This document shows positions 1 through 64,000 of a stretch of 64,000 nucleotides of DNA, in pieces. The translations under genes and the position numbers were made by a program. The number at the start of each line of letters is the position of its first letter. The first letter of the stretch is position 1. The DNA lies in the NCBI RefSeq assembly GCF_011758645.1, contig NZ_JAAMOZ010000003.1, forward strand, positions 1-64,000. Reading direction: 5' to 3'. A model generated the notes under the pieces. It was not told the origin of the DNA. It made no database searches and worked only from the letters and a program-made list of their open reading frames with translations. Origin of the DNA: Brooklawnia cerclae. Lineage in GTDB: Bacteria; Actinomycetota; Actinomycetes; Propionibacteriales; Propionibacteriaceae.

Positions 1-1
1 C

Positions 2-475
2 GGGCGTCCGTCACCCTACCTGCAGGCCCGGCTCGACCTCGCGCTCGACCTGTGGCGCCAGGGCAAGGCGACGGTGTTCATCGTCTCGGGCAGCACCAGC
101 GACGACGAGCCCGCCACGATGCGCGACTACCTGGTCGAGAACGGGGTGGACGAGGCCGACATCGTCCTGGACGAGGGCGGGGACGACTCCTACGCCTCGT
201 GCGCCCGGGCCGCCGACCGGTTCGGCGTCGAGCAGATCACCGTGGTGTCGCAGAGCTATCACGTTCCCCGCACGGTGGCGACCTGCCGCCTGGTCGGTAT
301 CGACGCGGTCGGGGTGGGCGACGACACCCGGGCCAAGGACGCCACCTGGAACAGCTACGTGCGCCGGGAGCTGGCCGCGAACATCAAGATGCTGATCGAC
401 GTCGTCGCGCGGCGCGATGTCGGGCAGAACGAGCCCGACCCGGCTGTGCGCGAAGCACTGGAGCGGCACGGCTGA
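2..475 (+). CDS. SanA/YdcF-family (DUF218) protein, 5'-truncated by the window edge
   Basis: Only the C-terminal 157 residues lie in the window; the frame is open to base 2, so the start is outside. Visible blocks typical of the SanA/YdcF (DUF218) fold are GRPSPYLQARLDLAL, then FIVSGSTS, DEPATMRDYLVENGV, DEGGDDSYASCARA and VVSQSYHVPRTVATCR. E. coli SanA affects vancomycin exclusion; YdcF binds SAM; substrates in actinobacteria are unknown. The missing N-terminus would normally carry one membrane anchor. It ends 91 bp before the convergent ugd gene, and no terminator is obvious between them. A GTG at 74 could be mistaken for the start, but the conserved block upstream of it shows the gene begins earlier. 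Confidence 0.8.
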   Translation, partial: GRPSPYLQARLDLALDLWRQGKATVFIVSGSTSDDEPATMRDYLVENGVDEADIVLDEGGDDSYASCARAADRFGVEQITVVSQSYHVPRTVATCRLVGIDAVGVGDDTRAKDATWNSYVRRELAANIKMLIDVVARRDVGQNEPDPAVREALERHG

Positions 476-566
476 GAGGGCGTGCGGCCCGATCGAGCGG
501 GCCGCGAGGCTCCGTGCTGGCTGCGTACGCTCCCGCGGCTGGTCTACCGCCTGATGCCCGCCGACC

Positions 567-1919
567 TCACCAGCCGGCGGCCGTGGTCGGGCCGCCGTGG
601 CGTCCCATGCCCCGGTAGACCCATCCCGCGTCGGTCCAGCGCTGGGGGTCGAGCACATTGCGTCCGTCGATGATGATCGGGGTGCGCACGAGCCCGCGCA
701 GGACGACCGGGTCGAGGTCGATGTACTCGCGCCACTCGGTGAGCAGCAGGACGAGGTCGGCGTCCCGCACCGCCTCGTCCACGGTGTCCACCACGTTGAG
801 GTTCGGTCGTTTGCTGCGCAGCGCCGTGGCCGCCGCGGGATCGGTGATGGCCAGGTCTGCCCCGCGCGCCCACACCTGCTGTGCGACGTCGAGGGCGGGC
901 GAGTCGCGCAGGTCGTCGCTGTTGGGCTTGAACGCCGCGCCCAGCACAGCCACCCGGTGACCGACGAATCGGCCACCGAGCAGGTCGGACGCGAGGTCCA
1001 CGGCCTTGTCGCGCTGCCGCAGGTTGATGGCGTCCACCTCGCGCAGGAAGGTGAGGGCCTCGTCCACCCCCAGCTCACCGGCCCGGGCCATGAACGCGCG
1101 GATGTCCTTGGGCAGGCAGCCGCCACCGAACCCCACACCGGCGCGCAGGAACTTGCGCCCGATCCGGGGGTCGTAGCCGATCGCGTCGGCGAGCTGGGTG
1201 ACGTCGCCGCCGGTGGCGTCGCAGAGCTCGGCCATTGCGTTGATGAAGCTGATCTTCGTGGCCAGGAAGCTGTTGGCCGCGACCTTGACCAGTTCCGCGG
1301 TGGGCTGGTTGGTGAGCATGCGGGGGATCCCCAGGCCCAGCAGGGACGCGTAGCACTCGTCCAGGACCCGTTTGCCGATGCTTGCGCGGTCGGGGTCGTC
1401 GGGCAGCCCGTAGACGATCCGGTCGGGCTTCAGAGTGTCCTCCACCGCGAACCCCTCGCGCAGGAACTCCGGGTTCCACACCACGACGAGGTCCTTGCCC
1501 GAGGCGTTCGCCGACTCCTGGACGCGCTGCGCCGTGCCGACCGGCACCGTGGACTTCCCGGCGATCACCACCGGGCCGGCCGAGGTGTCGGCGTGCGTCA
1601 GGATCGTGTCGATCGCCGCCCGCACGTAGGTGAGGTCGGCCGCGTACCGCCCCTGCAACTGGGGGGTGCCGACGGCTACGAAATGCACCTCGGCGTCCGC
1701 GATGCGATCCGGGTCGGTGGTGAACTCCAGCCGTCCGGACGAGGTCTGCTCGGCCAGCAGATCGCCGAACCCCGGCTCGAAGAATGGTGGACGCCCGGCG
1801 CTGAGGTCGGCGACCTTCGCCTCGTCGACGTCGAGACCGACCACCTGGTGACCCAACTTCGCCATGCAGGCCGCGTGCACCGCGCCCAGATAGCCGCAAC
1901 CGATGACTGATACGCGCAC
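567..1919 (-). CDS. ugd: UDP-glucose 6-dehydrogenase
   Basis: 450-residue enzyme that oxidises UDP-glucose to UDP-glucuronate with two NAD+ in the cytoplasm, supplying acidic sugar for envelope polymers. The Rossmann motif VSVIGCGYLG is at residues 4-12, GKSTVPVGTA and NPEFLREG follow, and the catalytic Cys268 sits in GFGGGCLPKD; the C-terminal UDP-binding domain contains GAAFKPNSDDLRDSPA. The frame is open much further upstream through repeat DNA, but homology begins exactly at GTG 1919, and a TAGCCT -10 box lies 7 nt before that codon, so a leaderless mRNA starting at this GTG is likely. Length fits the family. Its upstream neighbour is the REP-like repeat stretch and then argS on the other strand. 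Confidence 0.93.
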   Translation of the reverse strand: MRVSVIGCGYLGAVHAACMAKLGHQVVGLDVDEAKVADLSAGRPPFFEPGFGDLLAEQTSSGRLEFTTDPDRIADAEVHFVAVGTPQLQGRYAADLTYVRAAIDTILTHADTSAGPVVIAGKSTVPVGTAQRVQESANASGKDLVVVWNPEFLREGFAVEDTLKPDRIVYGLPDDPDRASIGKRVLDECYASLLGLGIPRMLTNQPTAELVKVAANSFLATKISFINAMAELCDATGGDVTQLADAIGYDPRIGRKFLRAGVGFGGGCLPKDIRAFMARAGELGVDEALTFLREVDAINLRQRDKAVDLASDLLGGRFVGHRVAVLGAAFKPNSDDLRDSPALDVAQQVWARGADLAITDPAAATALRSKRPNLNVVDTVDEAVRDADLVLLLTEWREYIDLDPVVLRGLVRTPIIIDGRNVLDPQRWTDAGWVYRGMGRHGGPTTAAGW

Positions 1920-1984
1920 AGCCCTCAGGCTAGCGGGTGCCTCGCCGGGACGCTCATCTGGTCGCGGGCGTAGCCGTGGACATC

Positions 1985-2182
1985 CCTTCGACAGGCTCAG
2001 GGATCGTGGAGCACGCGACAGGTTCAGGGGTCGGGGCACACGCTCGTTGAGCTTGTCGAAACGAGCTGCCAGAGCCCGTCGGAACGAGCTGCCAAGGCCG
2101 AAACCGGCCGCCCGAGCGCACGCGACAGGTTCAGGGATCGGGGCACACGCTCGTTGAGCTTGTCGAAACGAGTTGCCAGAGC
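1985..2182. repeat. TTCGACAGGCTCA-type interspersed repeats with a 65-bp direct duplication
   Basis: The 307-bp gap between ugd and argS is built of short inverted modules: CCTTCGACAGGCTCAGG near 1985 and TTGAGCTTGTCGAAACGAG twice. A 65-bp unit is duplicated at 2011-2075 and 2118-2182 with only two mismatches. The modules are mutually complementary (GACAGGCTCA against TGAGCTTGTC), so they can fold into hairpins. Similar short palindromic repeats are scattered in many high-GC actinobacterial genomes. The same sequence family recurs in this window inside the cobB-cobC coding sequence (29797-30090). Confidence 0.85.
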
Positions 2183-2226
2183 GCACGTGTACGGAGCGCC
2201 GTGCCGGGCGTGCGAGAATATGCCGC

Positions 2227-3861
2227 ATGGTTTCTCTTCCCTCCAGGTTGTCCCAGCGCGTGGAAGCGGTTGCGGGCATCGATCCGGAGTTGCGTCCGGC
2301 GACCAAGCCCCAGTTCGGTCATTTTCAGTCGAACGTCGCGTTGCGCCTGGCGAAGCAGGAGGGCAGGCCGCCGCGCGAGGTGGCCGAGCGGATCGTCCGG
2401 GAACTCGATCTGGCCGATCTGTGCGAGACCCCGGAGGTGGCCGGTCCCGGATTCATCAACTTCCGCATCCGCGCCGACGTGCTGGCACAGACCGTGAACG
2501 AGCAATCGGCCGATCCCGGCGCGGGCATCGCACGGGCCGAGCACCCGCAGACGGTGGTGATCGACTACTCGTCCCCGAACGTCGCCAAGCAGATGCACGT
2601 GGGGCACCTGAGGTCGACCATCATCGGTGATTGCTTCAACCGCGTCCTTCGGGCGCTCGGGCACCACGTCATCGCGCAGAACCACCTCGGCGACTGGGGC
2701 AGGCAGTTCGGCATGCTGATCGAGCAGGTGGTCGACGAGCACCTCGACCTGGCCACGCTCGACCTGGCCGGGGCGGAGGCCCTGTACCGGCGGGCGAACG
2801 TCCACCTGAACCAGGACGAGGCCTTCGCCGAGCGGGCCAGGGAACGCGTCGTCAAGCTGCAGTCGGGCGACGAGGCGACACGGCAGGCGTGGCGGCGCCT
2901 GATCGAGATCTCGCTGGAGGGCTTCAACCGCACCTACGAGCGCCTGAACGTGCTGCTCACCGACGCCGACCTGGACGGCGAGTCGGTCTACAACGAGGAT
3001 CTGCCGGGGATCGCCGACGACCTCGAGGCCCGTGGCATCGCCCAGGTCGACCAGGGTGCGCTCGTCGTGTTCGTCGACGGCATCGACGCACCGGCGATCA
3101 TCCGGAACTCGGCCGGTGGCTACGGCTACGACGTCACCGACCTGGCCGCCGTCCGGCGCCGGGTGGACGACTTCGGCGCGAACCGGATCGTCTACGTCAC
3201 CGACGCCCGGCAGTGGCACCACTTCCACCTGGTCTTCGAGGTCGCCCGCAAGGCGGGATACCTGCCCGACGACGTGAGGGCCGAGCACGTCGGCTTCGGC
3301 ATGGTGCTGGGTCCCGGCGGCACGCCGATCAAGACCCGTGACGGCGGCACGGTCACGCTGGAGAGCCTGCTGGACGAGGCGGAGGAACACGCGACGCCCG
3401 AGATCGCCCTGGCCGCCATCAAGTACGCCGACCTGTCGAACTCCCTGCAGAAGGACTACGTCTTCGACGCCGAGCGCATGACCCAGACCACCGGTGACAC
3501 CGGCCCCTATCTGCAGTACGCGCACAGCCGTTGCGCCGGCATCCTGCGAGAAGCCGAGGCACGGGGTGTCGCGTGGGACGAGGTGGGACTGCTGGCCGAG
3601 CCGGCCGAGCAGGAACTCGCCCTGTGGCTCACGAGGTTCGGCGAGACCGTCCAGGTCGTCGCGGACGAGTTGACCCCGCACAAGCTGTGTACCTACCTGT
3701 TCGAGCTGGCCACGAAGTTCTCGACCTTCTACGAGCAGTGCCCGGTGCTGAAGAGCACCGACGAGGTGCGTGCCTCCCGGCTGGGGCTCGTGGCAGCGAC
3801 CAAGCAGGTGCTGGCGACAGGGCTCGACCTGCTGGGGATCGTGGCTCCCGAGCGTATGTGA
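2227..3861 (+). CDS. argS: Arginyl-tRNA synthetase of the E. coli type
   Basis: 544-residue class I aminoacyl-tRNA synthetase charging tRNA-Arg. The N-terminal Add1 domain (KPQFGHFQSNVALRLAKQEG) is followed by the ATP-binding HIGH-equivalent H124-V-G-H in NVAKQMHVGHLRSTIIGD, the GDWGRQFGMLI block, the KMSKS-region variant GGTPIKTRDGGTV, and a DALR anticodon-binding domain ending IVAPERM. These match the E. coli lineage of ArgS; the mycobacterial enzyme instead has SANPTGPIHIGG and a true RMSKRAG loop. ATG 2227 is preferred because homology starts there and GAGAAT lies 7 nt upstream, compatible with leaderless expression. It converges with ppgK. Whether it is the only argS of the genome cannot be seen here. 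Confidence 0.93.
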   Translation: MVSLPSRLSQRVEAVAGIDPELRPATKPQFGHFQSNVALRLAKQEGRPPREVAERIVRELDLADLCETPEVAGPGFINFRIRADVLAQTVNEQSADPGAGIARAEHPQTVVIDYSSPNVAKQMHVGHLRSTIIGDCFNRVLRALGHHVIAQNHLGDWGRQFGMLIEQVVDEHLDLATLDLAGAEALYRRANVHLNQDEAFAERARERVVKLQSGDEATRQAWRRLIEISLEGFNRTYERLNVLLTDADLDGESVYNEDLPGIADDLEARGIAQVDQGALVVFVDGIDAPAIIRNSAGGYGYDVTDLAAVRRRVDDFGANRIVYVTDARQWHHFHLVFEVARKAGYLPDDVRAEHVGFGMVLGPGGTPIKTRDGGTVTLESLLDEAEEHATPEIALAAIKYADLSNSLQKDYVFDAERMTQTTGDTGPYLQYAHSRCAGILREAEARGVAWDEVGLLAEPAEQELALWLTRFGETVQVVADELTPHKLCTYLFELATKFSTFYEQCPVLKSTDEVRASRLGLVAATKQVLATGLDLLGIVAPERM

Positions 3862-3915
3862 CGCCCGTGGCCTGAGACCGCGTCGACGGGCTCGATCGTC
3901 CCGGGACCGTGGTTC

Positions 3916-4755
3916 CTATGCCCGCGGATCGTCCCAGCGATCGAGTTGCACATGTGGGGCCGGGACGGCGCGCTGCGGCGGGGTGTGCCCGGGCTCGGCC
4001 CGCTCCGCGGCGACCACGGCCGCTCCGACGATGCCCGCCTGGTTGAGCAGTGTCGCGGGGACGATCGGTGTGTTGAGCTGGAGCAGGGGAAGGAACTTCT
4101 CACTGCTCTTGCTCACGCCGCCGCCGACGACGAACAGGTCGGGCCAGAACAGCTTCTCCATCGTGGAGTAGTAGAGCTGCAGCCGCTTGGCCCAGCGGCG
4201 GTAGCTCAGGCGCTGCCGGGTCTTCACCCCGGCGGACGCGCGGGTCTCGGCGTCGTGCCCGGCGACCTCGATATGACCGAGCTCGGTGTTCGGCAACAGG
4301 ACGCCGTTGTTGATGATCGCGGTGCCGATGCCCGTGCCGAGGGTGGTCACGATGACCACGCCCGGATGGCCCTTCGCGGAACCGTAGCGCACCTCCGCGA
4401 GGCCGGCGGCGTCCGCGTCGTTGACCATGACCACCGGACGCCCCAGGCGCTCGGTGAACAGGGCGTCGGCGTTCACGCCCACCCACGACTTGTCGAGGTT
4501 CGCCATCATCGGGATGACGCCGTGCACCACGGGCCCGGGGATTGCGATACCGACCGGCGCCTGCCCGACAAGGGGAGTGAACTCCGCGACGATCTCCGCG
4601 ACGATGTCGGCGCAGGCCTTGGGCGTCGCCCGCCTGGGCGTCGGGATGCGTACGCGTTCGGCGATCAGTTCCCCGGTCGCCAGGTCGACCGGAGCACCCT
4701 TGATGCCCGAGCCGCCGATGTCGATGCCCACCACGGGGTGCGCTGCCGAATTCAT
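3916..4755 (-). CDS. ppgK: Polyphosphate glucokinase (ROK fold)
   Basis: 279-residue cytoplasmic kinase that phosphorylates glucose using polyphosphate (and usually ATP), the main glycolytic entry enzyme in many actinobacteria. Seen: phosphate-1 motif [16 protein letters not shown] at the N-terminus, catalytic-Asp region [14 protein letters not shown], phosphate-2 motif [11 protein letters not shown], and the ELGHIEV segment in place of the zinc-binding CxCGxxGC of ordinary ROK kinases, which separates PpgK from sugar repressors. The frame is open to 4959, but the start is taken at ATG 4755 because homology begins there and TAGGAT lies exactly 7 nt upstream (leaderless). The C-terminal 30 residues are Pro-rich and poorly conserved. 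Confidence 0.92.
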
Positions 4756-4844
4756 GGCGCCAATCCTAGTCATCTCCCAGTCGCGAGACCTAGCCGCATT
4801 TCCTGATCGGGCGTTTCCGGGCCACGGTCGGACGTGTCGCCAGG

Positions 4845-5447
4845 TCAGCTCAACAGGTCGATGGCCGTGTGCAGGCCGACGACCAGCGGCAACGTTCCTG
4901 ACCAGGCCCGTAGCACCCCGAGGACGATCCCGACGAGGGTCAGCGTGCCGACGATCCACAGGGGCTCCCCCTGCACGATCAGCCTGGGCACGTGCATCAT
5001 CCCGAACAGCACAGCCGTGACGAGCACGAGCCAGACCGAGCGCGAGGTGATCTCACTCACCCGGCGCCACAGGTAGCCACGGAAGAGCGTCTCCTCCGGC
5101 AAAGCCGCCCCCACCAGGTAGAAGACGACGCCTCGGGCCAGCGCTGCTCCCGGCGGTTGCCGGATGACGGCGACCAGCACGGTTGCCGTCGCGACGAGCA
5201 CCAGGGCCGCGATCCAGTGCCGGCGGGGGGCGCGGTACGCGTCCAGCACGGTGCGATCGGCGGCGATCGCCGCAGCGGTCACGAGGACGCCCGCGACCAG
5301 GCCCGCGACCTGCACGGCGCGGTCAGAACCGAGCGCCGGGTAGATGCCGGCCTGCAGAGCCCACAGCAGCGCCACGTAGGCGAGCCAGGCGAGGGTGATG
5401 GAGACGACCGGTCGCGTCGGCACCCGCCAGCGCGCACCCGGTGTCAT
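4845..5447 (-). CDS. CPBP-family intramembrane glutamic protease
   Basis: 200-residue polytopic membrane protein with about six hydrophobic helices. The CPBP/Abi signature is clear: the catalytic pair E118-E119 with R123 in [11 protein letters not shown], the second motif FGMMHVPR with its His, and the final motif [10 protein letters not shown]. The family includes CaaX prenyl proteases of eukaryotes and bacterial bacteriocin-immunity or regulatory proteases; no substrate can be deduced. ATG 5447 is preceded by TATGGT at 6 nt, and this box lies back to back with the -10 box of the divergent gene at 5480, so the two genes share a very compact promoter region. It ends 89 bp from the ppgK start on the same strand but is probably transcribed separately. 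Confidence 0.85.
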
Positions 5448-5453
5448 GGGACG

Positions 5454-5473
5454 ACCATAGACCCGCCTAGGCT
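5454..5473. promoter_or_regulatory. Back-to-back -10 boxes of a divergent leaderless promoter pair
   Basis: TATGGT on the minus strand (5454-5459) sits 6 nt before the CPBP gene ATG, and TAGGCT on the plus strand (5468-5473) sits 6 nt before GTG 5480. Both spacings place the predicted transcription start at or next to the start codon. The promoters overlap, because each -35 region would fall inside or beyond the opposite gene start, so the two genes may compete for polymerase. Confidence 0.55.
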
Positions 5474-5479
5474 GACCGG

Positions 5480-6034
5480 GTGAAGGTGCGCTACTCGACG
5501 GACAGCTGCGAGGGGATCAACCCGACTCGCCCCGACGGCACCGGCTGGACCCACACGATGGTGCTGCACGACGGAAGCGTCGTGTACGCCGACACCGCCG
5601 CCGAGGTGGTGGACGAGTTCATGCCCGGCTATCTGGATGCCGACGAGGACGCCCGCGCGGCGGCGCGCATCCGCCACGCCCGCAAGTTGGCAGCCGTGGC
5701 TCAGCGCCTCATGATCGAAAGGGCGCGTGCCGCGGGGGTCTTCGACCCGGACGATCCTGCGCAGGCGCAGATCGACGAGCTTCTGGCGATGGACAAGGGC
5801 CTCTCGCTGGGGCTGGAGCTGCCTGACGCGCCCGGTCGTCCCGCCGACTGGCTGCCTGCCGTCGGACTCGTCCTGTTGACGACCAGCTATGAGCCCCACA
5901 CCGACCAGCCGCGGATCGGCGGCAACGTGGTCTGGATCGATCCGACCACGGACGACGCATACCTGGACAGCCTCGGCGCATGCGGGGTCTTCTCCTACTG
6001 GGCCGCCGGACACGTGCCGGGCGTGACCGGCTGA
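5480..6034 (+). CDS. Conserved protein of unknown function
   Basis: 184 residues, acidic, no signal peptide and no membrane helix. No family is recognised. The first 40 residues look like a small beta-rich unit (VRYSTDSC, GWTHTMVLHDGSVVYAD); the middle is helical and charged (DEDARAAARIRHARKLAAVAQRLMIERARAA); the end has SLGACGVFSYWAAGHVPG. GTG 5480 has TAGGCT 6 nt upstream, consistent with a leaderless mRNA. It is read away from the CPBP protease and is followed by a GC-rich repeat stretch before galE. Codon use (strong GC3) is that of its neighbours, so it is likely a genuine resident gene. Confidence 0.65.
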   Translation: MKVRYSTDSCEGINPTRPDGTGWTHTMVLHDGSVVYADTAAEVVDEFMPGYLDADEDARAAARIRHARKLAAVAQRLMIERARAAGVFDPDDPAQAQIDELLAMDKGLSLGLELPDAPGRPADWLPAVGLVLLTTSYEPHTDQPRIGGNVVWIDPTTDDAYLDSLGACGVFSYWAAGHVPGVTG

Positions 6035-6093
6035 GGGCCGGGGCCTGAGGGCTGGGAGTGGCCGTACCGGTGCGGCGGTTCGCGTCCCTTTCA

Positions 6094-6255
6094 CGCGGCC
6101 CGCGTGTTCTTCGCGCAGGTGGTGCGTACTCGCGCGGGTGGTGTGAGGCCCGCGGGAAATCCGGGCACCCGCGTGAGGTCAGGCGGCCCGCGTGAACGGG
6201 TGCCCCGAACCCAGAGGTCCGCGTGAGGCCGGGACAGCCCGCATGAGGCTCCGGC
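6094..6255. repeat. Array of CCCGCGTGAGG-type short repeats
   Basis: The 265-bp gap between the unknown protein gene and galE contains several degenerate copies of a unit close to GGCCCGCGTGAGGCC: GCGGCCCGCGTG, GTGAGGCCCGCGGG, ACCCGCGTGAGG, GGCCCGCGTGAACG, GGTCCGCGTGAGGCC and CCCGCATGAGG. Spacing is irregular, about 20-30 bp. Related arrays occur at about 13754-13820 and 20990-21076. No coding potential is seen. A TAGGCT at 6267-6272 just after the array may be the galE -10 box. Confidence 0.6.
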
Positions 6256-6299
6256 CCGGGTACGGCTAGGCTCGTCCCCGACGACGAGAGGACACGCGG

Positions 6300-7268
6300 A
6301 TGAGTTGGTTGGTCACGGGCGGAGCCGGGTACATCGGCGCACATGTGGTTCAGGCGTTCCGGGAGGTGGGGATCACCCCGGTCGTGATCGACGACCTGTC
6401 GAGCGGGCACGAGGGCTTCGTCCCCGACGACGTCGCGTTCGTCCGCGGATCGGTGCTCGACACCGATCTGGTGGCCTCGACGCTGCGCGACAACGGCTGC
6501 GAGGGGGTCGTCCATCTGGCCGGCTTCAAGTACGCCGGGGTCAGCGTCCGTGAGCCGCTGCACACCTACGACCAGAACATCACCGGCACTGTGTCGCTGT
6601 TGCGGGCCATGCAGCAGGTGGGCGTCCACCACTACGTGTTCAGCAGCTCCGCCTCGGTCTACGGGACGCCGGACGTCGACCTGGTCACCGAGGACACCGC
6701 GTTGCGCCCCGAGTCGCCCTACGGCCAGACGAAGCTGATCGGGGAGTGGCTGGCCGCGGACATGGCCGCTGTCGACCCCGATTGGCGTCACACCAACCTG
6801 CGCTACTTCAACGTGGTCGGGTCCGGCACGGATGCCCTCTACGACACCAGCCCCCACAACCTGTTCCCCATCGTCTTCGACGCGTTGCTCGCCGGCCGGA
6901 CGCCGAAGATCTTCGGCGGCGACTACCCGACGCCCGACGGCACCTGCGTGCGCGACTACGTGCACGTGGCCGACCTGGCCACCTCGCATGTCGCCGCGGC
7001 ACAGGCGCTGGCGCAGGGGCGTCCGCTTTCTCCCGCGTACAACCTGGGCAGCGGCGAGGGCAGCTCGGTGGCACAGATCATGTCGGCGATCCGCGAGGTG
7101 ACCGGCATCGACTTCACCCCCGAGGTCGCGGCACGGCGTCCGGGCGACCCCGCCCGTATCGTCGCCGACGGTCACCTGGCCGCCCGCGACCTCGACTGGG
7201 AGATGCGGCACTCGCTGCGGGACATGGTGGCCTCCGCCTGGGCCGCGCGGCAGGCTCACAGCGCCTGA
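6300..7268 (+). CDS. galE: UDP-glucose 4-epimerase
   Basis: 322-residue short-chain dehydrogenase-fold enzyme interconverting UDP-glucose and UDP-galactose, cytoplasmic, NAD+-bound. Seen: LVTGGAGYIGAHVV at residues 4-17 (GxxGxxG), HLAGFKYAGVS, the SSSASVYG block with the catalytic Ser, the YGQTK catalytic Tyr/Lys pair, LRYFNVVGSGTD and CVRDYVHVADLA. All are in family order and the length (about 320-340) is usual. GAGAGGA lies 7 nt before ATG 6300. With ugd 4.5 kb upstream it supplies sugar nucleotides for envelope glycans. The gene runs into the long hairpin at 7283-7334. Confidence 0.94.
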   Translation: MSWLVTGGAGYIGAHVVQAFREVGITPVVIDDLSSGHEGFVPDDVAFVRGSVLDTDLVASTLRDNGCEGVVHLAGFKYAGVSVREPLHTYDQNITGTVSLLRAMQQVGVHHYVFSSSASVYGTPDVDLVTEDTALRPESPYGQTKLIGEWLAADMAAVDPDWRHTNLRYFNVVGSGTDALYDTSPHNLFPIVFDALLAGRTPKIFGGDYPTPDGTCVRDYVHVADLATSHVAAAQALAQGRPLSPAYNLGSGEGSSVAQIMSAIREVTGIDFTPEVAARRPGDPARIVADGHLAARDLDWEMRHSLRDMVASAWAARQAHSA

Positions 7269-7282
7269 GGACGGCGCCGAAC

Positions 7283-7334
7283 ATTATTGGGGTTGATCGT
7301 CGGTCGTACTCGACCCACGATCAACCCCAATAAT
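7283..7334. terminator. Long perfect hairpin between convergent galE and PH-domain gene
   Basis: Arms ATTATTGGGGTTGATCGT (7283-7300) and its exact complement (7317-7334) form an 18-bp perfect stem. After one C/C mismatch, five more pairs (GGTCG/CGACC) close on a TACT loop. A/T-rich ends on both sides give short U runs in either direction, so it probably ends transcription of both converging genes. Oddly, it also encodes the last 17 residues of the minus-strand PH protein, whose TAA stop lies in the outer arm. Confidence 0.6.
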
Positions 7335-8690
7335 CTTGTGGGCACGGCCACGGGCGGATCGCATGCGATCGAGCTCGGTCATCGCGAGGTGGCGGGCGTC
7401 GGCGGCGTCCAGGTGCTGGCAGGTGAGGATCACCGGGCCGGGTGAGATGTGTGCCTCGACGCTCGCCAGGCGCAGACGGCGCTGGACCGGGCCCTGGACG
7501 AGTCGTACCGACTGCACGCGGGCGTGCGGGACGATGGCCATCCTGCTGACCAGGAGGTGACCCACGGCGACGAGCACCTGCTCGTCGTGTCCCCAGGCGA
7601 ACGTCTGCGCGTCGAGCCATCGGAACCAGCGGGCGCGGCGCGGCACCCGGCGGAGCGGGATGGAACCGACGTCCACGCTCGGCCACACCGCTGCGAGCAC
7701 CGCGTCGACGTCGTCCCGGTGCCCGACGGGCAGCAGGACGGTGCTGACCTGGCCCTCGTCGCCGCCGACGGCGTAGCCCAGGACGCTCATCCGCATCCGG
7801 TACCAGCCGAACGGGCGCCACGGCAGGGATTGGCAGATCTCGATGCCCTGGATGCGATCGAGGGGAATCGTCTGACTGACCAGCGACGTCAGGCCCCGGG
7901 CCACCCGGACGCCGCCTGCCGCGGTGACGGTCAGCGTGAAGTTGAGCTCCGTGCGCAGGCGCGAGACCAGTATGGACGCGAGCGCGAGCGCCACGGGTGC
8001 CGCCAGCACGGCACCGACGACGGCACGCAGGTCTCCGCTGAGCGCCACACCGAGCGCGGAGACGCCGATCGTGACGAGTGCCGGCACGACGAACCCCTCG
8101 CCGAGCAGGGTCGCCCCCACCAGCCGCAGCGCGGGGACGCGGACGACGACCCGGTCGGCGGCGGAGCGGTCCTCGAACAGGCCTCCGACCGGCTGCGCGA
8201 ACGAGCCCTCGGCGCTGAGCTGCGTGCCGTGTGCGCGGGCGACGAGGTAGTCGCGCAGCTGGTAGGCGCGCTGGCGGCTGAGGTACTCGATCGTCTTCGA
8301 ACCGCCCTGGCTGCCGATGTCGATCCTCAGGGCGGCCAGGCCGATGATGCGGGCCACGAGGGGCTGCACCACGTCCACCGACTGGATCTTGGTGAAGGCG
8401 ATGCGTTCCGAGCGGTGCTCGATGAACCGGTGCTCGATGCGCACCTGCTCGTCGTCGATCACGAAACGGGTGAACCGCCAGCTGAAATAGCCGATGACCA
8501 GTGGGCCCAGGAATCCCACGCCGACGGCGGCGGCGAGCAGCCACCACATCCGCTCCCAGTCGCCGAGACCCCCGCGAGGGATGTCCTGGACGATGTAGGC
8601 GACCACGGCTGCCACCGCGATCCACCCCTTGACGAGCGGCGACAGCGGGTGGGGGCGTTCGGTGACCGGGTCGGTGCCGGGCTCGGTCAC
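7284..8690 (-). CDS. Membrane protein with tandem bacterial PH domains (YdbT-like)
   Basis: 468 residues. Two N-terminal helices (WIAVAAVVAYIVQDI and the following WWLLAAAVGVGFLGPLVIGYF) precede a bPH_2 domain (FTRFVIDDEQVRIEHRFIEHRSERIAFTKIQSVDV), a second helix pair at about 220-270, then two more PH-like modules (TLTVTAAGGVRVARGLTSLVSQTIPLDRIQGIE and the C-terminal DEQVLVAVGHLLVSRMAIVPHARVQSV). This matches the Bacillus YdbT architecture; role is unknown, presumably membrane-associated. GTG 8690 overlaps the TGA of the upstream PH gene (GTGA), so the pair is translationally coupled. The C-terminal tail after about residue 450 comes from a hairpin sequence and is probably not part of the fold. 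Confidence 0.85.
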   Translation of the reverse strand: MTEPGTDPVTERPHPLSPLVKGWIAVAAVVAYIVQDIPRGGLGDWERMWWLLAAAVGVGFLGPLVIGYFSWRFTRFVIDDEQVRIEHRFIEHRSERIAFTKIQSVDVVQPLVARIIGLAALRIDIGSQGGSKTIEYLSRQRAYQLRDYLVARAHGTQLSAEGSFAQPVGGLFEDRSAADRVVVRVPALRLVGATLLGEGFVVPALVTIGVSALGVALSGDLRAVVGAVLAAPVALALASILVSRLRTELNFTLTVTAAGGVRVARGLTSLVSQTIPLDRIQGIEICQSLPWRPFGWYRMRMSVLGYAVGGDEGQVSTVLLPVGHRDDVDAVLAAVWPSVDVGSIPLRRVPRRARWFRWLDAQTFAWGHDEQVLVAVGHLLVSRMAIVPHARVQSVRLVQGPVQRRLRLASVEAHISPGPVILTCQHLDAADARHLAMTELDRMRSARGRAHKIIGVDRGSSTTDDQPQ

Positions 8691-9184
8691 AGCCCTGCCG
8701 CCTGCGTCTCGCCCCGTAGCGTCAGGCGGTCGCGCAGGGCTGCGGCATCGTCGGGTTCGAGGCCGGGGATGTGGGCGTCCGACTGTGCTGAGGCGGTGAC
8801 GAGCTTCACGTCGGACAGGCCGAATGCCCGGTCGAGAGGGCCGGACGACACCTCGACCGCCTGCATGCGTCCATAGGGGACGACGGTCAGCCGCCGGATC
8901 CAGATGCCGTGCCTGATGTACAGGTCGGTGTCGCGCTCGGCGAAGCCCCACGAGCGGGCGATGGCTCCCTGTCGGGCGACTCGCCAGACGATCACGGCCA
9001 GTCCGACCGCTCCCAGCACCCAGGCGATCCATCCCGGTGCCGCCAGCGCCGTGGGGACGACGGCGACAGCCACGACGACGATCCAGCCCGCGGCGGTGGA
9101 GAGTCTGCGAAGTGCGCCGTAGCGCGGGGACACCGGCGTCCACGTGACTCCCGGTGGCGCGAACACGTCGGCGGGGGAGGACAT
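8687..9184 (-). CDS. PH-domain membrane protein (YdbS-like)
   Basis: 165 residues: two membrane helices at about 28-65 (AAGWIVVVAVAVVPTALAA and IAWVLGAVGLAVIVW) followed by one bPH_2 domain (FAERDTDLYIRHGIWIRRLTVVPYGRMQAVEVSSGPLDRAFG). It is the usual small partner of YdbT-type proteins, encoded directly upstream with a 4-nt overlap. In Bacillus the ydbS-ydbT pair has been linked to resistance to antimicrobial peptides made by other bacilli; no function is proven in actinobacteria. ATG 9184 lies 2 nt after the stop of the DUF1707 gene, so the three genes form one operon. Confidence 0.85.
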   Translation of the reverse strand: MSSPADVFAPPGVTWTPVSPRYGALRRLSTAAGWIVVVAVAVVPTALAAPGWIAWVLGAVGLAVIVWRVARQGAIARSWGFAERDTDLYIRHGIWIRRLTVVPYGRMQAVEVSSGPLDRAFGLSDVKLVTASAQSDAHIPGLEPDDAAALRDRLTLRGETQAAGL

Positions 9185-9186
9185 CG

Positions 9187-9861
9187 TCAGAACTTGCCCT
9201 TGATCCGATCGCCGAGGGTGATGTGGTTGCCGCCGCGGACGACGATGTCGCTCATCAGGTGGAATCCCTCGACGATGATCCGGGGGGCACCGACGACGGC
9301 CGGGCGGATCCCCTTGACCTTGAAATCGCTCATGATCGAGGTGCAGTCGTCGACGACCTCGGCGCCGTCCGGGATCCAGATCTTCAGGTCGCTCATCACC
9401 GCGCTCAGCTTGATCACGACCTCGCTGGACTCGAAGAACGCCTCCCGCAGGTCGAGCTTGACGCTGCCCATGACGGCGTTGACGGTCAGCTGCGCCGGGA
9501 CGACCCAGTTCCCCTTGCGTTCCTTTGAACTGAGGATGGCCGACACCTGGCTGCTGATGTAGCTGGTGGGCAGCCGTGCGCCGTTGTCGGGACGCAGGGT
9601 GATCTCGTCGGCGTCGGCGTGGTGGGTGTCCTGGATGGGGACGATGTCGCGGACGAGCTCGTCCAACTCGGGCTGCGTGCGGGCGACGAGCGTCCGGTCG
9701 AGGCGGTCCTCCGTCTCCTCGGAGGTGAGCCGGCCCTCTCGGAAGGCGTTGCGGATGACGTCGACGGTCGCCTCCCGGTCGGCGTCGGAGACGCGGATCA
9801 GTGACTGCTCCGCGGGAGGCTGCCGGAAGCTCGGCTCGGAGGTCTCGGGGTCGTGCGTCAT
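9187..9861 (-). CDS. DUF1707 plus LiaF-like domain protein
   Basis: 224 residues without a signal peptide or membrane span. Residues about 22-72 are a DUF1707/SHOCT-like helical domain (IRVSDADREATVDVIRNAFREGRLTSEETEDRLDRTL). Residues about 110-220 form a beta-repeat region like the C-terminus of LiaF/YvqF (VNAVMGSVKLDLREA, VIKLSAVMSDLKIWIPDGAEV, TSIMSDFKVKG). LiaF-type domains take part in envelope-stress signalling in Firmicutes; in actinobacteria such proteins are common and uncharacterised. As first gene of the operon with the PH-domain pair, it supports an envelope-associated role. A weak AACAAT box lies 6 nt before ATG 9861. Confidence 0.8.
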   Translation of the reverse strand: MTHDPETSEPSFRQPPAEQSLIRVSDADREATVDVIRNAFREGRLTSEETEDRLDRTLVARTQPELDELVRDIVPIQDTHHADADEITLRPDNGARLPTSYISSQVSAILSSKERKGNWVVPAQLTVNAVMGSVKLDLREAFFESSEVVIKLSAVMSDLKIWIPDGAEVVDDCTSIMSDFKVKGIRPAVVGAPRIIVEGFHLMSDIVVRGGNHITLGDRIKGKF

Positions 9862-9945
9862 GGGGCCATTGTTCCAGACCTGGGCGTCCCTGGGATCGGT
9901 GATTTCACCCAGGGAGCCCTGTGGATCGGGACGCGGATGCCGGGC

Positions 9946-10443
9946 TCAGCCCAGCGCGGCGACGGCTGCGTCGTAGTCCGGCTCGGTACCGATCTCGGGG
10001 ACCAGCTGGGTGTAGGTGACGGTTCCGTTCCCGTCGAGGACGACCACCGCCCGGGTCAGCAGCCCCTTGAGGTCGCCGTCGAGGAGCGTGACGCCGTAGT
10101 CCTCGCCGAAAGTCGAGCGGAAGGCGGAGGCGCTGACGACGTCGTCGATGCCCTCGTTGACGCAGAAGCGGCTCTGGGCGAAGGGCAGATCCTTGCTCAC
10201 GGAGACCACGACGGTGTTGTCGAGGCCGGCGGCGAGTTCGTTGAACGTGCGGACGCTGGTGGCGCACACGCTGGTGTCGAGGCTCGGGAAGATGTTGAGG
10301 ACGACACGCTTGCCCGCGAACTGGTCGAGCGTGATGGGTGCGAGGTCGCCTCCGACGAGTTCGAAGGCGGGAGCGGGCTGGCCGACGGCAGGAAGATCGC
10401 CGGATGTGTGGACGGGGTTGGAGCGACGGGTCACGGTTGCCAT
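9946..10443 (-). CDS. tpx: Thiol peroxidase (Tpx, atypical 2-Cys peroxiredoxin)
   Basis: 165-residue cytoplasmic peroxiredoxin reducing H2O2 and alkyl hydroperoxides with thioredoxin. The peroxidatic Cys60 is in [14 protein letters not shown] and the resolving Cys94 in [13 protein letters not shown], as in E. coli Tpx; GNPV-like [14 protein letters not shown] marks the N-terminus and [12 protein letters not shown] the end. Two in-frame ATGs exist (10452 and 10443); the second is used because [11 protein letters not shown] gives the family's usual length. Single gene, flanked by the divergent membrane protein/XRE pair and by the DUF1707 operon. Confidence 0.93.
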
Positions 10444-10530
10444 GCTCCCCATTCTTGGGCGGCGGGTCGAGCGGCCGCAGGGTTTTCGCCATCGGCTGAG
10501 GAAGCAGGGTGGACGTGGTTCCCGAAAGAG

Positions 10531-10562
10531 GTAAAGGACACTTGACGTAAAGGACGCTTTAC
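10531..10562. promoter_or_regulatory. Tandem 16-bp operator overlapping the promoter of the membrane protein/XRE pair
   Basis: Two adjacent 16-bp sites: GTAAAGGACACTTGAC (10531-10546, imperfect) and GTAAAGGACGCTTTAC (10547-10562, perfect 6-bp half-sites around GACG). The second fills the spacer between the -35 and -10 boxes. The best candidate ligand is the XRE-family regulator encoded in the same operon at 11054, which would make the circuit autoregulatory. The link is inferred from position and symmetry only. Confidence 0.7.
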
Positions 10563-10570
10563 TTTAGGGT
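10542..10570 (+). promoter_or_regulatory. Sigma-70-type promoter, leaderless
   Basis: TTGACG (10542-10547), 17-nt spacer, TAGGGT (10565-10570). The expected start of transcription, 7-8 nt later, coincides with ATG 10578, so the mRNA should have no leader. This is the clearest -35/-10 pair in the window. Confidence 0.7.
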
Positions 10571-10577
10571 GGGCCGC

Positions 10578-11054
10578 ATGACACGACCCATGGACGGACC
10601 CATGCCGCGGCGCACTCGCTGGGGACGTGCGCGACACGGCGGTGGGACGGCGACCCTGTGGCTCGGAGTCGGCTCCATCGGCCTGGCACTGGCCGCGGGC
10701 CTGGGCGGTGTCCTCGCCTGGACGAGCGACCCCGGCGTCCGCGGTGTCGCTTTTGTCGTCGGTGTGGTCGTGACCCTGCCCGTCGCGTGTGCCATCGGGT
10801 GGGTCCTTCTCGTCGACCGCGGCACGATCTCAGGTGCCGTGGAGCGTCCGGACGAGTCGATCGAGGGCGTCTGGTACGAGCGTGCGGCGAGCGGCGCGCT
10901 GCCGGACGTCTTCATGACCGCGGGGCTCGGCGGTGCGGCCCTCGCCATCACCGGCTGGGAGGTGCCTGCCGGCGCCGTGCTCATCGCGCTGGCCGTGCTT
11001 ATCGCAGCCGACGTCGCGGTGCGTTACCTGGTGCAGCGACGGGCGGAGGCCTGA
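10578..11054 (+). CDS. Small four-helix membrane protein paired with an XRE regulator
   Basis: 158 residues with four predicted membrane helices in two pairs: WLGVGSIGLALAAGLGGVLAW, VAFVVGVVVTLPVACAIGWVLL, then after a charged loop (RPDESIEGVWYERAASG) AGLGGAALAITGW and VLIALAVLIAADVAVRYLV. No family name can be given with certainty; small integral membrane proteins of this kind are often coded next to 60-70-residue YozG-type XRE regulators, as here. ATG 10578 is chosen over upstream in-frame codons because the strong promoter places +1 on it. Its stop overlaps the next start (TGATG). Confidence 0.75.
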   Translation: MTRPMDGPMPRRTRWGRARHGGGTATLWLGVGSIGLALAAGLGGVLAWTSDPGVRGVAFVVGVVVTLPVACAIGWVLLVDRGTISGAVERPDESIEGVWYERAASGALPDVFMTAGLGGAALAITGWEVPAGAVLIALAVLIAADVAVRYLVQRRAEA

Positions 11055-11251
11055 TGCGCAACCGGCTGCCGGACGCTCGCGCCCGGCAGGGCTGGTCACA
11101 GCAAAGACTCGCGGACGAGGTCGGGGTCTCGCGTCAGACGATCATCTCGGTCGAGAAGGGACGCTACGATCCCTCGCTGCCGCTGGCCTTCCGGCTTGCC
11201 GGGGCCTTCGGCTGCCGGATCGAGGAGCTGTTCGAACCGGACGAGGAGTGA
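11054..11251 (+). CDS. Small XRE-family (YozG-like) transcriptional regulator
   Basis: 65 residues, almost entirely one Cro/CI helix-turn-helix: RLPDARARQGWSQQRLADEV, recognition-helix region GVSRQTIISVEKGRYDPSLPL, then LAFRLAGAFGCRIEELF. Proteins of this size and ending (IEELFEPDEE) are a widespread group of autoregulators cotranscribed with small membrane proteins. The ATG overlaps the TGA of the upstream gene, so translation is coupled. It probably binds the duplicated GTAAAGGACGCTTTAC operator 490 bp upstream. Confidence 0.88.
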   Translation: MRNRLPDARARQGWSQQRLADEVGVSRQTIISVEKGRYDPSLPLAFRLAGAFGCRIEELFEPDEE

Positions 11252-11569
11252 TGCCGCGCAGTTCGTCTCGTCCGGGGTTCGTCTTGTCGGGGTGACGTGT
11301 CGCGGCGCGGCGTATGCCCGTACAAGCCAAGACCCTATACCCACCATGATATTGTCGCCGTGCGACGCAGTGGTGCGTGCACAACGGCCGGAGTAGCTCC
11401 ACACAAGGACAGTGCCGGAGCCGGCAGGGCAGTGAGATCACCCGGGACTCGATCGGTTGTCGGATCCCGAGCCATCGGTTCGGGCCGGAAGGTCTCACCG
11501 CGATGGCAACTGCTTCCGGTGCCGCCTCACCGCGGGATTCGGCGATAGATGAACAGTGAAGGAGACCCA
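11252..11569 (+). other. 318-bp gene-free stretch; possible leader of the Nramp-type gene
   Basis: No convincing gene in either direction. It contains a relatively A/T-rich patch (CCCTATACCCACCATGATATTG, near 11329-11353) that could hold promoter elements. After it come several GC-rich inverted repeats (for example CCCGA near 11468 with TCGGG near 11482, and two similar segments GTCTCACCGCGATGG and GCCTCACCGCGGGA), so a structured leader RNA is possible. No known riboswitch consensus could be matched with confidence. Confidence 0.35.
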
Positions 11570-12979
11570 GTGTCCGATGACGTGCACCTCATGGCGGATG
11601 AGACGATCCTTGATGCGAAGGATCCCTATGCGCTGACGAAGGACAAGATCAAGGATCCACCCAAGGGGTGGGGCCCGAGCCTGCGGTTCCTGGGCCCCGG
11701 CATGGTGACGAGTGCGGCGGTGGTCGGCTCGGGCGAGTTGCTCACCGCCACGACGCTGGGGGCCAAGGTCGGGTTCATCCTCCTGTGGCTGGTGTTCGTC
11801 TCGACCTTCGTGAAGGTGGGGGTCCAGATCGAGTTGGCTCGCTGGTCGATCTCGACCGGCGAACCGTCGGTCGCCGGCTACAACCGGGTTCCTCCCTTCA
11901 TCGCCAAGCGGGGATGGATCAGCTGGGTTGGGCTGCTCAACTTCACCCAGGTGGTGATCGGTCAAGGCGGGGTCCTCGCCGCGGCCGCCCTCGCCCTCTC
12001 GATGATCGTGCCCATCAACGGAGACCCCTTCTCGACCCTGTCGCTGAGCTTCTGGGTCGTCGTGATCGTCGTCGGCGTCATAGCGATCCACCTGTCCAAC
12101 AGGTACGGGATCGTGGAACGAATCGCGACGGCGCTCGTCCTGATCGTGACCGTGGCCACCATCGTCATGGTGTTCGGTATCGAGTTCACCCCGTTCGCCT
12201 GGTCGGCGGGCGACATCGGCTCGGGACTGACGTTCCAGGTCGCGGCCGGCTCGATGGGCATCGCCCTCGGGATGTTCGGCTTCACAGGCGTCGGTGGTGG
12301 CGAGATCACCCAGTACACCTACTGGTGCGTCGAGAAGGGGTACGCGGCCTGGACCGGCCCGAACGACGGATCCGAGGAGTGGGCCGAGCGTGCGCGCGGC
12401 TGGATCGCCGTCATGAAGAAGGATGCCTGGGTGTCCTGGGCGATCTACACGGTCTCGACTGCGGCGTTCTACATCCTCGGCGCGTCCGTGCTCCATCCGC
12501 AGGGCCTGGAGCCTTCGGGCAACGAGGTGCTCGAGGTGATCTCGAAGATGTTCACGGACACGGTGGGTGAGTGGAGCAAGGTCGTCTTCCTGCTGCTCGC
12601 CGCGCTGGCCCTGATCAAGACCCTTCTGGCGAACGTGCCGGGCTTCTCGCGGCAGGTCTCGAACACCTTGGCCGTCTTCGGTGTGTTCGACTGGAAGAAC
12701 GTGCACAGCCGCAACGTATGGATGCGGGGCCTGATCGTGGGCCTGCCCATCATCTGGGGGGCCTTCGCGATCGCGCTCAAGGCGCCCCTGACCATGGTGC
12801 TGACGGCGGGCATCTTGAACTCGGTCTTCCTGATGACCATCGTGATCGCGGTGGTCTACCTGTCCCGCAAGGAGACGGATCCGAGAGTGCGTGACGGGAA
12901 GGTGTTCACCACCTACCTCTACGTCTCGGGCATCGCGGTCTTCATGGTCGGGGTGCTTTCCCTGATAGACGCGCTGTGA
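11570..12979 (+). CDS. Nramp-related transporter without the DPGN motif
   Basis: 469-residue polytopic protein with about 11 helices and the overall Nramp/LeuT organisation. Where canonical Nramp proteins have the metal-binding DPGN of helix 1, this one reads GPGMVTSAAVVGSGELLTATTLG, and helix 6 lacks MPH and has GFTGVGGGEITQYTYWCVEKGY. This marks a divergent branch of the family whose substrate is not established; Mn2+/Fe2+ transport should not be assumed. A good ribosome site (GAAGGAG, 5 nt before GTG 11570) decides the start over ATG 11549. Transcribed alone after a structured leader. Confidence 0.85.
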   Translation: MSDDVHLMADETILDAKDPYALTKDKIKDPPKGWGPSLRFLGPGMVTSAAVVGSGELLTATTLGAKVGFILLWLVFVSTFVKVGVQIELARWSISTGEPSVAGYNRVPPFIAKRGWISWVGLLNFTQVVIGQGGVLAAAALALSMIVPINGDPFSTLSLSFWVVVIVVGVIAIHLSNRYGIVERIATALVLIVTVATIVMVFGIEFTPFAWSAGDIGSGLTFQVAAGSMGIALGMFGFTGVGGGEITQYTYWCVEKGYAAWTGPNDGSEEWAERARGWIAVMKKDAWVSWAIYTVSTAAFYILGASVLHPQGLEPSGNEVLEVISKMFTDTVGEWSKVVFLLLAALALIKTLLANVPGFSRQVSNTLAVFGVFDWKNVHSRNVWMRGLIVGLPIIWGAFAIALKAPLTMVLTAGILNSVFLMTIVIAVVYLSRKETDPRVRDGKVFTTYLYVSGIAVFMVGVLSLIDAL

Positions 12980-13241
12980 GCGGATATCGGAATCGCCGGT
13001 CGTGGTAGCCGAGGAAAGGCGGGAGACGTATCTGCTCGTCAGATGGTGAGAGCGAGTGGCGGTGTGCGGGTTCATGACATCTCAATCCCGAACGCCCTGG
13101 CGAATCGATCTCTATCGAAGCTGGGCGCCTGGGCACACAGATCCGCTCCACTCCGGTCCGTATGCCAAGATCAGCCGCAACGGTACGGTCGAGCGACCCC
13201 GCTTCAAGGCAATCCGGTCCTGGGAGGTCGACCATGAACGA

Positions 13242-13382
13242 TACGAAGCCGGCGGTCTTCGTCTCGAAGGTGTGCGGCGCGCCGAATCGGCGCCCGTCTA
13301 TGCGGTAGAACGCCCGCCAGCGTCCGCTTGGGAGTCGCTGCGTGGTGCCGAGCGATTCGGGTCTGGTGCGCTTATTGGCCAT
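13242..13382 (-). pseudogene. N-terminal remnant of a tyrosine-recombinase (phage-type integrase)
   Basis: Starting at ATG 13382, about 47 residues (RLPSGRWRAFYRIDGRRF followed by GAPHTFETKTAG) look like the SAM-like/AP2 N-terminal arm-binding segment of actinophage and ICE integrases. After about 13242 the frame continues without integrase character, and no core-binding or catalytic domain (R-HxxR-Y) is found, so this is a broken end. It points away from tRNA-Gly, 126 bp beyond the tRNA 3' end, the usual place of int next to attL. The surrounding 12980-13500 stretch is otherwise empty. Confidence 0.55.
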
Positions 13383-13512
13383 CGGTGGATGCCCTTTCCG
13401 TGCCGTGCCCGGCATGCCCACGTGGGGCCACGAGTACACGGGAGGGTCTTAACGCGCTCCCAAACAGGTTCCTAGCCATCTGTCAACCACCTATTGACTA
13501 GGTGGTTCGGTG

Positions 13513-13586
13513 TGGAGCGGGCGACGGGAATCGAACCCGCGTGTCCAGCTTGGGAAGCTGGCGCTCTACCATTGAGCTACGCCCGC
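13513..13586 (-). tRNA. tRNA-Gly, anticodon CCC
   Basis: Full cloverleaf on the minus strand: acceptor GCGGGCG/CGCCCGC, D arm with GCTCAATGGTAGAGC, anticodon stem CCAGC/GCTGG around loop TTCCCAA (anticodon CCC, reading GGG), T arm GCGGGTTCGATTCCCGT with GTTCGA, discriminator U and encoded CCA (13513-13515). Length 74 nt with CCA, standard for tRNA-Gly. The truncated integrase next to its 3' end suggests it has served as an attachment site. Confidence 0.97.
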
Positions 13587-13753
13587 AAGCCGCCAGTGTG
13601 GCGATGCGTCAGTGAGTCTAGCGCATCGGCTCGTCCGTGCCACATCGGCAGGCACCCGCTCGGGGACGGGATCGTCCCGGGCTTCACACGAACCTTGTGA
13701 CGGTCTTCACGCGGGCGCGGTGGCCTCCCGCAGGCGTCACATCGCCCTCGGGA

Positions 13754-13820
13754 GCACGCGGCACGCGCCGCTCACGTGAGGCCACGCGGCCCACGTGAGG
13801 CCATGCGGCCCGCGTGGAGA
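13754..13820. repeat. CCCGCGTGAGG-type repeat array
   Basis: Three consecutive units in the gap between tRNA-Gly and the PemK-like gene: CTCACGTGAGGCCACGCGG, CCCACGTGAGGCCATGCGG and CCCGCGTGGAGAC, about 20 bp apart. They belong to the same family as the arrays at 6094-6255 and 20990-21076. The remaining part of this 260-bp gap shows no gene. Confidence 0.6.
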
Positions 13821-13846
13821 CCCGGATGCCCTGCCCCGCGTCCGGG

Positions 13847-14383
13847 TCAGTCGTCCCAGTGGACGCGTACCTGCTCGGTGACCGTGCCGAAAACCCGCTG
13901 GGTGACCGAGCCGGCGGTCCGCCGGATGTCTGCGGGAGCCACGCGGACGATGCGGTCGGTGCGTACCTCGCTGGGGCGTCGCTTCGCGTCCCAGGGACCC
14001 GTGCCGATGTCGACCCAGTAGCGTCCGGCGCGCCGCTCCTGCTCCTCGTCGCGGTCGTGGTCCTTGCTCGTGCACGGCAGCCCGAGCAGCCACGACGCGT
14101 CCGAGCCGATCAGCAGCACGGGACGATCCTTGCCCTGCGTGTGGTCCTCCTCGTAGGGCACCCACGTCCACACGATCTCGCCGGATGCGTGTCCGCCGGG
14201 CCCCTGCGTGCCGAACGCCATGTCGGGGCATCCGTCGAAGTCGCGAGGGGACGCCTGGGAGGTGCGTGCCGGGCTCGCAGCCGTCCGGGGACGAGCGCCG
14301 GCCTGTGTGCGGGTGCTGCGTGCCTGATCGCGGATGAGGCGTTCGACGGCACGCAGGATCGGGCGCCAGGGGAAAGTCGTCAT
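13847..14383 (-). CDS. PemK/MazF-like protein with N-terminal extension, no adjacent antitoxin
   Basis: 178 residues. The C-terminal 110 (about 68-178) match the PemK/MazF fold of actinobacterial type: GEIVWTWVPYEEDHTQGKDRPVLLIG, the CTSKDHD block, WVDIGTGPWDAKRRPSEVRTDRI and the end VTEQVRVHWDD. MazF toxins are mRNA interferases, but this subfamily is widespread as solitary chromosomal genes. The first 65 residues are basic, low in complexity and Arg/Ala-rich. No small antitoxin gene precedes it; the upstream gene, 11 nt away, codes for a membrane protein. Toxin activity is therefore only a possibility. ATG 14383 is the first in-frame start giving plausible sequence. Confidence 0.72.
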   Translation of the reverse strand: MTTFPWRPILRAVERLIRDQARSTRTQAGARPRTAASPARTSQASPRDFDGCPDMAFGTQGPGGHASGEIVWTWVPYEEDHTQGKDRPVLLIGSDASWLLGLPCTSKDHDRDEEQERRAGRYWVDIGTGPWDAKRRPSEVRTDRIVRVAPADIRRTAGSVTQRVFGTVTEQVRVHWDD

Positions 14384-14394
14384 GCGATCGGGCC

Positions 14395-15036
14395 TCACTG
14401 GAACCGCGGCGCGGGGCCGTAGTCGACGTGGGCCGGCGGGACGATCGGGGGCCGCGGAGGGTTCGCGTAGGCGTCCCAGGCGGTGAGGAAGCCCTTGGCG
14501 CCAGGCGTCCACAGCAGCGCGGCGGCTATGGCGGCGGCCACCGGCGAGACAGCCGTGGCGATGGGGAAGGCCACGTGAACAGGGCACATCACCAAGATGG
14601 TCAGCAGGCTCGTCACGAAACCGGCGATCACCGCCGTCCGGCTCCACGAGGCTCCGTGCCAGACGTTGTATGCGGCCATGGCCGGACCGGCCGTCGTGAT
14701 GGCACCGAGCACCGCCATGACGCATGCCAGCACGACGGAACTCCCCGAGCCGGGGCGCGGCTCGAAGAACTGGATGAGCAGTGAACTGCGCTGGAAATCG
14801 GTGATGGTGATCGCCACGAACCAGTACCACCAGTAGGACGCGAACGCGATCACAGAGGACACCCCGAACAACCAGGTGATGGCCCTGATGACCGGCGGAC
14901 GGGCCGGCTCGCCGGTGCGCGGGCTCAGCGGATGGTCGCCCACCACTTCCTGAACGGGCGGCAGAGTGGTGATCGGATACGACGGCTGGTCGCCGAGCCC
15001 GCCGATCGAGTCGGGATCGGAACTGGGCTCACTCAT
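14395..15036 (-). CDS. Four-helix membrane protein of unknown function
   Basis: 213 residues: a polar, Pro-rich N-terminal 50 (SEPSSDPDSIGGLGDQPSYP), four hydrophobic helices (WLFGVSSVIAFASYWWYWFVA; VVLACVMAVLGAITTAGPAMAAY; AVIAGFVTSLLTILVMCPVHV; PIATAVSPVAAAIAAALLW) and a short Pro-rich tail. No family recognised. GGAGG lies 6 nt before ATG 15036, which is preferred over a TTG two codons upstream. It is cotranscribed with the PemK-like gene and faces away from the HAD gene at 15173. Confidence 0.65.
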   Translation of the reverse strand: MSEPSSDPDSIGGLGDQPSYPITTLPPVQEVVGDHPLSPRTGEPARPPVIRAITWLFGVSSVIAFASYWWYWFVAITITDFQRSSLLIQFFEPRPGSGSSVVLACVMAVLGAITTAGPAMAAYNVWHGASWSRTAVIAGFVTSLLTILVMCPVHVAFPIATAVSPVAAAIAAALLWTPGAKGFLTAWDAYANPPRPPIVPPAHVDYGPAPRFQ

Positions 15037-15172
15037 CGACAACCTCCTCGCGTCCGTCGGCGCCCCGCACGCCTGCCGACCAGCCTAGCCCTCCGCTACC
15101 ACGACCCAATGGGTCCGACCGCGGGCTCGTGCCCGTCGGGAGACCCCGTCCGCGCCCCCTAGGCTGAGGGAC

Positions 15173-15823
15173 ATGAATGCGCACCCTCGCTGGCCGGTCG
15201 TCCTGTTCGATCTCGATGGCACGCTCGTCAACACGATCGACGTCATCGTGGCGAGCTATCAATACGCATGGGACGCCGTCGCCGGCCGGCAGGTCTCGCG
15301 TGAGGAGATCCTGCCGTGGATCGGTCGGACACTGCCCGACGTGTTCACCCAGGAGGCCCCGGAGCAGGCCGTCGAGCTCGAACGGGTCTACATGGACTTC
15401 AACGAGGCCCATCTCGACTCGATGGTGACCGGCTTCGACGGGATCCCGGAACTGCTGGCCGATCTGAACGCCGCGGGCATCCGCACGGGGGTAGCCACCT
15501 CGAAACGGCGTCGCACCGCGATCCCCTCCCTGCGCATCGCCCGGGTGCCGGCCGAGACGGTGCTGGCCTGTGCCATGGACGACACCACGGTGCACAAGCC
15601 CCGCCCCGAGCCTCTCCTGAAGGGCCTCGAGGTGATGGGAGAGCAGGCCGAAGGCAGCTGCTATGTGGGTGACGCCGTGCACGACCTGAAAGCCGCACAC
15701 GCGGCCGGGATGGCCGGCATCGGGGTCACCTGGGGTGCCGGTTCCCGCGACGACCTGCTCGCCCAGCCGCATGTGGCCGTCGTCGACACGGTGGACGAAC
15801 TGCGGGCGGCATTGCTGGGCTGA
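15173..15823 (+). CDS. HAD-superfamily phosphatase (phosphoglycolate phosphatase-like)
   Basis: 216-residue subclass IA HAD hydrolase. Motif I with the nucleophile is VLFDLDGTLVNT (residues 10-21), the cap domain spans about 22-80, motif II is GVATSKRR, the motif III Lys lies in TTVHKPRPEP, and motif IV is CYVGDAVHDLKAAHAAGM. Family members hydrolyse phosphoglycolate, pyrophosphate or small sugar phosphates; the exact substrate is not visible. TAGGCT ends 7 nt before ATG 15173, predicting a leaderless mRNA. The gene is followed by repeat element A and a terminator. Confidence 0.85.
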   Translation: MNAHPRWPVVLFDLDGTLVNTIDVIVASYQYAWDAVAGRQVSREEILPWIGRTLPDVFTQEAPEQAVELERVYMDFNEAHLDSMVTGFDGIPELLADLNAAGIRTGVATSKRRRTAIPSLRIARVPAETVLACAMDDTTVHKPRPEPLLKGLEVMGEQAEGSCYVGDAVHDLKAAHAAGMAGIGVTWGAGSRDDLLAQPHVAVVDTVDELRAALLG

Positions 15824-15887
15824 ATCGGGCCGGACTCGGGTCGCGTCGCGCCGGTGTGCTCGTCCCGGCGTGACCGAGTTCCTTCAA

Positions 15888-15997
15888 CGTGACTGAGTTC
15901 CTTCAAATTGCGGGCTCCCCCGGAGAGAAAGCTCCTGACAAGGTATGTCGTTGGCCGGGAGTGGCCGGCCGTGTCGGTTTGCAGGAACTGAGTCACG
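15888..15997. repeat. 110-bp inverted-repeat element, copy A
   Basis: Left arm CGTGACTGAGTTCCTTCAA (15888-15906), right arm TTGCAGGAACTGAGTCACG (15979-15997), 72 bp between. An extra left arm CGTGACCGAGTTCCTTCAA stands directly before it (15869-15887). Same length and arms as copies at 27011-27120 and 58080-58188, with unrelated interiors. It lies between the convergent HAD and CoA-transferase genes. Confidence 0.8.
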
Positions 15998-16010
15998 CCG
16001 ACGGATGTGA

Positions 16011-16041
16011 AAAGGCCCCCGCGGGATCCGCGGGGGCCTTT
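16011..16041 (-). terminator. Rho-independent terminator
   Basis: Perfect 14-bp stem AAAGGCCCCCGCGG/CCGCGGGGGCCTTT with a 3-nt loop, followed on the minus strand by a TTTT run. It serves the CoA-transferase gene ending at 16081 and, being symmetric, also the HAD gene. Confidence 0.88.
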
Positions 16042-16080
16042 CCTGTGCGTGCCGCTGTTGCGGTCAGGCGATCGGGGCTC

Positions 16081-17607
16081 TCAGGCCTTGAACTCCTTCA
16101 TCGACCCGGTCTCCAGGAACCGCTGATGCCAGCTGAACGCCTGGCCGAGGTCGTGCGGGGTGTGGATGCCCCGGCCCTGGCTGACCTTGAGCGCACGGTC
16201 GTAGTACTCGTGCAGGGCCTCCCGGTAGTCCGGGTGGGCACAGTTGTCGATGACCACGTTGACGCGCTGCCGCGGCGCCAGGCCGCGCAGGTCGGCGAGA
16301 CCCTGCTCGGTGATGATCACCATGACGTCGTGCTCGGTGTGGTCGGTGTGGCTGACCATCGGGACGATCGCGGAGATGTCACCGCCCTTGGCGAGCGACG
16401 GGCTCACGAAGATCGAGTAGCCCGCGTTACGGGCGAAATCGCCCGAGCCGCCGACACCGTTCATCATCTTGGTGCCCATGATGTGCGTCGAGTTGACGTT
16501 GCCGTAGATGTCGGCCTCGATCATGCCGTTGGTGGCGATGACGAACTGGCGGCGGATCACCTCGGGGTGGTTCGACACGTCCTGCGGGCGCAGGATGATC
16601 TTGCCGTGGTAGTCCCTGGCGTGGTCGTTCATGTGGTGCGCCATGTCGGGCGACAGCGAGAACGCGGTGGCCGAGGCGACGTCGATCTTGCCGGCGTCGA
16701 TGAGCTGGACCATGCCGTCCTGGATGACCTCGGTGTAGCTGGTCATGTGCTCGTACGGCGCGTCCATCAGGCCCGCCAGCACGGCGTTCGCGATGTTGCC
16801 GACGCCCGACTGCAGCGGCCACAGGGTGGGAGGCATGCGACCCGCCTTGACCTCCATGTCGAAGAAGTCGAGCAGGTGGGCGGCGATGGCCCGCGAGTCG
16901 TCGTCCAGCGGCTTGAAGGGCGTGTTGCGGTCGGGGTCGTCCGTCTCGACGATGGCGACGACCTTGCTCGGATCGACCTTGAAGGTCGGGCGGCCGATGA
17001 TGTCGCCGGGGCTGCTGATCGGGATCGGCTCGCGGCGCGGCTTGATGTCCATGCCGTAGTAGATGTCGTGCAGCCCGTAGAGGTCGTCGGCCTGCCACGA
17101 GTTGACCTCGATGATGACCTTCTCGGCGATGTCGAGGTAGGTGCGGTTGTTGCCGACGGACGAACTGGGGATGATCTCGCCGTGCTCGGTGATGGCGGTC
17201 GCCTCGATCACGGCGAAGTCCATCTTGCCGAAGAAGCCCATGTTGATGAGCTTCTGCAGATGTGACAGATGGATGTCGCAGTAGTTCGTCGTGCCGTCGT
17301 TGATCTTGGCCCGCAGGTGGGGATCGGACTGGTACGGGGTGCGGAAGGCCATGCCGCCGGTGTCGGCGAGCACGCCGTCGAGCTCCGGCGCCGTCGAGGC
17401 GCCGGTGAACGCCTTGATGGTGAACTCCTCACCGCGCTCGTGTGCCGCCTTGATGCGCTTGGCCAGGGCGCCCGGAATCTCCTTCGGGTATCCCGAGCCC
17501 GTGAACCCGGAGAAACCGATCGAGGCACCGGGGGGAATGAGTGCGGCGGCATCCTCGGCGCTCATGACCTTGCTGGCGAATGCCGGGTGCGCGATGCGAG
17601 CTGACAT
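16081..17607 (-). CDS. Acetyl/propionyl-CoA:succinate CoA-transferase family protein
   Basis: 508-residue class I CoA-transferase of the acetyl-CoA hydrolase/transferase family. Seen: GFSGFTGSGYPKEIPGAL near the N-terminus, ATAITEHGEIIPSSSVGNN, the active-site Glu293 in SYTEVIQDG, and GNVNSTHIMGTKMMNGVGGS followed by GDFARN. Relatives move CoA between succinate and acetate or propionate. In Propionibacteriaceae this enzyme releases propionate and regenerates succinyl-CoA in the Wood-Werkman cycle, which is the likely role here, acetate use being the alternative. AGGAGGAG precedes ATG 17607. Single gene ended by a strong terminator. Confidence 0.92.
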   Translation of the reverse strand: MSARIAHPAFASKVMSAEDAAALIPPGASIGFSGFTGSGYPKEIPGALAKRIKAAHERGEEFTIKAFTGASTAPELDGVLADTGGMAFRTPYQSDPHLRAKINDGTTNYCDIHLSHLQKLINMGFFGKMDFAVIEATAITEHGEIIPSSSVGNNRTYLDIAEKVIIEVNSWQADDLYGLHDIYYGMDIKPRREPIPISSPGDIIGRPTFKVDPSKVVAIVETDDPDRNTPFKPLDDDSRAIAAHLLDFFDMEVKAGRMPPTLWPLQSGVGNIANAVLAGLMDAPYEHMTSYTEVIQDGMVQLIDAGKIDVASATAFSLSPDMAHHMNDHARDYHGKIILRPQDVSNHPEVIRRQFVIATNGMIEADIYGNVNSTHIMGTKMMNGVGGSGDFARNAGYSIFVSPSLAKGGDISAIVPMVSHTDHTEHDVMVIITEQGLADLRGLAPRQRVNVVIDNCAHPDYREALHEYYDRALKVSQGRGIHTPHDLGQAFSWHQRFLETGSMKEFKA

Positions 17608-17685
17608 TGCTCCTCCTGTCGAAAACCTACAGCCCCAAGGCTATCGGTTTGGCTTTCCCACCCAACGAGGGGGGTCTGCCCGCGG

Positions 17686-18894
17686 CTAGCGGGGAAGGCG
17701 TTCGGTCGGGCGGATCACCAAGCCGGTGCGCAGCTTCGGGGTGAAGAAGGTCGACTTCGGGGGCATGAGGAGTCCCTCGCGTGCCGTGCGCCGGATCTCG
17801 TCCAGCGACGTCGGGCGGATGAGCACCGCGGCCGTGTGCCGGGCCAGGGTGCCCTCTCCCTTCAGCTCGGCCAGCACCTCGTCGAGGCCGTGCTGGTAGG
17901 TCACCTGAGCGCTGCTGCCGGCCAGTGCGTGCTCCAGCCAGGCTCCGTCGAGAGCCCGGACGCCGTCGAAGGCCCCGGGGCGCGGCACCAGCCATTCGCC
18001 CTGGCCGCTCGGGTTGAGCAGGACGAGGCGTCCGTACTTCACCATGGCGCGCAGCGTGGCCGGGGCGGGACGTTCGGCCATGGGCTCGAAGGTGAAGCAG
18101 GACGACAGGTCGGCCTTCAGCTCGTCGTAGCCGATCCCGTCGTAGACGCGGTGGATGGCTTCGATCGACAGCTGGTCGTCCACGAGCTCGTTGATGAACG
18201 TGAGTGTGAACTCTGCGGCCGTGTCCTTGCGACCTGTGGCCTTGCGCACCTTGTCGCGGTAGACCCGAGAGACGCCGTAGCGGTGGTGGCCGTCGGCGAT
18301 CAGGACGTCGTCGCGGGCGATGATCGCCCGGATGCGCTCGACGCGAGCCGGATCGGTGACCCGTTCGACGCGATGGGTGACGCCGTCCACGGTCAGCTGA
18401 CCGACGGGTTCGGCGGGTGCCGCGAGCTCGGCGGTCAGCCCGGACGCCAGCGACAGACCCCACACAGGGGACAGGTTGGCCGCCGTGGCGATCGTCAGGT
18501 CGAGACGGTCGGTGCTGGCCTTCTTGGTTGTCCGCTCATGGGGCAGGACGCCGCCCGCCCCCTCGTCCACGACCTCGAGGCCGCCGAGGACGCCGGTGAT
18601 GGTGCGCGGCAGCCCGGTGGCGTCCACCATGTCCATGCGGTAGATCGTGAAGCTGGGCTGCTCGTCGGTGACGAGGACGCTCTTGGCGAGCCAGTCCTGC
18701 AGGCGGTAGGCGGCCACCTCGTAGCGGTCGTCGGCGCCCCGGGGAACGTCGATCCAGACGATGTTGTGCGGGTCGCGGCGCTCCAGGCCGATGACGTCGT
18801 CGTCCGAGAGCACGTCGTACGGCGGGGCGATCACGGCATCGAAGTCGGCGTCGGACGCGTAGCGGATGGCGGTGAAGGGCTCGAATCGTGGCAC
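17686..18894 (-). CDS. DUF1015-family protein (SerK/SbnI-like)
   Basis: 402 residues, cytoplasmic. Family blocks: APPYDVLSDDD near residue 24, HNIVWIDVPRG, VLPHERTTKKASTDRLDL, and the ParB-like IADGHHRYGVSRVYRDK near residue 200. Some DUF1015 members (archaeal SerK, staphylococcal SbnI) are free L-serine kinases making O-phosphoserine; whether this one keeps that activity is unknown. GTG 18894 starts the homology and has TAGCGT 6 nt upstream, so it is probably leaderless. Transcribed in the same direction as the CoA-transferase, 78 bp before it. Confidence 0.82.
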   Translation of the reverse strand: MPRFEPFTAIRYASDADFDAVIAPPYDVLSDDDVIGLERRDPHNIVWIDVPRGADDRYEVAAYRLQDWLAKSVLVTDEQPSFTIYRMDMVDATGLPRTITGVLGGLEVVDEGAGGVLPHERTTKKASTDRLDLTIATAANLSPVWGLSLASGLTAELAAPAEPVGQLTVDGVTHRVERVTDPARVERIRAIIARDDVLIADGHHRYGVSRVYRDKVRKATGRKDTAAEFTLTFINELVDDQLSIEAIHRVYDGIGYDELKADLSSCFTFEPMAERPAPATLRAMVKYGRLVLLNPSGQGEWLVPRPGAFDGVRALDGAWLEHALAGSSAQVTYQHGLDEVLAELKGEGTLARHTAAVLIRPTSLDEIRRTAREGLLMPPKSTFFTPKLRTGLVIRPTERLPR

Positions 18895-19017
18895 GTGTCC
18901 ACGCTAGCGGGCCCTGGGCACTCTCGTCGCCCCGTGTTCAGGAGACGGCGAGGGTGCCCCGACCGGCGGCGATCTCCACCGGGTCGCGACGCGCGCCGGG
19001 CCCGGCTTCGCGCGCGG

Positions 19018-19761
19018 TCAGGCCGCGACCACCAGGCTGGGGTCGGGTGCGGTGATGCTGAGAGGCTCGCCATAGGCGCTGTACGAGGAGGTCGCCGTCA
19101 TGCCCTCGCCGAGGCTCATCTCCAGCTTCAGCAGACGACCCGAGGCGATGTAGAAGTCCATCGGTCCCATCTGTGTGGTGACGAGGTAGTGGTCGGCGTC
19201 GGTCCCGTCGACGGTCTCGGCACCGATGAACTCGACCGCGGTCACGGTCGACAAGGCGGACAGCCCGTCCAGCGAGTCGAGGTCGCTCTGGCTGGCCTCG
19301 GTCTTCGTCCAGGTGCCGGAATCCGGATTGCTCGTGTACACGGTGGTGCCGATTCCGATGACCTCGACCTTGGGGGTCTCCACGCCCGGCGCGACGCTGG
19401 TCGCGTCGGTGATCAGGTGTGTCTTCGGAGTGCTCGGGTCGGAATTGTCCACCTGTGTGGTGGACGTGGACGTGACGGTCATACCCGACGAGGTGACGGT
19501 GGACGTCGACGTCACCACATAGGTCGTCACCGTGGACATGCCCTGCTTGAGCGTGCTCTGGAATTCCTCCGCGTCGACAGGCCCGGGCTGAGCCGGACGG
19601 CTGATCTCGTCGGCCTCCTGGGCGGCCTGCGGGTCGGATGTGGTCTGTGTGGCCGCCGTCGGGGTCGGCTCGTCCTTCGTGGACGAGCATCCGCTCATCA
19701 TGGCCGCGCCGAGCACTGCGGCGGTCACGACGGAGACGACGGAGTTCCAGCGCATGCGCAT
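19018..19761 (-). CDS. LppX/LprG-like lipoprotein
   Basis: 247 residues. Type II signal peptide: basic RMRW, hydrophobic VVSVVTAAVLGAAM, lipobox MSGC with Cys about residue 24. A Thr/Ser-rich stretch (about 28-60) links to a LolA-like beta domain (KQGMSTVTTYVVTSTSTVTSSGMTV; HYLVTTQMGPMDFYIAS; LKLEMSLG). LppX/LprG proteins bind acyl lipids at the actinobacterial cell surface; that is the likely but unproven role. CAGGAG stands 6 nt before ATG 19761. The frame extends far upstream through the neighbour's antisense strand, but the lipobox fixes the start. Confidence 0.8.
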   Translation of the reverse strand: MRMRWNSVVSVVTAAVLGAAMMSGCSSTKDEPTPTAATQTTSDPQAAQEADEISRPAQPGPVDAEEFQSTLKQGMSTVTTYVVTSTSTVTSSGMTVTSTSTTQVDNSDPSTPKTHLITDATSVAPGVETPKVEVIGIGTTVYTSNPDSGTWTKTEASQSDLDSLDGLSALSTVTAVEFIGAETVDGTDADHYLVTTQMGPMDFYIASGRLLKLEMSLGEGMTATSSYSAYGEPLSITAPDPSLVVAA

Positions 19762-19847
19762 GGCTTGCTCCTGTGGTTTTCCTGTGAATGGGGTTTCACC
19801 GTATCGGCCGGTGGTGTCACCTTTGGTGCCCTCGCACGGCGAGAGCG

Positions 19848-20873
19848 CTATCGCCGGACGCTGCGCGTCACCGTGTAGTGGCGGTCCTGAGCCACGAGCC
19901 GCGTCGACCCGATCAGGCGCGACAGGTGCGCCTTCCACGGCAGGTGCGAGTTGAAGACGCACCAGAACTCGCCGCCCGGCCCCAGCACCCGCGCCGCGTC
20001 GGCGAACATGCCGATCGCGGGATCGGAGTCCTTCGCGGTGCCGCGGTGGAAGGGCGGGTTGCAGACGACCACGTCCACCGAACCCGGCGCGAGGAACGAC
20101 AGGTCGGACGCCCAGGTCGTCCGCACCCCGGTGCCCGCCGACGTGAGCCGGGTGGCGTCGGCCGCGGCCCAGCCGGCGTCCACGGCGTGCACGGCCGCGT
20201 CGGGGTGAAGCCGGGCGAGCAGCGTGGCCAGGATGCCCGATCCGCTGCCCAGGTCGAGGTAGGTGTCGGCGTCGGCCACCCGGTCGAGGTGCCGGACGAG
20301 CAGCCCTGTGGCATCGTCGAGGCGCCCGGACGCGAACGTCGCCCCGTGCCACCAGACGTCGAGTCCCTCGGTCAGCCGGTCGATGTGCCGGCTCCTGGGC
20401 CAGGTGACCGGCGCCGGGACCGGACCGAAGGCCATCAGCGCCCGCGACTTCTGTTGACCGAGCGAGGCCCGGACGGTCGTGAAGTGCCGCGCGAGCGTGT
20501 CGTTCATCGACCGGCTGAGGTGCTTGTCGCGTCCGCCCGCGATCAGGAACAGCCCAGGGTCGGCGTGGGCGGCGAGCAGTTCGGCGTACTCGTCCAGTGC
20601 CCCCAGCGAGTGCGGCATGCGGAGCCAGGCGAGGTCGACGCCGGCGAGCGTGGCGGCGTCCAGCGAATCGGCCAGCAGCTCCGGTGGGACGAGCTCCCGG
20701 TCGCGGATGTCGTCACACCACACGCTCACCCGTGTCGCGTGGGCGAGCGCCTCGTCCACCAGATGCGGGGCGTCGAGGACGAGCAGGTGCCCCGCCCGGT
20801 CGGCGGGGGACTGAGCGGCGATGACCCGGTCGACCGGGTCCGTCGTGTCGGGGCGGGTGGTTGCGTCGTCCAT
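19848..20873 (-). CDS. RsmC/RlmG-like rRNA guanine-N2 methyltransferase
   Basis: 341-residue two-domain class I SAM methyltransferase. The N-terminal half is the degenerate copy typical of RsmC/RlmG (LFLIAGGRDKHLSRSMNDTLARHF); the C-terminal half carries the SAM site (TYLDLGSGSGILATLLAR), VHAVDAGW and the catalytic NPPFHRG, all diagnostic of N2-guanine methylation of 16S or 23S rRNA. ATG 20873 is the first start of the homologous region and has a weak CACAAT box 7 nt upstream. The substrate position (G1207-like or G1835-like) cannot be told apart by eye. Confidence 0.85.
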   Translation of the reverse strand: MDDATTRPDTTDPVDRVIAAQSPADRAGHLLVLDAPHLVDEALAHATRVSVWCDDIRDRELVPPELLADSLDAATLAGVDLAWLRMPHSLGALDEYAELLAAHADPGLFLIAGGRDKHLSRSMNDTLARHFTTVRASLGQQKSRALMAFGPVPAPVTWPRSRHIDRLTEGLDVWWHGATFASGRLDDATGLLVRHLDRVADADTYLDLGSGSGILATLLARLHPDAAVHAVDAGWAAADATRLTSAGTGVRTTWASDLSFLAPGSVDVVVCNPPFHRGTAKDSDPAIGMFADAARVLGPGGEFWCVFNSHLPWKAHLSRLIGSTRLVAQDRHYTVTRSVRR

Positions 20874-20989
20874 GACCACGATTGTGCCCGCGCCCGCCCG
20901 CTGTCCGGCCCGGTGGGCGGTAGGCGCGCCATCCGCATCGCGTGTGCCCGTCCCGCACGCGGGCGCCGTAAAACTCAGGCGGACCGTGT

Positions 20990-21076
20990 ACCACCCGCCT
21001 GAGGGCGTCGCACCCGCGTGAAGAACACGCGGCTCGCGTAAACGAGCGGCACCAAGCCTCACGCGGGCCGCAGGAA
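20990..21076. repeat. CCCGCGTGAGG-type repeat array
   Basis: Units ACCCGCCTGAGG, ACCCGCGTGAAG, GGCTCGCGTAAAC and, inverted, CCTCACGCGGGCC within 90 bp, immediately downstream of the gene at 21085-21573. Third array of this family in the window. No other feature is seen in this 211-bp gap. Confidence 0.55.
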
Positions 21077-21084
21077 CCACCCTG

Positions 21085-21573
21085 TCAGTCGATGACGATG
21101 AGCTCGAGGTGCTCCGGCTCCACCCCGTACACCATGTGGCCCGCACCTTTCCGGTCGACGAAGACCCGCGCGACGCCCAGTTCGCATTCGTAGCTGACCA
21201 CGGGGTACATGTCGCCGGCAATCGACACGATGTGCGACCCCGCGTTGCGCAGCCGGTTCAGCATGTGAATCAGCGGCTTGACGCTCTCGGATGGCTCATG
21301 CTGCCACGTCCACGCCATGGAGAACGCGTGTCCGGCCAACTCGGATGGATCGGTGAAGCCGCCGCACTGGTTGCCGATGTACACGAGTCGTCCGTCGCGG
21401 AGGTATGTGCTTTCCACCAGGACGAATCGTGAGGACGGATCTCCGGTGGCGTCTTGGCCGCTGCCGTGACTCATGCCGCTCAGGGCTTCGCGAGTGAAGA
21501 AGACGTCACCTTCGAAGCCATCGACATATTCCCGTAGAGGATTGCGCCAAGGGGTCGGCTTCTCGTTGTTCAT
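21085..21573 (-). CDS. Conserved protein of unknown function
   Basis: 162 residues, acidic, soluble, no signal peptide. Readable blocks: NPLREYVDGFEGDVFFTREALSG, RFVLVESTYLRDGRLVYIGN, a central Trp/His segment (HAFSMAWTWQHEPSE) and the C-terminal FVDRKGAGHMVYGVEPEHLELIVID. No family is recognised. AGAGG lies 5 nt before ATG 21573. Its base composition is a little lower in GC than neighbouring genes, which may mean later acquisition. It stands alone between the methyltransferase and ywaF-like genes. Confidence 0.6.
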   Translation of the reverse strand: MNNEKPTPWRNPLREYVDGFEGDVFFTREALSGMSHGSGQDATGDPSSRFVLVESTYLRDGRLVYIGNQCGGFTDPSELAGHAFSMAWTWQHEPSESVKPLIHMLNRLRNAGSHIVSIAGDMYPVVSYECELGVARVFVDRKGAGHMVYGVEPEHLELIVID

Positions 21574-21760
21574 CGTGACCTCTATGGATAGCGGTAGAAC
21601 GGGCCGCATGAACGACAGGTGCCCCGGGACGCTGTCGGATGCGAACGAGCAGGATTCCACAGCAATGACGACAGCTCCCGGGCCACCGCGCGTCCGGTCG
21701 TGGCTTTCCTCGTCACGATACGGCCCACGGCCATCGGGCGGTGTGTGACATGCCGGCGTC

Positions 21761-22498
21761 TCAGGCGATGCGTGACATGCCCACGTCGAGGGGTTCCGAG
21801 CCTTCGTCGGCCCGCGCACCCGGTCCCGCGAGCCGCGAGACGCCGTAGCCGATCCAGAAGATGGCCAGGGTCGCCGCCAGGGCGCCGAGCTCGTACCAGG
21901 GGCTCGGCAGCGATTTCAGCAGCGGGCGATCGCGCAGATAGAAGTAGTTGCCTCCCACGAGCCGGTTCACCACGACGGCGGCGACGAAGTAGACGAGGAA
22001 CCAGCCGTAGGCCTTCCACAGGCCGCGCACGGTTGGACGCCACCCCCACGCGATGCCCGCGAAGATCGGCAGCGCGATGTTGATCGTGTGCGAGACGAAG
22101 AACGACCACCCGATCACGTGGGTCACGGGATAGATCTTCGAGGGCAGGACGAACGTGGCGTAGGCGAACAGGCCGAAGAAGAACTGCACGTTCAGCCAGG
22201 CGGGCCGCCGGGTGATCAGGAACACCAGCCCCAGGATCGTCGTCGTCCGCGAGATGTGCAGCGGCAGTGCCTCGGCCACGTCGAAGCCGGTCTCGAGGAA
22301 GTACCACAGGTACAACCCGGTGAACTGCGCCACCGAGAGCCCCAGGATCGCCCGGCGCAGCCCGGTGGCATGTCGTCGCACCCAGCTGCGCCCGGTCAGC
22401 AGGGCCGCGAGCACGATCAGCAGTCCGGCGATGTAGGCGAGGTGATCGGGCCCGAACAAGGTGATGTAGGGGGTGCCGGCGTCCCACGAGGAATCCAC
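21761..22498 (-). CDS. YwaF-like (TIGR02206) integral membrane protein
   Basis: 245 residues, about seven membrane helices. Family marks: the N-terminal TLFGPDHLAYIAGLL, PLHISRTTTILGLVFLITRRP with the conserved PLH, PSKIYPVTHVIGWSFFVSHTINIALPIFAGI, and the NYFYLRDRP block. TIGR02206/YwaF proteins are widespread in Gram-positive bacteria and their function is unknown. GTG 22498 has TACCCT 6 nt upstream, a probable leaderless start. It follows the GPP34 gene in the same direction, 66 bp downstream. Confidence 0.85.
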   Translation of the reverse strand: MDSSWDAGTPYITLFGPDHLAYIAGLLIVLAALLTGRSWVRRHATGLRRAILGLSVAQFTGLYLWYFLETGFDVAEALPLHISRTTTILGLVFLITRRPAWLNVQFFFGLFAYATFVLPSKIYPVTHVIGWSFFVSHTINIALPIFAGIAWGWRPTVRGLWKAYGWFLVYFVAAVVVNRLVGGNYFYLRDRPLLKSLPSPWYELGALAATLAIFWIGYGVSRLAGPGARADEGSEPLDVGMSRIA

Positions 22499-22564
22499 CC
22501 GGCCAGGGTAGGAGATCGGGACGCGTGAGCCTCCGTGTCACTCGCCCACCGGGAATCGTGGCCC

Positions 22565-23209
22565 TCAGGTGACGATGCCCGGCACGATGATCGTGGCGAC
22601 CATCACCGCGGTGGCGGCCTCGATGGCCTGCCTGACCGCCGCGCCCGCCGGGTGGGCCTGGGTGATCTGCCCGATGCGCCGATGTATCTCCTTGTTGCCC
22701 AGGTCTCCCACCTCGGCGCGCAGCACGTTCGGAGTCGCCTCGGTGGCGTCCAGAAGGGCCAGCAGTGCCATCTCCTGGTCGGTGGCCCCGGCGTCCCCCC
22801 GCAGCACCGACGTCAGGCGTAGGCGAACGAGCTGCTCGGGGCGGGGATCGACCTCGGGGAACCGCCACCCTTGCCAGAAGGTCTTCTCGGCGCGGACGAC
22901 GCCGATGGTGGCGAGATGCTGCCCGGTGACAAACGCGGTCCTGCCGCCGCTGTCGAACAGCGTCGAGAGACGGCGCCTGTTCAGGCGGGCCACACGCGCC
23001 AGCACGTCGTCCAGGACGGGATGCCCGACGGGCCGGTCGCTGAGCACATTGACGAGCGGTTCCTTGTCGCGCGACAGCCAGACCCGCTCGTCCGCCACGA
23101 GATCGGTGACCGCAGCCGCGGTGAGGGCGTAGTCGCGATACGTGGCGTCGATCTCGGAGGCGCCCGAGGACTGGGTCAGCAGCAGGAAGAGATCCTCGGC
23201 GATCACCAT
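22565..23209 (-). CDS. GPP34 (GOLPH3/Vps74-like) family protein
   Basis: 214-residue protein of the Golgi phosphoprotein 3 fold, common in actinobacteria. Seen: MVIAEDLFLLLTQSSG at the start, ALTAAAVTDLVADERVWL, PVLDDVLARVARL, the long helical middle and the hydrophobic C-terminal helix EAATAVMVATIIVPGI. Eukaryotic GOLPH3 binds phosphatidylinositol-4-phosphate; bacterial relatives are uncharacterised but may bind membranes. ATG 23209 has TATCGT 6 nt upstream. Its start region abuts that of the divergent PPDK regulatory gene, sharing a 58-bp intergenic space. Confidence 0.85.
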   Translation of the reverse strand: MVIAEDLFLLLTQSSGASEIDATYRDYALTAAAVTDLVADERVWLSRDKEPLVNVLSDRPVGHPVLDDVLARVARLNRRRLSTLFDSGGRTAFVTGQHLATIGVVRAEKTFWQGWRFPEVDPRPEQLVRLRLTSVLRGDAGATDQEMALLALLDATEATPNVLRAEVGDLGNKEIHRRIGQITQAHPAGAAVRQAIEAATAVMVATIIVPGIVT

Positions 23210-23215
23210 GGGCCA

Positions 23216-23261
23216 ACGATACCCACGGCCCCGCACCGGCAGGGGAACCATCGTGTAGCCT
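23216..23261. promoter_or_regulatory. Divergent leaderless promoter pair of the GPP34 and PPDK-regulator genes
   Basis: Minus-strand TATCGT (23216-23221) is 6 nt before ATG 23209; plus-strand TAGCCT (23256-23261) is 6 nt before ATG 23268. The two -35 regions overlap in the 34 bp between the boxes, so the genes may be coordinately or competitively expressed. Confidence 0.5.
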
Positions 23262-23267
23262 CGCGCC

Positions 23268-24191
23268 ATGTCAGGCAATCCGGCTCCAGGACACCCGGCA
23301 CCGGGCAGTCAGATGCAGATCCACGTCATCGCCGACAGCTCCGGTGAGACGGCGGCACGGCTGGCCCGTGCGGCCCAGGCGCAGTTTCCCGCCACGTCGT
23401 TCTCGATCGTCCGCCACCCGCGCGTCAAGGACTCGGACGCGCTCCTCGGGGTGTTCGACGCCATCAGCGGAGCCCTGGAGGCATCTGGGGGATGCAGGCT
23501 GGTCGTCCTCTACACCCTGGTGAAGGAACCCATGGCCGGCATGGTCGAGCGCTACTGCGCCGACAAGCAGATACCCCATGCCGACCTGTTCCGCGACACC
23601 CTGCGGGCGTTCGAGGACGCGACGGGCACCGAGCCGGACGGCGCCGTGGCGCGTCCGGTCGGCGTGGAGGCCGACTACTTCGACCGCATCAGCGCCATGG
23701 AGTTCGCCGTGCGCAACGACGACGGCGTCATGCCCGGGGCGCTGCACGAATGCGACATCTGTCTGGTCGGGGCTTCACGTTCGGGCAAGACCCCGCTGTC
23801 GCTCTACCTGGGATACGTCGGCTACAAGACCGTCAACGTGCCGCTGGTGCCGGGCATCGCCCCGCCGCCGGAACTGTTCCGGATCGATCGCTGGCGCATC
23901 GTCGGGCTCACCATCGATGCCGAGAGGCTCCTGCAGATCCGCAACCGCCGAGCCAAATCGCTGGGTGGCTACGGCACCAAGGACGGCGGCTATGCCGATC
24001 TCGTCAAGATCTACGACGAGTTGGACGAAGTGGGGCGCATCCAGCGCTCCCTCGGCTGCCCGGTGATCGACACCACCGGGCTGGCGCTGGAGGAGGCGGC
24101 GTCCCGGGTGACCGAGATCGTGGAACAGCGTGCTAGACGGGCGGGCACTCATCTTCGTCGTCCCGCCGGTAGCATGAAGATCGCGCCGTAG
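23268..24191 (+). CDS. Pyruvate phosphate dikinase regulatory protein (bifunctional kinase/phosphorylase, DUF299)
   Basis: 307 residues. Family hallmarks: IHVIADSSGETAARLARAA near the N-terminus, PHADLFRDTLRAFEDATG, AMEFAVRNDDG, the P-loop LVGASRSGKTPLSLYLG (about residue 165) and RIDRWRIVGLTIDAERL. The enzyme uses ADP to phosphorylate the Thr next to the catalytic His of PPDK, switching it off, and uses phosphate to reverse this. The adjacent gene codes for PPDK itself, which makes PPDK rather than PEP synthase the expected target. ATG 23268 is leaderless (TAGCCT, 6 nt). The first 15 residues are a Pro/Gly tail outside the domain. Confidence 0.92.
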   Translation: MSGNPAPGHPAPGSQMQIHVIADSSGETAARLARAAQAQFPATSFSIVRHPRVKDSDALLGVFDAISGALEASGGCRLVVLYTLVKEPMAGMVERYCADKQIPHADLFRDTLRAFEDATGTEPDGAVARPVGVEADYFDRISAMEFAVRNDDGVMPGALHECDICLVGASRSGKTPLSLYLGYVGYKTVNVPLVPGIAPPPELFRIDRWRIVGLTIDAERLLQIRNRRAKSLGGYGTKDGGYADLVKIYDELDEVGRIQRSLGCPVIDTTGLALEEAASRVTEIVEQRARRAGTHLRRPAGSMKIAP

Positions 24192-24265
24192 ATGTGCGCG
24201 TGGGCCGTTCGGCGGGCCCCGCTTCTTCCCGGTTCCCTGGCCGGGCAGAATAGGATCTATGAAAA

Positions 24266-24283
24266 AGCCCCAGCGTGGGGGCT
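24266..24283 (+). terminator. Short hairpin between the PPDK-regulator and PPDK genes
   Basis: AGCCCC (24266-24271) and GGGGCT (24278-24283) form a 6-bp stem after a run of five A. There is no U run, so it could be a weak terminator or part of the PPDK leader. Confidence 0.25.
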
Positions 24284-24342
24284 GAGGTCGGGACACGGGG
24301 GTCCGCGCCCCGCGCGAATTGCTAGTCAAAGGAGATCAAGCA

Positions 24343-26985
<2,643 letters not shown>

Positions 26986-27010
26986 CGATCCGTCTGTCGG
27001 CCTGCTGCGT

Positions 27011-27120
27011 CGTGACACAGTTCCTTCAAATTGTGGTGCCCCCTGGGGCGTGCATCATCTGACTACGCCTTTCGCTGAGAAGGGTGGAGTGCTGAGCCAG
27101 ATTGCAGGAACTGTGTCACG
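27011..27120. repeat. 110-bp inverted-repeat element, copy B
   Basis: Left arm CGTGACACAGTTCCTTCAA (27011-27029), right arm TTGCAGGAACTGTGTCACG (27102-27120); arms match at all but one position. It lies just after ppdK. The interior has no similarity to copies A or C apart from the A/T positions next to the arms, which suggests the arms are what is conserved. Confidence 0.8.
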
Positions 27121-27156
27121 GGCACAGGCCGAGCCGTGTCGATCATCGGGCCACGC

Positions 27157-27267
27157 CGTGACAAAGCTTCCGCAATTCTCGGCGCTGCTGGTGGCGGAAG
27201 TCCCGTGGCTATGGCTGATGCGGGCGCGCCGCTACGAGCGGTGCCGGGTCGCGGGAGTCGTGTCACG
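27157..27267. repeat. Decayed inverted-repeat element, copy B'
   Basis: Begins CGTGACAAAGCTTCCGCAA and ends GCGGGAGTCGTGTCACG, 111 bp apart: same length and end sequences as copy B, with several mismatches, and only 36 bp after it. Read as a degenerate second insertion or duplication. The rest of the 27121-27423 gap is gene-free. Confidence 0.45.
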
Positions 27268-27354
27268 AGGGCGGGGCGCTATCGCGTCGAGGCGGTGACC
27301 GGATCGGTCGTGTCGGTGGGCGGCCCCGGAGCCTGGCGAGGGAAAACGGTGATC

Positions 27355-27389
27355 CGTCAGGCCGCGAACACCGCACAGGCGGCCTGACG
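27355..27389. other. Perfect 11-bp hairpin upstream of the riboswitch
   Basis: CGTCAGGCCGC (27355-27365) and GCGGCCTGACG (27379-27389) with a 13-nt loop. No U run follows on the plus strand. It may insulate the cob operon from ppdK read-through or border the cob promoter; GCACAAT at 27412-27418 could be its -10 region. Confidence 0.4.
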
Positions 27390-27423
27390 GTCGAGCCCGG
27401 CTGGCTCTGTGGCACAATCGACG

Positions 27424-27525
27424 TGATTCATGCAGCGAATCCGGACGAAAGCCGGAGCGGTCCCGCCACTGTGGGTCGTCGTGCCGAAGGGTGCGGCGAC
27501 GAGCCAGGACGACTGCATGGATTCG
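27424..27525 (+). promoter_or_regulatory. Adenosylcobalamin riboswitch
   Basis: Closing stem GATTCATGCAG/CTGCATGGATTC (27425-27524) encloses the classical B12 box features: CCGGACGAAAGCCGGAGCGG, CCCGCCACTGTG and GAGCCAGGACGACTGC. Downstream, GCAGGCGTGGACCTGC folds directly before the AGGAG ribosome site of cobO, so control is probably at translation initiation. High adenosylcobalamin should lower expression of the following biosynthetic operon. Confidence 0.93.
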
Positions 27526-27580
27526 CCCAGGCAGGCCTGGGCGACCCGCGGCCGCAGGCGTGGACCTGCCAGGAGATCGC

Positions 27581-28177
27581 ATGGTGGAGTCGAGCGATGA
27601 CGAGCTGACCACGCTGCAGCGGCGCCGTCGTCCCGTCGTGATCGTGAACACCGGCGACGGCAAGGGGAAGACCACCGCGGCGTGCGGGCTCGCGCTACGC
27701 GCCTGGGCCCAGGGCTGGTCGGTGGGCGTCTACCAATTCGTGAAATCGGGGAAGTGGCACGCCGGCGAACGGGCCGCGCTCGAGGCCCTCGGCCGGCTCC
27801 ACGAACAGACCGGCGAGGGCGGGCCCGTCGTGTGGGAGTCCCTCGGCACGGGCCGGACAGGTCTGCGATCGCAGGCGGACGCGGACCCCGAGGGGCTCGC
27901 CCGGGCAGGCTGGGCACGCGTCCGCGAGTTGCTGGCCGTTCAGGCCCACGACCTTTATGTGCTGGACGAGTTCAACCACGTACTCAGACGCGGATGGGTC
28001 GACCCGTCCGAGGTGGTCGACGTGCTCGCGGCGCGTCCCGGCACGCAGCATGTGGTGATCACCGGGCGTGGAGCCCCGCCCGAACTCGTGGACGCGGCCG
28101 ACATCGTGACCGAGATGGTCAAGGTGCGGCACGTGTTCGACACCGGTCAGCGCGGGCAGGCAGGCATCGAATGGTGA
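27581..28177 (+). CDS. cobO: Cob(I)yrinic acid a,c-diamide adenosyltransferase
   Basis: 198-residue CobO/CobA-type enzyme transferring the 5'-deoxyadenosyl group of ATP to Co(I) corrinoids. The Walker A is IVNTGDGKGKTTAACGLALRA; other blocks are VYQFVKSGKWHAGER, DLYVLDEFNHVLRRGW and HVVITGRGAPPELVDAADIVTEM. AGGAG stands 5 nt before ATG 27581, inside the reach of the riboswitch expression platform, so this is the directly controlled gene of the operon. Its TGA lies inside the next start codons (ATGGTGA), giving translational coupling to cobB-cobC. Confidence 0.95.
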   Translation: MVESSDDELTTLQRRRRPVVIVNTGDGKGKTTAACGLALRAWAQGWSVGVYQFVKSGKWHAGERAALEALGRLHEQTGEGGPVVWESLGTGRTGLRSQADADPEGLARAGWARVRELLAVQAHDLYVLDEFNHVLRRGWVDPSEVVDVLAARPGTQHVVITGRGAPPELVDAADIVTEMVKVRHVFDTGQRGQAGIEW

Positions 28178-31170
28178 CCGGGGAGGGCAGCGCACCCGAC
28201 GTCCGCGCGTGCGGCGTGCGGCTGCCCCGCGTCATGGTGGCAGCGGCGGCGTCCGGCGGCGGGAAGACCACGGTGGCCACGGGGCTGATGGCCGCACTGC
28301 GGCGTCGCGGGCACGTGGTCGCGGCGTTCAAGGTGGGCCCCGACTACATCGACCCCGGCTACCACACGCTGGCCACGGGGCGTCCCGGACGCAACCTCGA
28401 CGCGGTCATGTGCGGCCCCGCGATGATGGCCCCGCTGCTGGCGCATGGCGCCCTGACCCCGACCCCGGCCGACATCGGCGTCATCGAAGGGGTCATGGGG
28501 CTGTTCGACGGGCGGCTGGGCAGTCACGGGGACGGCTCCAGCGCCCAGGTGGCCGCTCTCACCAGCACCCCGGTGCTGCTCGTCGTCGACGCACGCAGCG
28601 CATCGCGCACCCATGCCGCGGTCGCGGCGGGGCTCGCGGCCTTCGATCCGGAGGTCAGGGTGCGGGGCGCGATCCTCAACATGGTGGGTTCGGCACGCCA
28701 CACCGCGGAGATCACCGATGCCTTCCACGGCGTGGGCATCCCGGTGCTGGGGGCGCTGCCGCGCAGCGAGGCCATCAGTGTTCCCTCGCGGCATCTGGGG
28801 CTCGTCCCCGCGGCGGAGCGCGGCACAGCGTCCGGCCAGCTGCAGGTGCTGGCCGACCAGATCGAGCGCTTCGTCGACCTGGACGCGATCGTCGAACTCT
28901 GCGGGACGGCGCCCAGCATCACGGCGACGCCATGGGACCCGGCCGAAGCCCTGGCGAGTGCCGGGTTCGCCCCGGTGGCCGGGACGCCGGTGGTGGCGGT
29001 CGCCGGTGGACGGGCGTTCACGTTCCGCTATGCCGAGACCGCCGAACTGCTGGCGGCGGCGGGCTGCGCGGTCGTCGACTTCGACCCGATGAGCGACGCC
29101 CACCTGCCCGCCGGCACGTCGGGCCTGTACCTGGGCGGAGGCTTCCCCGAGGTGCATGCGGCACAACTGGCGGGCAATCACGAACTGCTGGCCGACATCG
29201 GTGACCACGCGCGGGCAGGTATGCCCGTGGTGGCCGAGTGCGCGGGTCTGCTGTACCTGTGCCGGACGCTCGACGGCCACGCGATGGCCGGGGTGGTCGA
29301 GGCCGACGCCGCGATGACGCCCCGTCTGTCCATGGGATACCGCCGGGCCGACGCGGTCTCGGCGGGTTTGCTGGCTGCGGCCGGCACTCAGGTGATCGGC
29401 CATGAGTTCCACCGGACGCGGGTCGTTCCCGGCTCACCGGAACCATCGGGCATCGATCAGGCCGCCCCGGCCGCGTCCATGAGCGGGCCGGCCGGTCCCG
29501 GTCAGGGACGTCGGCGTCCTGGTGACGAGGCCCCGGCCTGGCGGCTGGGCTCGTTCGGTGGGCAGCCCGGCGCCGAGGAGCCCCGCGCCGAGGGATTCAG
29601 CCTCGACCCGTCGGGGTGCGGGCACCCGACGGTGCACGCAAGCTACCTTCATCTGCACTGGGCGGCGTTCCCGCAGGCCGCCGGGCGTTTCGCAGAGGCC
29701 GCGGCGGAGTACGCCCGGGGGACAGGTGAGCGGGCCGCGGCCGTCGGATCGGCCGGGAAGACGCGCGCCGGGCTCGTCTCGGTAGACCCGGGGCTTGTGG
29801 TCCCTGAGCTTGTCGAAGGGCCGGGCGTTTCGACAAGCTCAACGGGCGTTTCGGTAGGCCCTGAGTTTGTGGTCCCTGAGCTTGTCGAAGGGTCGGGCGT
29901 TTCGACAGGCTCGTCGGGCGTTTCGACAGGCTCAACGGGCGTTTTGACGGGCTCGACGGGCGTTTCGACAGGCTCGACGGGCGCTTCGGTAGGCCCTGAG
30001 TTTGTGGTCCCTGAGCTTGTCGAAGGGTCGGGCGTTTCGACGGGCTCAACGGTCGTTTCGGCAGACTCGACGGGCGTTTCGGCTCGGGCGGGCACGCCGA
30101 GGGACGAACCGGGCTCGGGTGTCGACCTCGACCACCACGGTGATCTCGACATGCGGCCGGGCCTGCTCGACTTCGCCGTCAACGTCAGGGTTCCGCGTCC
30201 CCCCGACTGGCTGATCGGTGCGATCGTCGCGTCCGCGGCCTCTTGGGCCGCCTATCCGGACTCCGGCCCCGCGCGCGAGGCCCTGGCGGCGATGCACGGC
30301 GTCCGGCCCGGGCGCCTGCTCCCCACCAGCGGGGCGGCTGAGGCGTTCTCGCTGGTCGCGCGGGCGATCGACGCGAGGCACGCGGTGGTCGTCCACCCGC
30401 AGTTCACCGAGCCCGAGGCCGCTCTGAGACGTGCGGGCCGGCCGGTCGATCGCGTCGTCCTGAGACCGGACGACGGCTTCGTCCTCGATTCCTCGTCGAT
30501 CCCCGCCTCCGCCGACCTGGTGATCGTGGGCAACCCGACGAACCCCACCGGCGTGCTGCACGACCCCGGCATGCTGCGGGGTCTGTGCCGCCCCGGTCGC
30601 GTCGTGATGGTCGACGAGGCGTTCATGGACGCCGGAACCGGGAATCCCGGTGGCGGGCCCAGCCTGCTCGCCGAGGAACTGCCCGGCCTGATCGTCGTCC
30701 GCTCGCTGACCAAGGCGTTCGGGCTGGCGGGGGTGCGCGCGGGCTATGTCGTGGGAGACCCGGGCGTGATCACCCGGCTGGAGGCGCAGCAACCGCCTTG
30801 GGCGGTGTCGACCCCGGCGCTGGCCGCGATGGTCGCCTGTTGCACGCCGGCCGCCCGGGCACATGCCGCGGCCCTGGCGCGGGAGCTTCCCCCGCTCCGC
30901 GATCATCTGGTGTCGGGGCTGCGCGGCCTCGGCCTGGGCGTCGTGGCCGGATCACAGGCACCGTTCGTCCTCGTGGACACCTCGAGCCTCGACGCGCGCG
31001 CCTCGATCAGGGAGCCGCTGGCGCGGCGGGGCATCGCCGTGCGCGGGGCCGAGACGTTCCCCGGGCTCGGGCCCACCTGGATCAGGCTCGCCGTGCGCGG
31101 CAGGGACGACCACGAGCGGCTGTTCGCCGCGCTCGCGGGCATCGCGGGCTCCGCGGGACAGGTGGCGTGA
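28171..31170 (+). CDS. Fusion of cobyrinic acid a,c-diamide synthase (CobB) and PLP-dependent CobC
   Basis: 999 residues. Part 1 (about 1-530) is CobB/CbiA: P-loop AAAASGGGKTTVATGLM, VGPDYIDPGYH, IEGVMGLFDG, and a glutaminase domain with nucleophile Cys357 in VVAECAGLLYLC and final ASYLHLHWAA; it amidates cobyrinate a and c side chains. Part 2 (about 660-999) is a CobC/CobD-like PLP enzyme (NPTNPTGVLHD; Lys848 in SLTKAFGLAGVRAGY), making the aminopropanol moiety or its phosphate from L-threonine phosphate. The linker (about 533-643) is translated repeat DNA. A Gly/Pro/Ala-rich insertion (about 425-470) also interrupts the glutaminase domain. The frame stays open throughout. Confidence 0.88.
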   Translation: MVTGEGSAPDVRACGVRLPRVMVAAAASGGGKTTVATGLMAALRRRGHVVAAFKVGPDYIDPGYHTLATGRPGRNLDAVMCGPAMMAPLLAHGALTPTPADIGVIEGVMGLFDGRLGSHGDGSSAQVAALTSTPVLLVVDARSASRTHAAVAAGLAAFDPEVRVRGAILNMVGSARHTAEITDAFHGVGIPVLGALPRSEAISVPSRHLGLVPAAERGTASGQLQVLADQIERFVDLDAIVELCGTAPSITATPWDPAEALASAGFAPVAGTPVVAVAGGRAFTFRYAETAELLAAAGCAVVDFDPMSDAHLPAGTSGLYLGGGFPEVHAAQLAGNHELLADIGDHARAGMPVVAECAGLLYLCRTLDGHAMAGVVEADAAMTPRLSMGYRRADAVSAGLLAAAGTQVIGHEFHRTRVVPGSPEPSGIDQAAPAASMSGPAGPGQGRRRPGDEAPAWRLGSFGGQPGAEEPRAEGFSLDPSGCGHPTVHASYLHLHWAAFPQAAGRFAEAAAEYARGTGERAAAVGSAGKTRAGLVSVDPGLVVPELVEGPGVSTSSTGVSVGPEFVVPELVEGSGVSTGSSGVSTGSTGVLTGSTGVSTGSTGASVGPEFVVPELVEGSGVSTGSTVVSADSTGVSARAGTPRDEPGSGVDLDHHGDLDMRPGLLDFAVNVRVPRPPDWLIGAIVASAASWAAYPDSGPAREALAAMHGVRPGRLLPTSGAAEAFSLVARAIDARHAVVVHPQFTEPEAALRRAGRPVDRVVLRPDDGFVLDSSSIPASADLVIVGNPTNPTGVLHDPGMLRGLCRPGRVVMVDEAFMDAGTGNPGGGPSLLAEELPGLIVVRSLTKAFGLAGVRAGYVVGDPGVITRLEAQQPPWAVSTPALAAMVACCTPAARAHAAALARELPPLRDHLVSGLRGLGLGVVAGSQAPFVLVDTSSLDARASIREPLARRGIAVRGAETFPGLGPTWIRLAVRGRDDHERLFAALAGIAGSAGQVA
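29797..30090 (+). repeat. In-frame REP-like repeat block inside cobB-cobC
   Basis: Multiple copies of CCTGAGCTTGTCGAAGGG and of GGGCGTTTCGACAGGCTC follow one another, the same family as the intergenic repeats at 1985-2182. Translated, they give reiterated VVPELVEG and GVSTGSTGVS peptides, about 98 residues in all. The block starts exactly after the CobB domain and ends before the CobC domain, with no frameshift. Confidence 0.9.
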
Positions 31171-32258
31171 TCATGCCCGGCTGCCGGAGACGCCCCTTGT
31201 CACAGGCCCCCCGTAGGAGCGCCCTCCTGGCCCGTGCCGCCGGGCTGGTGCTGGGTGTGGCCGCCGACCGGGTCGTCCGGGACCCACAACGCCATCACCC
31301 CGTGGCGTGGTTCGGCACGGCTGCCGATCGCCTGGAGAAGGCCATGTGGCGTGACGACCCCGCGCGGGGCATGTGGTTCGCGGCAGCATGCCTCCTCCCG
31401 CTCGCGGCGGCCGGGATCGGTGCCGAACGCGCCACCGACCGCGTTCCCGTCGCGAAGTGCCTGGCCACGGCCGTGACGACCTGGGCGGCGCTCGGTGCGT
31501 CGAGCCTCGCACGCGAGGGCCGGACGATGGCCCGGCACCTCGACGCCGCAGCCGACCGTCAGGAGGGCGACCACCTGGCGGGTGAGGGTCTCGCCGCTGC
31601 CCGCGCACAGCTGCCCAATCTGTGCGGGCGCGACGCCGCAGCGCTGGACGCGCCGGAGTTGGCCCGCGCCACCGTCGAGTCGATGGCCGAGAACACCAGC
31701 GACGCCGCCGTCGCCACCGTGTTCTGGGGGTGCGTCGCGGGTCTGCCGGGCATCCTCGTCCATCGCGGTGCCAACACCCTGGACGCCATGGTCGGGCACC
31801 ACAATGCCCGGTTCGAGAGGTTCGGGGGTTTCGCCGCCCGCCTGGACGACGTCCTCGACTGGGTGCCGGCGCGCCTCACCGGCGTGCTGCTGTGCGCGGC
31901 GTCCCCGGCGGTCGGGGGGAGCCCGGCGCGCGCCTGGCGGGTCATGATGCGTGACCACGCGAGCCACCCCAGCCCCAACGGGGGATGGTGCGAGTCCGCG
32001 ATGGCGGGTGCGCTGGGCGTCCGGCTCGGAGGCACGAACGTGTACTACGGCAACCGGGTGGAGCAGCGCGGGCTGCTCGGCGACGGGCCGCGCCCGGACG
32101 CGGACGGAGTGCGCGCGGCCGCCCGCCTGGTCGGGCTGGTCACGGCCGCCGGCGCGGGGATCGCGACCCTCGCGCTCGTGGCTGCCGGCGGAACAGTGGG
32201 ACGAACACACGGGACAGGTGCCCGTGGGGGACTCATGGGACGGGAGGACCTGGGGTGA
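31167..32258 (+). CDS. cbiB: Adenosylcobinamide-phosphate synthase
   Basis: 363-residue membrane protein (CbiB, also called CobD in the aerobic nomenclature) that attaches aminopropanol or its phosphate to adenosylcobyric acid. Marks: GLVLGVAADRVVRDPQRHHPVAWFG near the start, the signature ATVESMAENTSDAAVATVFW, GANTLDAMVGHHNARFERFGGFAARLDDVLDW, and GGTNVYYGNRVEQR near the end, with four to five hydrophobic helices. GTG 31167 overlaps the previous stop (GTGA); ATG 31173 is the alternative start. The substrate is supplied by the CobC part of the preceding fusion protein. Confidence 0.92.
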   Translation: MIMPGCRRRPLSQAPRRSALLARAAGLVLGVAADRVVRDPQRHHPVAWFGTAADRLEKAMWRDDPARGMWFAAACLLPLAAAGIGAERATDRVPVAKCLATAVTTWAALGASSLAREGRTMARHLDAAADRQEGDHLAGEGLAAARAQLPNLCGRDAAALDAPELARATVESMAENTSDAAVATVFWGCVAGLPGILVHRGANTLDAMVGHHNARFERFGGFAARLDDVLDWVPARLTGVLLCAASPAVGGSPARAWRVMMRDHASHPSPNGGWCESAMAGALGVRLGGTNVYYGNRVEQRGLLGDGPRPDADGVRAAARLVGLVTAAGAGIATLALVAAGGTVGRTHGTGARGGLMGREDLG

Positions 32259-33733
32259 CCGGGCTGCTGATCGCGGGAACATCGTCGGACGCGGGGAAGT
32301 CGCTGGTGGTGACGGGGTTGTGCCGGGCGGCACGGCGCCGGGGCCTCGACGTGGTGCCGTACAAGGCACAGAACATGTCGAACAACTCGATGGTCTGCCC
32401 CGACGGCTCGGAGATCGGCCGCGCGCAGTATCTGCAGGCCGCCGCCGCCGGGGTGCGCCCGACCTCGGCGATGAACCCGGTGCTGCTCAAGCCCGGCACC
32501 GACCGGCGCAGCTTCATCGTGGTGCGCGGCCGCCCCGACGGCGTGCTGGAGGCGGGGGAGTACGCCACCGGCAGGCGCAGACTCGCCGAGCAGGCCTGGG
32601 GTGCCTACCGCGAGCTGGCCGACGCACACGATCTCGTGCTGTGCGAAGGGGCGGGCTCGCCGGCCGAGATCAACCTGCGTGCCGGTGACTACGTCAACAT
32701 GGGGCTGGCACGCGAGATGGACATGCCGGTCGTCCTGGTGGGCGACGTCGATCGCGGCGGGGTGCTCGCCTCGGTCTACGGTACCTGGGCGCTCCTGGAC
32801 GACGCCGACCGCCGGATGCTCGCGGGGTACGTGATCAACAAGTTCCGGGGCGACCTCGAGATCCTGCGGCCCGGGCTGGACGAGCTCACCCGTCGCACCG
32901 GCCTGCCGTGCCTCGGGGTGCTGTCGTGGCTGCCGGACGTCTGGCTCGACGGCGAGGACTCGCTCGCGCTGGGCGGGTGGCCCACGCACGACGCGGCCGC
33001 GTCCCAGGGGTCCGTCTCGCCGGATCGGCCTTCCGGGCGCATCCGGGTGGCGGTCGTCGCGTTCCCGCGGATCTCGAACGCCACCGACGTCGACGCCCTG
33101 GCCCAGGAGGCCGGGGTCGACGTCGCGGTCACCCACGATCCCGCGACCTGCGCCGCCGCCGACGTCCTCGTGCTGCCGGGCAGCCGTTCGACCGTCGACG
33201 ACCTCGTGTGGCTGCGCGAGCGGGGCATCGCCGATGTGGTGGTGCACCGAGCGCGCGAGGGACGGACGGTGCTGGGCATCTGCGGCGGCTACCAGATGCT
33301 CGCCGAGCACATCCGTGACCGGGCCGACGTCGAGTCCGGCGAGGTGGAGGCTCCCGGGCTGGGGTTGCTGCCGGTCGAGGTGTCGTTCCAGGCCGACAAG
33401 ACGCTGGCCCTGCCGAGCGGCTCCTGGCGGGGGATACCCGTGGGCGGATACGAGATCCACCACGGACGATGCGACGTCGTGGGGGACGCCGAGCCCTTCC
33501 TCGACGGCTGTCGCCGCGGGCCGGTGTGGGGAACCATGTGGCACGGCGCCTTCGAGTCGGACGAGTTCCGCCGCGCCTGGCTGGCGGGGGTGGCGGACGA
33601 CCAGGGGATCGGCTGGTCACCGCAGCCGGACCGGCCCGGTTTCGCGGCGCGCCGCGAGCTCATGATCGACCGGCTGGCCGACGCGATGGCCGCCGAACTC
33701 GACCTCGACACATTGTTCGGGCTGGCGCGATGA
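32255..33733 (+). CDS. cbiP: Adenosylcobyric acid synthase
   Basis: 492 residues (CbiP/CobQ). Glutamine-dependent amidation of side chains b, d, e and g of adenosylcobyrinate diamide. N-terminal dethiobiotin-synthetase-like ATPase domain (LLIAGTSSDAGKSLVVTGLCR; VPYKAQNMSNNSMV; PVVLVGDVDRGGVLASVYG) and C-terminal class I glutaminase-like domain with Cys in VLGICGGYQML and the late His in GTMWHGAF. GTG 32255 overlaps the cbiB stop (GTGA), with GGGAGG a few bases upstream. Length is usual. Confidence 0.94.
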   Translation: MTGLLIAGTSSDAGKSLVVTGLCRAARRRGLDVVPYKAQNMSNNSMVCPDGSEIGRAQYLQAAAAGVRPTSAMNPVLLKPGTDRRSFIVVRGRPDGVLEAGEYATGRRRLAEQAWGAYRELADAHDLVLCEGAGSPAEINLRAGDYVNMGLAREMDMPVVLVGDVDRGGVLASVYGTWALLDDADRRMLAGYVINKFRGDLEILRPGLDELTRRTGLPCLGVLSWLPDVWLDGEDSLALGGWPTHDAAASQGSVSPDRPSGRIRVAVVAFPRISNATDVDALAQEAGVDVAVTHDPATCAAADVLVLPGSRSTVDDLVWLRERGIADVVVHRAREGRTVLGICGGYQMLAEHIRDRADVESGEVEAPGLGLLPVEVSFQADKTLALPSGSWRGIPVGGYEIHHGRCDVVGDAEPFLDGCRRGPVWGTMWHGAFESDEFRRAWLAGVADDQGIGWSPQPDRPGFAARRELMIDRLADAMAAELDLDTLFGLAR

Positions 33734-33788
33734 GCACCGGGCGCGCCGCGAGGGCGTGCGGCAGGGGAACAACCACCGAGGAGGACAT

Positions 33789-34550
33789 GTGAGCGACGAT
33801 CCCAGGGACGGCGGTCCCCGGCTCATCGGGGTCGGCGTGGGCCCCGGAAACCCCGAATACCTCACCCTCCAGGCTGTCCGGGTGCTGGAAGCAGCCGACG
33901 TCATTCTCGTGCCCGCCACCGAGGGGTCGGCCGGCAGCGAGGGACGCGCCGAGGCCGTCGTCTGTGCGGCATGCCCGCAGGTCGCCGACCGGATCCGGCG
34001 GATCCCGTTCTCGATGGGCGAGCGCCGGGGGGTGGGCCCGGTGCGCGCCGAGTCGTGGCGCGCGTCCGCCCGGGCCGCGATCGAGGCGTTCGAGGCCGGC
34101 GCCCGCACGGTCGCGTTCGCCACCATCGGTGACCCGTCGGTCTACTCCACCTTCAGCTACCTGCGCGCCAGCGTGGCCGAGCGCATGCCCGCCGTCGGCT
34201 TCGAGCTGGTGCCCGGCATCACGGCGATGCAGGCGCTGGCCGCGGCAGCCGGGCGTCCGCTGGTCGAGGGACGTGAGGTGCTCGCACTCGTGCCTGCCAC
34301 CATCGGGCCGCAGGCGGTGGGCAGGTTGCTCGACGTCTGCGACTCGGTCACGATCTACAAGGCCGGACGCACTCTGCCGCAGCTGAGGGAGGAGATCGTC
34401 CGGCACGGTCGCCAGGGCGTGGTCGGCGTCGACGTCTCGCTGCCCGGCCAGGAGCTCTCCGATCTCGCGACGCTGCCCGACGGGCCGCGTCCCTACTTCT
34501 CGGCGGTCCTCGTGACCCCCGAACGCACAACCACGGGAGGAAGCCTGTGA
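33789..34550 (+). CDS. cobI: Precorrin-2 / cobalt-factor II C20-methyltransferase
   Basis: 253-residue tetrapyrrole methylase (CobI/CbiL). GVGVGPGNPEYLTLQAVRVLEAADVI at the N-terminus, the VAFATIGDPSVYSTFSYL loop and LVPGITAMQALAAAAG form the SAM site. It adds the C20 methyl in the step following precorrin-2. Given CbiX and CbiG in the same operon, the substrate is likely the cobalt-containing factor. A strong GGAGG site lies 5 nt before GTG 33789; 55 bp separate it from cbiP, one of only two real gaps in this operon. Confidence 0.93.
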   Translation: MSDDPRDGGPRLIGVGVGPGNPEYLTLQAVRVLEAADVILVPATEGSAGSEGRAEAVVCAACPQVADRIRRIPFSMGERRGVGPVRAESWRASARAAIEAFEAGARTVAFATIGDPSVYSTFSYLRASVAERMPAVGFELVPGITAMQALAAAAGRPLVEGREVLALVPATIGPQAVGRLLDVCDSVTIYKAGRTLPQLREEIVRHGRQGVVGVDVSLPGQELSDLATLPDGPRPYFSAVLVTPERTTTGGSL

Positions 34551-35362
34551 GCACCAGTTCCACCACATCGTCCGGCCGTGTCGTCTTCATCGGCGCGGGG
34601 CCCGGGGCACCCGACCTCATCAGCGTCCGGGGTGCGGCGATCATCGCCCGGGCCGACATCATCATCTGGGCCTCCAGCCTGGTGAGCGCCGAGGTGATCG
34701 CGGCGCGCCGCCCGGACGCCGAGGTCGTCGATTCCGCGAGCCTGCCCCTGGAGGCCCTTGAGCCGTTGCTCGTCCGTGCTCGGGACGAGGGCCTGCTGGT
34801 GGCGCGCGTCCACACCGGTGATCCGTCGATCTACGGAGCCGTCGCCGAGCAGCGTGACCTGTGCGAGCGCATCGGCATCGCCCACGAGACCGTCCCCGGC
34901 ATCTCGGCGTTCTCGGCCGTCGCAGCCGCCGCCGACGTGGAGGTGACGGTGCCGGAGGTCAGCCAGTCGCTGGTGATCACCCGGCTCGAAGGGGGACGCA
35001 CCCCCATGCCGTCCGGCGAGACCGTCGCGTCCTTCGCCGCCCACGGCGCGACCATGGCGATCTACCTGTCGGCGAGCCGTGGCGCCGAACTGCAGCAGGC
35101 ACTCCTGGACGGCGGCTTCGAGACCGGGACACCCTGTGTCGTGGGGTATGCGGTCACCTGGCCGCAGGAACTGGTGGTGCGTTGCGTGCTGGGCGACCTG
35201 GCCGGCACGCTGGCCGAGCACCAGTTGCGCAAGCACACCCTGGTCCTCGTCGGCCCGGCCCTGGCGGCCCAGGGGGACGGGACCCCGCTGGCCACCCGCA
35301 GCCGGCTGTACTATCCCGGCTTCGCGCACGAGTACCGCAGCGCATCGGTGGCCGACGCGTGA
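34547..35362 (+). CDS. cobM: Precorrin-4 / cobalt-precorrin-4 C11-methyltransferase
   Basis: 271-residue tetrapyrrole methylase (CobM/CbiF). VVFIGAGPGAPDLISVRGAAII begins the domain; VARVHTGDPSIYGAVAEQ, VPGISAFSAVAAAADVEVTVPEVSQS and ITRLEGGRTPMP are typical of the C11 branch; PGFAHEYR occurs at the end. GTG 34547 overlaps the cobI stop, and its own TGA overlaps the next GTG. It acts after the CobJ/CbiH step encoded in the next gene. Confidence 0.94.
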   Translation: MSTSSTTSSGRVVFIGAGPGAPDLISVRGAAIIARADIIIWASSLVSAEVIAARRPDAEVVDSASLPLEALEPLLVRARDEGLLVARVHTGDPSIYGAVAEQRDLCERIGIAHETVPGISAFSAVAAAADVEVTVPEVSQSLVITRLEGGRTPMPSGETVASFAAHGATMAIYLSASRGAELQQALLDGGFETGTPCVVGYAVTWPQELVVRCVLGDLAGTLAEHQLRKHTLVLVGPALAAQGDGTPLATRSRLYYPGFAHEYRSASVADA

Positions 35363-37884
35363 TCCGCGTCCACGGGTATCTCGGCCAGGTCACCGAGCGG
35401 CTCCACCAGGACGCCGCGTCCGCCGACCTGGTGGTCGGGGGGCGGCGCCATCTCGACGCACTGGGTGTGCCGGAGGACCGGCGCGTCGTCCTGGGACCGC
35501 TCTCGCCCGCGGTCGAAGCGCTTCGCGAGTTGCCGCCCGGCGGGCGCGCGGTGGTCGTCGCCAGCGGCGATCCTCTGCTGTTCGGCGTTGTCAGGAGCCT
35601 GCGCAAGGCGGGTCTGGAGGTCGAGGTCGTTCCGGCGATCAGCTCGTTCCAGGCGGCGTTCGCGGCTGTCGGGCTGCCCTGGGACGACGCACAGCTGGTC
35701 AGCGCCCACGCGGGCGGCATCGATGCGGCGGTGCGTGTGTGCCGTACGCACCCCAAGGTGGGCGTGCTGACCAGCCCGCGTGCCGGGGTGCGCGACCTCG
35801 CGTCCGCGTTGGGGGGTAGCGGCAAGCACTTCGTGGTGGCCGAGCGCCTGGGGGAGCCCGGGCAGCGGGTTCGCGTCCTGACCGCCGACGAGGTGCTCGC
35901 ACTGGGCGAGGACGACATCGCCGAGCCGAACGTCGTGCTGGTGCTCGACCACGATCCGGCGAGCCCCGAGGCGATCGGGACGACCCCGCAGCTGCAGGGG
36001 GACCCGAACGCGGGCTCCGCCACCTCCGCCACGGTCGATTCGGCGGGGACGGAAACGGCCGGGGACGGCGGCGAGCCGGTCATTGGGCAGGTCTACAACT
36101 CCAACCGGTCGCGGACCAGGGCCGACGAGATCGAGTCCGCTCTGGGCGTCACGACCCGGCGCTACGACATGCCCGCGTCCCGGGGGCTCGTGGCCGCCTG
36201 GCAGGAGTGCGATCTCATCGTCTCGCACCTGGCACTGGGGGCGACGACCCGGCTGATCGCACCACTGCTCGCCGACAAGCACACTGATCCCGGGGTGGTG
36301 GTGGTCGACGAGGCCGGCCGGTTCGCGATCCCCCTGGTCGGGGGGCATGTCGGCGGCGCGAACGATCTTGCCCGGCGCATCGGCGAGGGGCTCGGGGCCA
36401 CGGCGGTGGTGTCGACAGCCACTGACTCGCTGGGCATTCCCGCCCTCGACCAGCTCGGATGGGGCTTCGAAGGCGATGTCGCGCACGTGACCGGTGCGAT
36501 CATCGACGGCCGTGGGGTGCGGCTGGTCAAGCGGCACCCGTGGACGCTGCCACCGCTGCCGCCGAACGTCTCGCCCGACGCGGCCACACCGGTGGCACGC
36601 ATCGTCGTGACCGACGAGGCGACGGTGGGGGACGACCCGGTGTCCGGCGACCTTCCCACCGTCGTGCTGCACCCGCGCAGCCTGGTGGTGGGCATGGGCT
36701 GCAACAAGGGAACGGAGACCGACGAGCTCCAGGCGCTCCTCGACGAGACGCTGGCGGAGGCCGGCCTGTCGCCGGCAAGCCTGGCGGCGATCGTGAGCGT
36801 CGACCTCAAGGCGAGTGAGCTGGGTCTGGTCAAGCTCGCCCACCGGCTGGGCGTGCCCTTCCTCACCTACCCGGCCTCGGAACTGGACGCTCAGCCCGTG
36901 CCCAATCCGTCCGAGATCGTCCGTGCGGAGGTCGGCACCGGCTCGGTCAGCGAGGCGTCCGTGCTGGCGCACGGGGCCCAGCTCGTCGTCGGCAAGCGCA
37001 AGAGCCCGGTGGCCACATGCGCGGTGGGACGCATCCCCGCGCGTGGGCGGCTGCACGTCGTCGGGCTGGGGCCCGGGGCACGCGATCTGCTGACCCCACG
37101 CGCCGCTCGTGTCGTCCGCAACGCGAACCACGTGGTCGGCTACGCCCCGTACGTGCGTCAGGTGCGCGACCTCGTCAGCCCGTACGCCGAGGTACTGGCC
37201 ACGAAGATGGGTACCGAGGAGACCCGGGTGGCTGCCGCCATCGAGTCCGCACGGTCGGGCAACGACGTGGCCTTCGTGTGCGGTGGCGACCCCTCCATCT
37301 ACGCCATGGCCAGCCCGACGCTCGAGATGGGCACCGACGGCATCGACGTCGACATCGTTCCCGGGGTGACCGCCGAGCTCGCGGTCTCGGCGATCCTGGG
37401 CGCACCGCTCGGCCACGACCACGCCACCATCAGCCTGTCCGACCTGCACACCGACTGGGACGTGATCTGCGAGCGCGTCCGGGCGGCGGCCCAGGGCGAC
37501 CTCGTGATCACGCTCTACAACCCGCGCTCGCGCACCCGCCGCCACCACCTGCCGGACGCGCTGGCGATCATCGCATCCCATCGCGGGCCGGGCACCCCCG
37601 TCGCCGTCGTGGCGCAGGCCGAACGGCGGCAACAGGCCGTGCACCTGTCGACCCTCGCCGACTTCCAGCCGGAGTGGGTCGACATGAACTCGCTGGTGGT
37701 CGTGGGCTCGAGCACCACCCGCTTCGTGACCAGCGGCAGCGGTGATCTCCGCATGGTCACCCCCCGCGACTATCACTGGATGGCCGCCACGCAGAACCCT
37801 CCTGAAGAACAGATCCCCGAGCGGACGAGCCGCCTCGACGACCACACTGCCCGGGCGGACGAGCCGTCCGGAGCGAAGGAGTGA
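35359..37884 (+). CDS. cbiEGH: CbiE-CbiG-CbiH trifunctional fusion protein
   Basis: 841 residues, three catalytic domains. About 1-210: CbiE-type C5-methyltransferase (VIRVHGYLGQ; VVASGDPLLFGVVRSL; VVPAISSFQAAFAAVGLPW). About 238-555: CbiG, cobalt-precorrin-5A hydrolase (QVYNSNRSRTRADEIES; LVGGHVGGANDLARRIGE; VVGMGCNKGTETDEL). About 563-800: CbiH/CobJ C17-methyltransferase (LHVVGLGPGARDLLTPRA; CGGDPSIYAMASPTLEM; LYNPRSRTRRHHLPDAL). A similar cbiEGH fusion is known from Propionibacterium freudenreichii. CbiG belongs to the anaerobic, cobalt-early route only. The partner CbiT is a separate gene at 40981-41586. GTG start in GTGA overlap with cobM. Confidence 0.93.
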   Translation: MIRVHGYLGQVTERLHQDAASADLVVGGRRHLDALGVPEDRRVVLGPLSPAVEALRELPPGGRAVVVASGDPLLFGVVRSLRKAGLEVEVVPAISSFQAAFAAVGLPWDDAQLVSAHAGGIDAAVRVCRTHPKVGVLTSPRAGVRDLASALGGSGKHFVVAERLGEPGQRVRVLTADEVLALGEDDIAEPNVVLVLDHDPASPEAIGTTPQLQGDPNAGSATSATVDSAGTETAGDGGEPVIGQVYNSNRSRTRADEIESALGVTTRRYDMPASRGLVAAWQECDLIVSHLALGATTRLIAPLLADKHTDPGVVVVDEAGRFAIPLVGGHVGGANDLARRIGEGLGATAVVSTATDSLGIPALDQLGWGFEGDVAHVTGAIIDGRGVRLVKRHPWTLPPLPPNVSPDAATPVARIVVTDEATVGDDPVSGDLPTVVLHPRSLVVGMGCNKGTETDELQALLDETLAEAGLSPASLAAIVSVDLKASELGLVKLAHRLGVPFLTYPASELDAQPVPNPSEIVRAEVGTGSVSEASVLAHGAQLVVGKRKSPVATCAVGRIPARGRLHVVGLGPGARDLLTPRAARVVRNANHVVGYAPYVRQVRDLVSPYAEVLATKMGTEETRVAAAIESARSGNDVAFVCGGDPSIYAMASPTLEMGTDGIDVDIVPGVTAELAVSAILGAPLGHDHATISLSDLHTDWDVICERVRAAAQGDLVITLYNPRSRTRRHHLPDALAIIASHRGPGTPVAVVAQAERRQQAVHLSTLADFQPEWVDMNSLVVVGSSTTRFVTSGSGDLRMVTPRDYHWMAATQNPPEEQIPERTSRLDDHTARADEPSGAKE

Positions 37885-37890
37885 ACCCCG

Positions 37891-39156
37891 ATGATCAGTG
37901 ACGAATCGACTCCCGGACCCGGCCCGTCCCCGGAAACAGGCGAGGTACCCCTGGTGCTGGCAGCGCACGGAACGCGGGCCCCCGAGGGACAGGAGCACTG
38001 CAACGCCCTGGCGCGTCGCGTCGCGGCTCTGTTGCCCACCACCTACGTCGGCATGGGCTTCGTCGAGTTGGTCGACCCCGGCATCGACGAGGCCGTGGCG
38101 ACCGCTCTGCGGGCCGACGGGGAGGCGCGGGCCGACGGGCCGCGTGCCGTGGTCGTCCCGCTCATGATGAACACCGGCGGGCATGTGCGCGTCGACATCC
38201 CCGAGGCGGTGGACAAGGGGCGCGAGGGGCAGCCCATCGCCTACGCCCGCCCGTTGGCCCCTGACGCGAGGCTGCGTGCCCTGCTGCGCCGGCGCATCGT
38301 CGAGGCGATGGGCGAATGGGACGCGGAGGGCACATCGGTCGTCCTCGTGGGACGCGGTGCGGTCGTGGCGGACGCGAACGCCGAGCACTACCGGCTGGCG
38401 CGCCTGATCTGGGAGGAGATGGGGGCCGAGCAGGTGCTGCCCGCGTTCATCCAGGTCAACCATCCCAGCGTCCCGGAGGCGCTCTCCGCAGCGGTCGCGG
38501 CAGGGGCGGCACGCATCGTCGTGGCGCCGAACTTCCTGTTCCCGGGGCGTCTGCAGACCTGGCTGGGCGACCAGACAGAGGCTTGGGCGCAGGGTCATCC
38601 CGGCGTCGACGTCAGGGTCGCGGGTGTGCTCGGCGACAGCGACGAACTGGCGGCCGTGGTGGTCGACCGGTATCTGGAGCAACTCGGTGTCGACGGCGCG
38701 GGCGAGGGCTCGGGTCTTTACCTGGCAGGCCTCGACCTGCGCGGCGCGGACGTGCTGGTCGTGGGGGCGGGCTACTTCGCCGAGAACCACATCCCGGCGC
38801 TCCTGGAGGCGGGGGCGAGTGTGCGCGTGGTCGCGGCGAACGCCGGCAACCAGGTGGCGCGGTGGGCGAGGACGGGACGATTGAAGTTCACCCAGCGGGG
38901 CTTCGAGGATTCCGACATCGGTCAGGTGCGGTTGGTGGCGGCGCTGACCAACGACCCCGAGGTCAATGCTCGGGTGTGCTCGCTGGCCCGGTTGCGTGGC
39001 ATCTTCTGTGTGCGGGCCGACAGGCCCGGGCAGGGAACGGCCGTCGTCCCGCAGGTCGAACAGGCCGGCGGCATCACGGTGGGCGTGCTGGGGCAGGGCG
39101 ACCCGGGGCGCAGCGCGAGAGTGCGCGACGAACTCCTGCGGGCTCTCCAGGGCTGA
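37891..39156 (+). CDS. CbiX-type cobaltochelatase fused to a precorrin-2 dehydrogenase-like domain
   Basis: 421 residues. About 20-255 are CbiX/SirB-like: two chelatase repeats, LVLAAHGTRAPEGQEHCNALA with the metal-binding His, VVVPLMMNTGGHVRVD, VVLVGRGAVVADANAEHYRLAR, and VAPNFLFPGRL. About 272-421 are a SirC/Met8 NAD-binding domain (YLAGLDLRGADVLVVGAGYFAENHIPALLEAGASVRVVA; VRLVAALTNDPEVNARVCSLA). The protein would oxidise precorrin-2 to sirohydrochlorin and insert cobalt, the entry to the cobalt-early pathway. ATG 37891 lies 6 nt after cbiEGH. Last gene of the plus-strand operon, convergent with the transporter gene. Confidence 0.9.
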   Translation: MISDESTPGPGPSPETGEVPLVLAAHGTRAPEGQEHCNALARRVAALLPTTYVGMGFVELVDPGIDEAVATALRADGEARADGPRAVVVPLMMNTGGHVRVDIPEAVDKGREGQPIAYARPLAPDARLRALLRRRIVEAMGEWDAEGTSVVLVGRGAVVADANAEHYRLARLIWEEMGAEQVLPAFIQVNHPSVPEALSAAVAAGAARIVVAPNFLFPGRLQTWLGDQTEAWAQGHPGVDVRVAGVLGDSDELAAVVVDRYLEQLGVDGAGEGSGLYLAGLDLRGADVLVVGAGYFAENHIPALLEAGASVRVVAANAGNQVARWARTGRLKFTQRGFEDSDIGQVRLVAALTNDPEVNARVCSLARLRGIFCVRADRPGQGTAVVPQVEQAGGITVGVLGQGDPGRSARVRDELLRALQG

Positions 39157-39160
39157 GGGA

Positions 39161-40114
39161 TCAGAACAGGCGGATGAGCGCCGCGCCGGCGATCATGACG
39201 AGCAGGCTGACGGCCTGAATCGGGGTGATCGGGCTGCGCTTGGCGCCGAACCACCCGAACTGGTCGATGAGCAGGCTGCCCACCATCAGGCCGATGAGCA
39301 CGATGATCACGGCCAGGCCGGTGCCGACCTCCGCGACGAGGTAGACGTTGCTCAGCACGAAGACCGCCCCGATGATGCCGCCCAGCCACATCCACCACGG
39401 GTGTGGCGCGTCGGCGACCCGCGTCAGGCGAAGCGGTGTGCGGGAGAGCGCGACGACGACGATCAGCACGAGCGTGCCGACGAGGAACGAGACGAACGCG
39501 GCCTCGAGTTTCGACCCGACCACCGCGCCCAGGTGCCCGTTGACCGCGGTCTGCGCCGCGCTGAACATGCCGGCGACCACCCCGAGGAGCCGCCACAGCC
39601 ACAGGCCCGGAGTGTCGCCGCCCGGAGCCCGGGCCGTGGTGGCCGGATCGCCGCCGCGCGCCGGGGTGCGGCCACCCGGGCTCACGACACCCACGACTCC
39701 GAGCAGGACGAGCAGTCCGCCCGCCGCACGCAGGGGCGCCAGGGGCCTGGTGGCCGCGGCGAACCAGCCGAAGTTGTCGATCAGGAGGCTCATGAGCACC
39801 TGCCCGAACACCGGCATGACGACGGTCTGCACCGCGCCGAGCCGGGGCATCAGCAGGATGTTCCCGGTGAGGTAGACCACGCCGAACAGCCCGCCCAGCC
39901 ACAGCCAGGTGGGTTGCTCGGTGAGGAGGGACGCGGGGAACAGCACACTGTGCCGGCCCGCCAGCGTGACGACGATGAGGAACACGGTGCCCACGAGGAA
40001 CGACACCAGCGAGGCGACGAAGGGCGACCCCACCGAACGTCGCAGACGCGTGTTGATGCTCGTCTGGACGGGCAAGCCGACGCCGATGGTCAGCCCGAGG
40101 AGGACGGCGATCAC
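39161..40114 (-). CDS. DMT-superfamily transporter with duplicated DUF606 (YdcZ) units
   Basis: 317 residues, ten hydrophobic helices in two related halves of five. Matching segments are LPVQTSINTRLRRSVGSPFVASLVSFLVGTVF and GMFSAAQTAVNGHLGAVVGSKLEAAFVSFLVGTLV, and later FGQVLMSLLIDNFGWF and IGLMVGSLLIDQFGWFG. A low-complexity loop lies between the halves (about 150-170). Substrates of DUF606 proteins are unknown. GTG 40114 has GGGGAAG 7 nt upstream. It lies 133 bp after cbiC in the same direction; a role in corrinoid metabolism is possible but not shown. Confidence 0.85.
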   Translation of the reverse strand: MIAVLLGLTIGVGLPVQTSINTRLRRSVGSPFVASLVSFLVGTVFLIVVTLAGRHSVLFPASLLTEQPTWLWLGGLFGVVYLTGNILLMPRLGAVQTVVMPVFGQVLMSLLIDNFGWFAAATRPLAPLRAAGGLLVLLGVVGVVSPGGRTPARGGDPATTARAPGGDTPGLWLWRLLGVVAGMFSAAQTAVNGHLGAVVGSKLEAAFVSFLVGTLVLIVVVALSRTPLRLTRVADAPHPWWMWLGGIIGAVFVLSNVYLVAEVGTGLAVIIVLIGLMVGSLLIDQFGWFGAKRSPITPIQAVSLLVMIAGAALIRLF

Positions 40115-40247
40115 GCGGTGACTTCCCCGGGTGTGGTGGTCGTGGCTCGTGGTCGGCGTGAGGGCGTTGCAGTGTGCTCGTCCGGCCCGGGGATCCGGGC
40201 TCGTTCGTGGTAGGAGGTCACCGGAGGATATTACGGCATCTGTCGTA

Positions 40248-40943
40248 TTAGTCCAGCCGGTTGGTGTTGGTCAGCTCGTCGGTCGAGGCGATGGCGTTGA
40301 CCGCGGCGACGGTGACTGCCGACCCGCCCCGTCGGCCGAGCAGGGTGAGGTAGTCGACACCGTGTGCCGAGTCGACGAGAGCCTGTTTGGATTCCGCGGC
40401 GCCGACGAACCCGACCGGTATGCCGATGATCCCCGCGGGGGGTTCGATGCCGTCGTCGAGCAGTTCGAGCAGCCGTACGAGAGCGGTGGGGGCGTTGCCG
40501 ATCGCGACGACGGCACCGGCGATGCGTCCCTCCCGGTGCCACAGGTCGACCTCGGCGGAGGCCTTGGTGCCCCCCAGCTCTGCGGCCAGCCGGGCGACGC
40601 GGGGGTCCTTGATGTGGCACCAGACGGGGTTGCGGGCTGGCAGTCGCGAGGTGATGATGCCGGTGGCTGTCATGCCCGAGTCGCACAGGATCGGGGCGCC
40701 AGCCCTCAGCGCCGCGGTGCAGGAGCCGACGATGCCCGGTGTGAAGGCGATGTCGGGGGCGATCGTGGGGTCACCGGCAGCGTGGATCATGCGTACCGCG
40801 ACTCGCTCGACGTCATCGGGGAAACGCGAGAGGTCGGCCTCTGCGCGGATGATGCGGAACGACTCACGGTAGATGTCTGAGCCGGTCTTCGTGTCGGCCG
40901 TGGTGGGCTCACCCGGTTCGGGGTCGTTCGTCGCTGGAACCAT
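40248..40943 (-). CDS. cbiC: Precorrin-8X / cobalt-precorrin-8 methylmutase
   Basis: 231 residues (CbiC/CobH). Moves the C11 methyl to C12, giving (cobalt-)hydrogenobyrinate. Family blocks: SDIYRESFRIIRAEADLSRFPDDVERVAVRMIHAAGD with the active-site His, AGAPILCDSGMTATGI, AVVAIGNAPTALVRLLELL and PVGFVGAAESKQAL. ATG 40943 has TATGGT exactly 6 nt upstream, so besides any read-through from cbiT it should have its own leaderless promoter in the 37-bp gap. Confidence 0.94.
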   Translation of the reverse strand: MVPATNDPEPGEPTTADTKTGSDIYRESFRIIRAEADLSRFPDDVERVAVRMIHAAGDPTIAPDIAFTPGIVGSCTAALRAGAPILCDSGMTATGIITSRLPARNPVWCHIKDPRVARLAAELGGTKASAEVDLWHREGRIAGAVVAIGNAPTALVRLLELLDDGIEPPAGIIGIPVGFVGAAESKQALVDSAHGVDYLTLLGRRGGSAVTVAAVNAIASTDELTNTNRLD

Positions 40944-40980
40944 GCGCCCACCATACGGCGCCCGATGCCACAGGCTCGGC

Positions 40981-41586
40981 TCAGGGCTTCGACCAGGTCC
41001 ACGCGACGACACTGCGAGAGGGTTTCCAGCCCCGCAGGCGCCCGATCCGGTCGGCGGTCTCGACCCCGACGCGCATGAGTTCACCGCCCCGTTCGCGGTG
41101 TGCCTCGGCGAGCACGGTCTCGGCCTCGATCGTCACCCCGTGGCAGACGAGGCGTCCCCCGCTGGGCAGCCGCTCCGCACAGGCCGCGAGCAGGGTCGCG
41201 GTCAGGCCCCCGCCGATGAAGACGGCCTGGGGATCGGGCAGCGACGCGATGATCTCGGCGCTCTCACCCGCCGCGAACTCGATCTGACCGGGCAGGGTCA
41301 GGGCGGACGCGTTCTCGCGCGCCCGGGCCAGGCGGTCCGCGTCGCGTTCGACGCCGACGGCGCGGCAGGTGGCGTCCGTGCGGCACCATTCGACGGCGAT
41401 GGACCCGGCTCCGGTGCCGAGATCCCACAGCAGTTCGCCGGGACGCGGGCGCAGGCCGGCGAGCGCGATGGCCCGGAAGGGGTGTTTGGTGATCAGCCCG
41501 TCGTGGCGGAAGCAGTCGTCCGGCAACCCGGGGACGCGTCCCCAGCCTGTGGCCTCAGGGTCCGTGAACGTGGGTGCGGCGGTCAT
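40981..41586 (-). CDS. cbiT: Cobalt-precorrin-6B C15-methyltransferase (decarboxylating)
   Basis: 201-residue class I SAM methyltransferase (CbiT, the C-terminal half of aerobic CobL). GLPDDCFRHDGLITKHPFRAIALAGL is the diagnostic start, LLWDLGTGAGSIAVEWCR the SAM motif, VGVERDADRLARA motif II, and FIGGGLTATLLAAC the CbiT signature. It is encoded apart from its C5 partner CbiE, which is in the cbiEGH fusion on the opposite strand. The ATG overlaps the cobK stop (ATGA), so the two are coupled. Confidence 0.93.
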   Translation of the reverse strand: MTAAPTFTDPEATGWGRVPGLPDDCFRHDGLITKHPFRAIALAGLRPRPGELLWDLGTGAGSIAVEWCRTDATCRAVGVERDADRLARARENASALTLPGQIEFAAGESAEIIASLPDPQAVFIGGGLTATLLAACAERLPSGGRLVCHGVTIEAETVLAEAHRERGGELMRVGVETADRIGRLRGWKPSRSVVAWTWSKP

Positions 41587-42341
41587 GCGGTGGTCTCCAG
41601 ACTGCTCGGGTGCGTGCCGACCCAGTTCACCACCGATCTCAGGTCGCCGAAGAGCGGGACACCGTGCGGCGAGTCCGGGCGCCGCACCATGACGACCCGG
41701 ACGCCCAGGCTCCCGGCGGCCCGTAGGCGCGCGTCCAACTCGTCGCCGCCGGAGTCCTTCGCCACCAGCACGCTCACCTCGTGCTCCCGGAGGAGCCGCA
41801 GCTCGTCGTCGAGCCGGAACGGCCCGCGTGCCAGGACGAGTTCCCAGGCCGGGGGCAGATCGATGTCGGGCGCGTCCACAGCCCTGGCCGTCACAGCGCG
41901 GCTCGCGAGACCGAGGTAGTGACCGAGCGGCTGGCGTCCCACCGTCAGCAGGACCGGCCCGGGGAGTCGCGCGACCGCTGCCGCCGCCTGGTCGTGGTCG
42001 CCCACCCACGTCCATCCGGACGACTCCGGGCGGGCCTGCCAGCTGGGCGGTTCGAACCGCGCCAGCGGGACGCCGGTGGCCAGGCATGCTTCCGCGGCGT
42101 GCCGGGTCATGGTGCCGGCGAAGCTGTGGGCGGCGTTGACGACGCACCCGGGCCGGTTGGCGGCCAGCCACCCGGCGAGTCCGTCGGTGCCTCCGAAGCC
42201 ACCGACGCGCACGTCGCCCGCGACGACCGGCTGATCGCGCGTGCGACCGGCCAGCGACGAGGTGACGTCGAGCCCTCGGGAGACCAGCGTCGAGGCCAAC
42301 TCGCGGGCGCGGCCTGTGCCGCCGAGGATCAGCACGTCCAT
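41583..42341 (-). CDS. cobK: Precorrin-6A / cobalt-precorrin-6A reductase
   Basis: 252 residues (CobK/CbiJ), NADPH-dependent reduction of the ring before methylation by CbiE/CbiT. Seen: VLILGGTGRARELASTLVSRG at the start, SLAGRTRDQPV, RVGGFGGTDGLAGWLAANR, VVNAAHSFAGTMTRHAAEAC and the late VLVAKDSGGDELDARLRAAGSLG. First gene of the cobK-cbiT-cbiC set. No riboswitch was recognised in the 284-bp region before it, so this block may not share the B12 control of the main operon. Confidence 0.93.
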   Translation of the reverse strand: MDVLILGGTGRARELASTLVSRGLDVTSSLAGRTRDQPVVAGDVRVGGFGGTDGLAGWLAANRPGCVVNAAHSFAGTMTRHAAEACLATGVPLARFEPPSWQARPESSGWTWVGDHDQAAAAVARLPGPVLLTVGRQPLGHYLGLASRAVTARAVDAPDIDLPPAWELVLARGPFRLDDELRLLREHEVSVLVAKDSGGDELDARLRAAGSLGVRVVMVRRPDSPHGVPLFGDLRSVVNWVGTHPSSLETTA

Positions 42342-42625
42342 GGGGCCAGTGTGCCCTCACTCTCGGTCGCGCAGGGGCCGATCCGCCACCGGAACCCCTG
42401 CCACGCGAGGTTTGGGTGGCCGCTTGCGATGCATTAATGTCTCCGGCATGGGTGTCAGCCCTGCCGTGCGTGGAACGTGCCGCGTCGGCCGGTGTGCGAG
42501 CGCTTGACGGGACGGATCCGATCGCTCCTCGTCCGGAGCCGCAGCGGTCGGGCTGCGCAGGCGGCGTCGCTCCGGACCGGTGTGGCTGACGATTGCCGAA
42601 CCAGTACCGGAAACGAGGACCCATC

Positions 42626-43519
42626 ATGCGAATCCGCCGATTCCTCACGGCAGTCGTCGTCACTGTGCTCGTGGGCGCGTTCGCGGCTTGTAGCGGATCG
42701 TCGAACAGCGATGACGACGCCACGCAGGCCTCGTCCGAGCCCCTCACCGTGATCGCCGCGGCCAAGCCCCACGCGGAACTGATCCGTGAGGCGCAGAACC
42801 TGGGTCTGCTCGACGGCATCGACGTCCAGATCAGCGAACTTCAGGAAGGCACCGAGTTCGGCCCAGATGCCGACCCCGATCAGATCGACCCCGATCAGGC
42901 GGTCGACGACGGCGATGCCGATGCGAACTTCTTCCAGGACGCGTCCTTCCTCGACGACTGGAACGAGGATCACACGGGAGCGGACCTCGTCGTGGTGGCC
43001 AGCGTCCACATGGAGCCGTTGGGGCTGTACTCCAAGAAGGTGAACTCGCTCGCCGAGGTGCCGCAGGACGCGGTCATCGCGATTCCCGCCGACGGTGCCG
43101 ACCAGGGGCGGGCGCTGTTCCTGCTCCAGGACACCGGCCTGGTCAAGCTCGACGTCGCCAGGACCGATCCCGACCTCGACTACTCGCGGATCACCGGGGC
43201 CGACGTCACGGACAACCCGAAGAACATCTCCTTCGTCACGGTCGACCGGCCCCAGTTGGCCGCGACGCTCGACGATCCGGCGGTGACCCTGTCGGTCGTC
43301 AACGGCAACTATGCACTCGAGGCAGGGATCGTTCCGGCCAACTCCGCGCTCGCCCTCGAGGACACGGAGGACAACCCGTACGCGAACGTGCTGGTCACCA
43401 GGAAGACGCTGAGGGACGATCCGCGCGTCCAGGAACTCGCCGAGGCGCTGGAGTCGCCCGAACTGGCCAAGTACATCCTCGATACCTACCAGGGCTCCGT
43501 CCTGCCGGTGAACGCCTGA
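42626..43519 (+). CDS. MetQ/NlpA-family substrate-binding lipoprotein
   Basis: 297 residues. Signal peptide RIRRFLTAVVVTVLVGAFAAC with lipobox Cys at about residue 22, then the NlpA fold: PLTVIAAAKPHAELIREAQNLG, QAVDDGDADANFFQDASFL, HMEPLGLYSKKVNSLAEVP and NGNYALEAGIVP. Family members bind L- or D-methionine for the MetNI ABC transporter. No metN or metI is adjacent, so the partner must lie elsewhere or this is an orphan receptor. GAGGA is 7 nt before ATG 42626. The 280 bp before it show no clear riboswitch; TTGCGATGCATTAATGT near 42424-42440 may be promoter sequence. Confidence 0.88.
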   Translation: MRIRRFLTAVVVTVLVGAFAACSGSSNSDDDATQASSEPLTVIAAAKPHAELIREAQNLGLLDGIDVQISELQEGTEFGPDADPDQIDPDQAVDDGDADANFFQDASFLDDWNEDHTGADLVVVASVHMEPLGLYSKKVNSLAEVPQDAVIAIPADGADQGRALFLLQDTGLVKLDVARTDPDLDYSRITGADVTDNPKNISFVTVDRPQLAATLDDPAVTLSVVNGNYALEAGIVPANSALALEDTEDNPYANVLVTRKTLRDDPRVQELAEALESPELAKYILDTYQGSVLPVNA

Positions 43520-43587
43520 GCCGATCGGGGCGACCCGCTGGCCGATTGCCTACCATCGGGGCTGGCTAGCGTGGAAAGCTAGAAAGC

Positions 43588-45486
43588 ATGAGAACCCCCT
43601 TCGGCGCATGGCGAGCGACCTACACTCCTGGACGCTGGGTCGCGCTGTCCGGGCCCACATCGATGGTCGTCCTCCAGCCCGCGCCACCGGCGGCGTCCGG
43701 GCTGTTCGCGAACCTGTGGGACCAATTGCTGACCAGTGCCTCGATCACACAGGTGAGTGCGACGCTCGCGTCCTTCGGGCTCGACTCGATGCCCGACCTG
43801 GCGGTCTTCTTCTGGGACGACGAGCAGGTGCACTGCCTGCTCCGCGGCGCGATCCAGGTTCTGGACGCCGACTCGGGCGAGCCGCTCGCGGGCGGTGGCG
43901 GGGCCCACACCTGGTACGAGGCGTCCCTGACGACACGCCGTATCTACGTGCCGCTGGACGAAGTGGACGCGGGCGATCTGCTGCAGTTGCCCCTGGTGGT
44001 CGGCGGGGCCGAGGTCTCGGCGGTGTTCCTGGACGCGAGCACCACCGATGAGTCCGCCCCCGCCGTGTCGGCGGAGGATTCCGCACTGTCGCCCGGGATC
44101 CCCGCGCCGGTCACGATCGGCGAGGAGACCCCCGATGATGCGGGCCGGCACTTCGCGGGCGCCTTCGAGACCCCTGGGGCGTTCGAGGTCGTGGACGAGG
44201 ACGAGGAGGCCCCCGCGGGCATCGCGGGTATCACCGGGCCCCCGGTCGCCTTCGGGCCGCCCCCGGTCGAGTCCTTCCTCGCCGGATCGGCCGCGTTCCA
44301 GTCCGCCCCACCCGAACCGGCTCCACTCGACTCCACCCGGCCCGACCTGATGCAGCCCGACGCGGTGCAGGCGTTCCCCGCGTCCGGCGAACCGTTCGCC
44401 GACTCCGTCCCCGTGCTGCCGGAGGAATGGGGCGGTGCCGGGCTCGAACCCGATGTGGCGGTCGAGCCGGAACCCTCGCCCGTGGACGAGCCGGACGTCC
44501 CCTGGCAGCCGGAGCAGGCCCCGTTCGGCGCGGAGTCGTTCGGCGCCGCGTCGTTCGAGCCGGAGCAGGCACCGTCCGAGTCGGTCCCGTTCGGCGCGGA
44601 GTCGTTCGGGTCGGTTCCGTTCGCACCGCAGCCCCGCCTCGAACAGCCGCCGGCGCCGCGTCCCGAGGCTCCGCGCGGCCCGCGGGCACCCGTGGAGCCC
44701 ACGCAGGTGCTGGGGGAGCGTCCCCCGTGGGCCCCCGGGCAGGATCCCGCCGATCAGGATCCCGCGGAGTTCGGGCATGCGTTCAGCGCCTACCGCGGGC
44801 GGCCCAACACGACCGGCCCCTGGGGTGCGGGCGGGTTCGCCGCACCCGTGGCCGCCGGGATGCCGGTGGCGGAGGCGTCCGTGCCGATCGCGTCCCAGGT
44901 GCCCCCGCCGGTGCCGGTGCCCCGTCCCCTCGGTCGCAACGTGGACGCGGGCGAGGACCACGACGGAGAGACGGTGTTCACCACGGGCATCGCGGCCACC
45001 CACAAGCCCGCGGGGGGCCGGAACAGCGACAACAACCTCGTCCTGGCCGCGTTGTGCCCGCTCGGCCATCCGAACGCGCCCGGCACGCTGCAGTGCCGCA
45101 TCTGCGGCGGCTACGTCGACTCGCACAACCCGCAACTGGTCAACACACCGCTGCTCGCCGTGCTGCAGACCTCGACCGGTGACCAGGTGCCGTTGACCGG
45201 CCCGGTGCTCATCGGCCGTGCGCCGTCCAACTCCGGCAACGACCTGGACGCCGAACTTCTGCGGGTGCCGAGCCCCAACCACGACATCAGCCGCACGCAT
45301 GTGCGCGTCGCGCCACGTGAGTGGACCGTCGAGGTGACTGACCTCTACTCGACCAACGGGACGACGATCGTCCCCCCCAACGGGCAGCCGGTCAAACTGG
45401 AGTCCGGGCAGACGGTCGGGCTCGCCGTCGGCGGTGCGATCGATCTCGGGGACGGCCAGGTCATCGTCCTCCTGCCGCCCGTCTGA
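43588..45486 (+). CDS. FHA-domain protein with zinc-ribbon-like motif, first gene of a PFNA-like cluster
   Basis: 632 residues. About 1-150 is a folded unknown domain (WDQLLTSASITQVSATLASFGL; DLAVFFWDDEQVHCLLRGAIQV). About 150-480 is acidic, Pro-rich low complexity with AESFGAASFEPEQAPSE-like repeats. Then a four-ligand motif C-x2-GH-x9-C-x2-C (CPLGHPNAPGTLQCRICGGY, about 490-510) and an FHA domain (about 525-632) with VLIGRAPS, SRTHVRV and STNGTT, so phosphothreonine binding is expected. No signal peptide or membrane helix. Similar cytoplasmic FHA proteins sit in actinobacterial clusters with MoxR, DUF58 and transglutaminase genes. ATG 43588; no strong ribosome site. Confidence 0.82.
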   Translation: MRTPFGAWRATYTPGRWVALSGPTSMVVLQPAPPAASGLFANLWDQLLTSASITQVSATLASFGLDSMPDLAVFFWDDEQVHCLLRGAIQVLDADSGEPLAGGGGAHTWYEASLTTRRIYVPLDEVDAGDLLQLPLVVGGAEVSAVFLDASTTDESAPAVSAEDSALSPGIPAPVTIGEETPDDAGRHFAGAFETPGAFEVVDEDEEAPAGIAGITGPPVAFGPPPVESFLAGSAAFQSAPPEPAPLDSTRPDLMQPDAVQAFPASGEPFADSVPVLPEEWGGAGLEPDVAVEPEPSPVDEPDVPWQPEQAPFGAESFGAASFEPEQAPSESVPFGAESFGSVPFAPQPRLEQPPAPRPEAPRGPRAPVEPTQVLGERPPWAPGQDPADQDPAEFGHAFSAYRGRPNTTGPWGAGGFAAPVAAGMPVAEASVPIASQVPPPVPVPRPLGRNVDAGEDHDGETVFTTGIAATHKPAGGRNSDNNLVLAALCPLGHPNAPGTLQCRICGGYVDSHNPQLVNTPLLAVLQTSTGDQVPLTGPVLIGRAPSNSGNDLDAELLRVPSPNHDISRTHVRVAPREWTVEVTDLYSTNGTTIVPPNGQPVKLESGQTVGLAVGGAIDLGDGQVIVLLPPV

Positions 45487-45661
45487 CTACGTACCGGCGG
45501 ACGCGGGAACGATGCGGACGCGGCCAGCTGAGCCGCGGGCGGTCGCCTGATCGCTTCGGCGTGACCCCCTCGGGGGGTGGAATAGTGCTTCCGGGGCGGT
45601 CGCCCGGGTGAGAATGCTCGGGGGCGCTCGGCCGTGCCCCTCGGACTGGCTGAGAGGTTGC

Positions 45662-48600
45662 ATGGCGAAGCAGGGCGGAACCCGGCTCGGGGTCGGCGCG
45701 AGAACGCGTGCCCTGCTGGCCGAGCGACGCAGTGTCCGCCTCGCCGGTGGCTGGCTCCGCCGCTCCTGGGCGACGGTGCTGGTGGTCGTGATCTCGATGG
45801 CCGTGGCCTTCTTCGCCTTCGTCAACCCGGGTGAGGCAGCCACCGACCTGCATCTGGACGAGGGATCGGTCTACGTCCAGAACCAGGGGCGCGCGATGGT
45901 CGGCGGCCTCAACTACCAGATCGACCAGATCGCCGCGGCCACGTCGGTGGGCGACACGGCCACCACCCTGCTGCAGGAGGACGGCACGGTTCTGGTGAAC
46001 AACGCCGGTAGTTCGACCCTGCAGATCTACGACCCCGCCACCAACACCCTGTCCAGCCCGGTGACCCCGCCGGTCGACGCGCAGCTCAGCCTCAACAACG
46101 GCGTCCTCGCGGTGACCAACCCCGAGAACGGCAAGGTGTGGTTCGGGCCCGTCGACGAGATCGCCCGGTCCGACTTCAAGGGCAACGCCGACCTCGACCT
46201 CGGCGACTGGGGCCAGGCGGTCGTCACCACTGACGGCGAGGTGATCGGCCTGAACGTCCAGGACTCCACGATCGTGCGGCCCGACGGCTCCGTGGTCGAG
46301 ATCCCCTTCCAGGTCGACAGTTCCTCACCCACGGCACAGCTGTCGGCGATCGGCGACAAAGCCGTCGTCCTCGACCGGACGAGTCAGCAGATCTGGGTCG
46401 AGGGAGACCGGCAGGCGGTGACCATCAGCTCGGGCTCCACCGCACAGCTCGCCCCGCCGATGCCCAATACGCTGGCCTCGGGCCGGGGGGGCAGCGCGAT
46501 CTACGCCACGCAGGCTGGGCTCAACACGATCGCGGACGGGGCGCCCGCGTCGCTGTCGGGGTCGATGGATGCCAGCCCGACCGAGCCCGTCGTCGTCAAC
46601 GGGTGTGCCTACGGCGCCTTCGAGACCCGCGTCGTCAAGGTGTGCACCGGTGGCGAGCCCGAGATTCAGGACATCCCGCAGCTGCCGGCCGACGCCGATC
46701 TGCAGTTCCAGGTGAACCGCGGCATCGTCGTCCTGCAGGACGTGTCGTCCGGCATCGTCTGGCTGGTCGACAAGGACATGCTGGTGGTCGACAACTGGGA
46801 GGAGGTCGCCCCGTCCACCCAGACGAGGCAGTCCGACCCCAACCCGCCGGACGATCGCACGACGCTTCCCGATCGCACCCAGGCCAACCGGGCTCCCGTC
46901 GCCCTCGACGACCCCGACCTCGGCGCACGCGCCGGCCGGTCGACGCGCCTGTCCATCCTCGACAACGACTCGGACGAGGACGGCGACATCATCACGGTGA
47001 GCGAGGTGTCGTCCGTCGAAGGGGCGACGCTCGAGCTCACCGGCAACGGCTCCGGCCTGCAGATCACCCTGCCCGCGGACGCCACCGGCACTCACCAGTT
47101 CACCTACACGATCTCGGACGGGCGCGGGGGCACGGCGTCGGCCACGGCCACGGTCAAGGTGCTCCCGGCCGACCAGTCCGGCGGGAACACCGCGCCGGAG
47201 AACATCCGGCCCGGCGAGACCCTCATCGTGGGCTCGGGGACGACGGCCAGCAAGCGGGTGCTGCTCACCTGGCGCGATCCCGACGGCGACGACCTGGTGC
47301 TCGTCAATGCCCTGCCGGAGACGAACGACTCCGAGGACGAGGTGACCTTCACCCCCGACGGAACGGTGACGTTCCGCGACGTCGGCAAGACCACGGGGAC
47401 GAAGAAGGTGCGGGTGTTCGTCAGCGACGGGACGACACAGGTCGAGGGGATCCTGCTCGTCGACGTGCGGGAGCGGGGACAGGCTCCGCCGGTCGCCAAC
47501 GGCGACTTCGTCACGACCATGGTCGACAGGGAGGTCGTCGTCTCGCCGCTCGACAACGACGAGGGTAACAACCTCATGCTGACCGAGATCGATCAGTCGA
47601 CGCAGGACTTCACCGTCACGCCCAACTACCCCGAGGGCACGTTCACCTTCCGCTCGTCGAGCCCGGGCACCTATTACCTGACCTACAAGGTGAACAACGG
47701 GTCGGTGTCGTCCGGGCTGATCCGCGTCGACGTCCTGCCCACCACCGACGAGAACCATGCCCCGGTCGCGCTGCGCGACGTGGCCCTCGTGCCGTTCGGC
47801 GGCTCGGTGGTGATCGACCCGCTGCTCAACGACACCGACGCGGACAACGACGTGCTGGTCGTCCAGTCGATCACCCAGAACCCGGCGGTCAAGGTCGTCA
47901 TGCAGGAGCGCCACCTGCTCACCATCTCGATGGTGACGCACACCGACACCCCCATCGCCCTCACGTACTGGGTGTCCGACGGGCGCAACTCCACTCCGGG
48001 GACGATCGTCGTGTTTCCCTCGCCCGAGGCCGGTTCCCACCTGCCGCGCGCCGAGAACGACACGGTGAAGGTGCGGGCGGGTGCGACGGTCAGCGTCCCC
48101 GTGCTCGACAACGACGTCTCCCCGGTGGGTCTCGACCTGACGGTCTCCGGCCTGCCCGACAACCCGCTGGGCGATCTGGCGTGGGTCGACGGCGACTACG
48201 TGCGCATTCAGGTGCCCGCGGCGACCGCGGCGACCACGATGTCGCTGACCTACGAGATCACCGATTCGGCGGGCATGGCCGACGCGGCCACCATCTCGGT
48301 CACGGTCATCAGCGCGGACGCACAGAACGAGGCCCCGGTGCCGGAGCTGGTCACCGCCCGTGTGCTGTCGAACAGCGTGACCACCATCACGATCCCCCTG
48401 ACCGGCATCGACCCGAACGGGGACGCCACACGCCTGCTGGGCCTGGGCTCCGGGCCGTCCCTGGGCCGGATAGTCGAGGTCGGCGACGGCTGGCTGCGCT
48501 ACGAGGCCTATCAGGACTCGCGCGGCACCGACACCTTCCGGTACCAGGTGGTCGACTCGCTGGGGGCGGTCGGAACCGGCGAGATCCGCATCGGCGTCGC

Positions 48601-51600
48601 CCCGCCGTCGGACGACAACACCGCCCCGACGGGTGTGCCGGACGAGGTGACCGTGCGTCCGGGCCCTTCGCTGACGCTGCCGGTGATGGCGAACGACTAC
48701 GACATCGACGGCGACCAGTTCGGCTTCCTCGACACCGACTCGCTCGACGCGGACTTCGAGGCGACCGTCACCGACGATCAGTACGTCAGCGTCGTCGCAC
48801 CCTCCGAGCCGGGCGACTACGTCGGCCAGTACTACCTGATGGACAGCCGCGGTTCGACCGGCAGCGGGCTGATCTACCTGCATGTGGACGAGGACGCCCC
48901 ACTGCTGGCGCCGGAGGCGAACGACGACCAGGTGGTGGTGAACGACATCATCGACCAGGAGTGGGTCGACGTCGATGTGCTGGCGAACGACTTCGACGTG
49001 GACGGTCCGCGTTCCGAACTCGTCGTCTCGCTGCCCGGCACGGGTTCGGAGGGCTCGCAGGTGGAGGCCACCGTCGTCGACGGCAAGGTCAGCGTCCACG
49101 TCAGTGACCAGATGCAACAGGTGCGCTACACGATCACCGACGCGGACGGCAACTCCGCCGAGGCGGTGATCGTCGTCCCGGGCCGCAACGACTCGGTGCC
49201 GGTGCTGGCGCTGCCGGATGCGGAGAACTCGGTCGAGGCCGGCAAGGTGCTCACGATCAACTTCGACACCATGCTGCTCGGAACGCAGGGCCGCAGCGTC
49301 CGGCTGACGAGCGCCGACACCGTGAAGGCCACCAAGGGGACGGTCAACATCCGCCCCGAGGGCATCGACTTCCAGGCCGACGTGCGGTACGCGGGGCCCG
49401 CGTCGGTGGTGTTCGAGGTGATCGACGACACCGACCCGACCGACAAGACGGCTCGCCGTGCCTACATCTCGGTGTCGATCACGGTGACCCCCGCGGACTC
49501 CGGTGACGGCTCGCAACGCGACCAGGACAGCGTCTCGAACCGCGCGCCCGAGGGCCCCAGCCAGATCACCCTCGAGGTGGGTGCGGGCGAGTCCGATCAG
49601 CAGTTCCCCCTGCGGGGGCGGTTCAGCGACCCCGAGGGCGACAACTTCTCGTTCCAGTCGTGGGAACAGGTGAGCGGCGACGGCGGGGTCTCGTGGAGCT
49701 CGTCGGTCGGCGGCGACACGATCGTCGCCCGCGGTGGCATGACCAACAAGGGCTCCCAGGTGACCCTGCGCGGGCATGTGGTGGACGCGTACGGGGCGGG
49801 CCGCGAGGTGACCGTCATCATCAACGTGATCGGCTCGACGCGTCCCCTGCCCGTGGCCCAGACCGACACGGTGGACGACGCGGACGCCGGCCGGCCCAGA
49901 TCGGTGCCGGTGCTCGCCAACGACCGGTCGTACCTGGAAGGGGACCAGAGCCTCAAGGTGCTCAGCGCCCGGGTCGTCTCGGGCACCGGGTCGGCGAGCG
50001 TCAGCGGCGACAACGTCGTGGTGACCCCCGGCGACGACTTCGTGGGGACGATGACCGTCTCGTACACCATCGTGGACGCCACCGGCGACACCGCCCGGCA
50101 GGTCGACGGCGTGATCCAGCTGAACGTGCGGGCGCGCCCGAGCAAGCCGGGCGTCCCGACGATCGAGGAGGAGGGCAACAAGCAGGTCACGCTCAAGTGG
50201 ACGTCGAACTCCAGCAACGGCCTTCCGGTGATCGAGCGCGTCGTCACGGCCACGGGCGCCAACGGGTCGCAGGTGGTGTTCGACGAGTGCGAGGCCAACG
50301 TCTGCACGGTCACGGGGCTGACCAACGACCTCGCCTACACGTTCCATGTGCAGGAGGGCAACGAACTGGGCTTGTCGGACGCCTCCGGTGAGTCGGCGGC
50401 GGGAACCCCGGACGTGAAACCGCCGAAGGTGTCGACCCCGACCCTGGAGTTCCCGGGTGCGAACCGGCCGGGCGAGTTGCGCCTCACGTGGTCCGCGCCG
50501 CAGTTCGAGGGCTCGGCCGTCAGCGAGTACACGATCACCTCGTCGGACGGCAGCGTGCCGACCGTCACCGTACCGGCCGGCACGACCAGCTATACCTTCA
50601 CCGGGCTCACGAACTACGCCAGTTACCAGTTCACGGTCAGCGCGACGAACAAGAAGGGAACCTCCGACCCCTCCAATCCGTCCAACGTGGAGCATCCGTC
50701 GGCTGCACCACCGAGCCCGGCGGCGCCGACCGTGTACGACACGAACGACTGGTCCGGCCAGTCGCTGGACGTGCAGTGGACGGTGCCTCCTCAGCAGGGG
50801 GACCAGTTCACGGTGTACCTGGTGGCCCAGGGCGGCGGCCGCGAGATCGTGCAGCAGGTGGACGCGGGCAGCGGTGGCGGTACCACGCGGATCACGGGTC
50901 TGTCGCGGCGAACGGAGTACCGGGTGTTCGTGCGCATCACCACGCGGGGTGGCACCACCGACGGCCCGTCGTCCAGTTCGGTGACCACGACGGCCGCGCC
51001 GGAGAACCCGGCCACGGGTACGATCTCGGCGAGCGCGCCCGACACGATCACGTTCACCCTGGGCGGCAACTCGGGCCAGGACTGGGACTACGCGCTCGTG
51101 GAGCTGGTGGGCACGGGGCAGCAGCCCGTCTCGTTGCAGCCGGGCGAGAGCCACAGGTTCACGGTGAGCGACTACTACACGGACTTCCACGTGAGGACCA
51201 CGGCGGTGGCGTCGGCGAACTCGGGTCCCAAGACCGGCGCGACGTGGGACTCCGAATCAGCGCGTGCCTACGGGACGCCGACGATCGGCGTCACACATGT
51301 CGGTTACACAACGGACAACAAGGCCGTGTTCCGGGTCGGCAGCGTCCAGGCGAACGGCACCAACTGGCAGATCACGACGCCGGCGGGCGGCTGGGAGGGC
51401 CAGGAGTTCGAGGTCGAGACCGGTGGCAAGCAGGTCTCCACGACCGTGGAGGTGTGCGACACCGGCCACTCCGGCAACTGCTCCACCGCCACCGCGACGG
51501 CCAAACCGGCCCTGGCGGCGTCCGGAGGCAAGTCGGGCGCCCTGACGATCACCATCAACGACACCTCCGCACCGACCTGGGCCTGCTCCGTGGGCGGTTG

Positions 51601-51733
51601 GAGCGGGAACGTGGCGAGCGGCTCCGAGCAGAAGATCACGGTCACCCCGACCCCCGAGGCCGGCAAGCAGACCCTCACGTGCAACGTCCCCTGGACCGAT
51701 CGTGAGCACAGCGTGGACGTGACCTTCTCATGA
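45662..51733 (+). CDS. Giant membrane-anchored surface protein with Ig/cadherin-like and fibronectin III repeats
   Basis: 2023 residues. A basic cytoplasmic start (about 1-33) precedes a single membrane helix (SWATVLVVVISMAVAFFAFV). About 60-405 is an extracellular region with beta-propeller-like short repeats (VYVQNQGRAMVGG; VLVNNAGSSTLQIYDP). From about 409 to 1490 run nine to ten Ig/cadherin-like repeats with Ca2+-type loops (ILDNDSDEDGD, LLNDTDADND, LANDFDVDGP). From about 1490 to 1780 are three FN3 domains (KPGVPTIEEEGNKQVTLKWTS first). The last 240 residues are another beta-rich region with paired Cys. It resembles the fn3 gene product of bifidobacterial PFNA clusters. GAGAGG precedes ATG 45662. 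Confidence 0.88.
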   Translation: MAKQGGTRLGVGARTRALLAERRSVRLAGGWLRRSWATVLVVVISMAVAFFAFVNPGEAATDLHLDEGSVYVQNQGRAMVGGLNYQIDQIAAATSVGDTATTLLQEDGTVLVNNAGSSTLQIYDPATNTLSSPVTPPVDAQLSLNNGVLAVTNPENGKVWFGPVDEIARSDFKGNADLDLGDWGQAVVTTDGEVIGLNVQDSTIVRPDGSVVEIPFQVDSSSPTAQLSAIGDKAVVLDRTSQQIWVEGDRQAVTISSGSTAQLAPPMPNTLASGRGGSAIYATQAGLNTIADGAPASLSGSMDASPTEPVVVNGCAYGAFETRVVKVCTGGEPEIQDIPQLPADADLQFQVNRGIVVLQDVSSGIVWLVDKDMLVVDNWEEVAPSTQTRQSDPNPPDDRTTLPDRTQANRAPVALDDPDLGARAGRSTRLSILDNDSDEDGDIITVSEVSSVEGATLELTGNGSGLQITLPADATGTHQFTYTISDGRGGTASATATVKVLPADQSGGNTAPENIRPGETLIVGSGTTASKRVLLTWRDPDGDDLVLVNALPETNDSEDEVTFTPDGTVTFRDVGKTTGTKKVRVFVSDGTTQVEGILLVDVRERGQAPPVANGDFVTTMVDREVVVSPLDNDEGNNLMLTEIDQSTQDFTVTPNYPEGTFTFRSSSPGTYYLTYKVNNGSVSSGLIRVDVLPTTDENHAPVALRDVALVPFGGSVVIDPLLNDTDADNDVLVVQSITQNPAVKVVMQERHLLTISMVTHTDTPIALTYWVSDGRNSTPGTIVVFPSPEAGSHLPRAENDTVKVRAGATVSVPVLDNDVSPVGLDLTVSGLPDNPLGDLAWVDGDYVRIQVPAATAATTMSLTYEITDSAGMADAATISVTVISADAQNEAPVPELVTARVLSNSVTTITIPLTGIDPNGDATRLLGLGSGPSLGRIVEVGDGWLRYEAYQDSRGTDTFRYQVVDSLGAVGTGEIRIGVAPPSDDNTAPTGVPDEVTVRPGPSLTLPVMANDYDIDGDQFGFLDTDSLDADFEATVTDDQYVSVVAPSEPGDYVGQYYLMDSRGSTGSGLIYLHVDEDAPLLAPEANDDQVVVNDIIDQEWVDVDVLANDFDVDGPRSELVVSLPGTGSEGSQVEATVVDGKVSVHVSDQMQQVRYTITDADGNSAEAVIVVPGRNDSVPVLALPDAENSVEAGKVLTINFDTMLLGTQGRSVRLTSADTVKATKGTVNIRPEGIDFQADVRYAGPASVVFEVIDDTDPTDKTARRAYISVSITVTPADSGDGSQRDQDSVSNRAPEGPSQITLEVGAGESDQQFPLRGRFSDPEGDNFSFQSWEQVSGDGGVSWSSSVGGDTIVARGGMTNKGSQVTLRGHVVDAYGAGREVTVIINVIGSTRPLPVAQTDTVDDADAGRPRSVPVLANDRSYLEGDQSLKVLSARVVSGTGSASVSGDNVVVTPGDDFVGTMTVSYTIVDATGDTARQVDGVIQLNVRARPSKPGVPTIEEEGNKQVTLKWTSNSSNGLPVIERVVTATGANGSQVVFDECEANVCTVTGLTNDLAYTFHVQEGNELGLSDASGESAAGTPDVKPPKVSTPTLEFPGANRPGELRLTWSAPQFEGSAVSEYTITSSDGSVPTVTVPAGTTSYTFTGLTNYASYQFTVSATNKKGTSDPSNPSNVEHPSAAPPSPAAPTVYDTNDWSGQSLDVQWTVPPQQGDQFTVYLVAQGGGREIVQQVDAGSGGGTTRITGLSRRTEYRVFVRITTRGGTTDGPSSSSVTTTAAPENPATGTISASAPDTITFTLGGNSGQDWDYALVELVGTGQQPVSLQPGESHRFTVSDYYTDFHVRTTAVASANSGPKTGATWDSESARAYGTPTIGVTHVGYTTDNKAVFRVGSVQANGTNWQITTPAGGWEGQEFEVETGGKQVSTTVEVCDTGHSGNCSTATATAKPALAASGGKSGALTITINDTSAPTWACSVGGWSGNVASGSEQKITVTPTPEAGKQTLTCNVPWTDREHSVDVTFS

Positions 51734-51779
51734 CCCCGCACACCCTCACCCATGGACGAGAAGTAGGAGAACGATCCCC

Positions 51780-52751
51780 ATGGCCATGACCATCGACCAG
51801 GCCCACTGGTTCGCAGACACCTTCGCCAGCGTGGTCCGCAACGTCGAGCGCGCGATCATGGGCAAGACCGAGGCCGTGCGGCTGGCGGTGACCTGCCTGC
51901 TCGCGGAGGGGCACCTGCTGCTGGAGGACTACCCCGGCACCGGCAAGACGACGCTGGCCCGCGCGCTCGCCCAGAGCGTCCAGGGCCAGTCGAGCCGCAT
52001 CCAGTTCACCCCCGACCTGCTGCCGTCCGACGTCACCGGCGTCACGATCTACGACCAGAAGACCGGCGACTTCGAGTTCCACGCGGGGCCGATCTTCGCG
52101 AACATCGTGCTCGCCGACGAGATCAACCGCGCCTCGCCCAAGACGCAGTCGGCGCTGCTCGAGGTGATGGAGGAGAGCCGGGTGACCGTCGACGGCCACC
52201 CCTACCCGGTGGGCGCGCCGTTCATGGTGATCGCCACCCAGAACCCGATCGAGCAGGCGGGCACTTACCGGCTGCCCGAGGCCCAGCTCGACCGCTTTCT
52301 CATGAAGACCACGCTCGGGTATCCCGACCGCGACGCCACTCTGCGCATCCTGGCGACGGGCGGGACGCGTCCCCGGTCGGCCGCCTTGGCCGCCGTCATC
52401 ACCACCCAGGCGGTCACCGAGATGAGCCAGTTGGCGTCCTCGGTGCACGTGGAACCTGCGGTGTTCGACTACATCGCGCGCGTGGTCGAGGCGACCCGCG
52501 TGGCCGACGACGTGCGTCTGGGGGTCTCGGTGCGCGGTGGGCTGGCGCTGGTGCGCTGCACGCGCGTGTGGGCGGCCTCACAGGGGCGTCACTTCGTCGT
52601 CCCGGACGACATCAAGATGCTCGCCGTGCCCTGCCTCGCCCACAGGCTGATCCTCGATCCCGAGAGCGAGTTCAACGGGGTCACCGGCGAGCAGGTGATG
52701 GCGCGGGTGATCGGCAGCGTCCAGCCGCCCACCGAGCGGGCAGTGAGCTGA
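51780..52751 (+). CDS. MoxR-family AAA+ ATPase
   Basis: 323-residue MoxR ATPase, a class of chaperone-like AAA+ proteins. Walker A LLLEDYPGTGKTTLARALAQ (about 41-60), FTPDLLPSDVTGVTIYD, Walker B NIVLADEINRASPKTQSALLEVMEE, sensor 1 FMVIATQNPIEQAG, the DRFLMKTTLGYP segment and the C-terminal lid with VSVRGGLALVRCTR. MoxR proteins typically act with the DUF58 protein coded directly downstream, as here. GGAGA lies 9 nt before ATG 51780; a second in-frame ATG follows two codons later. 46 bp after the giant surface protein gene, same operon. Confidence 0.93.
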   Translation: MAMTIDQAHWFADTFASVVRNVERAIMGKTEAVRLAVTCLLAEGHLLLEDYPGTGKTTLARALAQSVQGQSSRIQFTPDLLPSDVTGVTIYDQKTGDFEFHAGPIFANIVLADEINRASPKTQSALLEVMEESRVTVDGHPYPVGAPFMVIATQNPIEQAGTYRLPEAQLDRFLMKTTLGYPDRDATLRILATGGTRPRSAALAAVITTQAVTEMSQLASSVHVEPAVFDYIARVVEATRVADDVRLGVSVRGGLALVRCTRVWAASQGRHFVVPDDIKMLAVPCLAHRLILDPESEFNGVTGEQVMARVIGSVQPPTERAVS

Positions 52752-52759
52752 GCGGGTCC

Positions 52760-54055
52760 ATGGCGCAGAGCACGTTCCCGGGCACCACGTTCCCCGACAC
52801 CGCATTCCCGGATGCCGTGCCGGTGGACGCCGCCGAGCGCTGGCGGGTCCCCGAGGCCGTGGCGGCCCCGGACGTCTCCCGGGTGACGATCGTCGGGGCT
52901 CGCGTGAGCGACGCGCTCGGGATGCGTCCCGCGGGCTGGGCGGTGGCGGGCGTCGTCGTCCTCGTGGTGGTGCTCGGATGGACGCTGCGCTGGCAGGAAC
53001 TCCGCCTGGTCGCGGTCTTCGCGGGGCTCGTGCTGGGTGTCGCGCTGTTGTTCACGATCGGCCATCCCAGTTTCCAGGTCGACCTCCACGTGCCCGACCG
53101 GCGCGTGGTGGTGGGCGAGGTGGCCTCCGGCGGCCTGCGCCTGGTCAACACCGCGAACCGGCGCAACCTACCCGCCCGTATCGATCTCCCGATCGGCGAT
53201 CGGGTGGCCTCGTTCGACGTCCCCAGCCTTGCCCCGGGGGGATCGAGCGTCGACGAGTTCACGATTCCGACCGATCGGCGCTGCGTCCTGACGATCGGTC
53301 CCGCGCAGTCGATCCAGGGCGACCCGTTCTCGCTCACCGGACGCCAGACCGAGTGGACGACGACCGTCGAGGTCTTCGTCCACCCCCGCACGGTGCCGCT
53401 GGCCGGGCGGCAGACGGGCTTCGTCCACGATCTGGAGGGGCATTCGAGCACGCGCACGGCGGCCAGCGACATGAGCTTCCAGTCGCTGCGCGAGTACGCG
53501 CCCGGGGACGATCGGCGGCAGGTGCACTGGCGTAGTTCGGCGCACATCGGCAAGCTCATGGTGCGCCAGTTCGAGGAGACTCTCCAGTCACGCGTCGCGC
53601 TCGGTATCGACCTTGCCGCGGTCTCGTACCTGGGCGCCGACGACTTCGAACCGGCCGTCAGCGTGGTCGCCTCGCTGGCTCTGCAGGCCGTGCGCGAGCA
53701 GAATCCGCTGACCCTGTTCCATAACGCCGAGGCGATGCCCGCGGTCAGCGGCCCTCGCGCTCTGGACGAGTTGTCGCGCCTGGAACGCCGGTCGCGTACC
53801 GATCTGCAGACCCTCGCCAGCACGATGATGCGGCTCGATCCCCAGGCGTCGGTGGTCATGCTCGTGACCGGGGCGGGCAACACCCTCGACACTCTGCGCC
53901 GCGCCTGCGCGGTGTTCGACCTCGACACCCGCGTGGTCGGCATCCAGGTCGATCCGGCGGCCCGGATCATGGTGCGCAACGTGGCCAACGTGTCACTGGT
54001 GCGGATCGCCGAGTTGTCGGAGTTGCCGCGAGCGATGAGACGGGCGATGCCGTGA
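52760..54055 (+). CDS. DUF58-domain membrane protein
   Basis: 431 residues. N-terminal 60 are polar with a Phe/Thr/Pro-rich start (FPGTTFPDTAFPDAVP); two membrane helices follow at about 62-105 (AVAGVVVLVVVLGWTL; VAVFAGLVLGVALLFTIG). A beta domain (about 110-210) leads to the DUF58 signature DMSFQSLREYAPGDDRRQVHWRSSAH and a vWA-like C-terminal domain. DUF58 proteins are standard partners of MoxR ATPases. ATG 52760 starts 8 nt after the MoxR stop, and its TGA overlaps the next GTG, so expression of the three proteins is tightly coupled. Confidence 0.9.
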   Translation: MAQSTFPGTTFPDTAFPDAVPVDAAERWRVPEAVAAPDVSRVTIVGARVSDALGMRPAGWAVAGVVVLVVVLGWTLRWQELRLVAVFAGLVLGVALLFTIGHPSFQVDLHVPDRRVVVGEVASGGLRLVNTANRRNLPARIDLPIGDRVASFDVPSLAPGGSSVDEFTIPTDRRCVLTIGPAQSIQGDPFSLTGRQTEWTTTVEVFVHPRTVPLAGRQTGFVHDLEGHSSTRTAASDMSFQSLREYAPGDDRRQVHWRSSAHIGKLMVRQFEETLQSRVALGIDLAAVSYLGADDFEPAVSVVASLALQAVREQNPLTLFHNAEAMPAVSGPRALDELSRLERRSRTDLQTLASTMMRLDPQASVVMLVTGAGNTLDTLRRACAVFDLDTRVVGIQVDPAARIMVRNVANVSLVRIAELSELPRAMRRAMP

Positions 54056-56400
54056 TCGCCGCGCACGAGGACGGAGCGACCGGGCTTCGACCGTCAGCGC
54101 TGACCGGGCCCGTCGAAGCGGTCGGCGCCCGACGGGCCCGGCCGTCGTCCGCGGCCGGTGCTGTGGCGCGTCTGCCCCTGTACCTCGATGCCATCGGCCT
54201 GGCCGCGCTGGCCGTCGCCCTGGTGATCGTCCTGCTGCCCGCCTACGGCAACGGCTGGGTCTGGGTGACTGTGCTCGGGGGCACCGCGCTCGGCATGGGA
54301 CTCGCCCTGATCAGCGCGAGAAGGCGCTGGAACGCGTCCCTCACCGCCCTGGTCGGCATCGGCGCGTGGTTCGTCCTCGGGAGCCCGCTCGCGATGCCGG
54401 ATTCCGCGATCGGCTTCGTCGTCCCGACCCTGCGCACCTTGGAGGGGCTCGCGACCGGTCCCGTGACCGCCTGGCGCGACATGCTCACGATCGCCCCGCC
54501 GCTCGGCACCACCTGGAACCTCATGACGGTGCCGCTGCTGCTGGCGCTGGTGTCCGGGCTGCTCGGCACGACGATCGCCCGCCGCTCGTCGGCCCCGACG
54601 CTGGCCTGGGTGCCGTCCCTGGCCGCCTGTCTGATCGGCTTTCTGCTGGGCACCCATCACAGCGTCGCCCCGCTGGCGGTGGCCATCGGCATAGCTGTGG
54701 TCGTGCTCGTCTGGACGACCGCGCAGCGCGCCCGGGCCCGCACCACCCTGGTGCGCACCGCATCGCGCCGGCGGCTGCCCAACGGTCTCACGGGGGCGCT
54801 CGTCCTGGCTGTGTGCACGGCCCTGACCGTGGCCGCTGCGCCCTTCGTCGATCCCCAGGAGTCGCGTGTCGTCCTCCGCGAGCTGGTCGAACAGCCCCTC
54901 GACGTGCGCGACTACGCGTCCCCGCTCCAGGGTTTCCGGGCCAACATCAGTGAGCACGAGAACGACGTCATCATGACCGTCGACGGGGCTCCGGCGAGCG
55001 GGGTGATCCGCGTCGCCACGCTGGACGCCTACGACGGCCTCACCTACAACGTGTCGAACGCCGACGTGGGGTCGCAGATCGAGTTCCTGCCGGTCGGGGC
55101 GCGCATCGAGGACCCGACGGTCGGTGAGCACCACACCGTCGCCGTGACGATCGGCGACTACAGCGGCGTGTGGCTGCCCAACACCGGTGCGACGCTCGAC
55201 GTCGAGTTCCTCGGGGACCACGGCGTCGACCTGTCGGACAGCTTCTACCACAACATGGGGAGCGGGACGAGCATCGTCACCGCCGGGCTGACCAGCGGTG
55301 ACAGCTACGTGCTGGAGGCCGTGTCGCCCGCAACCCCGACCGAGGCCGAGATCAGGGACGCCGCCGCCGGTTCGGTGACGCTGCCCGAACCGGGCGATGT
55401 CCCCGACCGGGTGCGCGACCTGGCGGCCGTGTGGACGAGCGGGGCGTCCAGCGCCGGGGATGCGGCGCTGATGCTTGCCGACCGCCTCTCGACCACCGGG
55501 TGGTTCAGCCACGGGGTGGGGCAGGACGCCACTCCGTCGCTGCCCGGCCACTCGTTCTCGCGGCTGTCCACCCTGCTCGCCGACGAGGAGCAGATGGTCG
55601 GGGACGAGGAACAGTACGCCGTCGCGATGGCACTCATGTGCCGGGTGCTCGGCATCCCGGCGCGTGTCGTCTACGGCTACACCGTGCCCGAGGGCGGGAG
55701 CGGGGAGGTGCACGGCTCCGACGTCGGCGCCTGGACCGAGGTGTACCTCGACGGCCTGGGCTGGGTGATGTTCGACCCGACCCCGGCGCACGACCGAGTG
55801 CTGAAGCAGTACGACGACAGTGAGAACCCCCAGACCCGCCCGCACGTGGAGAATCCTCCGCCCCCGCCTGAGCGTCCCGAGGAACCGCCGTCTGACAACC
55901 GGATGCCTGTCGACCCGGCGCCCGTGCCCGAGGAGAACGACCGCATCGATCTGGGGCAGGTGCTCGGGTTCACGGCAGTGGTAGGGCTGCCCGTCGTCAT
56001 CCTGCTGGGGCCGATCGCGCTCGTGCTCGGGCTCAAGCATCGTCGCCGGAAGATGCGCATGAACGCGCCGGAACCCGCCGGACGCGTGGCCGGGGGCTGG
56101 GCGGAACTGCTCGACCAGGCGCGCGACCTCGGTACCACGATGTCGCCCTCGGCCACCCGCACCGAGCAGGCGGAAAGGCTCGCGGGCACGTACGGCAGGC
56201 TGGAGCAGTCGATCGACACCATCCGTCTCGCACGGCAGGCGGACGCGTCCACCTTCGCGCCCGATCCGGTGAGCCCGGAGCAGGCCGCGTCCTTCTGGGA
56301 AGGCGTCGATCAGGCCATTCGCGGGCTGCGTGATTCCGTGACGCGCAGGCGGGCCGTCTGGGCCAGGCTGTCCCCGCGCTCGTTCCGGACGTTCCGATAG
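54052..56400 (+). CDS. Transglutaminase-fold membrane protein with substituted catalytic residues
   Basis: 782 residues. About six helices in 40-270 (DUF3488/TgpA-like), an extracellular beta region (about 290-440), the transglutaminase core (about 470-585), a Pro-rich linker, one helix (VLGFTAVVGLPVVILLGPIALVLGL) and a cytoplasmic helical tail. In the core the usual Cys is Glu519 (MVGDEEQYAVAMALMCRVLGI) and the usual His is Gly559 (SDVGAWTEVYLDG); only FDPTP of the triad region remains. It therefore probably cannot perform standard transglutaminase or protease chemistry and may be a binding module. GTG start in GTGA overlap with DUF58. Homologous to the tgm position of PFNA clusters. Confidence 0.88.
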   Translation: MIAAHEDGATGLRPSALTGPVEAVGARRARPSSAAGAVARLPLYLDAIGLAALAVALVIVLLPAYGNGWVWVTVLGGTALGMGLALISARRRWNASLTALVGIGAWFVLGSPLAMPDSAIGFVVPTLRTLEGLATGPVTAWRDMLTIAPPLGTTWNLMTVPLLLALVSGLLGTTIARRSSAPTLAWVPSLAACLIGFLLGTHHSVAPLAVAIGIAVVVLVWTTAQRARARTTLVRTASRRRLPNGLTGALVLAVCTALTVAAAPFVDPQESRVVLRELVEQPLDVRDYASPLQGFRANISEHENDVIMTVDGAPASGVIRVATLDAYDGLTYNVSNADVGSQIEFLPVGARIEDPTVGEHHTVAVTIGDYSGVWLPNTGATLDVEFLGDHGVDLSDSFYHNMGSGTSIVTAGLTSGDSYVLEAVSPATPTEAEIRDAAAGSVTLPEPGDVPDRVRDLAAVWTSGASSAGDAALMLADRLSTTGWFSHGVGQDATPSLPGHSFSRLSTLLADEEQMVGDEEQYAVAMALMCRVLGIPARVVYGYTVPEGGSGEVHGSDVGAWTEVYLDGLGWVMFDPTPAHDRVLKQYDDSENPQTRPHVENPPPPPERPEEPPSDNRMPVDPAPVPEENDRIDLGQVLGFTAVVGLPVVILLGPIALVLGLKHRRRKMRMNAPEPAGRVAGGWAELLDQARDLGTTMSPSATRTEQAERLAGTYGRLEQSIDTIRLARQADASTFAPDPVSPEQAASFWEGVDQAIRGLRDSVTRRRAVWARLSPRSFRTFR

Positions 56401-56443
56401 TGTTCGCACGGGATACCGGGATGGCAGCGAGGGAGGCGCCCAG

Positions 56444-57976
56444 ATGAGCCAATCGGCGGCGGGTGGCATCGTCGTCGCCCCACTGGGTGCCCGATTCGGG
56501 GCCGCTTTCGTCGATCGTCTCGTGCCGGGAGCGCTCGTCGGGCTGTGGGCGTGGCTTTTCGCCGGGCTGCAGCTGGGGGGTTGGCTCATCTACAGCGTCG
56601 CCTTCGCGATCGGGCTGTTGGGCTGGGTCATGGCGCAATGGTGGCTGTACGCGGTACGCCGTGCCGGGCTCGGGTTCAGGCTCTTCGGCCTGGAACTGGT
56701 CGGTCTCAAGGACGGTCGGCCGATCGGCTGGGGCCGGATGTGCCTGCGGACGCTGATCTCGCACGCGCTGTGGGCGTTCGTCGTGCCGGGCGTGATCATG
56801 GCGGTCTTCCTGGTCGTCCAGGAGCGCAGGCAGGGATGGCCCGACCTCGCGGTCGGGTCGCTGGCGATCGCCCGCCGTGCGAGGACCCCCCAACCGGCGA
56901 TGGCCCCGGCGTCGGCCATTCGTCGAGGCAACTCGACTGTGGGGCTGCCACCGCACCTGCTGTCGAACGCGTTCGCGGCGCAGCCCGATTACCCAGCACC
57001 GTCATCGCCCATCGACCACGCGCCGATAGACCACACACCGGTCGGGCAGGCGCTGATCGGCCCGGCACCGGTGAGCCAGGCATCCCCGGGCCAGGGGGCT
57101 CCGGGGCAGATGCCGACGGGACAAGCGCCGACAGGGTGGGGTCCGGTGGGCCAGGGACAGACGGGCCAGTCGGCGTGGGCGCCGCCGGTGGCACCCACCG
57201 GGCAGGCGCCTGCCTACCAGCGGCCGGGCGAGGCGTCGTCCTACCTGGCGTCGCCGTACCAGCAGCCCTCCCCGTCGGCACCGCCGTACCAGCCGGGCCC
57301 GGCGTCCACCCAGCAGTTCCAGCCGGGGTCGGCGTCCGCGCAACAGCCCTATGCGGCGTATCAGCAGTCGCAGCCTCCCCAGCAGGGGTGGCCCTATCCG
57401 CAACCCGCCCAGCCGCAGCCGTATCAGGCGGTGCAGGCGTATCAGCCCCCGCAACCGATGCCGCCCGGCCTGCAGCCGCCCGGTCAGCAGGGGGCCGTCC
57501 CCCCGCCGCCGCAACCGGGAAACGTACAGCCGCCCTTGCGCATCAAGCCTCGTCAGGCCCCGAGCGACGACATCGACGGCACGCGGTTGGTGGCGGCACC
57601 GGGCCGCGGGACGCGTCCGGCGACCGAGGGGTGGCATGTGCGGCTCGACGACGGCCGCGACATCCCGGTGAAGACCCTCGTGCTGATCGGCCGCAACCCG
57701 CAGCCCAGGCCCACCGAGCAGGACGCCACTCTCGTCCAGGCGGGCGAACCGGCGAGGACCGTCAGCAAGACCCATCTGGCCCTGGGCGTCGACTCCAAGG
57801 GCATGTTCGTGCTCGACCGGGGCTCGACCAACGGCACCGCGTTGATGACGTCCTCGGGAGCCCTCGAACCGTGTGCGGCGAACGCGATGGTGCGCCTGCA
57901 CGAGGGGCAGGTGGTGTCGTTCGGGGAGCGGCAGTTGCAGGTGCTGCGCTACCCGGCGTCGTCCTCGCGTTCCTGA
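56444..57976 (+). CDS. RDD membrane domain plus FHA domain protein
   Basis: 510 residues. An RDD domain with three helices (about 10-140) carries GARFGAAFVDRLVPGALVGLW, GLGFRLFGLELVGLKDGRPIGWGRMCLRTL and GWPDLAVGSLAI. About 150-390 is Pro/Gln/Gly-rich with period 5-8 repeats (GQAPTGWGPVGQGQTGQ; then YQQPSPSAPPYQPGP). The C-terminal FHA domain (about 400-510) has LVLIGRNPQP, VSKTHLAL and DRGSTNGTA, the residues needed for phosphothreonine binding. It would place a phosphopeptide-binding head at the inner face of the membrane. Last gene of the envelope cluster, 43 bp after the transglutaminase-fold gene; repeat element C follows. Confidence 0.88.
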   Translation: MSQSAAGGIVVAPLGARFGAAFVDRLVPGALVGLWAWLFAGLQLGGWLIYSVAFAIGLLGWVMAQWWLYAVRRAGLGFRLFGLELVGLKDGRPIGWGRMCLRTLISHALWAFVVPGVIMAVFLVVQERRQGWPDLAVGSLAIARRARTPQPAMAPASAIRRGNSTVGLPPHLLSNAFAAQPDYPAPSSPIDHAPIDHTPVGQALIGPAPVSQASPGQGAPGQMPTGQAPTGWGPVGQGQTGQSAWAPPVAPTGQAPAYQRPGEASSYLASPYQQPSPSAPPYQPGPASTQQFQPGSASAQQPYAAYQQSQPPQQGWPYPQPAQPQPYQAVQAYQPPQPMPPGLQPPGQQGAVPPPPQPGNVQPPLRIKPRQAPSDDIDGTRLVAAPGRGTRPATEGWHVRLDDGRDIPVKTLVLIGRNPQPRPTEQDATLVQAGEPARTVSKTHLALGVDSKGMFVLDRGSTNGTALMTSSGALEPCAANAMVRLHEGQVVSFGERQLQVLRYPASSSRS

Positions 57977-58079
57977 GCGGCCGTTCCGCCCGAGCGAAGG
58001 CCCGTCCTGGGTATCCGGCGTCGTTTCTCGCGATCGGATCCCGGTTTGCGGCCCGCGCGGCCCGGTCATGTGCGCCGGG

Positions 58080-58188
58080 CGTGACTCAGTTCCTTCAATC
58101 TCCGTTGAGGCTTTCCCGTATTCTCTGTGGCTACGCCAGATGCATTTGGCCAGTAGCTGACACGACGAATTGAAGGAACTGTGTCACG
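58080..58188. repeat. 109-bp inverted-repeat element, copy C
   Basis: Left arm CGTGACTCAGTTCCTTCAA (58080-58098) and right arm TTGAAGGAACTGTGTCACG (58170-58188) differ at one pair. The right end touches the TAG stop codon of dcd (58189-58191). It lies between the convergent RDD-FHA and dcd genes and could act as a bidirectional terminator, though no U runs follow. Confidence 0.8.
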
Positions 58189-58785
58189 CTACTGGCCGTC
58201 GCGTTCTGGAGGAATGTCGATGCGGCTGAAGTTCAGGTGCGACCGGCTGGCAGTGGGGCCGCGTTGGCCCTGGTAGTGCGAGCCTGTGGTGGCCGACCCG
58301 TACGGGTGATCGGCGGCCGAACTCAGGCGGAAGAAGCACAACTGGCCGACCTTCATCCCGGGATACAGCTTGATCGGCAGGGTGGCCATGTTCGACAGCT
58401 CCAGTGTCACGTGGCCCTGGAACCCGGGGTCGATGAACCCGGCGGTGGAATGGGTGAGCAGGCCAAGCCGACCGAGGGACGACTTGCCCTCCAAGCGCGC
58501 GGCGATGTCGTCCGGCAGCGTCACGTATTCGTAGGTGGCGCCGAGAACGAACTCGCCGGGGTGAAGGATGAACGGGTCAGTTCCCGAGGGCGAGACCATG
58601 CGGGTCAGCTCCGACTGGTCGGTGGCCGGGTCGATCGCGTCGTACCGATGGTTCTCGAAGATGCGGAAGTACCTGTCGAGCCGGACGTCGACGCTGGCCG
58701 GCTGCACCATGGTGGGGTCCCACGGGTCGAGGCGAACCCGTCCAGCATCGATTGCGCTGATGATGTCGTGATCGGACAGGAGCAT
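58189..58785 (-). CDS. dcd: dCTP deaminase
   Basis: 198 residues, trimeric cytoplasmic enzyme making dUTP, or directly dUMP in the bifunctional actinobacterial type, from d[38 protein letters not shown] at the start, [35 protein letters not shown] and [21 protein letters not shown] with the catalytic Glu, and the end [18 protein letters not shown]. Deaminase-only versus bifunctional activity was not determined. ATG 58785 has TAGATT 7 nt upstream (leaderless). Its stop directly abuts repeat element C. Confidence 0.94.
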
Positions 58786-58876
58786 GTGCGCCAATCTAGC
58801 CGACCGGGCAGTGGCCGACGGCAGGGTCGGGATGTTGCCCGGGACGGCAGGGGTACGCCGGCTGGATAATGGACGC

Positions 58877-59983
58877 GTGCAGGGATGGCGTCCCCAGGGC
58901 AACGAGGTCGAGCCCGCTGCGGCGGGAATGGATCCCTCCGGCCTGCTGGCTGCGGTGGGTGAGGCGGAGGCACGTGGTGGACGCTGGCAGCTGGCCTGCT
59001 GGCGGGGCGCGCGCTGCGTGGTGGACCGATCGTCCCATGCGACCGGGCCGGATCTGTTCTGGCTGTGGTCGGCGTCCAAGCCCTTCATGACCGTGCTCAC
59101 CTGGCAACTCGTCGAGGAGGGCGTGCTCGGCCTCGACGACCGGCTGACGCGCTGGTGGCCCGAGTTCACCGGGCGGGGCAAGGATGCGGTCACGATCCGG
59201 CACGTGCTGCAACATCGCTCGGGGCTGCCCACGGGCCCGGGCGGCCCTCTGGCTGATGCGCTTGTGATGCATGACTGGGCAGCCTCACGGCGCCGCTACG
59301 AGCGGGCACGACCGCGTTGGCAGGCCGGGCGAAAACCCGCGTACGAGTATTTGTCCTACGGGTTCCTGCTGGGCGAGGTGATCCAGCGCGCCACCGGACG
59401 AGCCGTCGGCGACCTGGTGCGCGAGCGCATCTGCGTCCCCCTCGGGCTGGCCGACACGTTCCTCGGGCTGCCCGAGCCCCTGCTGACTCGCGCGGTGCCG
59501 TTGCGTGTGGCCGAGCCGGGCGGCGTGGTCGTCGAACGTGTCGTCAATTCGCCTCGGACGCGCACGGCCGTGATTCCGGCCGGAGGGGTGTCGTCGACGG
59601 CCGCCGACCTGGCCCGGTTCTACCGTGACCTGGTCGCGTGTGCGGCGGGCGAGGGTCGCCTGCTGACCGGGGGTTCGTTGGCTGCGGCTCGCGCCCCGAG
59701 CACGGCGGACGACGAGATCGACGGCCTGCTGCGCTACCACATGAACTGGTCGCAGGGTTTTCAGTTGGGCGGTCCGGCGGTCGGACGCCCGGCGATCGAG
59801 CCGATGGGGCATACCTCGAGCCGGGCGACTTTCGGACACAACGGCAGTGGGGTCTGCATCGGCTGGGGTGACCCGACCTCCGGGCTCGCCGTCGGGTACA
59901 CGTGCAATCTGATGCGAGGCCCGAGGCGGGACGCAGCCATGATGGGACGGCTCGCGGACGCGCTGCTGGGGGCGTGCCGGTGA
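58877..59983 (+). CDS. Beta-lactamase-fold serine hydrolase (class C/EstB-like)
   Basis: 368 residues, no signal peptide, so probably cytoplasmic. The SxxK nucleophile motif is [16 protein letters not shown] (about residue 60); the Tyr motif is [12 protein letters not shown]; the third motif is FGHNGSG near the C-terminus. VLQHRSGLP and [11 protein letters not shown] are typical of the beta-lactamase/esterase family. These enzymes are usually esterases or D-amino-acid peptidases rather than drug-resistance enzymes. GTG 58877 is chosen because GATAAT lies 6 nt upstream; ATG 58928 is the alternative. Divergent from dcd. Confidence 0.8.
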
Positions 59984-60134
59984 GGCCCGGCATGTGTGAT
60001 CTGTGGCGTTGGACGGTGCCAGGGCATGGCGGAGACGCGACAGCTCTTCGGCCGCAACGGCATCGGCATCTTCCCGGTGCAACTTCTCAGGCGGCCGGTT
60101 GCGGAGTCGGCACTCGTCGACGCGATCGCTCTGG

Positions 60135-60794
60135 TCAGTCGCGAGAGGGCACGGGCTCGCGGACGATGACGTACCGCCAGACGCCATGGACGAGCACGAT
60201 GCCGCTGACTGCCAGCGCCACCCATCCCACGGCGGCGGTGACGATCGCGCTGACGGGGTCGATCGGCACGGGGGAGCCGTAGAGCTCCCGGTGAGCGGTG
60301 AACGCGTCGAAAGCGATGTATGCGGGCAGCGCGACGCACGCCGACACCGCGAGAAGGCCTCCATGACGACGGGCGGCGTGAATCCCCGACAGCAGGGCGC
60401 TGGCGGCGGCTCCGGCGACGACGTAGAAGGCCGTCTCAACGGCCATGCTGCCGATGTCGACGAACGACTCGACATCGGCGTCGGCCGGGTTCTGGAGATC
60501 GATGGCGAGTCTGTCGTAGACGCCGGCGTGGAGATCGGCCAGGTAGTAGGCGAGCACCGCTGGAGCGTAGAAGGCCACGCCCCGGAGGAATCCGTCCTTC
60601 CACGACCGGCCCGGCCAGGTGGCGATCAGGCCGGCCGCGAGCCATCCCCAGGTCGTGCCGAGAACCTTCGACACGTAGGCGGCTGTCTCACCGCCCAAGC
60701 CGTGATTGACCGCCGAGGTCAGCCACCCGAACATCGCGCCGCACACGAGGGCAGGCGCGGTCCTGACGAGGGTGGATCGGGTCGACGAAGTCAT
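60135..60794 (-). CDS. Six-helix membrane protein of unknown function
   Basis: 219 residues with about six helices (APALVCGAMFGWLTSAVNH; GWLAAGLIATWPG; GVAFYAPAVLAYYLADLHAG; SMAVETAFYVVAGAAASALLSGI; AVSACVALPAYIAFDAF; AIVTAAVGWVALAVSGIVLVHGVW). The loop AIDLQNPADADVESFVDIG is acidic. No family is recognised with confidence. It is convergent with the serine hydrolase (151-bp gap) and lies downstream of the deoC-lacI pair, 69 bp from lacI, possibly in the same transcript. Confidence 0.65.
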   Translation of the reverse strand: MTSSTRSTLVRTAPALVCGAMFGWLTSAVNHGLGGETAAYVSKVLGTTWGWLAAGLIATWPGRSWKDGFLRGVAFYAPAVLAYYLADLHAGVYDRLAIDLQNPADADVESFVDIGSMAVETAFYVVAGAAASALLSGIHAARRHGGLLAVSACVALPAYIAFDAFTAHRELYGSPVPIDPVSAIVTAAVGWVALAVSGIVLVHGVWRYVIVREPVPSRD

Positions 60795-60863
60795 GGCGCC
60801 ATCCAGAGGCAGGAATGTGCTGGGGAGGAACGAGGCTCACCGTAGCATCCGGGTGAGTGGTAC

Positions 60864-61877
60864 TCAGCCGCGCCGGACGCGTTCGGTGGATTCCCTCAAC
60901 GACAGCGTGAATCCCAGCTCGATGGTCCGGGGCTGGTCATCGTCCCCGAGGACGAGTTCGGTGGCCAGTTCGCCGGCCTGCACGGCGTCCATGGCCACCG
61001 ATGTCAGGGGAGGGACGGCGTCGCGCACCGAGTCGATGTCGCCGAAGCCTGCCAGCCCCACGTCACGTGGGACGCGCAGGCCCGCTTCGCGCAGCCGCCT
61101 CATGGCGCCGAGGGCCATGAGGTCGTTGACGGCGAAGAAGACGTCGGGCAGCGGCCACGCGTCGAGCAGGTCGCCCATCACCGCGTACCCGCTTTCGCGG
61201 GTGTAGTCCCCGCGCACGCGCGTGAGGACGCGTCCGCCCAGTTCGCCGACCGTCGAGATGAAGCTCTCGGTGCGTTGCACCGACGTCGGCTGCTCGTCGG
61301 GGCCCGAGATCACCGAGAAGGTGCGATGCCCCAGGTCGAACAATGCCGTGGCCAGGGCGGCAGCACCACTGTGGTTGGGCAGTAGCAGGTTGCTGACCCC
61401 GGGCACCTCGGCCCCGACCGTGCTGATGCGCGCGCCGGTCGCCGCGAGCCGCCGCAGCGACTCGGCGAGATCGGGAAGGGCCGGGTCGCCGGCCCATACA
61501 CCGCCCGCCAGGATGAGTGCCCGCACCCGCTGGCCCGCCATGAGGTCGACGACGGGCGCCTTCGCCGAGGCCATCAGGCCCGTGGACGACAGGGTCACGA
61601 TGCAGCCGTAGCGGGACGCGGCGCTGGTCACTCCAGCCGCGACGGACGCGAAATAGGGGTCGGAGATGTCGTTGACCAGCAGCCCGACGTTCGACGAGTG
61701 GCCGCGGGCCATGGTCTGGGCGGCGGCGTGCGGCAGATAGCCGAGTTCGTCCGCGGCGGCCGCCACCCGCTCCCGGAGCTCCGGGCGGACGCTGCGCCCG
61801 GGTGACCCGTTGAGCGCCCGGGAAGCCGTCGCCAGGGAGACACCCGCGCGGCGTGCCACGTCGCTGAGGGTGATCAC
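60864..61877 (-). CDS. LacI-family transcriptional regulator
   Basis: 337 residues. N-terminal [24 protein letters not shown] with the hinge region [29 protein letters not shown], followed by the periplasmic-binding-protein-like effector domain ([57 protein letters not shown]). GTG 61877 overlaps the deoC stop (GTGA), so the regulator is made with deoxyribose-phosphate aldolase. The palindrome at 62668-62705, in front of both deoC and the divergent transporter, is its likely operator. The effector is unknown; a pentose or deoxyribose compound would fit the context. Confidence 0.92.
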
Positions 61878-62533
61878 TTCTCAGCCGCCCCCGCAAGGAT
61901 CGCTGCGCTGGCCGAACACCCGATGCGTGTCGCGCCCGCCTCGATCATGGCGATCGCGGTGGCGTAGTCGCGGATGCCGCCGGAGGCCTTGACCCCGAGC
62001 TGGCCGCCGACGGTCTGCGCCATCAGCTGGACGGCGTGGACGCTGGCCCCACCCGCGGGGTCGAATCCGGTCGAGGTCTTGACGAAGTCCGCGCCGGCGC
62101 GCTCTGCGGCCTGGCAAGCCGAGACGATCTCGTCGTCCGACAGCTTCGCGGACTCGATGATCACCTTGAGCACCCCGGGGACCTCGGCCTTGACCCGTGC
62201 GATCTCGGCTGTGAGGTCGTCGAGTCGCCCGGCGCGCAGCAGGCCGACGTCGATCACCATGTCGACCTCGTCCGCGCCGTGGGCGACTGCCTCGCGGGCC
62301 TCGGCCGCCTTGACGGAAGGAGTGTGCTTGCCGGAGGGGAAGCCGCAGACGACCGCGAGCTTGACCTCGCCGAGATCGGCCGCGACGGGAAGCATGCTGG
62401 GCGACACGCAGATCGACCAGGTGCCGAGCCGCACCGCCTCGGCTGCCAGGGATGCCACGTCGTCCGCCGTGGCATCGGGACGCAGCAAGGTGTGGTCGAG
62501 GTACTTCGCGAGCTGCGCGGGGGTGAGGTCCAT
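61874..62533 (-). CDS. deoC: Deoxyribose-phosphate aldolase
   Basis: 219-residue TIM-barrel class I aldolase splitting 2-deoxyribose-5-phosphate into glyceraldehyde-3-phosphate and acetaldehyde. [15 protein letters not shown] at the start, [44 protein letters not shown], the Schiff-base Lys152 in [14 protein letters not shown], and [26 protein letters not shown] lies 4 nt before ATG 62533. Cotranscribed with the LacI regulator and divergent from the transporter, which suggests use of deoxynucleosides or deoxyribose as substrate. Confidence 0.95.
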
Positions 62534-62667
62534 GTCGCTCCTTCGGTCGGGCACTGACCAAGCCTAGTTCCCAGGGGCCCGTAAACTGGGCCGGCCAGTC
62601 TTGCGTCCCACAAGCTTTCGCAGGTGCGGGTTTGCGGTTGCTGCGTGAGGGGATTGCAGACAGGGTG

Positions 62668-62705
62668 TCGATAGCGCTAACATCTCTTTGTGTTAGCGCT
62701 ATCGA
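62668..62705. promoter_or_regulatory. Perfect double LacI-type operator
   Basis: TCGATAGCGCTAACA (62668-62682) and its exact complement TGTTAGCGCTATCGA (62691-62705) are separated by 8 nt. Each arm contains AGCGCT flanked by A/T, itself a typical LacI-family palindrome, so two repressor dimers could bind side by side. It lies between deoC-lacI and the transporter gene and is placed to control both. Confidence 0.75.
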
Positions 62706-62746
62706 CGATGTGGCGCTTACGGTCATACAGAGCAACGGAGCTAATC

Positions 62747-64000
62747 ATGACTGACATACAGACTTCGCTTCCGGACGATGCCGCTCAGGCGCCACTGAAG
62801 AACACCAGACGAGCGGCGATCGGCGCTGCGGTCGGAAGTGCCATCGAGTGGTACGACTACAGCCTGTACGGGGCGGCCGCCGCACTTATTTTTAACCACC
62901 AGTTCTTTGGCACTGGGTCTCAAGTAGGTGGCCTGCTTGCCGCCTTCGCGACGTTCGCGGTCGGATACCTCGCACGGCCGCTGGGCGGAATATTCTTCGG
63001 GCATCTCGGTGACAAGGTCGGCCGAAAGCCGGTCATGGTCCTCACGCTGGTCCTGATGGGTCTGTCAACGACGCTGGTCGGTTTCCTCCCCACGTATGCC
63101 ACGGTGGGCGCGGTGGCTCCCGTCCTGCTCATCTCGCTCCGCATTCTTCAGGGGCTAGGCGCAGGTGCCGAATATGCGGGAGCGGTGACCCTGTCGTCGG
63201 AGTCCGCGCCTGCCCGGCACAGAGGTTGGTACGCGTCGTGGTCGCCAGCAGGTGTCTGGATCGGCTCGGCCATCGGGTTGTTCGCATTCCGTGTCTCACT
63301 GTCCCTTACGGGTGACAAGTTCGAGGTCTGGGGCTGGCGCATCCCGTTCCTGGTTTCCGCGCTGCTCCTTGTTGTTGCCTTCCTCATCCGGGAGCATGTC
63401 CAGGAGACCAAGGCGTTCGAAGAGGTCAAGAAGGCTCGTGAGGAAGGAACGACGCAGGACAATGTTCCGCTCGTGAGCCTGCTCCGGTCTGAGAAGAGGC
63501 GCTTGTTCACCGCTCTGGGAACGAACTTCATCCTGACCGGCTATTCCTATATCTCCCAGACGTGGATCCTCAGCTACCTCACGAACGACATCAAGATGGC
63601 GGCGGGGATATCGCTAGTGATCCAGGCTGTACTTCTTACTGTTGGAGCGGTGACGGTGCTGTGCTTCGGACGAGTCAGCGACACGTTCGGGCGTCGGCGT
63701 CTCTTCTTGTGGGCGGCTGGTCTGGGAGTGCTGTGGCCGTTCCCAGTCTTTGCGATCATCGATCTGAAAAACCCTGTGCTGACGACTTTGGCCCTTCTGG
63801 TTTGCTTTGCTGGATCGGTCGCCGCAACATACGCGGCGCAGGCGGCCATGCTGCCGGAACTGTTCCCCTCGGCTCTGCGGTACTCGGGCATCGCCTTCGC
63901 ACGAGAGGTGTCCGGCGCCTTGCTGGGTGGCACAACTCCCCTTATCGCCACCGCTCTTCTGGCCTGGGCCGGGCACTGGTGGCCCGTCGCGACGTGGATG
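62747..64000 (+). CDS. MHS-type (ProP/KgtP-like) MFS transporter, 3'-truncated by the window edge
   Basis: 418 residues are in the window and the frame is still open. Metabolite:H+ symporter marks: AAIGAAVGSAIEWYDYSLYGAAAALIF in helix 1, ARPLGGIFFGHLGDKVGRKPVMVLTL (the 2/3 loop), RILQGLGAGAEYAGAVTLSSESAP in helix 4, and the 8/9 loop FGRVSDTFGRRRL. The substrate is not visible; with DeoC and a LacI regulator sharing its operator, a sugar-derived acid, nucleoside or deoxyribose is plausible. ACGGAG precedes ATG 62747. Base composition is distinctly less GC-rich than the rest of the window (for example CTTATTTTTAACCACCAG), suggesting recent acquisition. Confidence 0.88.
   Translation, partial: MTDIQTSLPDDAAQAPLKNTRRAAIGAAVGSAIEWYDYSLYGAAAALIFNHQFFGTGSQVGGLLAAFATFAVGYLARPLGGIFFGHLGDKVGRKPVMVLTLVLMGLSTTLVGFLPTYATVGAVAPVLLISLRILQGLGAGAEYAGAVTLSSESAPARHRGWYASWSPAGVWIGSAIGLFAFRVSLSLTGDKFEVWGWRIPFLVSALLLVVAFLIREHVQETKAFEEVKKAREEGTTQDNVPLVSLLRSEKRRLFTALGTNFILTGYSYISQTWILSYLTNDIKMAAGISLVIQAVLLTVGAVTVLCFGRVSDTFGRRRLFLWAAGLGVLWPFPVFAIIDLKNPVLTTLALLVCFAGSVAATYAAQAAMLPELFPSALRYSGIAFAREVSGALLGGTTPLIATALLAWAGHWWPVATWM

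Follow-up and report, generated by a model that had tools for sequence, protein, structure and literature searches.

A putative pseudo-transglutaminase lineage of the TgpA type encoded beside a giant surface protein in Brooklawnia cerclae

In the available text of PMC6803598 and PMC8430577, Tgm of the bifidobacterial PFNA cluster is taken for a putative transglutaminase or, in the words of the latter source, 'presumably a cysteine protease'. We found no report of a lost catalytic triad in Tgm in the open-access literature searched. The purified transglutaminase domain of Pseudomonas aeruginosa TgpA has been subjected to a transglutaminase assay, according to the accessible part of PMC3507681. 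Inactive transglutaminase domains have also been described: the available sections of PMC12239564 report a genetic phenotype for Pseudomonas RloB and place 96% of RloB hits in Proteobacteria, and those of PMC3482391 propose that the inactive transglutaminase domains of polymorphic toxins bind peptides for surface anchoring.

We analysed a 64,000-nucleotide stretch of the B. cerclae genome (the window) in which a TgpA-type gene and a giant surface protein gene are found in the following arrangement, assigned by Pfam except where stated:

43588..45486, plus strand: protein carrying an FHA domain at its C-terminus; lies upstream of the gene for the giant protein
45608..51733, plus strand: giant surface protein, an ORF of 2041 aa with a membrane anchor close to its N-terminus (from sequence), a beta-propeller, Big_9/cadherin-like repeats and fn3 domains
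45842..46897, plus strand: beta-propeller domain of the giant protein (model pLDDT 86.7; beta-propellers top the fold search)
51780..52751, plus strand: MoxR-family AAA+ ATPase, with P-loop (PGTGKT) and LADE motifs read in the translation
52760..54055, plus strand: DUF58 protein (mechanical ORF from 52568; start at 52760 inferred from the translation)
54052..56400, plus strand: TgpA-type pseudo-transglutaminase, 782 aa (ORF, Pfam and structure model)
56444..57976, plus strand: protein with an RDD membrane domain and a C-terminal FHA domain

The MoxR and DUF58 genes lie directly upstream of the transglutaminase gene, as in the actinobacterial TgpA loci examined, and the latter has a GTG start and overlaps the stop of the DUF58 ORF. 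Its product has these features:

Residues ~37-268: N-terminal membrane helices (hydropathy scan)
Between this block and the ~632-664 helix: extracytoplasmic region containing the transglutaminase-like domain (topology inferred from the hydropathy scan)
Residues ~632-664: one further membrane helix, followed by a DUF4129-like tail (hydropathy scan)
55420..55779, plus strand: transglutaminase-like core, residues 457-576 (Pfam Transglut_core, 63.2 bits, cut-off 23)
55546..55563, plus strand: GHSFSR, residues 499-504, a GHxxxR motif that hardly varies within the Cys-less cluster type (H in 176/183, R in 182/183)
55606..55608, plus strand: Glu519 codon (GDEEQYA), in the catalytic Cys column of the alignments
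55639..55641, plus strand: Cys530 codon (ALMCRVLG), not conserved (Cys in 4/123 relatives)
55726..55728, plus strand: Gly559 codon (DVGAW), in the catalytic His column of the alignments
55774..55776, plus strand: Asp575 codon (FDPTP), the third triad position, kept in the alignments

Several N-terminal helices, an ectodomain and a C-terminal helix make up a TgpA-like layout, as judged by the hydropathy scan only, and both the TgpA-type N-terminal part of the ectodomain and the transglutaminase-like fold are present by Pfam and fold search. The protein matches only Transglut_core and DUF4129 in Pfam (E up to 0.1), the C-terminal DUF4129 match being weak (17.6 bits, under the cut-off of 24.8). 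RloB-like proteins have a Pfam model of their own, and the window protein gave no match to this inactive-transglutaminase family at E up to 0.1. TgpA is its sole sequence match among solved structures (E up to 0.01) and also its best solved fold match (PDB 6G49 and 6G4H; Z 21.3-21.5 over 246-248 residues). In the model of the transglutaminase domain, which has a mean pLDDT of 68.6 with weak ends and is numbered as window residue minus 261, E519 begins helix 258-271, G559 lies within strand 297-305 and D575 comes just past strand 309-313; on our reading of the fold, these model positions correspond to the usual place of the triad. The predicted structure and inferred topology indicate a fold that is retained and displayed outside the membrane.

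The Cys-His-Asp (or Glu) triad of active transglutaminases is absent from the window protein, in which the alignments give E519, G559 and D575. The sequence-only reading had proposed exactly these replacements of Cys and His in a protein that keeps the fold signature and FDPTP, and the alignments, together with the Transglut_core score, bear it out. It had also raised the Cys in ALMCRVLG as a possible working residue. This residue, C530, is the only ectodomain Cys of the window protein; it is shared by just 4 of 123 aligned relatives and is not conserved, which speaks against it as a replacement active site. An alternative Cys site was likewise rejected: some ectodomain Cys occurs in 21 of the 123 relatives, with no single column reaching 10% Cys (the most frequent holds 12/123). 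A canonical paralogue in the same genome, accompanied by MoxR and DUF58 (L002/L188), keeps C-H-E.

Relatives were found by genome searches with the window protein as query, which may overlook distant members; duplicate rows were removed by comparing a segment of the domain, and the genome draws overlap. A set chosen by score to the window protein alone (120 bits or more), leaving out the window copy (L001), holds 180 distinct genes; none of them has the Cys, and 51 of 179 have the His. The 33 Cys-containing rows all score below 105 bits (highest 104.4). In a full-length alignment the Cys is absent from 123/123 cluster-type rows (L045 and L046, which had no aligned site, were left out), and it is also absent from four further cluster-type genes, all four belonging to other classes of the phylum (L278, L280, L281 and L283). 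The check proposed with the sequence-only reading, whether the substitution is fixed across the cluster type, comes out positive for the loss of Cys in the genes sampled and negative for that of His, and the earlier pseudoenzyme interpretation is well supported. With Cys missing from every row of both sets and C-H-E intact in the canonical paralogue of this genome, the substitution is more than chance. The framework residues Q521, R538, G542, E563 and W571 are identical in 123/123 rows.

On each of two trees the Cys state requires one change; on the first, His needs 13 changes and Asp/Glu 15. The first tree comprised 125 of 188 rows; the second drew 36 cluster rows at random and added half of the canonical set along with 18 phylum-wide rows. 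Both were quick trees with SH-aLRT support only, with the triad columns and column 518 masked. The root was assumed to lie on the Cys-containing side, and the direction of the Cys change follows from it. With the direction so assumed, the catalytic Cys appears to have been lost once, in a TgpA-type lineage that is otherwise strongly conserved, and by its sequence the window protein belongs to an old and conserved lineage of predicted pseudo-transglutaminases.

This Cys-less clade includes a family that we take to be Bifidobacteriaceae, a label resting on an 18-base 16S signature and on gene order; the signature was found in 4 of 8 tested genomes of the family and in 0 of 12 others. All 17 of its genes have Ser at the Cys position and none has the His, the triad reading S-(Q/E/T/A/K)-(Y/H/D).

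The GHxxxR motif was considered as a clade-specific sign of new function, an idea dropped in its first form when H500 was found on the Cys-containing side as well. In the main set, H500 occurs in only 2 of 27 TgpA-like rows with Cys, in a comparison that is circular in that the cluster type was labelled partly by absence of Cys. In the phylum-wide search, 8 of 17 Cys-containing proteins have it (L285, L287, L289, L291, L293, L296, L299 and L303), 14 of the 17 being from other classes; H500 is therefore probably old, to judge from these sequences. R504 marks the cluster type better than H500 does, occurring in 182/183 of its members against 0/27 and 1/17 Cys-containing proteins.

Giant proteins were detected with a model of their N-terminal part, built from the same loci. 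At 32 of 33 giant-protein places a cluster-type gene of the same orientation follows no more than 14.5 kb downstream, and the 30 distinct cluster-type genes linked in this way all lack the Cys. Comparison of loci hand-picked from ranked matches, for which the giant-protein search is the less biased test, gave Cys in 0 of 59 loci with a detected giant protein (55 plus 4 from the phylum-wide search) and a giant protein in 0 of 20 Cys-containing MoxR-DUF58 loci (13 plus 7, each covering at least 6 kb above MoxR; L316, with only ~1.5 kb, was excluded). The pairing has exceptions. The giant-protein model detected none at the pseudo-transglutaminase loci L225 and L226 or at L222, one giant gene (G222:C11) is without a partner transglutaminase gene, and in a smaller group of TgpA genes without Cys the neighbours are of other kinds, with small fn3 proteins (three) and Ser/Thr kinases (two).

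MoxR and DUF58 also accompany Cys-containing TgpA, so the role of the window protein cannot be read from its operon alone. The catalytic Cys is lost, and the loss is common to relatives beside the same type of giant protein, so the window protein probably serves in binding or assembly, not in catalysis. Our main reading, to which we give a probability of about 0.6, is that it is a pseudo-transglutaminase, most likely a non-catalytic receptor or clamp for the co-encoded giant protein, with MoxR-DUF58 inside the cell and regulation by FHA proteins. A role as binding partner or scaffold is consistent with the close genomic pairing, that is, with co-occurrence. To go by the gene pairing, the dead transglutaminase would hold or position the giant propeller/Ig/fn3 surface protein, the MoxR ATPase and the DUF58 protein would work on this complex from within the cell, and regulation may come from the FHA proteins, some relatives also having a Ser/Thr kinase nearby. 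More tentatively, and with the odds somewhat against it, one ancient Cys loss may have converted a TgpA enzyme to a non-covalent clamp dedicated to an ATP-driven surface machine in several Actinomycetota classes, in which MoxR and DUF58 would load, gate or stabilise the giant propeller-Ig-fn3 adhesin; bifidobacterial Tgm would then be a clamp and not an enzyme.

The dead domain could instead be a sensor: it would bind a ligand, such as a cell-wall peptide, and pass the signal on through the membrane helices and the cytoplasmic tail both to MoxR-DUF58 and to FHA/kinase signalling, with the giant protein as a parallel output. FHA proteins stand on both sides of the window operon, a motif scan finds a kinase motif in 23 of 65 loci with a giant protein and a transglutaminase gene, in Actinomyces oris two FHA genes and a Ser/Thr kinase lie nearby, and the Cys-less relatives L198 and L204 adjoin Ser/Thr kinases with no giant protein detected. 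However, the gene's close partner is the giant gene, not a kinase, and we regard a sensor as rather unlikely. An enzyme using different chemistry in the same pocket, with Asp, Glu or Ser in place of Cys, would fit the predominance of Asp at site 519 (102/180), the D-H-D triples of 26/123 cluster rows and the roughly three in ten cluster members that retain His; the six residue types at site 519 (Gly and Ala among them) and thirteen at site 559 in the 123-row alignment, the repeated loss of His and Asp/Glu, and the 22 of 94 cluster rows without both make it improbable. Pseudoenzymes often regulate active paralogues, and the window genome does hold the canonical C-H-E TgpA (L188), but the two kinds occupy separate operons there. 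In 11 of 17 Bifidobacteriaceae-like genomes, moreover, no Transglut_core gene other than the cluster-type one was found, so that these genomes have no active paralogue of that family for it to serve, and such regulation is very improbable. Relaxation or decay of a gene with no present role would account for the varying triad positions and for a copy listed with an in-frame TGA (G358:C2, no giant protein detected), yet long open frames and near-invariant framework residues span several orders and classes, which leaves decay scarcely credible.

In databases and in the PFNA papers the cluster-type proteins go under the name of transglutaminases, with a cysteine protease presumed in one of the papers. 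If none can catalyse, work on the bifidobacterial host-interaction cluster should seek binding, assembly or sensing. In the loci examined, the dead form pairs with one giant protein and the Cys form with none, which offers a testable case of a pseudoenzyme gaining a new role in a MoxR-DUF58 system.

Among known systems, the inactive transglutaminase domains of polymorphic toxins have likewise lost triad residues, but by the available text of PMC3482391 theirs lie within a toxin chain before RHS repeats; the window protein is a separate membrane protein beside a giant Ig/fn3 protein, and RHS repeats and a toxin domain after the transglutaminase domain are absent from its chain. RloB resembles it in that an inactive transglutaminase domain, joined to membrane helices, faces outward from the inner membrane; it differs in its operon, shared with the retropepsin RloA and the ATP-grasp protein RloC (PMC12239564, in its accessible part). 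TgpA is, in the accessible text of PMC3507681, a membrane protein with an extracytoplasmic transglutaminase domain like that predicted here; it retains the triad, whereas the window protein has neither the Cys nor the His and has a giant surface protein as its genomic partner. The PFNA cluster is headed by the pkb2 kinase, in whose place the window has an FHA gene, and no kinase (pkb2) was matched by Pfam among the 17 window ORFs scanned between 38966 and 61877. As far as the available text of PMC6803598 and PMC8430577 describes it, the PFNA cluster shares with the window locus an fn3 protein, MoxR, DUF58 and Tgm in the same order.

The protein encoded at 54052-56400 belongs to a single run of forward-strand genes:

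43588-45486, + strand, FHA protein, first in the run
45608-51733, + strand, giant protein with Big_9 and fn3 domains, after the FHA protein
51780-52751, + strand, MoxR ATPase, after the giant
52760 (likely start)-54055, + strand, DUF58 protein, directly before the window protein
54052-56400, + strand, window protein, 782 residues
56444-57976, + strand, RDD-FHA protein, after the window protein

The mechanically called DUF58 reading frame begins at 52568, inside the MoxR gene. The GTG of the window protein overlaps the DUF58 stop (54052-54055), which suggests that the two genes are translationally coupled. The window protein matches Transglut_core over residues 457-576 (63.2 bits against a cut-off of 23), with a below-threshold DUF4129 match at the C-terminus. 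By a hydropathy scan, the membrane helices span roughly residues 37-268 and 632-664, which places the transglutaminase-like domain outside the membrane. Named relatives with the gene are Tessaracoccus and other Propionibacteriaceae or Propionibacteriales. The window genome encodes a further Transglut_core protein whose C-H-D triad is intact (G000:C1:1579741-1580630; L004, L006), near a weak second match on the opposite strand.

Alignments confirm the sequence-only reading that the catalytic Cys and His are replaced, by E519 and G559; D575 occupies the Asp column. In a structure model (mean pLDDT 68.6, pTM 0.71), E519 lies where a long helix begins, with G559 in, and D575 after, the strands that follow. 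Helix then strands is the usual order of a transglutaminase triad. The best match to the model by far is the ectodomain of the Pseudomonas aeruginosa membrane transglutaminase TgpA (Foldseek E 9.6e-13; Z 21.5 over 248 residues and 21.3 over 246, against 10.7 for the next structure). The alternative that the Cys in ALMCRVLG serves a working active site fails because this residue, C530, is found in just 4 of 123 relatives. The framework is kept, Q521, R538, G542, E563 and W571 being identical in 123/123. Sites 519 and 559, invariant in the 15 canonical (Cys-containing, TgpA-like) rows compared, rank 59th and 30th in variability among 118 sites; they have lost conservation, yet are not the most variable positions.

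Relatives were collected with the window protein as query from 57 genomes of relatives, 197 of the family and 394 of the class, together with 297 from the order of G309, 296 from the phylum and one named collection; these draws overlap. The main set comprises 224 distinct rows, including the window and excluding one copy of it. Cys is absent from all 180 rows that score at least 120 bits, chosen by score alone, and its column holds D (102), E (28), A (14), S (14), H (13) or G (9). Among the genes sampled from this cluster type, the substitution is fixed for Cys but not for His, which persists in 51 of 179 rows. The 33 rows with Cys, 27 of them TgpA-like, all score 104.4 bits or less, and every one has His and Asp or Glu. 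The other 11 rows, Cys-less and below 120 bits, are four cluster-type genes and seven of a smaller Cys-less set. Beyond the class, the phylum-wide search added four cluster-type genes without Cys (L278, L280, L281, L283) and 17 Cys-containing rows that keep His and the acid.

The cluster-type gene travels with the giant, MoxR and DUF58. The transglutaminase gene is Cys-less in 55/55 fetched long-flank loci with a giant (all four genes detected in 53, MoxR undetected in two) and in 4/4 giant loci from other classes. Conversely, no giant is seen in 13/13 Cys-containing loci having at least 6 kb above MoxR, nor in 7/7 such loci of the phylum-wide search; an eighth, L316, was too short to judge and was left out. 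The giant begins, after a membrane anchor, with a predicted beta-propeller (45842-46897; model pLDDT 86.7) whose nearest solved structures are propellers, headed by an archaeal surface-layer propeller-PKD protein. Searching 296 genomes with this region as query yielded 33 places, spread over 24 genomes; 32 of them are followed on the same strand by a cluster-type gene, at a distance of 7.4 to 14.5 kb from the propeller. Because two pairs are tandem giants upstream of one gene (G450:C1:1138170 and 1144402; G499:C2:83179 and 88557), these are 30 distinct genes, none with Cys. The exception is one partnerless giant gene (L187, G222:C11): the 19 kb retrieved for this locus gave no match to MoxR, DUF58 or a transglutaminase; peptidase M20 and acyl-CoA dehydrogenase genes lie downstream.

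Two Cys-less genes, L225 (G497:C14) and L226 (G358:C2), had no detected giant, and may represent decay following loss of the partner. L222 has 13.5 kb without a giant match; in L160, L176 and L182 the giant was undetected, but contig or stretch ends cut these loci. The L226 gene is listed with an in-frame TGA, and L225 has Gln at the His500 position.

When the triad columns are masked, a 125-row tree places the cluster type and the Cys-containing type each on one side of a branch (SH-aLRT 100); Cys changes once, His 13 times and Asp/Glu 15 times. A second tree (74 rows; a thinned set plus 18 phylum-wide rows) again gives one change of Cys (supports 98 and 99). With the root assumed, Cys was likely lost first, pairing with the giant followed, and His and Asp were later lost repeatedly. 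The smaller Cys-less set (L193, L196, L197, L198, L201, L202, L204, L284, L290), near MoxR and DUF58 and mostly with no giant detected, also falls on the Cys-less side (seven rows in the first tree, nine in the second). Its motifs are GTSEQF, GNSEQF, GTPEHY and GYSEQH. L201, L202 and L196 adjoin small fn3 proteins, the first two with weak giant-type matches as well (47-59 bits); L198 and L204 adjoin Ser/Thr kinases, and L290 has a 216-bit giant-type match on the opposite strand (L314).

The catalytic nucleophile is gone from all cluster-type genes examined, and the fold is conserved. The sequence-only proposal of a pseudoenzyme scaffold or a binding domain for the giant is partly supported; that the ectodomain is a binding module we infer. 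On our best reading, the ectodomain would be a clamp or receptor that holds the giant or helps to assemble it, powered from the inner side by MoxR and DUF58. The main rival is that the ectodomain acts instead as a sensor.

Counterparts occur in a genome family carrying a 16S signature that we take to be that of Bifidobacterium (4/8 genomes tested, against 0/12 others). All five of its loci retrieved with long flanks (L148-L152) hold a PFNA-type cluster, with MoxR undetected in L150. In 17/17 genomes the Cys column is Ser and His is absent, the acid being kept in one; in 11 of the 17 this is the sole Transglut_core gene found. On the Actinomyces oris WVU627 plasmid NZ_CP116225.1, the order is Ig-like protein, MoxR, DUF58, 'transglutaminase domain-containing protein' (WP_271289477.1; triad columns D-K-D) and RDD protein, with a Ser/Thr kinase and two FHA proteins further on, on the opposite strand. 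The fn3-MoxR-DUF58-tgm order published for the bifidobacterial PFNA cluster (PMC6803598, PMC8430577) is common to the window operon. PMC8430577 presumes Tgm to be a cysteine protease; the word 'cysteine' is absent from the main text of PMC6803598. In the open-access literature searched, we found no description of a TgpA-derived Cys-less lineage that spans several classes, is tied to one giant and covers bifidobacterial Tgm. Dead transglutaminase domains as such are already known: Pseudomonas RloB (PMC12239564) and polymorphic toxins, for which peptide binding has been proposed (PMC3482391), are precedents for such domains working outside catalysis.
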